Origin: an uncultured Bacilli bacterium
Lineage (GTDB): Bacteria; Bacillota_I; Bacilli_A; RF39; UBA660
Reading direction: 5' to 3'
NCBI GenBank assembly: GCA_944350345.1
Contig: CALVOP010000009.1
Span: 1 to 34,110, forward strand
DNA: 34,110 nt
Part shown: in pieces, positions 1-34,110 of the stretch
How positions within the stretch are numbered: position 1 is the stretch's first letter
Layout: every line of letters starts with the position of its first letter
Made by a program: the position numbers and the translations under genes
Notes under the pieces: generated by a model
What the model was told of the DNA's origin: nothing
Database searches by the model: none
The model's input: only the letters and a program-made list of their open reading frames with translations

Positions 1-62
1 GATATGTATTTGCTATGATTGGTTTGGGATTAGGTTTCGTTTTAAAAGTATTTAAAAAGTAA
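1..62 (+). CDS. C-terminal end of an unknown, probably membrane, protein (partial)
   Basis: An open frame runs in from the left edge and stops at TAA 60-62. The visible 19 residues are a glycine-rich hydrophobic stretch ending in Val-Phe-Lys-Lys, as at the end of a membrane segment with positive residues on the inside. The rest of the gene is outside the window. It lies to the left of the tRNA-Met fragment, so it could belong to an integrated element. Function cannot be assigned. Confidence 0.45.
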   Translation, partial: YVFAMIGLGLGFVLKVFKK

Positions 63-136
63 TACAAATTACAATTTATTGATTAAATATCTATAAAAAA
101 TTTGTAGTTATATTTTAGTTATTTTTTATAAAAAAT

Positions 137-190
137 AATTCAAATTTACTTATATTTAATCAAATCTATTCAAACTTACTCAAATTTTAC
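137..190. repeat. Cluster of short TCAAAYTTACT-like direct repeats
   Basis: Four related copies of a roughly 11-base motif (TCAAATTTACT, TCAAATCTATT, TCAAACTTACT, TCAAATTTTAC) lie in about 50 bases. They sit just left of a truncated tRNA gene. Short direct repeats beside a tRNA-borne attachment site are typical of integrase arm-binding sites, but no integrase gene is visible here, so that reading is inference. Confidence 0.4.
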
Positions 191-201
191 AAATAATAAA
201 A

Positions 202-225
202 AGCCTTAAAAATAAAGGCTCTTTT
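202..225. terminator. Hairpin terminator, usable from both sides
   Basis: A 6-bp stem AGCCTT/AAGGCT closes a 7-base A/T loop. It is followed by CTTTT on the plus strand and by TTTTTATT on the minus strand. It would end transcription of the gene that leaves the window at position 62. Confidence 0.6.
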
Positions 226-260
226 GATATTTTACATCATATTACTAATTAGAGCTTTTT

Positions 261-305
261 TTCATACCCGTGAGGTTGTGAGTTCGATCCTCACCGTCGC
301 TACCA
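261..305 (+). pseudogene. 3' half of tRNA-Met (CAT); 5' half missing
   Basis: From the anticodon loop to CCA the sequence is a good elongator tRNA-Met: loop TTCATAC with anticodon CAT (263-265), 3' anticodon strand CCGTG, variable loop AGGTT, T-arm GTGAG/TTCGATC/CTCAC, acceptor CGTCGCT, discriminator A and encoded CCA. The bases where the 5' anticodon strand should be are TTTTT, which cannot pair with CCGTG, and no D-arm or 5' acceptor strand is found upstream. The break therefore falls at the anticodon loop. That is a classic crossover position for tRNA-targeting integrases, which duplicate the 3' half of the gene. Confidence 0.75.
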
Positions 306-319
306 TTTTGTTGATACGT

Positions 320-353
320 AAGTTAATCGTTTATTAATGATTGACTTTTTTTA
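320..353 (+). terminator. Terminator behind the tRNA-Met fragment
   Basis: A 9-bp stem AAGTTAATC/GATTGACTT (one G-T pair) with a 10-base loop is followed by a T-rich run. It probably was the terminator of the intact tRNA-Met gene. No gene is seen between it and the promoter at 460. Confidence 0.65.
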
Positions 354-459
354 TTTAGTATAAATTATATTTATTTAATTTTACTTATGTTTTAAATATA
401 AAAATATATTTTATGAAATTAAGCATGTTAACATTTTTACAACGTTTTTTTAAGTTTTA

Positions 460-488
460 TTGTATATTTTTTGTATATTTTGTATAAT
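460..488 (+). promoter_or_regulatory. SigA-type promoter of the glycosyltransferase gene
   Basis: TTGTAT (460-465), a 17-base spacer and a perfect TATAAT (483-488). The expected transcript start, about 495, lies downstream of the most upstream in-frame ATG at 471. This rules that ATG out and supports the start at 507. Confidence 0.65.
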
Positions 489-506
489 TTAATACGAGGA
501 GTATGT

Positions 507-1643
507 ATGAAAAAAAGAATTCTAATAACATATGGTTCTTATGGTTCTGGTCATAAAACAATTGCCAATTACATTAAAAATTATATTGAAGATAATTATG
601 ATTATGAAATTAAAATTTTAGATTTTACTGAACATTCAAATATTATTGGTAAAATTGGCATAAAACTTTTTGATTTTAATATTAAGTATAGAACTAAATT
701 CTTATTTAACTTATCATATGAATTGATGGATCATAAATTTACTACTTTTAGATTTAAAAAGTTTACAAAGAAAAGTTTTGATAATAATTATAATAGAAAA
801 TTTATAATTGATTTTGATCCGGATATTACAATTTCAACTCATTTTTTTGGCAACAATTTGGTTTCATATTATAATGATTTGAATCTTACTCATAGTAAAA
901 TACTTACAATAATAACTGATTATAAATCTCATCAGTGGTGGATTGCTAATCATAAAAATGAGGACGCATTTATTGTTGCTAATGAAGTTGTTAAAAATGA
1001 GTTGGTCGATTTAGGCGTTCCTTCTAACAAAATTTTTCCTTATGGTTTGCCAGTAAATCCAAATATTGATAATTTGCTTAAAAGTAAAGAAGATATTTTA
1101 AAAGAATATAAGTTGTCTGGAGATAAACCTGTTTTGCTGTTTTTTGGTGGTGGAAGTGCCGGAAGTATGAGTTATTTTGATTACTTTAAAATTGTAGCAA
1201 AGCAAAATTATAATGTTGATTTGATATTTGTCTGTGGAAAAAATGAAAAGTTAAAAAATAAGTGTGATGACTTTATCAGGAGTAAAAATATCAAAAATGT
1301 TAAAGTTTTAGGTTTTACAACTGATGTTTTTAATCTTATGAAAATTAGTGATGCAGTTATTAGTAAGGCTGGCGGTGCTACAGTCACTGAATGTTTGGAA
1401 ATGAATACCCCAATGATAGTAATTCCTGGTTATGGTGGTCAAGAAAAATATAATGAAAGATTTATGTTGAGAAAACATTTTGCTTTAAGGGCTAGAACTT
1501 ATTTTGGTTTAAAAAGAATTGTCAAAAAAGTTTCCAAAAACCCCGTTATACTAAAAAGAATTAGACTTAGAATGCTTAATAATGATAAAAATCATTCTGT
1601 TAGTAAAATTTGTAAACTCGTTGATAAAATGTTAAAAAAATGA
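507..1643 (+). CDS. MGDG-synthase/UgtP-like glycosyltransferase (GT28 family)
   Basis: About 378 residues, the size of UgtP/MGDG-synthase enzymes, which move glucose or galactose from a UDP-sugar to diacylglycerol on the inner face of the membrane to make glycolipids and lipoteichoic acid anchors. The N-terminus reads KKRILITYGSYGSGHKT, the glycine-rich acceptor loop of the family. The C-terminal half carries LFFGGGSAGSM and the GT28 nucleotide-sugar motif SKAGGATVTE. No signal peptide is seen. The start is the ATG at 507, preceded by GAGGAG at 496-501; the upstream ATG at 471 lies inside the promoter. A monocistronic unit between its own promoter and a terminator. The exact sugar and acceptor are inferred from the family; MurG is less likely because its lipid II motifs are not evident. 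Confidence 0.8.
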   Translation: MKKRILITYGSYGSGHKTIANYIKNYIEDNYDYEIKILDFTEHSNIIGKIGIKLFDFNIKYRTKFLFNLSYELMDHKFTTFRFKKFTKKSFDNNYNRKFIIDFDPDITISTHFFGNNLVSYYNDLNLTHSKILTIITDYKSHQWWIANHKNEDAFIVANEVVKNELVDLGVPSNKIFPYGLPVNPNIDNLLKSKEDILKEYKLSGDKPVLLFFGGGSAGSMSYFDYFKIVAKQNYNVDLIFVCGKNEKLKNKCDDFIRSKNIKNVKVLGFTTDVFNLMKISDAVISKAGGATVTECLEMNTPMIVIPGYGGQEKYNERFMLRKHFALRARTYFGLKRIVKKVSKNPVILKRIRLRMLNNDKNHSVSKICKLVDKMLKK

Positions 1644-1660
1644 CTTTAAGTCATTTTTTT
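1634..1660. terminator. Bidirectional terminator between convergent genes
   Basis: ATGACTT and AAGTCAT form a palindrome flanked by seven As on the left and seven Ts on the right, so it works in both directions. The glycosyltransferase stop lies inside the stem and the CofE-like stop lies at its right edge. Confidence 0.75.
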
Positions 1661-2846
1661 AGTCTGCATAATTTTTAAAATAATTTTTTATATAAACTAC
1701 TGGAGTTCCTTTATCTCCGCTTCCACTCGTTAAGTCACATAGTGAACCTATTAAATCAACATATCTTCGTGGTGTTGTTCCTTGTGTTTCAATTTTTCCT
1801 TTTAAGTTTGTTTCTTTTTCTTTTATTTCTTTTTTTATTGCGCTTGCTAGTTCTTCTCCGGTTAAATTTTTGAATTTGTTATCGGATAAATATTTTAGTT
1901 TTAATTCATTAGGACTTCCTTCTAACCCTTTTGTATATGCTGGGCTTACTACTGGGTCAGCTAATTCCCAAATTTTTCCTACTGGGTCTTTAAAAGCACC
2001 GTCGCCGTAAACCATTACTTCAACATTCTTACCAGTACTTTCTTTTATCATTCTTTGTATTTTGTTAACAAGTTCATCCCCAGTTCTAGGAAATAATTTT
2101 ACTTTTTCTTCGGTTGAACGATTAGATCCTAATAAACCATATTGTTCGTTATATCCACTTCCATTAATACTTTTGTTTAGTAGTTCATCCATCCCTAATA
2201 CTTTCACGCCGTTATTTCTTAATAATTTTTGTTTTGTTTCTTTCCTAGTGTGTATGTCACAAACTAATATATTTTTTGTATATTCCAGTATTGTTTCCGG
2301 GTTATTGCTTAGAATAAATTCAATTTCACAGTTTTCACTTTCTGCTACTTCTTTATAAAATTCAATCATGTTAACGCCAGTAAAAATGTGTTTAAAATCT
2401 CCAAATTTTTCAAAATACTCTTTTTCAGTTATTACATCTTTATATGGGTCTATGCTATTCATTGTAAGTTTATTTTTGTCGAGTATGTCATTACCAACTT
2501 CATCGCTAGGATAACTTAATAAACATGTTATTTTTTTGCTTGCTCTTGCAAAGGCCTTTAATAATACGGCAAATCGATTTCTACTTAGTATTGGGAAAAC
2601 TATACCTATATGCGATGTATCTAATTTTTGTTGTAAGTCTTCAGCTATTTGATCTATTGTAGCGTAATTTCCTTCACTTATTCCAACTACCGCTTCAGTT
2701 ACTGCTATTATGTCTCTATCTTCAATTTCAAAATTTTCTAAATTACTAGCTTCTAATACGCTATCAACAACTATATTAGCAAGATTATCTCCTTCTTTTA
2801 TTATAGGGGTTCTAATCCCCATGGCTATTGTTCCAAGTTTACTCAT
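1659..2846 (-). CDS. CofE-like (F420-0:gamma-glutamyl ligase family) protein
   Basis: About 395 residues. The N-terminal part, with GIRTPIIKEGDNL, DRDIIAVTEAVVGISEGN and GIVFPILSRNRFAVLLKAFA, matches the CofE/FbiB ligase fold that adds glutamate to coenzyme F420. Relatives with this sequence layout are found in many Bacillota that have no F420 pathway, so the real substrate is unknown. The later VMVYGDGAFKDPVGKIWELADP segment is also typical of this Bacillota subgroup. The ATG at 2846 is chosen because AGGAGAG lies six bases upstream. The ATG 21 bases earlier overlaps the TATAAT box. It has its own promoter and terminator, and no neighbour hints at a pathway. Confidence 0.7.
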   Translation of the reverse strand: MSKLGTIAMGIRTPIIKEGDNLANIVVDSVLEASNLENFEIEDRDIIAVTEAVVGISEGNYATIDQIAEDLQQKLDTSHIGIVFPILSRNRFAVLLKAFARASKKITCLLSYPSDEVGNDILDKNKLTMNSIDPYKDVITEKEYFEKFGDFKHIFTGVNMIEFYKEVAESENCEIEFILSNNPETILEYTKNILVCDIHTRKETKQKLLRNNGVKVLGMDELLNKSINGSGYNEQYGLLGSNRSTEEKVKLFPRTGDELVNKIQRMIKESTGKNVEVMVYGDGAFKDPVGKIWELADPVVSPAYTKGLEGSPNELKLKYLSDNKFKNLTGEELASAIKKEIKEKETNLKGKIETQGTTPRRYVDLIGSLCDLTSGSGDKGTPVVYIKNYFKNYAD

Positions 2847-2865
2847 TTTACACTCTCCTATATTC

Positions 2866-2874
2866 ATTATAACA
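2866..2874 (-). promoter_or_regulatory. Extended -10 promoter of the CofE-like gene
   Basis: On the minus strand TGTTATAAT is a perfect extended -10 element about 20 bases before the chosen ATG. No good -35 is seen, which is common for extended -10 promoters. Confidence 0.55.
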
Positions 2875-2917
2875 TATATTGGTTTGTTAACTATATTTTT
2901 TGAATTTTATTGTAAAA

Positions 2918-2940
2918 CAAAAAAGCACTGCTAGAATGCT
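2918..2940 (-). terminator. Terminator after tRNA-Glu
   Basis: Read on the minus strand, AGCATT/AGTGCT (one T-G pair) encloses CTAGC and is followed by TTTTTTG. It closes the tRNA-Gln / gltX / tRNA-Glu unit. Confidence 0.7.
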
Positions 2941-2950
2941 TATTTTCAAT

Positions 2951-3026
2951 TGGTGACCTGTACGGGATTTGAACCCGTGAATGTCGCCTTGAGAGGGCGA
3001 TGTGTTAACCATTTCACCAACAGGCC
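2951..3026 (-). tRNA. tRNA-Glu (anticodon CTC)
   Basis: A complete cloverleaf with encoded CCA: acceptor GGCCTGT/ACAGGTC (one G-T pair), anticodon stem TCGCC/GGCGA with loop CTCTCAA and T-arm loop TTCAAAT. The anticodon CTC reads GAG. In a very AT-rich genome this would be the secondary Glu isoacceptor beside TTC. The gene starts 12 bases after the gltX stop, on the same strand and without an intervening terminator. Confidence 0.93.
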
Positions 3027-3038
3027 AAGATAGAATAT

Positions 3039-4673
3039 CTATTTTTGTAGATATTCATCGAATAGTTTTATTCTCTCATTAATTTGTTCTTTTGTAAATA
3101 GTTTTAGTATTTCATATAGGTCTGGTGTCATTGTTCTTCCTGTTATAGCAACTCTTATTATTTCACATACATCTGCAACTGAACCTTTATATTTTTCTGG
3201 ATTTTGTTTATACTCTTTTGTTTCACTTGCAAATCCAAATTTTGGGCATAAATCTTTGATTTTTTTAAACCAGGTATCTTTGTCATCTTCTTTATTATAA
3301 TAATTGACAAAATATTCTTTTAAAATTTCTGAATCGTAAAATTCTTTTTTTGGAGTTTCATATTCATTAAATAATTCATCAAAAATGTATGATGTCTCTT
3401 TTTTAACATCACTATAACAAGATACGTCTTTTCTTGGTCTAGGTATGTTTCTTTCTATGTTTAGAAATGCTATTACTTTTTCTTTATTATTTAATAGTAT
3501 ATTATAAAAATCTCTGTCATAATCTTTAGAGTATTCTAATGTTTCTTCATAAATATCATTTGCACTTTTTTTGGAAAAATAAACTTTTGATATGTTTATT
3601 AATTTATCTAAGTCAAATAATGAGCCCCCTACTGACATTTTATTAAATTTAAATGTAAAATCTGAAATAGTTTTTTCGGGGTTTTGCATATACCACATTT
3701 CGAAGTCAGAATTAAGTAGTGTTGCCAAATATAATCTTACTGCATCTACTGGTATTCCCATCTCTGAATAGTAACTCACTGCTGCTTCAGGATCTTTCCT
3801 TTTACTTAATTTTCTAATTGTTGTGCCTTCCCTTTTTGTTAATGGGGCTATATGTGCGTATTGGGGTGCTGGAAATCCAAATGCTTCCCATATTTGTAAA
3901 TGATATGGTATGGAAGAAACATATTCATCGGCCCTGGTAATTGTTGTTATATCCATCAAGTAATCATCAACTACATGCGCAAATGCATATGGTGGCAAAC
4001 CATCGCTTTTTAGTAAAACGTGATCTATGTCATTTTCTGGAAATTCCATTTTACCTTTAATTAGGTCATTAAATATGAATTTTTTATTAAAATCGCCTTC
4101 GCTTTTTAACCTTATTACAAATTTGTCTCCATTTTTAATTTTTGCTTCTATCTCTTCATATGTTAAATTTCTACATTTAGCATATTTTCCATAATAACCT
4201 ATTCTGTCTTTTTTTTCTTGCTGTGTTTCTCTCATTTTTTGTATTGATTCTTCTGAACAAAAACATGGATATGCTTTACCTATTGAAACTAAATATTTTG
4301 CAAAAGATAAATATATTTCTTTTCTTTTCGTTTGAATATATGGCCCGTATTTGCCTTCATTCATAGGACTTTCATCAATAATAAATTTGTAATTTTTTAA
4401 ATCACGTATTATATTTTCAATTCCGTTGTCTATTTCTCTTTTTTGGTCAGTATCTTCTATTCTTAAAATGAACTTTCCGTTTGATTGGTGGGAAAATATT
4501 TCTGGAACAAATGCCGCGAATAAACTACCCATGTGAATAAATCCTGTTGGTGATGGTGCAAATCTTAATATTTCTTCACCATCTTTTTTTTCTCTTTTTG
4601 GGTATTTTTCTAGATAATATGATATGTCTTTAGCATCTGGAAATAATAGGTCCGCAAGTTTTTTATAGTCCAT
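3039..4673 (-). CDS. gltX: Glutamyl-tRNA synthetase
   Basis: 544 residues, class I synthetase that charges tRNA with glutamate. The ATP-binding signature is FAPSPTGFIHMGS (HMGS at 47-50) and the KMSKS loop is KLSKR (288-292). A zinc-type cysteine set CFC (137, 139) with C167 lies in the insertion domain. The protein is longer than the roughly 485-residue standard because of about 35 extra residues before the catalytic core and a long C-terminal anticodon-binding part. Start: ATG with AAAGGAGTG seven bases upstream, immediately after the CCA end of tRNA-Gln. The gene is enclosed by its probable substrates, tRNA-Gln and tRNA-Glu, in one transcription unit. Most Bacillota GluRS enzymes are non-discriminating and also mischarge tRNA-Gln for GatCAB; whether this one is cannot be read from the sequence. 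Confidence 0.93.
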   Translation of the reverse strand: MDYKKLADLLFPDAKDISYYLEKYPKREKKDGEEILRFAPSPTGFIHMGSLFAAFVPEIFSHQSNGKFILRIEDTDQKREIDNGIENIIRDLKNYKFIIDESPMNEGKYGPYIQTKRKEIYLSFAKYLVSIGKAYPCFCSEESIQKMRETQQEKKDRIGYYGKYAKCRNLTYEEIEAKIKNGDKFVIRLKSEGDFNKKFIFNDLIKGKMEFPENDIDHVLLKSDGLPPYAFAHVVDDYLMDITTITRADEYVSSIPYHLQIWEAFGFPAPQYAHIAPLTKREGTTIRKLSKRKDPEAAVSYYSEMGIPVDAVRLYLATLLNSDFEMWYMQNPEKTISDFTFKFNKMSVGGSLFDLDKLINISKVYFSKKSANDIYEETLEYSKDYDRDFYNILLNNKEKVIAFLNIERNIPRPRKDVSCYSDVKKETSYIFDELFNEYETPKKEFYDSEILKEYFVNYYNKEDDKDTWFKKIKDLCPKFGFASETKEYKQNPEKYKGSVADVCEIIRVAITGRTMTPDLYEILKLFTKEQINERIKLFDEYLQK

Positions 4674-4686
4674 TTTTTCACTCCTT

Positions 4687-4760
4687 TGGTTGCCCTAGTT
4701 AGATTCGAACTAACGATGCCGGAGTCAGAATCCGGTGCCTTACCGCTTGGCTATAGGGCA
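4687..4760 (-). tRNA. tRNA-Gln (anticodon CTG)
   Basis: Acceptor TGCCCTA/TAGGGCA, anticodon stem CCGGA/TCCGG with loop TTCTGAC, T-loop TTCGAAT, discriminator A and encoded CCA. The anticodon CTG reads CAG. The weak first acceptor pair (T1-A72) is typical of tRNA-Gln. It is the first element of the gltX unit; the ribosome binding site of gltX begins directly after its CCA, so processing of the tRNA 3' end sets the 5' end of the gltX messenger. Confidence 0.93.
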
Positions 4761-4771
4761 ATTTCATTTGT

Positions 4772-4780
4772 ATTATAACA
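4772..4780 (-). promoter_or_regulatory. Extended -10 promoter of the tRNA-Gln/gltX/tRNA-Glu unit
   Basis: TGTTATAAT on the minus strand, about 12 bases before the tRNA-Gln 5' end. A convincing -35 is not seen. Confidence 0.55.
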
Positions 4781-4790
4781 TATTTTTTAT

Positions 4791-5159
4791 TTAAAAAAAG
4801 TCTATTTCTTCATTAGTATTTAATAAATTGACATAAAATACTATTATACTAGCTATTAAAAATAGTATTGAGGATAGTAAAGCATAGTTATTTGCCTTTT
4901 TATCTTTGTTACTTAAATTTTTATCTGGATTTTTAAAATTTTTGTATGATGTATATACAAAATAAAGATATATTAATATCCCCACTATTATTATTGCAGA
5001 ACGAATGCTAGTTATAACTTTAGTACTTTCTTTATTGTTTTTTATGTTATCTTCTTCAATGTTATTACAAATTATTGCTGCTATAGATATTACTATGTAT
5101 ACTACAAATATGACATCATTAATTTTTATTTCTTTTAATCTTTCATAGTCAATATTCAT
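4791..5159 (-). CDS. Small membrane protein of unknown function
   Basis: 122 residues with three likely membrane segments, about 15-32, 50-68 and 92-110, separated by charged, Asn/Lys-rich loops. No known domain was recognised. No strong ribosome binding site is visible before the ATG, so expression may be weak. It lies between the terminator of the lysis-like pair and the promoter of the tRNA-Gln unit, on the same strand as both. It could be a late relic or partner of the lysis cassette, but nothing in the protein shows this. Confidence 0.55.
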   Translation of the reverse strand: MNIDYERLKEIKINDVIFVVYIVISIAAIICNNIEEDNIKNNKESTKVITSIRSAIIIVGILIYLYFVYTSYKNFKNPDKNLSNKDKKANNYALLSSILFLIASIIVFYVNLLNTNEEIDFF

Positions 5160-5172
5160 ATTCTAATTTATG

Positions 5173-5209
5173 AAAAAAATTGTCAACAAAGAACTTATTG
5201 ACAATTTTT
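5173..5209 (-). terminator. Strong terminator behind the endolysin-like gene
   Basis: A perfect 12-bp inverted repeat (TTGACAATTTTT with its complement) encloses an 11-base loop and ends in a T-run on the minus strand. It starts three bases from the stop codon of the M23 gene. Confidence 0.85.
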
Positions 5210-5211
5210 CG

Positions 5212-6009
5212 TTATTTTATGTAAAGTGTTTCTCCTTTATTTAGTTTTATCATATAATTATTGGTTTCTTCAACTATGTATTTAAATTTGTAATTAGTTT
5301 CTTCTTGATCTACTTTGTCTTCGTCGACTCTTCGGTAGACTGTGACGCTTTCCCCTTGGTTAGCCACCCAAAGGTTTTGTCCAATATTGTACCAATCATA
5401 AGTTTCCCCCTTTTTTTCTTCATAAAAATTATAGTATTTATTTTTTTCTAATAGTCCAACTCTTTCTGAAGTTTCACTTGGTTCCTTCCTAATACTTAAA
5501 CTAGAAATATTTGCTTTTATTTGATTTATTTTTTCATCTTTTTCTGCTGGGCTTACTTTTGTTGTATATTTTACGTATTTAGCACTGTTAGTATCAATTT
5601 GTTGGTTTGGATATATGTATGTGTAAAGTAATGGGTCTTGTTTTACATTGTTTACAAAAACTTCGTAATGTAAGTGTACACCTGTAGAATGGCCTGTTGT
5701 TCCCATAATTGCTATTTGCTCCCCAAATTTAACCTTATCTCCGATTTTTACATTGATACTATTATATTTTAGATGTGCCATTAGCGTTATTAAACCGTTG
5801 TCATGTTGTATTTTAATATAATTACCGTATGAATTTCCACTCGAGTCCTGTGTTTGATAGTTATTTTTTACTCCAATTACTGTTCCATCTTCTGGTGCGT
5901 ATATAGGAACTTCTTCTCCTCTATTTTGCCCACGCATGTCTACTCCGTTATGAACATTTTTTTTGAAAGTTTGAGTTATATATATGTATTTTAATGGAAA
6001 TGCTAGCAT
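5212..6009 (-). CDS. M23 peptidase with SH3-like domain; endolysin-like
   Basis: 265 residues. The N-terminal half is a LytM/M23 zinc endopeptidase that cuts peptidoglycan cross-bridges: VHNGVDMRG gives the zinc ligands H20 and D24, H79 sits in LITLMAHL, and VHLHYEV gives H112 and H114. A bacterial SH3-type domain follows at about 165-225 (SSLSIRKEPSETSERVG), as in phage endolysins that bind the wall. There is no signal peptide or lipobox, unlike housekeeping M23 enzymes. The gene starts in a TAATG overlap with the holin-like gene and has AAAGGGA about ten bases upstream. Together they form a two-gene lysis cassette with its own terminator. No other phage gene is in the window. Confidence 0.85.
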   Translation of the reverse strand: MLAFPLKYIYITQTFKKNVHNGVDMRGQNRGEEVPIYAPEDGTVIGVKNNYQTQDSSGNSYGNYIKIQHDNGLITLMAHLKYNSINVKIGDKVKFGEQIAIMGTTGHSTGVHLHYEVFVNNVKQDPLLYTYIYPNQQIDTNSAKYVKYTTKVSPAEKDEKINQIKANISSLSIRKEPSETSERVGLLEKNKYYNFYEEKKGETYDWYNIGQNLWVANQGESVTVYRRVDEDKVDQEETNYKFKYIVEETNNYMIKLNKGETLYIK

Positions 6010-6326
6010 TATTTATCATCCCTTTTGATTTCAATATATTGTTTAATATTTGAATAACTTGGAAATATTTTATCTTCAAATAATTTGTAAATTGTGTCAG
6101 CACCGATAAAAGTTATTAAACCTACCCATAAAGAATCATATATGTTTAAATTACTAAAAGATAAAGAGAAAAATATTCCAATTAGTAATGAAGATATTAT
6201 GGTTATAGGTATTATATGTTTCTTACTGGGTAAAACTGATTTTAATTTTTGAACGAATGTAGTTACTATTATTCCTGCACTCATAGCAACCATCAAAGTG
6301 TTTTTAAGTGTTTCTGTTTCAATCAT
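6009..6326 (-). CDS. Holin-like membrane protein
   Basis: 105 residues with three probable membrane spans (about 9-27, 37-57, 65-83) and a short basic/acidic tail, the layout of small three-span holins that open the membrane for an endolysin. The identification rests on size, topology and the one-base stop/start overlap with an M23 enzyme that has no signal peptide. No family signature is strong enough on its own. AGGATGTG lies eight bases before the ATG. It could alternatively be a small export or sporulation membrane protein. Confidence 0.65.
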   Translation of the reverse strand: MIETETLKNTLMVAMSAGIIVTTFVQKLKSVLPSKKHIIPITIISSLLIGIFFSLSFSNLNIYDSLWVGLITFIGADTIYKLFEDKIFPSYSNIKQYIEIKRDDK

Positions 6327-6346
6327 TTTATCACATCCTATGATAT

Positions 6347-6366
6347 AATAGGATTGTTTTCCTATT
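6347..6366. promoter_or_regulatory. Inverted repeat upstream of the holin-like gene
   Basis: AATAGGA and TCCTATT form a perfect 7-bp inverted repeat with a 6-base loop about 20 bases before the holin-like ATG. Its place in the leader suggests an operator or a leader hairpin. It has no T-run on the minus strand. Confidence 0.4.
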
Positions 6367-6417
6367 ACATTATTAAGATATGTAAAATATTTTTTTTGAT
6401 ATATTTTATTTAACTAA

Positions 6418-6442
6418 AAAAATACTTTTTTCAAGTATTTTT
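6418..6442 (-). terminator. Terminator of the lipoprotein gene
   Basis: A 10-bp stem AAAAATACTT/AAGTATTTTT with a 5-base loop, immediately downstream of the lipoprotein stop codon. Confidence 0.7.
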
Positions 6443-6449
6443 AATATTT

Positions 6450-6860
6450 TTATTTTTCACAAAATTCTTCTTTAAATTCTATGTCTTTTCTTGCAATTAT
6501 TATGTCATTTACTCCAGCCATATTTTGGCATTTAAATATATTGTAATCTTCACCTTCATATATTGTTGTGCCACCATCGTATAACACTTCTTTTTTTTCT
6601 AATACGCTAAGTAAATTTTCTATTGTTACATCTCCTGTAGATATTGGAACGCTTATGTCATTTAGTGTACCATCTGTCATTTTTAATTTAACTTCATCTA
6701 TACAATACGTTTTTATTATTTGCCCTAGTTCATTTGCAACTTCTACAAATTCACAATTATCTTCATTTGAAGGCGCTACTAACAGGTTGTAGTCTTTATA
6801 TTCAGCAAAGCATCCAGCTAAAATCAAACATAGAAATGATATTAATATAATTTTCTTCAT
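6450..6860 (-). CDS. Small lipoprotein of unknown function
   Basis: 136 residues. A short positive N-terminus, a hydrophobic stretch and the lipobox LAGC (14-17) predict a diacylglycerol-modified protein on the outer membrane face. The mature part holds four more cysteines, which could form two disulfides. No known domain is recognised. AAGGAGA lies seven bases before the ATG. It stands alone between its own terminator and the tRNA-Leu promoter, which points the other way. Confidence 0.7.
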   Translation of the reverse strand: MKKIILISFLCLILAGCFAEYKDYNLLVAPSNEDNCEFVEVANELGQIIKTYCIDEVKLKMTDGTLNDISVPISTGDVTIENLLSVLEKKEVLYDGGTTIYEGEDYNIFKCQNMAGVNDIIIARKDIEFKEEFCEK

Positions 6861-6927
6861 ATTATCTCCTTTTGTAACTTATATTGTTATTTTAACATAT
6901 TATAAAAAAATATTACAAATAATTTAT

Positions 6928-6955
6928 TTGAATTATTATAAAATCGTGGTATAAT
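6928..6955 (+). promoter_or_regulatory. Promoter of tRNA-Leu
   Basis: TTGAAT, a 16-base spacer and TGGTATAAT (extended, perfect -10), nine bases before the tRNA 5' end. Confidence 0.75.
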
Positions 6956-6963
6956 TTTTTTAC

Positions 6964-7049
6964 GCGAGAGTGGCGGAATGGTAGACGCGAAGGTCTCAAA
7001 CACCTTTGGTAGCAATACCGTGTGGGTTCAAGTCCCATCTCTCGCACCA
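6964..7049 (+). tRNA. tRNA-Leu (anticodon CAA)
   Basis: A type II tRNA of 86 bases with acceptor GCGAGAG/CTCTCGC, anticodon stem AAGGT/ACCTT with loop CTCAAAC (CAA reads TTG), a long variable arm and encoded CCA. No terminator follows directly. The transcript would run into the stem-loop element that starts at the next base. Confidence 0.95.
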
Positions 7050-7335
7050 AATTTATAGGAAACTCGAACTTTTATAAATTCGAGAGTAATAAATTACTAA
7101 CAGCTCGTCGTAAAAGACCATTTTGTCGAAATGGTAACACACTACGCTATTGGCAGAGCCAATAACGGTGTGAAAAAGGGGAATTCCCTTTTTAAACCCT
7201 TTTAAGCATAATTTTAGCAAGGCATAAAGCCAAGTAAAATTATGTTTTTATTTTCAAAACTTCGTAATGAAAATAAACGAGAAAGCCTATCGCCACTTTC
7301 ACTCGCAAGCGAGCAAAATGTGCCACGGCTTTTTA
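7050..7335 (+). ncRNA. Tandem stem-loop element behind tRNA-Leu (possible structured RNA)
   Basis: This gene-free stretch holds seven consecutive inverted repeats, most perfect, with different sequences: AATTTATA (7050) with TATAAATT (7073); CTCGAA (7063) with TTCGAG (7079), which overlaps the first pair; ACCATTT/AAATGGT (7117-7135); CACAC plus TATTGGC with GCCAATA plus GTGTG (7138-7172); AAAAAGGG/CCCTTTTT (7173-7193); CATAATTTTA/TAAAATTATG (7207-7244, inner GGC/GCC); TTTATTTTCA/TGAAAATAAA (7247-7277). A final AAAGCC...GGCTTTTT (7282-7335) encloses CTCGC/GCGAG and ends in a T-run like a terminator. It starts at the tRNA CCA, so the tRNA promoter could transcribe it. The spacing leaves almost no unpaired sequence. 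RNA or DNA function is not known; no known RNA family was recognised. Confidence 0.5.
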
Positions 7336-7369
7336 ATTAATCAATGTAATTAAATTGGATTTTATTATT

Positions 7370-7657
7370 TTATGCTCTAAAGTTATTTCCACAATCATGG
7401 CAATAATATATTTTCTTATTATTAGAAAACCATTTTTTACTTTGCCAAACATAACCTTTACCTTTTGATTTTGCTATCATTGACATCCACCAATCATAAC
7501 ACAATAAAATCATAAAACCGATACACCAACGTATCATTAACCACATAATATACCAAATTCCGAATAAAATAACAAATAAGCATCCATGTTTACTTCTTTC
7601 ATTAGATAATTGAACTTTAGTACTACCACATTTTGGACATTTTCTGTTTATAGCCAT
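7370..7657 (-). CDS. Zinc-ribbon membrane protein of unknown function
   Basis: 95 residues with a split zinc ribbon: CPKCG at 8-12 and CHDCG near the C-terminus, with two Trp-rich hydrophobic segments between them (about 26-44 and 46-60). The termini would both face the cytoplasm and bind one zinc. Proteins of this layout recur in gut Bacillota beside small XRE regulators, from memory of the family rather than a search. AAAGGAG lies eight bases before the ATG. It is divergent from the XRE gene, and the shared intergenic region holds inverted repeats. Confidence 0.65.
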   Translation of the reverse strand: MAINRKCPKCGSTKVQLSNERSKHGCLFVILFGIWYIMWLMIRWCIGFMILLCYDWWMSMIAKSKGKGYVWQSKKWFSNNKKIYYCHDCGNNFRA

Positions 7658-7715
7658 AAAATTAACTCCTTTTAATCATAATAATATCATATTTTGTCAA
7701 AATTTAAAATACTTT

Positions 7716-7758
7716 TTTGGAAACTTCCACATAATATTTCCAAATAGTTTGCTAAACT
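7716..7758. promoter_or_regulatory. Candidate XRE operators in the divergent intergenic region
   Basis: Two inverted repeats: TTTGGAAA (7716-7723) with TTTCCAAA (7737-7744), perfect 8 bp with a 13-base centre, and AGTTT-GCT-AAACT (7746-7758). They lie between the zinc-ribbon gene and the XRE gene, where an autoregulating XRE repressor would bind. That use is inferred from position. Confidence 0.5.
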
Positions 7759-7785
7759 GAAAATGAAAGGATGAGTGATAATTAT

Positions 7786-8049
7786 ATGCTTTTACCAAAT
7801 GCAATTAGATTACGAATTACAACTTTACTAAAAGAAAATGATTTATCAGCATATAAATTAGCATACAAAAGTGGCATATCACCATCCCATATTAGTGATA
7901 TATTAAGAGAAAAAGTATCAGAACCTACTTTATCCACTTTATTACATATTTGTGAAGGTTTAAATATAACTCTTAAAGATTTTTTCGATAGTGAAATATT
8001 TAAAAATGTAGAAGCCGTAGAAAGGAAAGATAAAAAAAAGAAAAATTAA
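7786..8049 (+). CDS. XRE-family transcriptional regulator
   Basis: About 87 residues: a single helix-turn-helix domain (RLRITTLLKENDLSAYKLAY, SGISPSHISDILREK, PTLSTLLHICEGLNITLKDFF) with a lysine-rich tail. It has no sensor domain, so it is likely a small dimeric repressor. The ATG at 7786 is preferred: the ATG at 7771 directly abuts the AAAGG, while GAGTGAT lies seven bases before 7786. It is divergent from the zinc-ribbon gene. The promoter of the small-RNA candidate at 8086 starts right after its stop codon. Confidence 0.85.
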   Translation: MLLPNAIRLRITTLLKENDLSAYKLAYKSGISPSHISDILREKVSEPTLSTLLHICEGLNITLKDFFDSEIFKNVEAVERKDKKKKN

Positions 8050-8051
8050 TG

Positions 8052-8079
8052 TTAAAATATAAAAAATATATGATATACT
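8052..8079 (+). promoter_or_regulatory. Promoter of the small-RNA candidate
   Basis: TTAAAA (8052-8057), a 16-base spacer and TGATATACT (extended -10, TATACT at 8074-8079). The nearest downstream protein gene is on the other strand, so this promoter has no coding target. Confidence 0.55.
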
Positions 8080-8085
8080 TGTATC

Positions 8086-8255
8086 AGTTAGTAGTTATTA
8101 CTACCTAGAAATTTATGCCTAGTGGTTGTTATACTTCCACCAAAAGGGCACCATAAGTATGTGGGTTGAATTAGTCAACTTTGAATAAATAAAAAATTTT
8201 ATTTGTATATTTTTAAAAAAAGAAAATTATATATCAAACTATAATTCTCTTTTTT
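8086..8255 (+). ncRNA. Candidate small structured RNA
   Basis: A promoter, a folded body and a terminator without a normal gene. The body holds GTAGT/ACTAC (8091-8104), ATACTT/AAGTAT (8131-8160) and GTTGA/TCAAC (8165-8179). CCAC at 8137-8140 can pair with GTGG at 8122-8125 or with GTGG at 8161-8164, so two exclusive folds are possible. The expected start is about 8086 and the end about 8255. A 13-codon frame beginning MPSGCY lies at 8115-8156 but has no ribosome binding site. No similarity to SRP RNA, RNase P, tmRNA or a riboswitch was recognised. It ends against scpB, which converges on it. Confidence 0.5.
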
Positions 8256-8258
8256 TAT
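8214..8258. terminator. Bidirectional terminator between the small-RNA candidate and scpB
   Basis: AATTATA (8225) pairs with TATAATT (8240), extended by AGA/TCT across one mismatch. It is flanked by As on the left and seven Ts on the right, so it ends transcription from both directions. Confidence 0.65.
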
Positions 8259-8279
8259 TTAAACTTGAATAATTACACT

Positions 8280-8843
8280 CTATTTTTCTATATAATTAGA
8301 ATGATATAAATCTTTTTCTTCTTCAATTATAGGTTTTTCCAAATTTGGTAATTTTGGTAAGTCTTCCTTAGTTGCCAAACCAAAATAATCTAAAAATTCA
8401 CTTGTAGTTTTGTATAAATTTGGTTTACCTATGCTATTTTCTTTACCACATTCTTTAACGAAACCTATTGCCATTAATTTTCTAATAATTTGTATACTTG
8501 ATACTCCTCGAATTTGGTCTATTTTTATCCTTGTTATTGGTTCATTATATGCAATTATTGCTAAAGTCTCTAATGCAGCGTTGGATAAGGAAAATTCATG
8601 ACTATCGGTTACTAGTTTTTCATAAAATTCTTTATGTTCACTTTTTGTTGTAAGTTTAAATGTATTTCCTAAAAAAGATATTCTTATACCTCTATCAGGT
8701 TTTTCATAATCTTTTCTTAATTCTGTCAATATTTTTTTGACTTCACTTTCAGTAATATTTAATGTTTCACTAATTTCTTTTATAGTTGTACCTTCATCTC
8801 CTACTATAAATAGGATACCTTCTACAACGCTTTTATACTCCAT
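8280..8843 (-). CDS. scpB: Segregation and condensation protein B
   Basis: 187 residues with two winged-helix domains. It pairs with ScpA and the SMC ATPase to form the condensin that compacts and separates chromosomes. The characteristic LSNAALETLAIIAYNEPITR and QIRGV segments are present (about 84-118). It starts two bases after the scpA stop, so the two are translationally linked in the usual scpA-scpB order. The length is normal. Confidence 0.96.
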   Translation of the reverse strand: MEYKSVVEGILFIVGDEGTTIKEISETLNITESEVKKILTELRKDYEKPDRGIRISFLGNTFKLTTKSEHKEFYEKLVTDSHEFSLSNAALETLAIIAYNEPITRIKIDQIRGVSSIQIIRKLMAIGFVKECGKENSIGKPNLYKTTSEFLDYFGLATKEDLPKLPNLEKPIIEEEKDLYHSNYIEK

Positions 8844-8845
8844 GT

Positions 8846-9562
8846 TTAATCAACTCTTTCAAGATATATTTCTTCAAAATTATTTTTCTGTTTAAGATTT
8901 ATCTCACCATTTTTAGCCATTTCTAAAATTGATAAAAAAGTGACAATTACGTAAGATTTTTCAAATCTGTCAAACAAATCATCAAAGCGTATTGTCTTTT
9001 CTTTCTTAAGAATATTTCTTATTTTATCAACTCTTTCTTTAACTGACAATTCTTTTTGAGTTATTTTTGTGTTTAATGGTTTTTGATATAATCTTCTTTC
9101 AAGCAATTTTTGTAATGCATTAAGTAAATCATTTGCTGTAACTTCATTACTATTAATTATTTTTTTATCAGTATACAACGTCTTTTTTTCTGGAGTTTTT
9201 GTATAGTAATTACTTCTTTTTTCCGCTAACTCTAGAAAAGTATTTTTTGTTTCTTTATATTTCTGATATTCTAACAGTCTCTTTTTTAGTTCTTCTTCTG
9301 GATTTTCAACTTCTTCTTCATTTTCCTGCTTATTTTCTATTGGAAGTAGATGTCTACTTTTCATTTCTATCAATTCGGCAGCCATTACTAAATATTCACT
9401 AGCAACATCTAAGTTAAGTTCTTCCATTTTTTTTATGTATTCAACATATTTTTCAGTTATTTCAGTTATGTTTATATCAAATATGTCTTTTTTATCCTGT
9501 TTTATTAAATGTAATAATAAGTCTAATGGTCCTTCAAAGTCACCTATTAGTAAATCATTCAT
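8846..9562 (-). CDS. scpA: Segregation and condensation protein A
   Basis: 238 residues, the kleisin subunit that bridges the SMC heads. The N-terminal GDFEGPLDLLLHLIKQDKKD motif and the RHLLP motif (about 75) are diagnostic; the C-terminal winged helix holds VTFLSILEMAKNGEI. Its ATG overlaps the end of the upstream membrane-anchored gene by eight bases (ATGAATGA), which indicates coupled translation. GGAG lies eight bases before the start. Confidence 0.96.
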   Translation of the reverse strand: MNDLLIGDFEGPLDLLLHLIKQDKKDIFDINITEITEKYVEYIKKMEELNLDVASEYLVMAAELIEMKSRHLLPIENKQENEEEVENPEEELKKRLLEYQKYKETKNTFLELAEKRSNYYTKTPEKKTLYTDKKIINSNEVTANDLLNALQKLLERRLYQKPLNTKITQKELSVKERVDKIRNILKKEKTIRFDDLFDRFEKSYVIVTFLSILEMAKNGEINLKQKNNFEEIYLERVD

Positions 9563-10529
9563 TACTACAACTCCATCCGTTGGATTCTTCTATAACTTTA
9601 ACAGTTCTTTCTACAGTTCCTATATTATATAGTAATTCATAGTTACTATCTTGCAAATCTATTGTTCTTAGATCTATAGTGTAATTCAAATAATTATCAC
9701 TTCTTTGATATTCAGTGGCATTTGTATTTGATACGTCTGCTTCTTCTTGTAAAAATAAATCGTTGTATTTTTCTAAATCAGTGTCTTCACTTGTGCTTTC
9801 TTCGTTATCTTCTGTTTGAGTTATTATTGCATTTTTAGTTACTTCATAACTTAATAATGCATTTTCACCAAAATTATATTTTACGTTGTATTTTACGTTA
9901 AATATTCCATCTGTAAATTCTTTTGTACAATTTATGCTATTTGTGACTATTGCATTCTCCGTTGTAATTTCTACTACTTTTACATAATAGGCTTCCTTGT
10001 ATAAATTTGGATTTAAAGTAATTGTAGAAGATAATACTGGCCCTTTTTCTATTTCTGTGCTCGGATTAAATATTTCTCTATAAATAATTGTTTCGCTTCT
10101 GTTATAAATTTCAATATATAATTTTAAACTTAGTGTATTCTTAATTGCTTTTTCTGCTTTATAGTTATAACTTATTGTATTATTAGATCTTTTTGTAAAA
10201 TTATAGAATCTTACATCATTGACAGTCATATTACTATCATTCCTGTCAATTTGAATAAAGCCATTTATCAAATTATTTGAAGAATTATTATTAACAGTAT
10301 TTGTATAATTTTCTGGAGAACTTTTATCAAATATTGAAGTAATAGTTGGCAATAAAAATACAAATACTATTACTAATAATACACAAATTATAATTACTTT
10401 ATAGTTAATTCTTCTTTCTAATGTGTTTGTTATTTTAGTTTTAGTAGAATCGTCTAAATCAACAAATTCAATGTTATTTGTATTAGAATTTTCAACCTTA
10501 TTTGACTTTTTATTTTTTCTAAATAGCAT
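9555..10529 (-). CDS. Membrane-anchored extracytoplasmic protein cotranscribed with scpAB
   Basis: 324 residues: a charged cytoplasmic N-terminus, one membrane span at about 44-65 (VIIICVLLVIVFVFLLPTI), then an Asn/Ser/Thr-rich external domain of beta character with two cysteines (one near 203, one near the C-terminus). No known domain is recognised. It heads the scpA-scpB operon from a clear promoter at 10555-10583 and has AAAGGTGG before its ATG. Close coupling with scpA suggests constitutive expression, not a shared function. A role at the cell surface is all the sequence supports. Confidence 0.7.
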   Translation of the reverse strand: MLFRKNKKSNKVENSNTNNIEFVDLDDSTKTKITNTLERRINYKVIIICVLLVIVFVFLLPTITSIFDKSSPENYTNTVNNNSSNNLINGFIQIDRNDSNMTVNDVRFYNFTKRSNNTISYNYKAEKAIKNTLSLKLYIEIYNRSETIIYREIFNPSTEIEKGPVLSSTITLNPNLYKEAYYVKVVEITTENAIVTNSINCTKEFTDGIFNVKYNVKYNFGENALLSYEVTKNAIITQTEDNEESTSEDTDLEKYNDLFLQEEADVSNTNATEYQRSDNYLNYTIDLRTIDLQDSNYELLYNIGTVERTVKVIEESNGWSCSNE

Positions 10530-10554
10530 AATTAACCACCTTTATTCTAGTTAA

Positions 10555-10583
10555 ATTATACCAACTTTTGTTTTTAAAGTAAA
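10555..10583 (-). promoter_or_regulatory. SigA promoter of the anchored protein-scpA-scpB operon
   Basis: TTTACT, a 17-base spacer and TGGTATAAT (extended, perfect -10) on the minus strand. It separates the chromosome-segregation operon from the sporulation operon upstream. Confidence 0.7.
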
Positions 10584-10612
10584 CTTATATATAACACAAT
10601 AATTTAATTATT

Positions 10613-10960
10613 TTAATGCTTTGGTTTGAAAAAAATAGTTACTAGAAAAGAGATTATAATTGTAGTTGTTAAAATTGCTGAAGAAGAAAGTAACCCGTTT
10701 AATAACCCTATTAATCCAGTTTGCTTAAAACCATTATATGCTCCTTGAAATACTACATGTCCAAAATTCATTATAGGCATTGATGCTCCTCCACCAGCCC
10801 ATTTTATAAATATATCATATAACCCAAGCGCAGATAAAATAACACCGCTTATAACTAAAATGGTGTTTAAATCTCCTGGAGTCATTTTCGTGTTTTCTAA
10901 TATTATTTGTCCAATTGCGCAAACAAAACCGCAAAATATAAATGCATGTAAATAAATCAC
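10613..10960 (-). CDS. spoVAE: Stage V sporulation protein AE
   Basis: 115 residues, hydrophobic, with about four membrane segments. The segment TKMTPGDLNTILVISGVILS and the following GGGASMPIMNFGH are typical of SpoVAE (SpoVAEb). It is part of the inner-membrane channel through which dipicolinic acid enters the forespore and leaves at germination. The start is GTG at 10960; its G is also the last base of the spoVAD stop TAG, and GAGGTGAT lies just upstream. Last gene of the operon; no clear hairpin terminator follows. Confidence 0.9.
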   Translation of the reverse strand: MIYLHAFIFCGFVCAIGQIILENTKMTPGDLNTILVISGVILSALGLYDIFIKWAGGGASMPIMNFGHVVFQGAYNGFKQTGLIGLLNGLLSSSAILTTTIIISFLVTIFFKPKH

Positions 10961-11934
10961 TATATCACCTCTAAACTTATAGCATGAGATATTGATGGAA
11001 CGGATAGTTTTAAGTTTGAACTCAACGCGGAATGTAATGATCCTGTTCCTACAATTAATATTTTTCTGTATTTTATTTTGCTTATCTTATTAAACAATAT
11101 AAGTGGTAAACATATGGGTCCACTTCCTCCAGATATTTTTTTATTACTCTGTGCATTAAATAGTAAAACTCCGCTATCATTAATATTTTTAACTATTAAA
11201 TTATACTTCCTTTTTAAATATTCTTCTACAATAAGGGTTCCGCATTTTCCTATATCTCCAGTAAGTATTAAATCATAGTAATCTGGTTTTCTTCCAGTTG
11301 ACTTTAAATGTTCATATATGGTTTCTGCTGCGCTTGGGGCCATACAGGCTCCCATGTTATTTGGATCATCATAATTTATGTCAATAACTTTTCCTATTGT
11401 TGCGCTTTCTATTTTTATGTTTCCACTTGTAGTGATATATGTACTTACACTACCTGTTGCTGTAAATGTATTTACTTTTTTTCTTATAGCTCCGTACTCA
11501 ATTGGAAACCTAAATTGTTTTTCACTAACTAAATTATGTGAACTTGTTGTGACGATTGCATTTTTTACTAGTCCGTTTTCTATAAAACTTGCTCCTATTA
11601 TTAATCCTTCGGCAAATGTTGCACATGCACTGTATATTCCTAAGTGTGAAATATTAAATTCTTTTGCACCAAAGTTAGTTGATAATATTTGATTTTGTAA
11701 GTCACCACCAATTAATAAATCAATATCATTTTCATGTTTTTTTATTTTATTTAGTAAACCTTTTATGCTTTCTTTTTGATAGCTTATTTCACCTAGTTCA
11801 ACTGTTTTCTCATTATTATAATAATCGTTTAAGTTTTTATCAACTTTGTTTTCTATTACTGGACTATGTTCGTTTCGACCAAGTAATGTGTAATTATTGT
11901 TTATAAAAACGTTATGAAATTTTATTGTCTTCAT
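10960..11934 (-). CDS. spoVAD: Stage V sporulation protein AD
   Basis: 324 residues, thiolase-like fold. SpoVAD is the soluble SpoVA subunit that binds dipicolinic acid at the spore inner membrane. Motifs seen include LLIGGDLQNQI, HLGIYSACATFAEGL (Cys in the thiolase-like position), NNMGACMAPSAAETI and LILTGDIGKCG. The ATG at 11934 is chosen over the one at 11943 because it forms an ATGA overlap with the spoVAC stop and has AAAAGG nine bases upstream; the earlier ATG directly abuts that site. Confidence 0.93.
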   Translation of the reverse strand: MKTIKFHNVFINNNYTLLGRNEHSPVIENKVDKNLNDYYNNEKTVELGEISYQKESIKGLLNKIKKHENDIDLLIGGDLQNQILSTNFGAKEFNISHLGIYSACATFAEGLIIGASFIENGLVKNAIVTTSSHNLVSEKQFRFPIEYGAIRKKVNTFTATGSVSTYITTSGNIKIESATIGKVIDINYDDPNNMGACMAPSAAETIYEHLKSTGRKPDYYDLILTGDIGKCGTLIVEEYLKRKYNLIVKNINDSGVLLFNAQSNKKISGGSGPICLPLILFNKISKIKYRKILIVGTGSLHSALSSNLKLSVPSISHAISLEVI

Positions 11935-12365
11935 GATAAGCATCCTTTTATTAAAGCCATAAAGAAAGCTACAACTATCGTATATAAAATTATACTTCCC
12001 GTTAATTTAAAAATATTTCCACCTATTCCTTTAGTTAATCCTTCTTTTTTATAATCTAATGCCGAGCAAGTCATGGAATGGGCAAAGCCTGTGGTTGGTA
12101 CTATTAATCCTGCTTTTGCAAAACTGACAATTTTGTCAAAAAAACCTAAGCCAGTACAGATTGAAGCTATGCACACAATGATGATTGAAGTATAGAGATA
12201 TCCTTCATCTAAAGGAAGTTGGTAAGTATTACTGATAAAATTTGCTAGTGCTTCAGCTAATACACCTATACCCCCACCAAATATAAATGCAATTAGTATG
12301 TTAACAAACTTGTTTTCTTTAACTGATAAACGTTGTACTAGGCTTTTGTACTCTTTTTCTTTCAT
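11931..12365 (-). CDS. spoVAC: Stage V sporulation protein AC
   Basis: 144 residues, about four membrane spans, with GFAHSMTCSALDYKKEGL conserved in SpoVAC. In Bacillus this subunit is a mechanosensitive pore for dipicolinic acid release. It begins the spoVAC-D-E set. spoVAA, AB, AEa and AF of Bacillus are absent here, as in many reduced spore formers. AGGTGA precedes the ATG. A SigG-type promoter lies just upstream at the end of sigF, so it can be transcribed both from the sigF promoter and late in the forespore. Confidence 0.93.
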   Translation of the reverse strand: MKEKEYKSLVQRLSVKENKFVNILIAFIFGGGIGVLAEALANFISNTYQLPLDEGYLYTSIIIVCIASICTGLGFFDKIVSFAKAGLIVPTTGFAHSMTCSALDYKKEGLTKGIGGNIFKLTGSIILYTIVVAFFMALIKGCLS

Positions 12366-12380
12366 AATTTCACCTATTTT

Positions 12381-12409
12381 TATTATGAAAGTTTTTTACT
12401 TTAACATAC
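12381..12409 (-). promoter_or_regulatory. SigG-type promoter before spoVAC
   Basis: Minus strand: GTATG (12405-12409), a 17-base spacer, CATAATA (12381-12387). This fits the forespore SigG pattern (G-n-A-T-R at -35, CATnnTA at -10), and the Bacillus spoVA operon is SigG-dependent. The leader would be only about ten bases, starting at the AGGTGA ribosome site. The -35 lies in the last codons of sigF. Confidence 0.6.
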
Positions 12410-13063
12410 TATATTTTTTTTGATTTTGGCTAATATATGTTTTTCATTTCTTGATACTTGTACTTGACTAATTCCCAAAATCGTCGCAGTTTCTGATTGT
12501 GTACAATCTTTAAAATATCTTAAGTCAACTAGTTTTCTTTCAAATTCTGGTAAATTCATTAATTCCATTTTCAAGTCTAAAAGTGAGTCTATTGTTTCTC
12601 TTCTATCTTCCCCACAGGTTTCGATAAATGTTGTATTTTCATCCTCACGTAAAGAAGAGTCAGTACTTAAAACATATTCACTCATTTTTATTGCATCATA
12701 TACAGTTTCTTCATCTAATTCTAAAAATTCACAAATTTCTGAAAAAGTTGGAATTTGTTTTTTTCTTTGCGCAAGCATTTCTTTTGCTTGTTCATACAAT
12801 TTATATATTTTTAATGAATCTTTGCTAACTTTTATAGTTCTATCTTTTTTGATAAAATCTAGCATTTCACCTAATACATATTGGTAAGCATATGTAGTAA
12901 ATTTTGTTCCTTGATTTGACTTGTAATTTTTTTTAGCATTTATAAGACCTATTACTCCAACTTGAAATAAATCTTCTATAGGATATTTTGGGCTAAATTT
13001 ACTAGCTATTTTGTAAATTAGTCTTTCATATTGTTTGACTAAAGTAGTCATTTCTTCTGTCAT
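12401..13063 (-). CDS. sigF: Sporulation sigma factor, SigF/SigG type
   Basis: 220 residues. Region 2 is at about 25-80 (IEDLFQVGVIGLINAKKNY, KFTTYAYQYVLGEM), region 3 near 105-135, and region 4 at the end with RYFKDCTQSETATILGISQVQVS, very close to the SigF/SigG signature. It follows spoIIAA by a four-base ATGA overlap and precedes spoVAC, the Bacillus spoIIA-spoVA order, which favours SigF over SigG. The N-terminal segment before region 2 is shorter than in Bacillus SigF. Its normal inhibitor SpoIIAB should be encoded just before it but is not present. Confidence 0.85.
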   Translation of the reverse strand: MTEEMTTLVKQYERLIYKIASKFSPKYPIEDLFQVGVIGLINAKKNYKSNQGTKFTTYAYQYVLGEMLDFIKKDRTIKVSKDSLKIYKLYEQAKEMLAQRKKQIPTFSEICEFLELDEETVYDAIKMSEYVLSTDSSLREDENTTFIETCGEDRRETIDSLLDLKMELMNLPEFERKLVDLRYFKDCTQSETATILGISQVQVSRNEKHILAKIKKNIVC

Positions 13064-13404
13064 ATCTTAAACACCTCAATCGCAGTGAGTTCATCACTTG
13101 TTTCAAAATATTTACTTTTTAAATCTGTATTACTAATATTTTCCTTCATGTATTTATTTAAACTACACATTGTTGTTTTTCCATTCCATCTACTAACTAG
13201 TTCATTTAATTTAATAAGTGTTTGTATGCCATAAGAATCAATTGATTGTAATTTATCTAAGTTTACTACTATAAATTTTAGACCATGTTTTAAAATAACT
13301 GGGATTACATTATCTTCAATCTCATGTATCGTATATTTATTTAATTTTCCCTGTAATCTTATAAATAATATTCCTTTTCTAAATTCCATATCAATCTTAA
13401 GCAC
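13060..13404 (-). CDS. spoIIAA: STAS-domain anti-anti-sigma factor, SpoIIAA-like
   Basis: 114 residues, a single STAS domain. The phosphorylation site is conserved as SIDSYGIQTLI (D56-S57), equal to the Asp-Ser of SpoIIAA, where SpoIIAB phosphorylates the serine and SpoIIE removes the phosphate. The start is GTG at 13404 with AGGTGAT seven bases before it. A Spo0A box lies about 52 bases upstream. Directly after it, with a four-base overlap, comes sigF; the expected spoIIAB is missing. Confidence 0.85.
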   Translation of the reverse strand: MLKIDMEFRKGILFIRLQGKLNKYTIHEIEDNVIPVILKHGLKFIVVNLDKLQSIDSYGIQTLIKLNELVSRWNGKTTMCSLNKYMKENISNTDLKSKYFETSDELTAIEVFKI

Positions 13405-13454
13405 ATTATCACCTGCCTAATTAATATAGATTATTTTTTTTAATATTTATACAC

Positions 13455-13464
13455 TTTCGACAAA
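13455..13464 (-). promoter_or_regulatory. Spo0A box before spoIIAA
   Basis: On the minus strand the site reads TTTGTCGAAA with the core TGTCGAA, the consensus binding site of phosphorylated Spo0A. It lies about 52 bases before the spoIIAA start, as expected for activation of the spoIIA operon. No confident SigH or SigA core promoter was identified between box and gene. Confidence 0.7.
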
Positions 13465-13473
13465 TCTAGAAAA

Positions 13474-14610
13474 TTATTTTGCTCGATTTTTATTTACAAT
13501 TTTTTTAATAATTATGTAAACTGTAATAGTTACTACCAGTAAAATAATGATATAAAATGCTAAATTAATATTTGCATTTTGATCTTTTTTTTCGTTTTTG
13601 ATTATATTTTCAGTTAATTTACTAGCTACTTCAAAAATATCTTTTTTCTCAATATTTTGCACGTTTAATAGTTTTTCGTTTTTATTATATACTAATTCAT
13701 TTGCATTATTTAGTGTTGTTGAATAATTAATTTTATACCTATAATATGTTTTTTTAGTATTTTCATCCTTTGTGTAATTTTCAATATTTGCATAGTAACC
13801 ATTTAAATATTCTTTACTTTTATTTGTACACTTGAATAATTTGTCTTGGTATTGATAAACTATTATAGGAAGTTCAAAAAGAGTTTCGTAGTCTAATTCT
13901 TCTAAATTAATAGTTAGTTCACAAATTTTTTCATCACAATTAATTGTAAATTTATCGCTATATATATTTTGAAATGTTAAATAGTTATAATTATCATGAC
14001 TTGTGGCAAATCCAATTTTTTCTATATTGTTGTTTTCATTTATATATGAGATTTTAATAAACATGTTTTGGTTTAATGTTAAATTATTTAGTGTCAAAGA
14101 TATTTTATCGTGATTTTCAAAATCTATTGCAATTTCTTCAACGTCATTGTCATTTAATTTATCAAATTCTTTTACGTTAAAATCCGTTTTATCTGTCAAT
14201 ATATATGGAATGTTTTCTAAATTTTGTGTTATGGTTACTTCTGTAATGTTAATGATTTTGTCGCTGTTTATATCAAAAATGTGCATGGTACCTATTAAGT
14301 TTGGATTCTTTACTTGGTCAATTTCTAAAGTTTTTATTGTTCTGTATTCTTTATATTCTGGAGTGCTGTATGAAATTATCCAATCACTTAATATAAAATC
14401 ATTCTTATCAAAATATTCACAATTGGGTTCATTTTCTAAATTTGTGTATTCGCTTTCTTCGATTATTTTATACCACTTGTATCTTTCCTCTTCTTCAATT
14501 ACCAAATTTTCTCCAAGTGGCTTTTCATCTTGCCATTCGCTCCATGTTTCCTTAGCATATAAATTTGTAAAAGGAACTATTAGTAAAAATAAAATATATA
14601 ATTTTTTCAT
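13474..14610 (-). CDS. Secreted, C-terminally anchored surface protein of unknown function
   Basis: 378 residues. A signal peptide (1-19, ending LYA) leads to an external region that opens with TWSEWQDEKP and YKWYK, a short aromatic module also known from other Bacillota surface proteins. The middle is Asn/Glu-rich and probably beta-structured with about five cysteines. A membrane span at about 350-370 and a basic tail anchor it. GGAGG lies just before the ATG. It lies 70 bases upstream of spoIIAA on the same strand with no hairpin between them, so read-through into the sporulation operon is possible. Function unknown. Confidence 0.7.
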   Translation of the reverse strand: MKKLYILFLLIVPFTNLYAKETWSEWQDEKPLGENLVIEEEERYKWYKIIEESEYTNLENEPNCEYFDKNDFILSDWIISYSTPEYKEYRTIKTLEIDQVKNPNLIGTMHIFDINSDKIINITEVTITQNLENIPYILTDKTDFNVKEFDKLNDNDVEEIAIDFENHDKISLTLNNLTLNQNMFIKISYINENNNIEKIGFATSHDNYNYLTFQNIYSDKFTINCDEKICELTINLEELDYETLFELPIIVYQYQDKLFKCTNKSKEYLNGYYANIENYTKDENTKKTYYRYKINYSTTLNNANELVYNKNEKLLNVQNIEKKDIFEVASKLTENIIKNEKKDQNANINLAFYIIILLVVTITVYIIIKKIVNKNRAK

Positions 14611-14621
14611 TTTCCTCCTTT

Positions 14622-14642
14622 CTAGATAGTTTTCCTATCTAG
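14622..14642. promoter_or_regulatory. Inverted repeat in the leader of the surface-protein gene
   Basis: CTAGATAG and CTATCTAG form a perfect 8-bp repeat with a 5-base centre, directly upstream of the ribosome binding site of the minus-strand gene. It may be an operator or a leader hairpin. It is not followed by a T-run. Confidence 0.4.
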
Positions 14643-14678
14643 TATTATTATTATCACAATGTTTTAAAAACTCTTTTT

Positions 14679-14715
14679 AAAAAAATAAAAAAGCAGCAAG
14701 TTTAAAGCTTGCTAC
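14679..14715 (-). terminator. Terminator of the collagen-glycosyltransferase operon
   Basis: On the minus strand GTAGCAAG pairs with CTTGCTGC (one T-G pair) across a 7-base loop and is followed by TTTTTTATTTTTTT. Confidence 0.8.
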
Positions 14716-14732
14716 TTATAAGTAATAAATAT

Positions 14733-15824
14733 TCAATTATTAAGACTTTTTTCTATTATTTTTAAATTGTTTTTTAATCTTTCGTTTTTATCGTTAATCT
14801 TTATTGCTTTTTTTACTGCTTCTAATGATTCTTTGATTTTACCTTGATAAAAATAACTTAGGGATAATAAATCATATGGAGTTTCGTTATAACAATTGGG
14901 TTCGTTTATATAAATTTTGTCGTGCTGCTTTATGGCTAATACTTTATTAATGTAATTTTCTACTTCTTTCCAATCTTCTTGTTCATACTTTAATAAGGCT
15001 AATTCCATGTATGGTTCGCGCAAATATGGAGTTTCTTTTATTGCTTCTTTAAACCACATTTCTGCCTCTTTGTATCTTTTTAATGCTTTATAGCTTCTTC
15101 CAATAAATCTCATTGATGCTGCTCGTTCAGGCTTCCATACAGCATTTTTTAATTCTAAATGTTTTATTAGTGTATCAATGCATTTATTCCATTCTCCATG
15201 AAACATGTATTCTCTGCCTAAATAGTGCATGTTTCTATCATCTAATGGGTCTTCTTTGACTGATAATTCTAACAATCCTAAATAACTTGATCTTGATTTT
15301 GTTGGGTCTGGATAATGATTTAATGTCATATTTTCAATTGTTTGTATATTTTCTGTTTCAAGATTTGTGTGTAGCACCTCGTGTACTGGATGTTTCCATG
15401 TATAATTTTTTCTGTCATGTATTTTACTTATATAAAAATTTACTGCTGGTTTGCCATTTTCATAAAAACTCCAGTTATAATTGTAATAAGCTCTATTAGT
15501 ATTATCATTCCAATTGCTTTCTAATTTTTCTCTCCAGCCTTTTTCAAACACTTCGTCTAAGTCTGTGCATACACATATGTCAGCATCTAATGGTACTAAT
15601 TTTAGTGATTCGTTTCTTGCCACATCAAATCTCCAAGGTTGTATTTTTTTTGTTTTGACTTTAACACCTAATCTTTTTAATATATTTACTGTTTTATCAT
15701 TGGATCCAGTGTCAAGTACATAAATTTCATCGGCTTCTTTCATAGAGTCATACCATCTTTTTGCAAATTTTTCTTCATTTTTTGTAATTGCATAAACATA
15801 TATTTTATATTTATTTTTTTTCAT
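14733..15824 (-). CDS. Family 2 glycosyltransferase with C-terminal TPR repeats
   Basis: 363 residues. The N-terminal GT-A part (1-200) shows AITKNEEKFAKRWYDSM, YVLDTGSNDKT and the metal/sugar-nucleotide motif TDLDE near 89. From about 205 on, tetratricopeptide-like helical pairs follow (MHYLGREYMFHGEWNKCIDTL; AEMWFKEAIKETPYLREPY; LLSLSYFYQGKIKESLEAVKKAIK). It starts 32 bases after the collagen-like gene on the same strand, with GGAGGAAG before the ATG and no terminator between, so the two form an operon. In Bacillus and Clostridium, glycosyltransferases beside collagen-like exosporium proteins decorate threonines of the GPT repeats; the same role is inferred here. Confidence 0.8.
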   Translation of the reverse strand: MKKNKYKIYVYAITKNEEKFAKRWYDSMKEADEIYVLDTGSNDKTVNILKRLGVKVKTKKIQPWRFDVARNESLKLVPLDADICVCTDLDEVFEKGWREKLESNWNDNTNRAYYNYNWSFYENGKPAVNFYISKIHDRKNYTWKHPVHEVLHTNLETENIQTIENMTLNHYPDPTKSRSSYLGLLELSVKEDPLDDRNMHYLGREYMFHGEWNKCIDTLIKHLELKNAVWKPERAASMRFIGRSYKALKRYKEAEMWFKEAIKETPYLREPYMELALLKYEQEDWKEVENYINKVLAIKQHDKIYINEPNCYNETPYDLLSLSYFYQGKIKESLEAVKKAIKINDKNERLKNNLKIIEKSLNN

Positions 15825-15841
15825 TTTCTTCCTCCATATGA

Positions 15842-16569
<728 letters not shown>

Positions 16570-16582
16570 TTACCTCCTATAA

Positions 16583-16610
16583 TAACTTATGCGTTTGTTG
16601 CTAAATTTGT
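16583..16610 (-). promoter_or_regulatory. SigK-like promoter of the collagen-like gene
   Basis: AC, a 17-base spacer, then CATAAGTTA (16583-16591) on the minus strand. It fits the mother-cell SigK pattern AC-n16/17-CATAnnnTA, and exosporium and coat genes are SigK targets in Bacillus. The site lies just upstream of the AGGAGG sequence. Confidence 0.55.
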
Positions 16611-16672
16611 ATTTATTTATAGTTTTTTTTAATATATTAATTAAAAATGCATAGTTTTTATTAGGTGATGAA

Positions 16673-17833
16673 ATGAAAAAAATAATTATTACTATTTTTG
16701 TACTTTTAATTATAATTAAATGTGACTATGTAAGTGCAGAAATAAATTTAGACTTAAAATCTAAAAGCGCTATTATGATAGAAGAATCTAGCAAAAAAAT
16801 ATTATTTGAAAAAGATGCTCATGAAAAAATGGCACCTGCTTCAATGACAAAAATAATGACACTTTTGCTCGTTGCAGAAGCCATCAGCGATAATAGAATA
16901 TCTTTAGATCAAGAAGTCACTGCTAGTGAATACGCGGTATCAATGGGTGGTAGTCAAGTTTATTTAGAGGCTAATTCTAAATATAAAATTAGTGAATTAA
17001 TTAAGGCCGTGGGAATTGGTAGTGCAAATGATGCTTCTGTTGTTTTAGCCGAAGTTGTAGGTGGGACTGTAGAAAACTTTGTTGCAATGATGAATAATAA
17101 GGCAAAAGAACTTGGTTTAACAGATACTAATTTTAAAAACCCTCATGGTTTAGATGAGGCAAATCATTATTCAACTGCTTACGATATGGCAATGATTGCG
17201 AGTGAATTAGTAAAATACGATTTTATACTTGATGTTACTAGTACTTATGAAGATCACTTTACTCATCCTAATGGCAATAGTATTTGGCTTGTAAATACAA
17301 ACTCATTAATTAGATTTTATGATGGCGTTGATGGTTTAAAAACTGGTTTTACTACTGAAGCTGGTTATTGCTTAACAGCAACTAAAAAAGTTGATGATAT
17401 GAGAATTTTAACTGTAACTATGAATGCTGAAACTAAAGATGATCGTAATTCTGATACGATTAAATTAATGGAAAGCGCATTTAGTATGTATAATGTTAAA
17501 AAAGTAATTGATAAAAATAATTCTTTAGGTAAAACGTTTGTAAATAAAAGTACGCAAAAATATGTTAATTATTATTTGGAAGATGACGCAAAATTATTAT
17601 TAACAAAAGACACTCGTGATATTAAATATGATTATAAAATAAATGTTGATAATCTTACAGCACCTTTAAAAGCAGGAGATGTTGTTGGTAAATTAAAATT
17701 AACTTATGATAATGAATCTGTAGAATATAATATTATAATAAACGAAGATGTTAAAAAAGCTAATTATTTTGAAACTTTATATTCATATTTCAAAGATATA
17801 ATAAGTGGAAATATTAATTTAATAAAAAACTAA
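16673..17833 (+). CDS. dacF: D-alanyl-D-alanine carboxypeptidase, DacF/PBP5 type
   Basis: 386 residues, peptidase family S11. It removes the terminal D-Ala from peptidoglycan stem peptides outside the membrane. A signal peptide covers about 1-22. The catalytic motifs are SMTK (S57, K60), SAN (117-119) and KTG (223-225). A PBP5-type C-terminal domain follows, and the last 24 residues (YFETLYSYFKDIISG) form the amphipathic membrane anchor. AGGTGATG precedes the ATG. In Bacillus dacF sits directly before spoIIAA and is forespore-specific; here a homologue lies 3 kb away on the other strand. The dacF name is by family and location, and a vegetative DacA role is possible. Confidence 0.88.
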   Translation: MKKIIITIFVLLIIIKCDYVSAEINLDLKSKSAIMIEESSKKILFEKDAHEKMAPASMTKIMTLLLVAEAISDNRISLDQEVTASEYAVSMGGSQVYLEANSKYKISELIKAVGIGSANDASVVLAEVVGGTVENFVAMMNNKAKELGLTDTNFKNPHGLDEANHYSTAYDMAMIASELVKYDFILDVTSTYEDHFTHPNGNSIWLVNTNSLIRFYDGVDGLKTGFTTEAGYCLTATKKVDDMRILTVTMNAETKDDRNSDTIKLMESAFSMYNVKKVIDKNNSLGKTFVNKSTQKYVNYYLEDDAKLLLTKDTRDIKYDYKINVDNLTAPLKAGDVVGKLKLTYDNESVEYNIIINEDVKKANYFETLYSYFKDIISGNINLIKN

Positions 17834-17855
17834 ATAGTCAATATCTATTTAGTTT
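17827..17855. terminator. Bidirectional terminator between the carboxypeptidase and RDD genes
   Basis: An 11-bp perfect stem AAACTAAATAG/CTATTTAGTTT with a 7-base loop. Both stop codons lie within the stem. Confidence 0.8.
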
Positions 17856-18445
17856 ATTTCTATTACTTTTGTTTTGCAAATCCAATCATGTAGACCCTTT
17901 CCATTTTTATTTACCATAATGGATATTCCTACGATTAATTGTAAAATATATTGCAATAAACCTATTATATATGAAAAGTTATAGTATGCATTCTCTTTGA
18001 ATATTAAGACTGATATCGTAAGCAAAAACGTTCCTAAAATTCCTGTAATTAATATTGTTCTTAATAGATATATACAAGCACTAATTTTGTTATCGTTTTC
18101 GCTAACAATTTTAATATTCATTAATTTTTTTCCTAAAGTTTGTCCTTCGTACAAGCAATTAATACCCACAAAATATGCAATAAATATTATTATATAAATA
18201 CTATTTGAAATAATACTTAATTTAGATAGTTCATAATTATAATAAATCACTTTGTTATTATATTCTTCTACAGTAATATCTTCATTAGAAAATTCTTCGT
18301 ATATTTCTTGATATTCATCATAGGTTTCAATATATTGGTCCTTATAAATATTTATAAAACTTACAGTACTTAATGCCTCAGATATAATTGATACAATAAA
18401 TATGTCAATTATAAATGCAATAAATCTTTTAATCTTTATTTTCAT
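17849..18445 (-). CDS. RDD-family membrane protein
   Basis: 198 residues with four to five membrane spans. The RDD pattern is visible: Arg and Asp in the first span (IKRFIAFIIDIFI), YEGQTLGKKLMNIKIV before the middle spans, and an Asp near the end (KGLHDWICKTKV). RDD proteins are poorly defined, and some act as ion antiporters. It starts one base after the MscS stop, so the two form an operon, consistent with an ion or osmotic function. No strong ribosome binding site is seen, which points to coupled translation. Confidence 0.8.
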   Translation of the reverse strand: MKIKIKRFIAFIIDIFIVSIISEALSTVSFINIYKDQYIETYDEYQEIYEEFSNEDITVEEYNNKVIYYNYELSKLSIISNSIYIIIFIAYFVGINCLYEGQTLGKKLMNIKIVSENDNKISACIYLLRTILITGILGTFLLTISVLIFKENAYYNFSYIIGLLQYILQLIVGISIMVNKNGKGLHDWICKTKVIEIN

Positions 18446-18446
18446 A

Positions 18447-19289
18447 TTATTCTTTTGCCTTCTTACTTTTTTGTTTTGTTATAATTTCAACATGTGGATA
18501 AGGAATTTCTATATTTTCTTTTTCAAATGCTTTTTTTATGTTATAGTTGAGTTTATAAACATTCTCGCTAGCATCTCCTAAATCTTTTCCCCAAATCCAA
18601 GCACGTAACTTAATGCCAGAATCTTCCCAAGAATATAAACGTACTTTAGGAAATTCTTCATTTTTATTTTTGCCTTTTGGATTAGGGCGATATAATTTTT
18701 GCATTTCTTTTTTGATTATTTTTATTGCTTTATCCACATCTGATTCGTAAGAAATTTCATAATCTACTAACTTCACTGATTCATTATCTTTATAATTAAA
18801 ATTTTCTATTGTGTAGTAGTTCATTTCTCCGTTTGGAATTAATACTCTTCTATTATTTATAGTTTTGATAACTGTGTGTCTCATTGTGATATCTTCAACA
18901 GTTCCACTCACTCCTTTATCGGTGCATTCTATAAAATCCCCAACTTCAAAAGGACTTCCCATTACAATAGATATTGTTCCAAAAAAATTTTTTAAACTTT
19001 CTTGAGCTGCTAACCCTAAAACAACTGATCCAATTCCTAGTCCAGATAACAATGTAACTGAAAATGTATTAAAAATTTCAAATGTTGATAAACATACTAG
19101 TAAACCTATAGAATATAGTATTATTCTTTTAATTCTCCTAAAAAACACCATCATTGTTGTTATATTTTTTCTGTTTTTTATTTTAATAGTTTTATAAATT
19201 ATTATATCAATAATTTTATCTATTAATACCGTTACGACAATTATTATTGCAATATCAATTATTTTTTGCAAAATATCCATTAATTCCAT
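18447..19289 (-). CDS. mscS: Small-conductance mechanosensitive channel, MscS family
   Basis: About 280 residues: three membrane spans, with the pore-lining third helix and following segment GSVVLGLAAQESLKNFFGTI and the beta-domain opening GDFIECTDKGVSGTVEDITM typical of MscS. It releases solutes when the membrane is stretched by hypo-osmotic shock. The ATG at 19289 is preferred to an in-frame GTG at 19298, which is only three bases from AAGGA. First gene of an operon with the RDD protein. The C-terminus is lysine-rich. Confidence 0.9.
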   Translation of the reverse strand: MELMDILQKIIDIAIIIVVTVLIDKIIDIIIYKTIKIKNRKNITTMMVFFRRIKRIILYSIGLLVCLSTFEIFNTFSVTLLSGLGIGSVVLGLAAQESLKNFFGTISIVMGSPFEVGDFIECTDKGVSGTVEDITMRHTVIKTINNRRVLIPNGEMNYYTIENFNYKDNESVKLVDYEISYESDVDKAIKIIKKEMQKLYRPNPKGKNKNEEFPKVRLYSWEDSGIKLRAWIWGKDLGDASENVYKLNYNIKKAFEKENIEIPYPHVEIITKQKSKKAKE

Positions 19290-19392
19290 ATTTATCACTT
19301 TCCTTATTACAATTATATCATTATACTTTTTGCAAGTAAATCAATCATTTTACATGTTCGTTTTTTTTTAATGAAATATAAGTGTTAATAAG

Positions 19393-19401
19393 TGATATAA
19401 T
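19393..19401 (+). promoter_or_regulatory. Extended -10 promoter of the VanY-like gene
   Basis: TGATATAAT with a perfect TATAAT at 19396-19401, about 25 bases before the ATG. No clear -35. Confidence 0.6.
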
Positions 19402-19425
19402 TATTATAGAGGTGAATTTATTAAT

Positions 19426-20382
19426 ATGAAAAAAAAGTTTAAATTCAAAAAAAGTGTTAAAGTAATTTTTTTCTTATTGGTTCTTTCTGCTTTGTGTTAT
19501 TTTTCTTATAATTTTTTTGCCAATAATAGTGATGTTACTAATGGAGATAAGGAAAGCGAAAATAGTGATGCCACAGTTGATAAACTAACAAAATTAGGTT
19601 TTTCAAATGGTGATATTACTTTGCTTAAACAATATTTAAGCGAAAGTGAATTAAATTTGATTGATATTTATGATGAGAATGTTGTTAATTTTGTTTCAAA
19701 TTCATATTTTGAAATTGATAATTTAGAAAGGTACATTAGTTATATGAATGACAATGATTATGATGCTGATGAAGTTGTTACTTACGTTAATGTTGGTATT
19801 GATAAGCCTTTTTATACAGATGTAAAAACAATTAGTGATCCAGATAATATTTTGGTTCTTTGTAATAAATATAATGTTTTACCTAGTGACTATGAGCCTG
19901 ATGATTTAACTCAAGTGGGTTACAGTGGAATATATATGCGTAAAGAGGCTGCTGAAAATATGTATCAGATGGTTTTAGCTGCTCAAAGTGATGGATTGAA
20001 AATTAATTTGGTAAGTGGATATAGAAGTTATGATTATCAAGTTGATTTGTATGCTAGACATGTGAGAGAACGTGGGGAAGCAGAGGCTGATCGTGTTTCT
20101 GCTAGGGCTGGTCACTCTGAACATCAAACTGGTTTGGCAATGGATTTAAGTAATGATTGGTCTTTGGAAAAATATTTTGAAGATACTGAATTATTTAAAT
20201 GGTTAAGTGAAAACGATTATAAGTATGGCTTTATTTTAAGATACCCTAAAGATAAAGAATATATAACTGGTTATGATTATGAGCCTTGGCATTATAGATA
20301 TGTAGGTGTTGAAGTGGCAACCGTAATTCATAATGAGGATATTACTTATGAAGAGTATGTGATGAAATACTTGTCAAATTAA
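19426..20382 (+). CDS. VanY-type D-Ala-D-Ala carboxypeptidase (M15B)
   Basis: 318 residues. An N-terminal signal-anchor (about 10-30) leads to an external region. The zinc peptidase domain fills the C-terminal half: SGYRSYDYQ (197-205), the ligands SEHQTGLAMD (H233, D240) and EPWHYRYVG (catalytic E286, ligand H289). It trims the terminal D-Ala from cell-wall precursors or pentapeptides; no vancomycin-resistance genes are nearby, so it is a housekeeping or sporulation wall enzyme. AGAGGTGA precedes the ATG. Its 3' end overlaps the convergent cadherin-like gene by 41 bases. Confidence 0.9.
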   Translation: MKKKFKFKKSVKVIFFLLVLSALCYFSYNFFANNSDVTNGDKESENSDATVDKLTKLGFSNGDITLLKQYLSESELNLIDIYDENVVNFVSNSYFEIDNLERYISYMNDNDYDADEVVTYVNVGIDKPFYTDVKTISDPDNILVLCNKYNVLPSDYEPDDLTQVGYSGIYMRKEAAENMYQMVLAAQSDGLKINLVSGYRSYDYQVDLYARHVRERGEAEADRVSARAGHSEHQTGLAMDLSNDWSLEKYFEDTELFKWLSENDYKYGFILRYPKDKEYITGYDYEPWHYRYVGVEVATVIHNEDITYEEYVMKYLSN

Positions 20383-21118
20383 TGTTTTTTCTCTTGAAAA
20401 GTAATAAGTATATTATTATTGTGATTAAAAAAGCAACAAAACATATGATAGAAAAAGTTATTACTTTTTCTTTTTTTGTTAACATAGTTTTTCCAAAAAT
20501 ATTTGTTTTCTCTTTTTTTTCTTCTTTGAATGTAGTTATTGTTTTATTAACTGTAATTATGTATGTATTACTATTATTTCCGTCTTCTGAAACTACTTTA
20601 ATCTCTATTATGTTTTTATTTTCGTTTAAATTGAATCCTCCTGTTTGTATCGTATAATCATTTATATTGTATGGAACATAGTCAATTTTTAGTTCATCAA
20701 TATCTTCGTCAATAGTTATTTCGTAATTAAGCTTATCGTATTTAAAATCTATGTCATATCCTTCTATTTTTATCTCTCTTAAATAAGCGTTGTCTTTTTC
20801 TTCTAATAATTCTCCTCGTTGAATATTCAATATATATATTTTTTGGTTATTTAAATTATCAGTTACAGTTATTTTAACAATGTTTTCTCCACTTTCTAAT
20901 TCTATCTTTTCTTCATATTTTATATCTATGTCAGTTTCATCTTTTATACATTCTATATTTATTTCAGAAATTTTTTCATCCACATAAGCATTGTAATGAG
21001 TGATGTTCTTGTTAAAATTAGGGATTAATTCTCCTTCACTTAGATTTATGTTTGTAAGCGCGTTTAGTTTAGCACATGAAAAAAAACATAATAATGTTGA
21101 AAATATAATTTTTTTCAT
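20342..21118 (-). CDS. Secreted protein with two cadherin-like beta-sandwich domains and C-terminal anchor
   Basis: 258 residues. A signal peptide (1-20) is followed by two repeats of the cadherin-like beta-sandwich pattern seen in Bacillota surface proteins: INLSEGELIPNFNKNITHY and, at about 112-195, LREIKIEGYDIDFKYDKLNY with YTIQTGGFNLNENKNIIEI. A membrane span at about 222-242 and a basic tail close it. It is linked to the nucleoside phosphorylase gene: the ATG is ten bases after that stop with AAGGAG within the junction. Its last codons overlap the VanY gene on the other strand. Ligand unknown. Confidence 0.75.
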   Translation of the reverse strand: MKKIIFSTLLCFFSCAKLNALTNINLSEGELIPNFNKNITHYNAYVDEKISEINIECIKDETDIDIKYEEKIELESGENIVKITVTDNLNNQKIYILNIQRGELLEEKDNAYLREIKIEGYDIDFKYDKLNYEITIDEDIDELKIDYVPYNINDYTIQTGGFNLNENKNIIEIKVVSEDGNNSNTYIITVNKTITTFKEEKKEKTNIFGKTMLTKKEKVITFSIICFVAFLITIIIYLLLFKRKNINLTSISSHTLHK

Positions 21119-21128
21119 TTTTTCTCCT

Positions 21129-22415
21129 TCATGATATTACACTTATTATTATGTTCTTTTCTTTAGGCTTAATTCCTATTATTTTAAATGATTGCTTTAA
21201 CTGTTCTACTAGTCGTTCTTTTTCATTTGTTTCATTATAATAAATAGTTGCTAATAGTTCATCTTTTTCAACTTTTTCATATAAGGCTTTATTTAAAACT
21301 ATTCCTACACCATAATCTATTGTTGTTCTTTTGTTGGATCTTCCTGACCCTAATTCATTACATATTACTGCAATCTTTTCAGCATTAATTTCAGCTATGT
21401 AGCCATCTTTGTCACTAAAGACTTCTAGCGTTTTAGCATCGTCTTTGAGTTCACTTAAGTTTCCTCCTTGGCAACTTATCCAATTTTCAAACTTGTTATA
21501 TGCCCCACCATTTTCTAATGTTTCTTTTGCTAATATATAAGCCTTGTTAACTGAAATATTTTTTCCTTTACTAATTATGTATGCAGCTATTGTTAACGAT
21601 AGTGTTTTCAACCTTTTATCTTGGTAAGTTCCATTTAAAAAATCAATTGTTTCTTTTATTTCAAGTGAGTTTCCTATTGAATTACCTAAAGGTGCATTCA
21701 TATCTGTTAATATAACTACTACTTTTTTATTCCACTTTTTTCCAATTTTTATCATTGTTTTAGCTAATTTTTTTGCAGATTTTATGTCTTTCATAAAAGC
21801 ACCATTTCCTACTTTTAAATCTATAATTATTATATTTGCACCACTTGCTATTTTTTTGCTCATAATACTACTTGCAATTAGTGGTATCGAGTCAACAGCG
21901 CCTATTTTGTCTCTTAGTGCATAAATTTTTTTATCTGCTACAGCTATTTTATCTGTTTGACTTATTACTGAGACGCCTATATTATTTACTTGATTAATAA
22001 ATTCATTTTTATCTAAATTTACGTTATATCCTTCAATACTTTCTAATTTATCTATTGTTCCCCCTGTTAGTCCTAAACTTCTACCACTCATTTTTGCTAC
22101 CCCAAGTCCATTTGCCGCTACTATTGGTGCAACTATAAGAGTTATTTTATCACCGACCCCTCCGGTAGAATGTTTGTCAACTATTGTTTTATTTATTTTA
22201 CTAAAATCTAGTATTTCTCCAGATTTAATCATCGAATTTGTTAGGTAAAGTGTTTCTTTAAAAGTTAAGCCTTTTCTATATATTTCCATTAAAAACTTAG
22301 ACATTTCTTCTTCATTAATGTTATCATTCGTAAAATTAGTTATAACGTAATCTATTTCTTGGTAATTTAATTTCTTGCCTTTAACCATTTTAGATAAAAT
22401 ATCTTTAATATTCAT
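21129..22415 (-). CDS. pdp: Pyrimidine-nucleoside phosphorylase
   Basis: 428 residues. It splits uridine, deoxyuridine and thymidine with phosphate into base and (deoxy)ribose-1-phosphate for salvage. The phosphate-binding motif KHSTGGVGDK and the family signature SGRSLGLTGGTIDKLES are intact (about 83-125). The length matches the family. AAGGTGAT precedes the ATG. Upstream lies ssb, downstream the cadherin-like gene; neither shares the pathway, and no deoC or cdd is nearby. Confidence 0.94.
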   Translation of the reverse strand: MNIKDILSKMVKGKKLNYQEIDYVITNFTNDNINEEEMSKFLMEIYRKGLTFKETLYLTNSMIKSGEILDFSKINKTIVDKHSTGGVGDKITLIVAPIVAANGLGVAKMSGRSLGLTGGTIDKLESIEGYNVNLDKNEFINQVNNIGVSVISQTDKIAVADKKIYALRDKIGAVDSIPLIASSIMSKKIASGANIIIIDLKVGNGAFMKDIKSAKKLAKTMIKIGKKWNKKVVVILTDMNAPLGNSIGNSLEIKETIDFLNGTYQDKRLKTLSLTIAAYIISKGKNISVNKAYILAKETLENGGAYNKFENWISCQGGNLSELKDDAKTLEVFSDKDGYIAEINAEKIAVICNELGSGRSNKRTTIDYGVGIVLNKALYEKVEKDELLATIYYNETNEKERLVEQLKQSFKIIGIKPKEKNIIISVIS

Positions 22416-22460
22416 ATTATCACCTTATAGTTTTATTATAACTGAAACACTCTTTTTATT

Positions 22461-22808
22461 CTACTTTTTATTTGAACTTTCTTCTTCTAATTTTTTGCTT
22501 GATAGAAAAGTAACTTTCTCTGCGATAATTTCCATTATAAATTTTGTTTCATTATTTTCTGTTTCATATTTTCTGCTCTCTATTCTACCTTTTATTCCAA
22601 TAACGTCTCCCTTTTTACAATATTCACAAGTGTTTTCAGCAATACCATTCCATAGAACTATATTTATGAAATCAGTTTCGTATTCTCCATTAAAATTTTT
22701 ATAACTTCTTCCTACGGCTATAGTCACAATAGTTCTTTTATTTCCCTTTTCGGTTTCCATTACCTCAGGCTCTTTCACTAATCTACCTACTAGTAAAACA
22801 TTATTCAA
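22461..22808 (-). CDS. ssb: Short single-stranded DNA-binding protein without acidic tail
   Basis: 115 residues forming one OB fold: MNNVLLVGRLVKEPEV, FINIVLWNGIAENTCEYCKKGD and the IGIKGRIESRKYE segment are typical of bacterial SSB. The protein ends in EEESSNKK and lacks the acidic tip ending in Pro-Phe that recruits repair and replication partners. This resembles the short SsbB of Bacillus, used in transformation, rather than the essential SsbA. The start is TTG at 22808 with a strong AAGGAGGTGAG seven bases upstream; no ATG fits. Confidence 0.92.
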   Translation of the reverse strand: MNNVLLVGRLVKEPEVMETEKGNKRTIVTIAVGRSYKNFNGEYETDFINIVLWNGIAENTCEYCKKGDVIGIKGRIESRKYETENNETKFIMEIIAEKVTFLSSKKLEEESSNKK

Positions 22809-22924
22809 CTTCTCACCTCCTTCATATGCAATTTAACACATTATTTTTTTCTAATCAAATCGCAGAAAATATATTTTTATTTAATTTTTTATGTAATTTT
22901 AAACTTTATATATGAAGAAAAATA

Positions 22925-22949
22925 AAAAAAGAGAAATTGTTTTTCTCTT
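22925..22949 (-). terminator. Terminator of sufS
   Basis: On the minus strand AAGAGAAA pairs with TTTCTCTT, followed by TTTTT. The 160-base gap to ssb otherwise holds only a weak TTGATT-n17-TAAATT promoter for ssb. Confidence 0.7.
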
Positions 22950-22971
22950 CTTTTAGTTTTTTATAATATTT

Positions 22972-24162
22972 TTAAAAATTATATAAATTCTCTTTATCTT
23001 TTAAACAGTATATTAAATAATCAATTTCTTCATATGTGTTGTAAAAATATAAGCTAATTCTAATTGTGTCATCAAAACCACTTTCGTCTTTTAGCATTTT
23101 TACACAATGTTTTCCACTTCTAACACATATTCCTTTGCTGTTTAAGTATAGTCCTACATCCCCGGCAAACTTATCTTTAACTTTGATTAACACTATGCTT
23201 CCATCACTGTTAGGATTTAATACATCTATATATGGTATTTTTGACAATTCTCTTATCAGATATTTTCTTAAGTATTTTTCACTTCTTTCTATACTTTCTA
23301 ATCCTATGTTTTCAATATATTCGATTGCGTGTCTAAATGCAATTATACCATTTATGTTTGGTGTGCCTGCTTCAAATCTGAGTGGTATTGTTTCAAATTC
23401 TATGCTATGTTCATTATAACTTTCGTTCATTCCACCACCTACTTTATAAGGTATCATTTTTTTTAATAATTCATATTTTCCATATAATACCCCAACTCCT
23501 GTTGGCCCACACATTTTGTGTGCAGAAAAAGCTAAGAAATCACAATCTATGTCTTTTACATCAGTTTTAATGTGTGGAACTGATTGTGCCCCATCTACTA
23601 CCATATATATGTTGTTATTGTGCGCTAAATTGGAGATTTCTTTTATGTTTCTTTTATCTCCTATTACATTAGTTATATAAGCTAACGATATTACTTTGGT
23701 TTTACTCGTTATTAAATTTTTTATATTTTCTATTTTTATTTTATTTTCTTCATCTAATGGTATATATTTTATTTTTATTCCTTTTTTAAGTGATAACATA
23801 ATCCAAGGAAGAATGTTTGATGCATGTTCTGCTTTTGAAAGTAATACTTCATCATCTTTGTTTAATATATGTTCGAAAAAGCCATTTACCACCATATTTA
23901 GTGAGTCAGTTGCATTCATTGTAAAAATTATTTCTTCTTTTAAATCTGCATTTATAAATTGCCTTACTTTTTCTCTAGTTTTATCTATTTCATCATCAAC
24001 TTTAAAACTATTATTGTAGTCTCCTCTATGTGAGTTGGCTGTAAAGTTGATGTTATAATCTATTAGACTGTTTATAACGCTTTTTGGTTTGTAGGTTGTT
24101 GCTGCATTATCAAAATAAACAATTCCTTTTTTTAGCATAGGAAAGTCTTCTAAATAATTCAT
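22972..24162 (-). CDS. sufS: Cysteine desulfurase, SufS type
   Basis: 396 residues, PLP-dependent class V aminotransferase fold. It takes sulfur from cysteine for Fe-S cluster assembly. The PLP lysine lies in SAHKMCGPTG (K216), the ring-stacking His in KAEHASNILPW (H113), and the persulfide cysteine in RSGKHCVKM (C353), all in the SufS arrangement. AAGGGGAGTGAT precedes the ATG. It stands alone: no sufCDUB genes are next to it, which is unusual for Bacillota. A Csd-type role is possible. Confidence 0.93.
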   Translation of the reverse strand: MNYLEDFPMLKKGIVYFDNAATTYKPKSVINSLIDYNINFTANSHRGDYNNSFKVDDEIDKTREKVRQFINADLKEEIIFTMNATDSLNMVVNGFFEHILNKDDEVLLSKAEHASNILPWIMLSLKKGIKIKYIPLDEENKIKIENIKNLITSKTKVISLAYITNVIGDKRNIKEISNLAHNNNIYMVVDGAQSVPHIKTDVKDIDCDFLAFSAHKMCGPTGVGVLYGKYELLKKMIPYKVGGGMNESYNEHSIEFETIPLRFEAGTPNINGIIAFRHAIEYIENIGLESIERSEKYLRKYLIRELSKIPYIDVLNPNSDGSIVLIKVKDKFAGDVGLYLNSKGICVRSGKHCVKMLKDESGFDDTIRISLYFYNTYEEIDYLIYCLKDKENLYNF

Positions 24163-24255
24163 TTTATCACTCCCCTTGTTATAATTTATGGTCTTAATTT
24201 ACTTTGGTATATAGTAAAAGTTTAATTTTTATATTATAATTATTTTGGTGATTAG

Positions 24256-24624
24256 ATGAAAGATTGTATTTTTTGTAAAATTATTAATGGTGAAATTCCA
24301 AGCAAAAAAGTTTATGAAGATGATAAATTGTATGTTTTTTTAGATTTGAATCAAGATTGTCCTGGGCATTGTTTAATAATTCCTAAAGTTCATTATATTA
24401 ATTTGCGTGATATTCCAACTGATCTATTAAATTATGTTATGCAAACTGCAATTAAGTTATATGGTTTTATTGAAGAGAAGTTAAATTGTGATGGAATGAC
24501 TTTATTACAAAATAATGGCTGTGCGCAAGATATTAAACATTTTCATTTGCATTTATTACCTAAATATATAAGTAAGCCTAATTTGTCTATTGATGAAGTT
24601 TATGATATGCTCACAAAAAAATAA
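24256..24624 (+). CDS. HIT-family nucleotide hydrolase
   Basis: 122 residues. The histidine-triad motif HFHLHLLP (H95, H97, H99) and the N-terminal CIFCKIINGEIPS (paired Cys 4 and 7) identify the Hint branch, which hydrolyses adenosine phosphoramidates and AMP-lysine. It is cytoplasmic. TATAAT lies at 24235-24240 and GGTGAT before the ATG. It stands alone, bounded by a bidirectional terminator. Confidence 0.94.
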   Translation: MKDCIFCKIINGEIPSKKVYEDDKLYVFLDLNQDCPGHCLIIPKVHYINLRDIPTDLLNYVMQTAIKLYGFIEEKLNCDGMTLLQNNGCAQDIKHFHLHLLPKYISKPNLSIDEVYDMLTKK

Positions 24625-24645
24625 AAGAGGAAATTTCCTCTTTTT
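24623..24645. terminator. Bidirectional terminator between the HIT and YjcZ-like genes
   Basis: AAAAGAGGAAA joins TTTCCTCTTTT as a perfect palindrome with A and T runs on the outer sides. It ends both the HIT gene and the small minus-strand genes. Confidence 0.75.
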
Positions 24646-24775
24646 ACCATCCTACGAAAGCACCAAATATGATTGCTAGTAAGATGAATAATATTAATAT
24701 GATAAAAAAACTATTTCCATAACTATTTGTACCACATCCACAAGATGTTGGTGCACAATTACAGTTATTAGCCAC
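24644..24775 (-). CDS. YjcZ-like small Cys-rich membrane protein
   Basis: 43 residues starting at GTG with AAGGAGGTG nine bases upstream. A cysteine-rich head (NCNCAPTSCGCG) precedes one hydrophobic helix (FFIILILFILLAIIFGAF) and a final Gly-Trp. The hydrophobic tail FILLAIIFGAF is the mark of YjcZ-type sporulation peptides, small membrane or coat components made late in sporulation. It lies 20 bases after a paralogue and shares its promoter. No catalytic function is expected. Confidence 0.75.
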   Translation of the reverse strand: MANNCNCAPTSCGCGTNSYGNSFFIILILFILLAIIFGAFVGW

Positions 24776-24795
24776 TTATTAACACCTCCTTAGAG

Positions 24796-24894
24796 TTAGA
24801 TAAATGCTCCTAGTATGATCACTAATAATATGAATAATACTAAAGCGAATGCTGCTCCGCCTACTCCGTTGTTACATCCACAACCTGATTTCAT
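24796..24894 (-). CDS. YjcZ-like small Cys-containing membrane protein
   Basis: 32 residues: head KSGCGCNNGVGG followed by the hydrophobic tail FALVLFILLVIILGAFI. This is the same design as the next gene and as Bacillus YjcZ. The ATG at 24894 has AAGGAGG nine bases upstream; a longer in-frame start would add an unrelated polar segment and pass through the promoter. A SigK-like promoter lies 30-60 bases upstream, in keeping with a spore-coat role. Confidence 0.78.
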   Translation of the reverse strand: MKSGCGCNNGVGGAAFALVLFILLVIILGAFI

Positions 24895-24926
24895 AACACA
24901 TTCCTCCTTTTTTATCTTTACATTTG

Positions 24927-24953
24927 TATTGTACGCAAAAAGATGAAATATGT
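24927..24953 (-). promoter_or_regulatory. SigK/SigE-like promoter of the YjcZ-like pair
   Basis: AC, a 16-base spacer, then CGTACAATA (24927-24935) on the minus strand: one mismatch (G for A) to the mother-cell -10 pattern CATAnnnTA. It is the only promoter-like signal before the pair. Confidence 0.45.
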
Positions 24954-24964
24954 GAGTGCTCTTA

Positions 24965-24993
24965 TTGTGTTTTATATTTTTTTTTGCTATCAT
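24965..24993 (+). promoter_or_regulatory. SigA-type promoter of the foldase gene
   Basis: TTGTGT, a 17-base spacer and TATCAT (24988-24993), 19 bases before the ATG. Confidence 0.5.
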
Positions 24994-25011
24994 ATTTTAT
25001 GAGGAGGAAAT

Positions 25012-25977
25012 ATGAAAAAAATACTTATATTTTGTTTATGTGCATTATTATTGACTGGTTGTGGAGATGTTAAACTTGAAAATGGTGAAAATGCTATTGT
25101 TAGTTTTAATAATGGAGATGGAATTACTGCACAAGATTTATATGATGAATTAAAAGAGATGTATGGTGTTAATTATTTAGTTAATCTTATAGATGCTAAA
25201 TTGTTAGATTTAGAGTACGAGGAAACTACTGAAGAACTTGAATATGTTCAACAAATAGTTGATAGTGTCAAATCTGAAAGTGGGGATGAGTTTATTGATT
25301 ATATTGAATATTATTATGGTGTTAACTCTGAAGAAGCATTTGAAGATTATATTAGACTAAATTATCGTAGAAGTTTATGGATTGAAGATTATGCTAAAGA
25401 AATAGTTACTGACAAACAAATTGAGGATTATTATAATGATGTGTATGTCGGTGATATGGAAGTTAGTCATATTTTGATAACTAGTGACGCAACAAGTGAT
25501 ATGACTGATGATGAAAAGAAAGCTGCTGAAACAGAGGCTTATAATAAGGCAAAAGAAATTATTGAAAAATTAAATAATGGTGAAGATTTTGCTACTCTTG
25601 CTAAGGAAAATTCAGATGATTCTGGTACAGCTAGCGATGGAGGTGTCGTTGGAACTGTAAATTATGGAATGAATTACGATGAGGACTTCGTAGATGCTGC
25701 AGCTGCACTTGAAGAAGGTAAGTATTCTTCTACTCCGGTTAAAACTGAATTTGGTTATCATATTATTTATAAAACTAAGCAAAATGAAAAAGAATCTTTA
25801 GAAGATTCTAGTGATACTATACGTGATATAATTGCTGAAGAATCACTTAATAATAATACTCTACTTTATTCTGAAGCTCTTGAAGCTTTGAGAGAAAAAT
25901 ATGAGATGAATATTGTAGATAGTGATTTAAATAGTGGTTATGAGGAATATTTAAAAGAAATAACTTCAACTAATTAG
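25012..25977 (+). CDS. prsA: PrsA-like foldase lipoprotein (PpiC-type peptidyl-prolyl isomerase)
   Basis: 321 residues. A lipoprotein signal ends in the lipobox LTGC (14-17). An N-terminal SurA-like helical region is followed by a parvulin domain at about 150-255: VSHILITSD, NGEDFATLAKENSDD, GGVVGTVNYGMN and TEFGYHIIYKTK. It folds exported proteins on the outer membrane face. GAGGAGG precedes the ATG. Ends at a strong terminator. The acidic, Asp/Glu-rich composition suits a surface protein. Confidence 0.92.
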   Translation: MKKILIFCLCALLLTGCGDVKLENGENAIVSFNNGDGITAQDLYDELKEMYGVNYLVNLIDAKLLDLEYEETTEELEYVQQIVDSVKSESGDEFIDYIEYYYGVNSEEAFEDYIRLNYRRSLWIEDYAKEIVTDKQIEDYYNDVYVGDMEVSHILITSDATSDMTDDEKKAAETEAYNKAKEIIEKLNNGEDFATLAKENSDDSGTASDGGVVGTVNYGMNYDEDFVDAAAALEEGKYSSTPVKTEFGYHIIYKTKQNEKESLEDSSDTIRDIIAEESLNNNTLLYSEALEALREKYEMNIVDSDLNSGYEEYLKEITSTN

Positions 25978-26003
25978 TTTACATGTAAATGTAAACTTTT
26001 TTT
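25976..26003 (+). terminator. Terminator of prsA
   Basis: AGTTTACAT/ATGTAAACT, a perfect 9-bp stem with a 4-base loop, followed by TTTTTTT; the prsA stop codon overlaps its left edge. Confidence 0.85.
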
Positions 26004-26766
26004 ATAAGTCTCTATTTATTATTTCTTCTATTTCTTCTCTACTGTATTGTTTTCTATATAAATAATTATATATTTTGTATTTTAATGTGTCTTTGCTGTA
26101 TTTATTTTTATATTTATTATAGATTTTTTTATATTCATTTTCTATATTGCTTTTAGTAGATGTTTTTATATTTGATAATTTTTCATTTATTAATTCTTTT
26201 GGATAGCCTAAATTTATTAAATAGTTAAATGTTTTATATTTAAATTGACCATTAGAAGAGTTATTTAATTTTAATCTCTTTTCGATTATTTTTGTGATTT
26301 TTTTATCCCATACTTCATTTTCTATTTTTGATAAATATTCGTCTACTAAATTTTCGTCAATTTTAAAATTTAATAAATTGTTTTTTATTTTGTAAGGTCC
26401 GTCGTTTGTTAAATATATTTTGTCATTTATAAAAGCATTTATGTATTGATTATCATTAATTATGTTTTGTTCTATCAGTTTGTTTATTACTTTATCTATA
26501 AGTTCTTTGTCATAAGTTTTGCTTATTAAATAATTTCTTAACTCTTCTTCGCATCTCATTTTATGGTTTGTGTGTGATAATGCATTATAATAAACTTCAT
26601 AATATTTGTTTTCATTTAAATAGTTGTTTATATCTTTTAGACTTATTTTTTTCTTAACTAATAGATTGTATTTTAGTATTATATCTTCATATAGAATTAA
26701 GTCACTATTATCAAGTGTTATTTTATACTTAGATTTACCTATCTTTTTAAATTTTTGTATTTCCAC
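26002..26766 (-). CDS. recX: RecX-family regulatory protein
   Basis: 254 residues. The first 60 residues are unconserved. The helical RecX repeats then follow: YNALSHTNHKMRCEEELRNY, VINKLIEQNIINDNQYINAF and later TFNYLINLGYPKELINEKL. RecX binds RecA filaments and modulates recombination. The start is GTG with AAGGTGAT five bases upstream. recA is not in the window. The protein is extremely rich in Lys, Asn and Ile, as expected from base composition. Confidence 0.85.
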   Translation of the reverse strand: MEIQKFKKIGKSKYKITLDNSDLILYEDIILKYNLLVKKKISLKDINNYLNENKYYEVYYNALSHTNHKMRCEEELRNYLISKTYDKELIDKVINKLIEQNIINDNQYINAFINDKIYLTNDGPYKIKNNLLNFKIDENLVDEYLSKIENEVWDKKITKIIEKRLKLNNSSNGQFKYKTFNYLINLGYPKELINEKLSNIKTSTKSNIENEYKKIYNKYKNKYSKDTLKYKIYNYLYRKQYSREEIEEIINRDL

Positions 26767-26814
26767 GTTATCACCTTCTATAAAAAGAATAGCAAAAATT
26801 TATTTGCTTTTCAA

Positions 26815-26849
26815 TAATAAAAAAAATTTAATCTTTTATTTTGATTAAA
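26815..26849 (-). terminator. Terminator of rpoZ
   Basis: TTTAATC/GATTAAA formed by the last codons of rpoZ, with a T-rich run on the minus strand. Confidence 0.6.
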
Positions 26850-27025
26850 CCTTTTTCTAATTCTTCTAAACTTCTTCCTAGTTCTTTTTTTGATACATAT
26901 TCATTTTCTTTCATTTGATAATGATTGTTTTCTATCATTTGTTTTCCTCTTATTGCTGCTACATGAACTAGTTTGTATTTTGAATCAACTATGTTTAATA
27001 ATTTATCTATTGATGGGTAAATCAT
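26828..27025 (-). CDS. rpoZ: RNA polymerase omega subunit
   Basis: 65 residues. YPSIDKLLNIVDSKYKLVHV, AAIRGKQM and the closing KKELGRSLEELEKGLI match RpoZ, which helps assemble the polymerase by clamping the beta-prime subunit. AGGAGTGTGAT precedes the ATG. It is separated from its usual neighbours gmk and priA. Confidence 0.9.
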   Translation of the reverse strand: MIYPSIDKLLNIVDSKYKLVHVAAIRGKQMIENNHYQMKENEYVSKKELGRSLEELEKGLIKIKD

Positions 27026-27082
27026 TCTGTATCACACTCCTATTATTAATATATAAAAGCTTTTTATATTTAACAAGTTTTT

Positions 27083-27097
27083 TGTCAAAATTTGACA
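27083..27097. promoter_or_regulatory. TGTCAAA-A-TTTGACA palindrome upstream of rpoZ
   Basis: A perfect 7-bp inverted repeat around a central A, flanked by T-runs. Each half matches the relaxed Spo0A box TGTCRAA and also contains a TTGACA that could serve as a -35. It lies between the serine hydrolase stop and rpoZ. Binding by any protein is not shown. Confidence 0.4.
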
Positions 27098-27104
27098 TTT
27101 TTTA

Positions 27105-28235
27105 CTATTTATTTGACATGTAAATTGATAAACAATATAAACCAACGATTTTCTTTAATTTATGAATATATTTAAAAAAATTATCTGTTTTTTCATCTGT
27201 TAATTTGTCTATAGCATCTACTAATATACTAAAATGAATTTTAGTGTAAAAATCAAAAACAATTATACTTCCTGTGTATCCTTGATGTGCTATAGAATAT
27301 TTTGTGAATGAATTAGGTATATAGCTATGGTCATTATTTCTTGTTTTTAGATAAATTCCTGAATAACTTCTTTTTCTTTCTTTTTCATCTAAAAATGTGT
27401 AGTCAAATATTTTTTTTACAAAGTTTTTATCAAAAAATTTATAGGTAAATATTAATTTAGATAATGATATAAAATCTTCGGCAGAAGAAAATAAACCAGC
27501 CGCACCTGTAAATCCACCATATATTCTTGTTTTAGGATCGTGTGGCAGATTTAAATGATTCCCATTACCAATAATTTCAAAATTGTTATTTTTTGTTGGC
27601 ACAAACATTGTACTTTTTAAATTTAATTGATCGCTAACATACGTATTAACAATTTCTTTATATTCCATTTTTAAATTATTTAGCTTATTTATTTTGTATT
27701 CAATTATTTTTCCCAAAATTATAAATCCAATATCTGTATATTTTGATTTGTTTGTGACTATGTAATTTGCTGTTAGTAATCTATTTTCAAATTCTTCTTT
27801 AGTTTTTGTTTCAGATAATTTTCCTTTAGTTTCTATGGAATTATTCATTTTTAAAATATCCTCTATAGTACAATTTTGTAAATTTATCTGTGGTAAACTA
27901 TCAGTTATTTTTTCATTTAAATTAATTATACCTTCTGAATATAAGTCATACGTTAATTTCAATGTAAATAATTTTGTAATACTTGCTATATCATAAATTC
28001 GTGTTAAATTTGTTTTAGGAACTTGTATAATAGTTTTAAATTTTTTTATAGATATTCCAATATCAATTCTTTTAACACCAAAATTTCTTTTGTTTATAAA
28101 ATTCTCTACTATTTTTTTTAAGTCTTTTATTTTTTCTTTATTTGTCTTTGTGCATAATCTTTTTAAGATATAAATATCTTGTTTAGAAAAAATACTTCCG
28201 TTCTTTTTTAATAAGTTTATCTGTTCTTCTATCAT
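27105..28235 (-). CDS. Cytoplasmic serine hydrolase of the beta-lactamase (class C/PBP) fold
   Basis: 376 residues. The nucleophile motif is IASITKLFT (S-x-x-K), the second motif YTD in SKYTDIGFIILGKII, and the third is replaced by HQGYTG, as in many class C-related esterases and peptidases. No signal peptide is present, so the usual wall substrate is unlikely. It overlaps the DUF2779 gene by four bases (ATGA) and is therefore co-translated with it. The roughly 80 N-terminal residues before the fold are helical and charged. Substrate unknown. Confidence 0.82.
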   Translation of the reverse strand: MIEEQINLLKKNGSIFSKQDIYILKRLCTKTNKEKIKDLKKIVENFINKRNFGVKRIDIGISIKKFKTIIQVPKTNLTRIYDIASITKLFTLKLTYDLYSEGIINLNEKITDSLPQINLQNCTIEDILKMNNSIETKGKLSETKTKEEFENRLLTANYIVTNKSKYTDIGFIILGKIIEYKINKLNNLKMEYKEIVNTYVSDQLNLKSTMFVPTKNNNFEIIGNGNHLNLPHDPKTRIYGGFTGAAGLFSSAEDFISLSKLIFTYKFFDKNFVKKIFDYTFLDEKERKRSYSGIYLKTRNNDHSYIPNSFTKYSIAHQGYTGSIIVFDFYTKIHFSILVDAIDKLTDEKTDNFFKYIHKLKKIVGLYCLSIYMSNK

Positions 28236-30061
28236 TTTAATAAATTCCTTAATCCCCTTAGTATTTCAACCATTGCCCATGTATCTTGTTTGCAATATTC
28301 AGTCAAAGCGTTTCTAGATTTGTTTAATTCCTCTGGCGTCATTTTGTCAAACATAGAATATTCTACTAGTGCTTCTACACCGTTTTGTACTTCTAAGTCA
28401 TGATATGTTAAGTTCGTAAATAAAGGCAACGTTTTCTTTATTGAATAACTTCCACTTTGTTCGTTATTATAATAATTGACTGTACTTGAATTGTACTCGT
28501 CAAATCCTAGTGATTTGTATAATTCTTTGTTGTTATCTATAATTTCTAGTAGGTCTCTTCCAGAATTATATATTTGTGTTAATTGTTTTTTATATTCTGG
28601 GAATATTATTGATAATTCTTTTATTCTCCCTTTTTCGAAACTTACATTTTGAGCTAGCATACATCCACCATTTGACACATCGATTTTTTCTACCAACATC
28701 TTTACCATTTCTTCTCGTTGATCTTCTGTATTTGATGTTGCTAAAAATACGTAGTTGTCTTTGTCTTTATCACATTTCCCAGGCTCTTTTTCTATATGTA
28801 AACTAAACTCGAAACAACTTTGTGTATATGGCTTTTCTCCTCTAAATCTTGGTATTGGGCACGGAAATGTTTCAAAATCGAGGTGGTATATTGGATAACT
28901 TAAACTATTAAGCCCGGCTTTTATTTTTTCTTTGTTTATATATACTTTATTTTCGTCATAACATTCCCTTTGTATTAGATGATTGTTATTTGTTATCCAC
29001 TCTTTTGGTACGTCACCTAAGCTGTAATATCCTTCATTTATTAAATCATATTTGTCATATTTAATTCCATTCGCTTTAAAACTAATAAATCTTTTATAGT
29101 TATATGATGCATTTTTGCTTGGAACTTTGCTAAAACAAATAGGTTTAAATTTACATTCTGTTCTTTTCTTTAATTCACAACTTTTACTAACTCTGCACGG
29201 ACTATTATCTAATTCAAATATGCTTTTTTCTAATTTTTCTCTGTCAGCTTCAATATATTTTTGATATATTTTTGTTATTTCGTTCATTTCATAAATCACA
29301 ATTATGTCATTTCCATTTTCATCTTTTTTGTATACATTTTTTCCATTTTCAGTTTCACCATTATATACATATTCGCTGTTAAGTACTGCCAAATAATAAT
29401 TAATTTTTTTCTGTTTTTTATAATAATTATCTATTATAAATCTTTGTACTGCTAAATCGTAAATATATTTTCCTTCATCACCATATCTGTTTAGTAATTT
29501 TAATATTTTTTTATCATAACTGTCTGATGGTTCGCTTGGTTTATTTAAATAAAAGATATTGTCTTTTTGCGTGAATAGAGGAAACGTTTCTTCTCCAATT
29601 TTATAATTTAATTCATTGTATTTTCGATTTGTAGTTGCTTTTACTTCTATAATATTTATATCATCTTTGTTTTCATTATAAATATCAACATAACACATGT
29701 ATTTAATGCCATTTAGATCGTAATCAAAACTTTCTTGCATAAAAGTGTCTTTACTATATATACTTTTTCCACCAAATGTTCTTTCAACTTGAGATGCTGC
29801 AAGTATTTCTATTTCTTTATAATAATCCATCATGGCATTAAGTTGCTTATCAACTTTTTTTGTTAGGTCAGTTTCCTCGCCATTTTCTTCATCGGTTTCA
29901 ACTAACATAGACATGATTTCTTTTAGTTTTTCATTATTTTCTTCTTTTAAATATTCTTCTACAGTTAAATTGCTTTCAAGTTTATCTTGTCTTATATTTT
30001 CTAATGCTGGATATCTTCTACATCTCGTATAATTTATAAAATCAGTTTTTGTTATTGCCAT
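28232..30061 (-). CDS. DUF2779 protein: Cas4/AddB-like nuclease fused to a DEDD exonuclease
   Basis: About 609 residues. The N-terminal part resembles a PD-(D/E)XK nuclease with an Fe-S clasp: FINYTRCRRYPAL gives Cys14, YVDIYN and IIEVKATT give D126, E139 and K141, and Cys295, Cys303 and Cys309 (ECKFKPIC) lie after the nuclease core, as in Cas4 and AddB. The C-terminal DUF2779 domain begins YHLDFETFPCPIPRFRGEKP with the Asp-x-Glu pair (395, 397), continues with AQNVSFEKGRI and ends with YCKQDTWAM (D593), the arrangement of RNase H-like 3'-5' exonucleases. The ATG at 30061 has GGTGAT just upstream. No CRISPR or cas genes are nearby. A role in DNA repair or defence is inferred; no experiment is known to me. 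Confidence 0.8.
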   Translation of the reverse strand: MAITKTDFINYTRCRRYPALENIRQDKLESNLTVEEYLKEENNEKLKEIMSMLVETDEENGEETDLTKKVDKQLNAMMDYYKEIEILAASQVERTFGGKSIYSKDTFMQESFDYDLNGIKYMCYVDIYNENKDDINIIEVKATTNRKYNELNYKIGEETFPLFTQKDNIFYLNKPSEPSDSYDKKILKLLNRYGDEGKYIYDLAVQRFIIDNYYKKQKKINYYLAVLNSEYVYNGETENGKNVYKKDENGNDIIVIYEMNEITKIYQKYIEADREKLEKSIFELDNSPCRVSKSCELKKRTECKFKPICFSKVPSKNASYNYKRFISFKANGIKYDKYDLINEGYYSLGDVPKEWITNNNHLIQRECYDENKVYINKEKIKAGLNSLSYPIYHLDFETFPCPIPRFRGEKPYTQSCFEFSLHIEKEPGKCDKDKDNYVFLATSNTEDQREEMVKMLVEKIDVSNGGCMLAQNVSFEKGRIKELSIIFPEYKKQLTQIYNSGRDLLEIIDNNKELYKSLGFDEYNSSTVNYYNNEQSGSYSIKKTLPLFTNLTYHDLEVQNGVEALVEYSMFDKMTPEELNKSRNALTEYCKQDTWAMVEILRGLRNLLK

Positions 30062-30086
30062 CTTTATCACCAATTAAATTATAACA

Positions 30087-30109
30087 TAAAAAAAGGCTTA
30101 AAAGCCTTT
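30087..30109 (-). terminator. Terminator of the CotD-like gene
   Basis: AAAGGCTT/AAGCCTTT with a 2-base centre followed by TTTTTTT on the minus strand. It overlaps the stop codon. Confidence 0.75.
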
Positions 30110-30443
30110 AAAAGTTGCCACAACATCCTTCATTTACGTTGCATATTTCATTTTCTTCGCAACAAGTATAACAAGGACTATAAGTATGTCTATAAATATG
30201 ATGATTAATTATTCTTGTATTTATAGGACATACATGTGGTACTTCATGTATTATTTGTCTATGAATTTGTCTTTCTTGCGGACATTCATAAATTGGTGGA
30301 CACATTACGCCAGGAATTGATTCTGAAGAACAAGCAGATGATGAATACATGTCTGTGCTAGTCACATTTTTATATTCTGTTTTTGTTTCTTTCTCTTTTT
30401 CTACTTCGTATCCACTATACATACCATAATTTGAATTAAACAC
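30108..30443 (-). CDS. cotD: Spore coat protein, CotD-like
   Basis: 111 residues, rich in Cys (ten), His and Tyr. The core IYECPQERQIHRQIIHEVP and CPINTRIINHHIYRHTY matches CotD-type inner coat proteins of Bacillus and clostridia. The C-terminal CYTCCEENEICNVNEGCCG could form disulfide cross-links in the coat. The start is GTG with AAAGGAGTGAG six bases upstream. A consensus SigK promoter lies directly upstream, which independently supports a late mother-cell role. Confidence 0.85.
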   Translation of the reverse strand: MFNSNYGMYSGYEVEKEKETKTEYKNVTSTDMYSSSACSSESIPGVMCPPIYECPQERQIHRQIIHEVPHVCPINTRIINHHIYRHTYSPCYTCCEENEICNVNEGCCGNF

Positions 30444-30465
30444 TTAACTCACTCCTTTTCACTTA

Positions 30466-30492
30466 TAGTTTATGTGAAAAGTATTATTTTGT
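30466..30492 (-). promoter_or_regulatory. Consensus SigK promoter of the CotD-like gene
   Basis: AC (30491-30492), a 16-base spacer, CATAAACTA (30466-30474) on the minus strand: an exact match to AC-n16-CATAnnnTA. Confidence 0.7.
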
Positions 30493-30506
30493 TTGTATTA
30501 TTTATA

Positions 30507-31814
30507 TTAAAATGGCATTTTAAAATTGTTATTACTAAATTGTTTCATCATTATTTTCATTTGTTCAAATTGTTTTAATAGTCTGTTTACTTCTTCAACA
30601 GTTGTTCCACTTCCTTTGGCTATTCTTTGTTTTCTACTTGCTTTTAAAATTTCAGGCTTTCGTCTTTCTTCTGGTGTCATCGATAAAATAATTGCTTCAA
30701 CTCTCGCTAGTTGCTTTGGATCAATATTTATATTATTTAATCCCATTTTTCTAGCGCCAGGTAACATTTTTATTATGTTCTCAAGTGGACCTAATTTTTT
30801 TATTTGTTTCATATTTGTTAGAAAGTCTTCTAAGTCAAAATTGCCTTTTTTTAATTTTTTTGCAGTGTTTAGTGCTTCTTCTTCGTCAATTATCTCACTC
30901 GCTTTTTCTGCTATAGATACAATGTCACCCATTCCTAGAATTCTATCGGCCATTCTAGTTGGAACAAATTCACTTAGTCCATCTAATTTTTCTGAATCTC
31001 CAATGAGTTTTATTGGAACTTTTGTAAGATGTCTTAACGATAGAGCTACACCACCTTTTGTGTCACCATCCATTTTAGTTAGAATGCAACCAGTCAATGG
31101 TAATTTTTCGTTAAATCCAGTAATTACATTTATCGCATCTTGCCCCATCATAGCGTCAATTATCAATAAAATTTCATCTGGTTTTATATCATTATTTATA
31201 TTCACTAATTCTTCCATTAAGTTTTCATCCACATGCAAACGACCAGCTGTATCTATTAATATATAATCATAATTATTTTCTTTTGCATATATTACACTAT
31301 TTTTAGCTATTTCTACTGGGTTTTTATTTCCTTCTTCATAAACTGGTATATTCAAACTTTTGCCTAATGTTTTTAATTGATCTATGGCAGCAGGCCTATA
31401 TACATCACATGCTACAAACAATGGTTTTTTTCCGTATTTTTTTCTTACTAAATTGCCTAACTTTCCTACTGTTGTAGTCTTTCCACTTCCTTGTAGTCCG
31501 GCCATTAATACTATAGTAGGATTTTTATCTGTTACTAGTGGTACTTCTTCTTTTCCTAATAAATCTATTAATTCGTCCCTTAATATTTTTATAAATAGTT
31601 CACTTGGTTTTAAACTTTTTCTGACTTCTTCGCCTAATGCTTTTTCTTTTACGTTGCTTATAAATTCGCCAACTATTTTATAATTAACATCAGCTTCTAA
31701 TAAAGCGATTCTGATTTCTCTTATAATTTCTCCAATGTTTTCTTCAGTAATTTTTCCAGTACCTTTTATTTTGCTTATTACATTATCTATTCTTTCTCCA
31801 AATGATTCAAACAT
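30507..31814 (-). CDS. ffh: Signal recognition particle GTPase
   Basis: About 435 residues. N domain (1-85), G domain with P-loop GLQGSGKTTTVGK, DVYRPAAIDQLK, DTAGRLHVDE and TKMDGDTKGG, then the Met-rich M domain with MKQIKKLGPL, PGARKM and QLARVEAIILSM, ending in a Met-rich tail. It binds signal peptides and the SRP RNA and docks to FtsY. The ATG at 31814 has AAAGGTGAT eight bases before it; an in-frame GTG nine bases earlier lies inside that site. In Bacillota the order ftsY-ylxM-ffh is usual; here an unrelated plus-strand gene separates ylxM from ffh. Confidence 0.97.
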   Translation of the reverse strand: MFESFGERIDNVISKIKGTGKITEENIGEIIREIRIALLEADVNYKIVGEFISNVKEKALGEEVRKSLKPSELFIKILRDELIDLLGKEEVPLVTDKNPTIVLMAGLQGSGKTTTVGKLGNLVRKKYGKKPLFVACDVYRPAAIDQLKTLGKSLNIPVYEEGNKNPVEIAKNSVIYAKENNYDYILIDTAGRLHVDENLMEELVNINNDIKPDEILLIIDAMMGQDAINVITGFNEKLPLTGCILTKMDGDTKGGVALSLRHLTKVPIKLIGDSEKLDGLSEFVPTRMADRILGMGDIVSIAEKASEIIDEEEALNTAKKLKKGNFDLEDFLTNMKQIKKLGPLENIIKMLPGARKMGLNNINIDPKQLARVEAIILSMTPEERRKPEILKASRKQRIAKGSGTTVEEVNRLLKQFEQMKIMMKQFSNNNFKMPF

Positions 31815-31830
31815 CCATATCACCTTTTTA

Positions 31831-31839
31831 ATTATATCA
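31831..31839 (-). promoter_or_regulatory. Extended -10 promoter of ffh
   Basis: TGATATAAT on the minus strand, 16 bases before the ATG. The -35 region (TGGCAA) is weak. Confidence 0.5.
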
Positions 31840-31878
31840 AATAATAACTTTGATTGCCATAAATTTGATTTACATTTC

Positions 31879-31892
31879 TTTACATGTGTAAA
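31879..31892. promoter_or_regulatory. TTTACA-TG-TGTAAA palindrome between ffh and the divergent gene
   Basis: A perfect 6-bp inverted repeat in the shared upstream region of ffh and the unknown plus-strand gene, close to both -10 boxes. A dimeric regulator could bind it. No candidate protein is identified. Confidence 0.4.
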
Positions 31893-31924
31893 ATCATTAT
31901 TTAATGGATTTTTTTTAATTAATA

Positions 31925-31933
31925 TGTTATGAT
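31925..31933 (+). promoter_or_regulatory. Extended -10 promoter of the unknown gene at 31968
   Basis: TGTTATGAT (TATGAT at 31928-31933). An upstream in-frame ATG at 31929 lies inside this element and can be excluded as the start. Confidence 0.45.
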
Positions 31934-31967
31934 ATGTTACATATTTTTATTAAGGAGGTTGTATGGT

Positions 31968-32627
31968 ATGAGAGAAAGAAAATTATATTCTATGGATAAC
32001 GGAACATTTAAAAGTTATGATTTGATTCCTGATTTGAATTCAATAGAAACTTTAAAAAAAGAATATATCAGTAATTCAGAAAATAGACCTTTATTTTATG
32101 AAATTACTAGTAGGGAACATCTAAGTTGGGATACAAAGGATTTTGTGTTGCCAATATCACAAATAAATGCTGTTAAAGGCCTTTTTTTCCAACATAAAGA
32201 ATCAATTCTTATGCCTTTATATCATATCCCACATTGTAAACAACGTATGTTGGGAAGTTATTATAAAAGTGACTTGGCAGACCCACAATTAAAATTAGTT
32301 ATTGATGAGCGCCAATCTAAAATTTTATACTATTTTTTGTTTCTATCTAGAAAATATAAAGGTAAATATAAGCTTAATTATTTTGATAATATTCTTTCAT
32401 TAAGTAAAGATTTATTTGCCTATGAATTATTGTTACAAGGAGATTTTGAAAATGCAGCTAATGCTTTATTTGATGACATTGATTTAAAACCTTACTTTGA
32501 TCTGAAACAAACCGGTGAATTGTCTAGTGAAAGATTAAAATCATTTTTAGATCAAAAGGCTTATAAAGATTTTTTAAAAGAAGAGCAAATAACTCATAAA
32601 CTTATAAATAAAATAAGTGGTAATTAA
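31968..32627 (+). CDS. Unknown soluble protein inserted between ylxM and ffh
   Basis: 219 residues, no signal peptide or membrane span. The first third holds SYDLIPDLNSIETLKKEYIS and REHLSWDTKDFVLPISQINA; the rest is probably helical (LFAYELLLQGDFENAANALF). No known domain is recognised. The ATG at 31968 is preceded by AAGGAGG. It runs against its neighbours and its stop overlaps that of ylxM by two bases, with a shared terminator. Base composition does not differ visibly from the surroundings, so there is no direct sign of recent transfer. Confidence 0.7.
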   Translation: MRERKLYSMDNGTFKSYDLIPDLNSIETLKKEYISNSENRPLFYEITSREHLSWDTKDFVLPISQINAVKGLFFQHKESILMPLYHIPHCKQRMLGSYYKSDLADPQLKLVIDERQSKILYYFLFLSRKYKGKYKLNYFDNILSLSKDLFAYELLLQGDFENAANALFDDIDLKPYFDLKQTGELSSERLKSFLDQKAYKDFLKEEQITHKLINKISGN

Positions 32628-32648
32628 CCACTTATTATTTTTTTTGCT
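32612..32648. terminator. Terminator spanning two overlapping stop codons
   Basis: AATAAGTGGT/ACCACTTATT, a perfect 10-bp stem, encloses AATTA. The TAA of the plus gene and the TAA of ylxM lie at or in the loop. T-rich DNA follows on the plus strand. Confidence 0.8.
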
Positions 32649-32914
32649 TTTTCTTTTAGTTTACTATCAGTTATTATACTTAAAAGTGACTTGTTCTTTT
32701 CATTTATTTTCAAAGATGATTCATAATAATTTAATTTATCACTAATTGTTTTTATTGCCTTTCCAATATAACTTTTACTAATATTTGTATTTTCTGATAT
32801 TTCCGATAAAGATAAATCCTCATAAAAATATTTTTCAAAAATGTCTTGTTGTTTGTCAGTTAGCAAACTGCCATATGTTATATATAATTCTATTAAGTAT
32901 TCTCTTTCTTTCAT
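32624..32914 (-). CDS. ylxM: SRP-associated helix-turn-helix protein
   Basis: About 96 residues. YLIELYITYGSLLTDKQQDI, YFYEDLSLSEISENTNISKS and GKAIKTISDKL match YlxM, a small DNA-/RNA-binding-like helix-turn-helix protein that stimulates SRP-FtsY GTPase activity in streptococci. The ATG at 32914 overlaps the ftsY stop (TAATG), so translation is coupled; an ATG nine bases earlier lies too close to AAGGA. Confidence 0.9.
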   Translation of the reverse strand: MKEREYLIELYITYGSLLTDKQQDIFEKYFYEDLSLSEISENTNISKSYIGKAIKTISDKLNYYESSLKINEKNKSLLSIITDSKLKEKAKKIISG

Positions 32915-33885
32915 TATTTCCATTCCTTAAATAGTCCATAAATATATTTTTCTATATCAAATGGAATCATGTCGTCTTCTTTTTCTCCTAAACCTATAAA
33001 TTTAACAGGTATTCCAGTTTCTTCTTTAACTGCTAAGACTATTCCACCTTTTGCTGTCCCATCTAATTTTGTTAATATTATTCCAGTTAAATTGACGATT
33101 TCTTTAAAACTTTTGGCTTGTTCTACTGCATTTTGCCCTGTTGTTGCATCTATTACTAATAGTGTTTCATTAGGTGCATCAGGTATTATTCCTGAAATAA
33201 CTTTGTTTATTTTTTCTAATTCTTTCATTAAATTTACTTTATTATGTAATCTTCCTGCAGTGTCTATTAATACAACGTCAATATTTTTTTCTTTTGCTTT
33301 ATTTAACCCATCATATACTACGCTCGCTGGATCAGAATTTTCTTTTCCGTAAAAATCAACTTTTATTTTTTCCGCCCAACTTTTTAGTTGTTCTACGGCT
33401 CCGGCTCTAAAAGTATCAGCCGCTATTAGCATTATCGTTTTTCCGCTATCTTTCATTTTTTTTGCCAATTTTGCTATGCTTGTTGTTTTTCCAACTCCGT
33501 TTACACCCACAAATAGTACAACCGTTTTTCCATCTGCATTAAAATTAATTTTGCTTGATAATATCTCTCCATTTACATATATTAGTAATAGTTCATCTAC
33601 TATTATTTCTTTTAAATATTCAAAATTTTCTATTTTTTCTTCTTTAACTCTTTTTTTTAATTTTTCTGTTAAGTTTATTGCTGTCATAACTCCTATGTCA
33701 GACATTATTAATATTTCTTCTAATTCTTCAAATAAGGCATCATCAATTTTAGTATATTTTATTCCTAAAAAATTTAATCTATTTACAAAATCATCTCTTG
33801 TTTTTGCTAGTCCATCTTCATATTTTTTTATTTCTTTATCTGAATTTGTATCAAATATTTTTTTTATATTTTTAAAAAAATTCAT
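32914..33885 (-). CDS. ftsY: Signal recognition particle receptor
   Basis: 323 residues. NG-domain GTPase: P-loop GVNGVGKTTSIAKLA, DTFRAGAVEQLKSWA, DTAGRLHNKVNLM, TKLDGTAKGG and the closing FIGLGEKEDDMIPFD. There is almost no acidic A domain (about 35 residues before the N domain), the short form common in Gram-positive bacteria. It receives SRP-ribosome complexes at the membrane. GGTGAA precedes the ATG. First gene of ftsY-ylxM. Confidence 0.97.
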   Translation of the reverse strand: MNFFKNIKKIFDTNSDKEIKKYEDGLAKTRDDFVNRLNFLGIKYTKIDDALFEELEEILIMSDIGVMTAINLTEKLKKRVKEEKIENFEYLKEIIVDELLLIYVNGEILSSKINFNADGKTVVLFVGVNGVGKTTSIAKLAKKMKDSGKTIMLIAADTFRAGAVEQLKSWAEKIKVDFYGKENSDPASVVYDGLNKAKEKNIDVVLIDTAGRLHNKVNLMKELEKINKVISGIIPDAPNETLLVIDATTGQNAVEQAKSFKEIVNLTGIILTKLDGTAKGGIVLAVKEETGIPVKFIGLGEKEDDMIPFDIEKYIYGLFKEWK

Positions 33886-33902
33886 GTTTGTTCACCATGA
33901 TT

Positions 33903-33931
33903 ATTATATCAAGCGATGTCAAATTTTACAA
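33903..33931 (-). promoter_or_regulatory. SigA promoter of ftsY-ylxM
   Basis: TTGTAA, a 17-base spacer and TGATATAAT (TATAAT at 33903-33908) on the minus strand. Confidence 0.65.
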
Positions 33932-33961
33932 CTTTCTTAATTAAAAATATACTACCTCCGC

Positions 33962-33990
33962 TGGACTTTTAGAGACAATTATAGTATAAT
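33962..33990 (+). promoter_or_regulatory. SigA promoter of the RNase J gene
   Basis: TGGACT, a 17-base spacer and a perfect TATAAT (33985-33990). It is divergent from the ftsY promoter. Confidence 0.6.
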
Positions 33991-34049
33991 TATAATTACT
34001 TTATTTTTCGTTTTGAAAATTAGTTATTTTAGAAAAAGGAGAATTTTAA

Positions 34050-34110
34050 ATGAATAAAGATGTTGAAACGCTTTTTTTTGCGTTAGGTGGACTTGGAGAA
34101 GTCGGAAAAA
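34050..34110 (+). CDS. rnj: Ribonuclease J, N-terminal start (partial)
   Basis: The first 20 codons contain VETLFFALGGLGEVGK, which matches the opening beta strand of RNase J1/J2 (FALGGLGEIGKN). RNase J degrades and matures RNA from the 5' end. AAAAGGAG lies eight bases before the ATG. The gene leaves the window at the right edge. Confidence 0.85.
   Translation, partial: MNKDVETLFFALGGLGEVGK

Follow-up and report, generated by a model that had tools for sequence, protein, structure and literature searches.

A spoIIA operon without the anti-sigma kinase gene and with an altered STAS protein in a bacterial order, probably RF39

On balance, the 34,110-nucleotide stretch of DNA analysed here (the window) probably carries a derived form of the spoIIA operon, with a dismantled SpoIIAB/SpoIIE switch and with a Spo0A-commanded sigma-F that is accompanied by a phosphorylation-independent STAS partner. 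SpoIIAB is missing throughout the sampled order, which is probably RF39 of the GTDB taxonomy, a group of small-genome gut bacteria. This assignment is based on the small genomes, on a member belonging to Candidatus Coprosoma (L127), a group placed in RF39, and on consistency with Field et al. 2024.

The operon lies on the minus strand. The Spo0A box TTGTCGAA (13456–13463), which begins 59 nt ahead of the STAS start codon, is followed by the spoIIAA-derived STAS gene (13060–13404; 114 aa, GTG start, STAS domain PF01740 with 56 bits), sigF, encoding RNA polymerase sporulation sigma factor F (12401–13063; 220 aa, with a short N-terminus), spoVAC (11931–12365; TIGR02838 with 126 bits, PF03862), spoVAD (10960–11943; TIGR02845 with 298 bits, PF07451), and spoVAE of the spoVAEB type (10613–10960; TIGR02839 with 107 bits, PF03862). 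The gene order proposed in the initial annotation, from the Spo0A box through spoIIAA and sigF to spoVAC, spoVAD and spoVAE, was confirmed by the open reading frames and the box, and the spoIIA–spoVA synteny expected of sigma factor F is present at this locus. The four-base overlap between spoIIAA and sigF noted at the same time was also found: the sequence ATGA at 13060–13063 of the minus strand contains both the STAS stop and the sigF start, leaving no room for a kinase gene between them, and probably couples the translation of the two genes. An assembly gap was rejected as the cause of the missing spoIIAB, since the genes overlap inside the contig and this arrangement was seen in more than 150 loci.

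The upstream neighbour of the operon (13474–14610, minus strand) encodes a predicted secreted protein with a C-terminal membrane anchor, assigned to no Pfam or NCBIfam family; it is fast-evolving, and its signal and anchor were judged by eye. Relatives of this protein are encoded upstream of STAS–sigF or of a lone sigF in 27 loci, some of them with long coiled coils (715 aa in L091). A gene for a DacF-type D-Ala-D-Ala carboxypeptidase is located at 16673–17833 on the plus strand (PF00768, 259 bits). A dacF-type gene adjoins spoIIAA in two relatives that have SpoIIAB (L001 and L002), and its counterpart near the window operon is a relic of ancestral dacF–spoIIA synteny. The window also encodes, on the minus strand, a collagen-like protein with Gly-X-Thr repeats (15856–16566), possibly a spore surface filament protein comparable to BclA-type proteins, and a small protein rich in Cys and His (30108–30443) with a weak match, below the cut-off, to the spore coat protein CotD.

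A search with the SpoIIAB profile (TIGR01925, E 1e-15), which recovered the B. subtilis positive control, found SpoIIAB in none of 288 genomes of the order. In the window's genome, the only HATPase matches in the profile search were a 411-aa and a 621-aa protein, both as large as sensor kinases. When 97 genomes of the order were searched for the HATPase_c_2 domain (PF13581), the frames among the matches listed were all at least 259 aa long and mostly of sensor-kinase size. The genomes of the order are mostly metagenome assemblies. That of the window is 90% complete, so the order-wide absence of SpoIIAB is the stronger evidence. The SpoIIE domain was detected in none of 25 genomes (the window's genome and its 24 nearest relatives); across the order, 6 of 276 genomes had SpoIIE-domain matches, three of which were strong. 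These three are PP2C phosphatase genes in unrelated loci with non-sporulation surroundings (L205, L206, and L208); RsbW-like ATPase domains are found with two of them, and a STAS gene adjoins one. In one genome (G256), an RsbW-like ATPase that stands alone is encoded next to a PP2C phosphatase, at a locus unrelated to the spoIIA operon. Neither the partner kinase of SpoIIAA, missing from all 288 genomes, nor the SpoIIE-type PP2C phosphatase of the SpoIIAB/SpoIIE switch was found in the window's genome when it was searched for both, as the initial annotation had proposed. The alternative considered there, that a normally functioning SpoIIAB is encoded elsewhere, found no match in that genome or in any of the 288, and comparison across relatives indicated that SpoIIAB is missing order-wide rather than in a single genome.

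The window sigma factor scored 164 bits with the SigB/F/G model TIGR02980 and 152 bits with the SigF model TIGR02885 (short of its NCBIfam cut-off, 321), compared with 103–115 bits for the SigG models and 101 bits for SigB, and its best PDB match was chain C of 1L0O, the sigma-F of the SpoIIAB:sigma-F crystal. A weak structure model of SigF (pTM 0.36), built from 23 sequences, was left out of the evidence. By sequence, the window sigma factor is SigF rather than SigG or SigB. The possibility that the window gene is really sigG, with a complete spoIIA operon at another site, was rejected, since the SigF model outscores the SigG models and sigG was found as a separate gene in the same genome. 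Spo0A, SpoIIR, and SpoIIGA were found there alongside SigG, and a further match, at C21, fits a sigma factor of the SigE/SigK type in size and pattern.

The STAS gene was found in 212 of 276 genomes, representing 83 of the 102 genera of the order. At 120 further STAS loci fetched across the order, sigF lies directly downstream in every case, with a spacing of −32 to +88 bp, and SpoIIAB is present at none of them; spoVA genes follow the pair in many loci. A gene resembling, by eye, S-adenosylmethionine synthetase lies between STAS and sigF in one genome (G006, L091:4822–5988), the one clear break of this linkage. A perfect Spo0A box occurs 56–86 nt before the STAS start in 105 of the 120 further loci, whereas the reverse strand has it in 2 of the 120, and in a first set of loci the box was found in 42 of 55, versus 0.9 expected from shuffles; such frequencies are not due to chance.

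The STAS protein itself has changed. The window protein reached only 38 bits with the SpoIIAA equivalog model TIGR02886, for which the cut-off is 114.75. Its best PDB sequence matches are SpoIIAA, and its AlphaFold2 model (pLDDT 94.2) has as its best fold match chain B of 1THN, the SpoIIAA of the SpoIIAB:SpoIIAA complex (TM 0.93), which points to a STAS fold and SpoIIAA ancestry. The phosphorylatable serine highlighted in the initial annotation (D56-S57) is indeed retained in the window and in its genus, but it is unlikely to signal a phospho-switch, since Ser57 is a minority state in the order: residue 57 is Ser in 37 of 37 proteins with SpoIIAB in the operon, while among 168 kinase-less STAS proteins it is Glu in 51, Asn in 22, Ile in 16, and Ser in only 14 (6.7% weighted), so that the phosphorylatable Ser of the D-S loop is missing in more than 90% (weighted) of the order. 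F54, D56, S57, G59, and G61 never vary in the 37 SpoIIAB-bearing operons. Most other SpoIIAA-invariant residues are gone, from the window protein as well; those lost in the order include E20, D22, H23, H24, F54, S58, G61, G65, R66, Y67, and G94; G19, D56, G59, G75, and E105 are mainly still kept, and conservation is raised in the kinase-less STAS proteins at L2, E7, G11, F14, N48, and C80. Each of the five genomes of the genus listed has two STAS-profile matches. One such protein, of 78 aa and STAS-like, has no serine and its own upstream Spo0A box TTGTCGAA (L202:1495–1731, matched at G000:C2:16167–16361 in the window's genome); this paralogue is a possible second partner in the system.

Phylogenetic analysis of 105 SigF proteins placed those from kinase-less loci in one clade (support 100/99, recovered in all bootstraps), and spoIIAB was thus, most simply, lost once, in one ancestor of the order. 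The STAS gene was lost, with sigF retained, about 8 times independently, at least five of these losses being forced by well-supported branches of the SigF tree; STAS is therefore dispensable in some lineages. Where it persists, it is under purifying selection comparable to that on sigF: within the genus, dN/dS is 0.02–0.20 for STAS and 0.09–0.22 for sigF, and the gene is therefore not decaying. A relative without spore sigma factors (G010) also lacks STAS, SpoIIR, and SpoIIGA, which ties STAS to sporulation.

A direct contact between STAS and sigma-F is conceivable, and we advance it as a tentative proposal; that unphosphorylated STAS binds sigma-F as a direct regulator, an anti-anti-sigma factor turned sigma-binding after loss of the anti-sigma kinase, is rather doubtful. 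The linkage and frequent overlap of the two genes suggest contact, while the repeated loss of STAS, together with the finding that no sigma-F position is conserved with STAS but lost where STAS is lost, suggests the opposite; about 8 independent losses also argue against an indispensable role of STAS. Mean-field covariation over 168 pairs (effective number 137) gave inter-protein scores exceeding those of randomly re-paired proteins, but the high scores were spread widely across the two proteins, and in these 168 pairs the couplings are inseparable from shared ancestry. E149 of sigma-F, which we take to be a contact with SpoIIAB, is 92% conserved where SpoIIAB is present and 31% conserved in STAS–sigF loci, as would be expected if the SpoIIAB contact is gone; the window sigma factor keeps the Glu.

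It could be argued that sigma-F is under no post-translational control at all, its timing being determined by Spo0A-dependent transcription only, its compartment being set downstream, and STAS being an accessory. The conservation of the Spo0A box in most loci agrees with this, as do its occurrence in 7 of 16 loci scored as STAS-less (the 16 include the boxless L103 and L104, in which STAS is actually present), the retention of sigF through about 8 STAS losses, and the absence of sigma-F residues that change with the loss of STAS. However, free sigma-F prior to septation is harmful in B. subtilis, and the spread of STAS over 83 of 102 genera, next to sigF in all 120 fetched loci and under purifying selection, fits an accessory poorly, so that we regard this explanation as rather unlikely. 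It is unlikely that STAS targets another partner, be it a sensor kinase through its ATPase domain, the membrane protein encoded upstream, or a short STAS paralogue. Sensor-kinase HATPase domains, which share the SpoIIAB fold, are the sole SpoIIAB relatives in most genomes searched, the anchored-protein family is found upstream in 27 loci, and the 78-aa STAS-like protein of the window's genome has its own Spo0A box; nevertheless, the residues conserved alongside a SpoIIAB partner are mostly gone, and neither the membrane protein nor the short paralogue occurs at every locus.

The persistence of Ser57 in the genus, a genome that is 90% complete, and the lone RsbW-like ATPase of G256, with its neighbouring PP2C phosphatase, would agree with a diverged SpoIIAB working normally elsewhere. 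Against this, no SpoIIAB was detected in 288 genomes, no stand-alone small ATPase occurs among the HATPase_c_2 matches listed for 97 genomes, Ser57 and other SpoIIAA-specific residues are gone in most of the order, SpoIIE is missing too, and the G256-type module occupies an unrelated locus; a hidden SpoIIAB is thus extremely unlikely. STAS as a decaying remnant of the former switch, in a lineage on its way to giving up sporulation, would account for the repeated STAS losses, the small genomes, and the absence of spore sigma factors from G010, but it is very unlikely: the low dN/dS values refute it, and the retention of STAS in 212 of 276 genomes, the newly conserved residues, and the well-formed STAS fold also speak against it.

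The preferred reading is that of a dismantled switch with a phosphorylation-independent STAS partner. The sequences show that spoIIAB was lost, most simply in one ancestor of the order, and that spoIIE is gone from nearly all members. Spo0A~P would switch on the STAS–sigF pair at the conserved box, which presumably binds it, and sigma-F would turn on SpoIIR, leading SpoIIGA to fire and produce sigma-E; the genes are present, and the relay is modelled on B. subtilis. With kinase and phosphatase gone, STAS has lost its phosphorylation and kinase-binding residues, while selection keeps it linked to sigF, most likely as a small phosphorylation-independent partner that tunes its operon mate. Since sigma-F and STAS are kept while the kinase has been lost order-wide and the phosphatase from nearly all members, the first spore-fate step must be controlled in another way. 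The suggestion in the initial annotation of another route for the first forespore sigma factor agrees with the order-wide loss of SpoIIAB, the near-complete loss of SpoIIE, and the separate sigG.

The order shares with the B. subtilis spoIIA operon the arrangement of STAS, sigF, and spoVA under Spo0A, a nearby dacF-type gene, and a homologous sigma-F and STAS (SpoIIAA being the best fold match), but it differs in the lack of SpoIIAB and SpoIIE and in having Ser57 only in some lineages. All spore-forming bacilli and clostridia studied by Galperin 2012 (PMC3533761) have spoIIAA, spoIIAB, sigF, and spoIIE. Segmented filamentous bacteria (Candidatus Arthromitus), which like the RF39 order are strongly reduced host-associated spore-formers, keep SpoIIAA, SpoIIAB, and SpoIIE (Galperin 2012, PMC3533761) and thus, in contrast to that order, the whole switch. 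A STAS-only regulator with a target other than a classical anti-sigma kinase is known in SypA (reviewed in PMC8256260), but SypA is phosphorylated by the dedicated kinase/phosphatase SypE, whereas the STAS protein of the order has no kinase and mostly no serine. In their KEGG-based lists, Field et al. 2024 (PMC10868615) already include the absence of spoIIAB and spoIIE from RF39; these passages make no mention of the STAS–sigF operon, the Spo0A box, the phosphoserine loss, or a mechanism. Our literature search found no description of a kinase-less spoIIA operon or an altered STAS; the bare absence of the two genes is therefore already reported, and what appears to be new is the kinase-less STAS–sigF operon with its altered STAS protein.

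The SpoIIAB/SpoIIE switch is the textbook mechanism of the first cell-fate decision of sporulation. A whole order that keeps Spo0A, sigma-F, SpoIIR, SpoIIGA, and SigG while lacking the switch shows that the latter is removable, and the natural series formed by the full switch, STAS–sigF, and sigF alone raises the question of how forespore identity is set in its absence.
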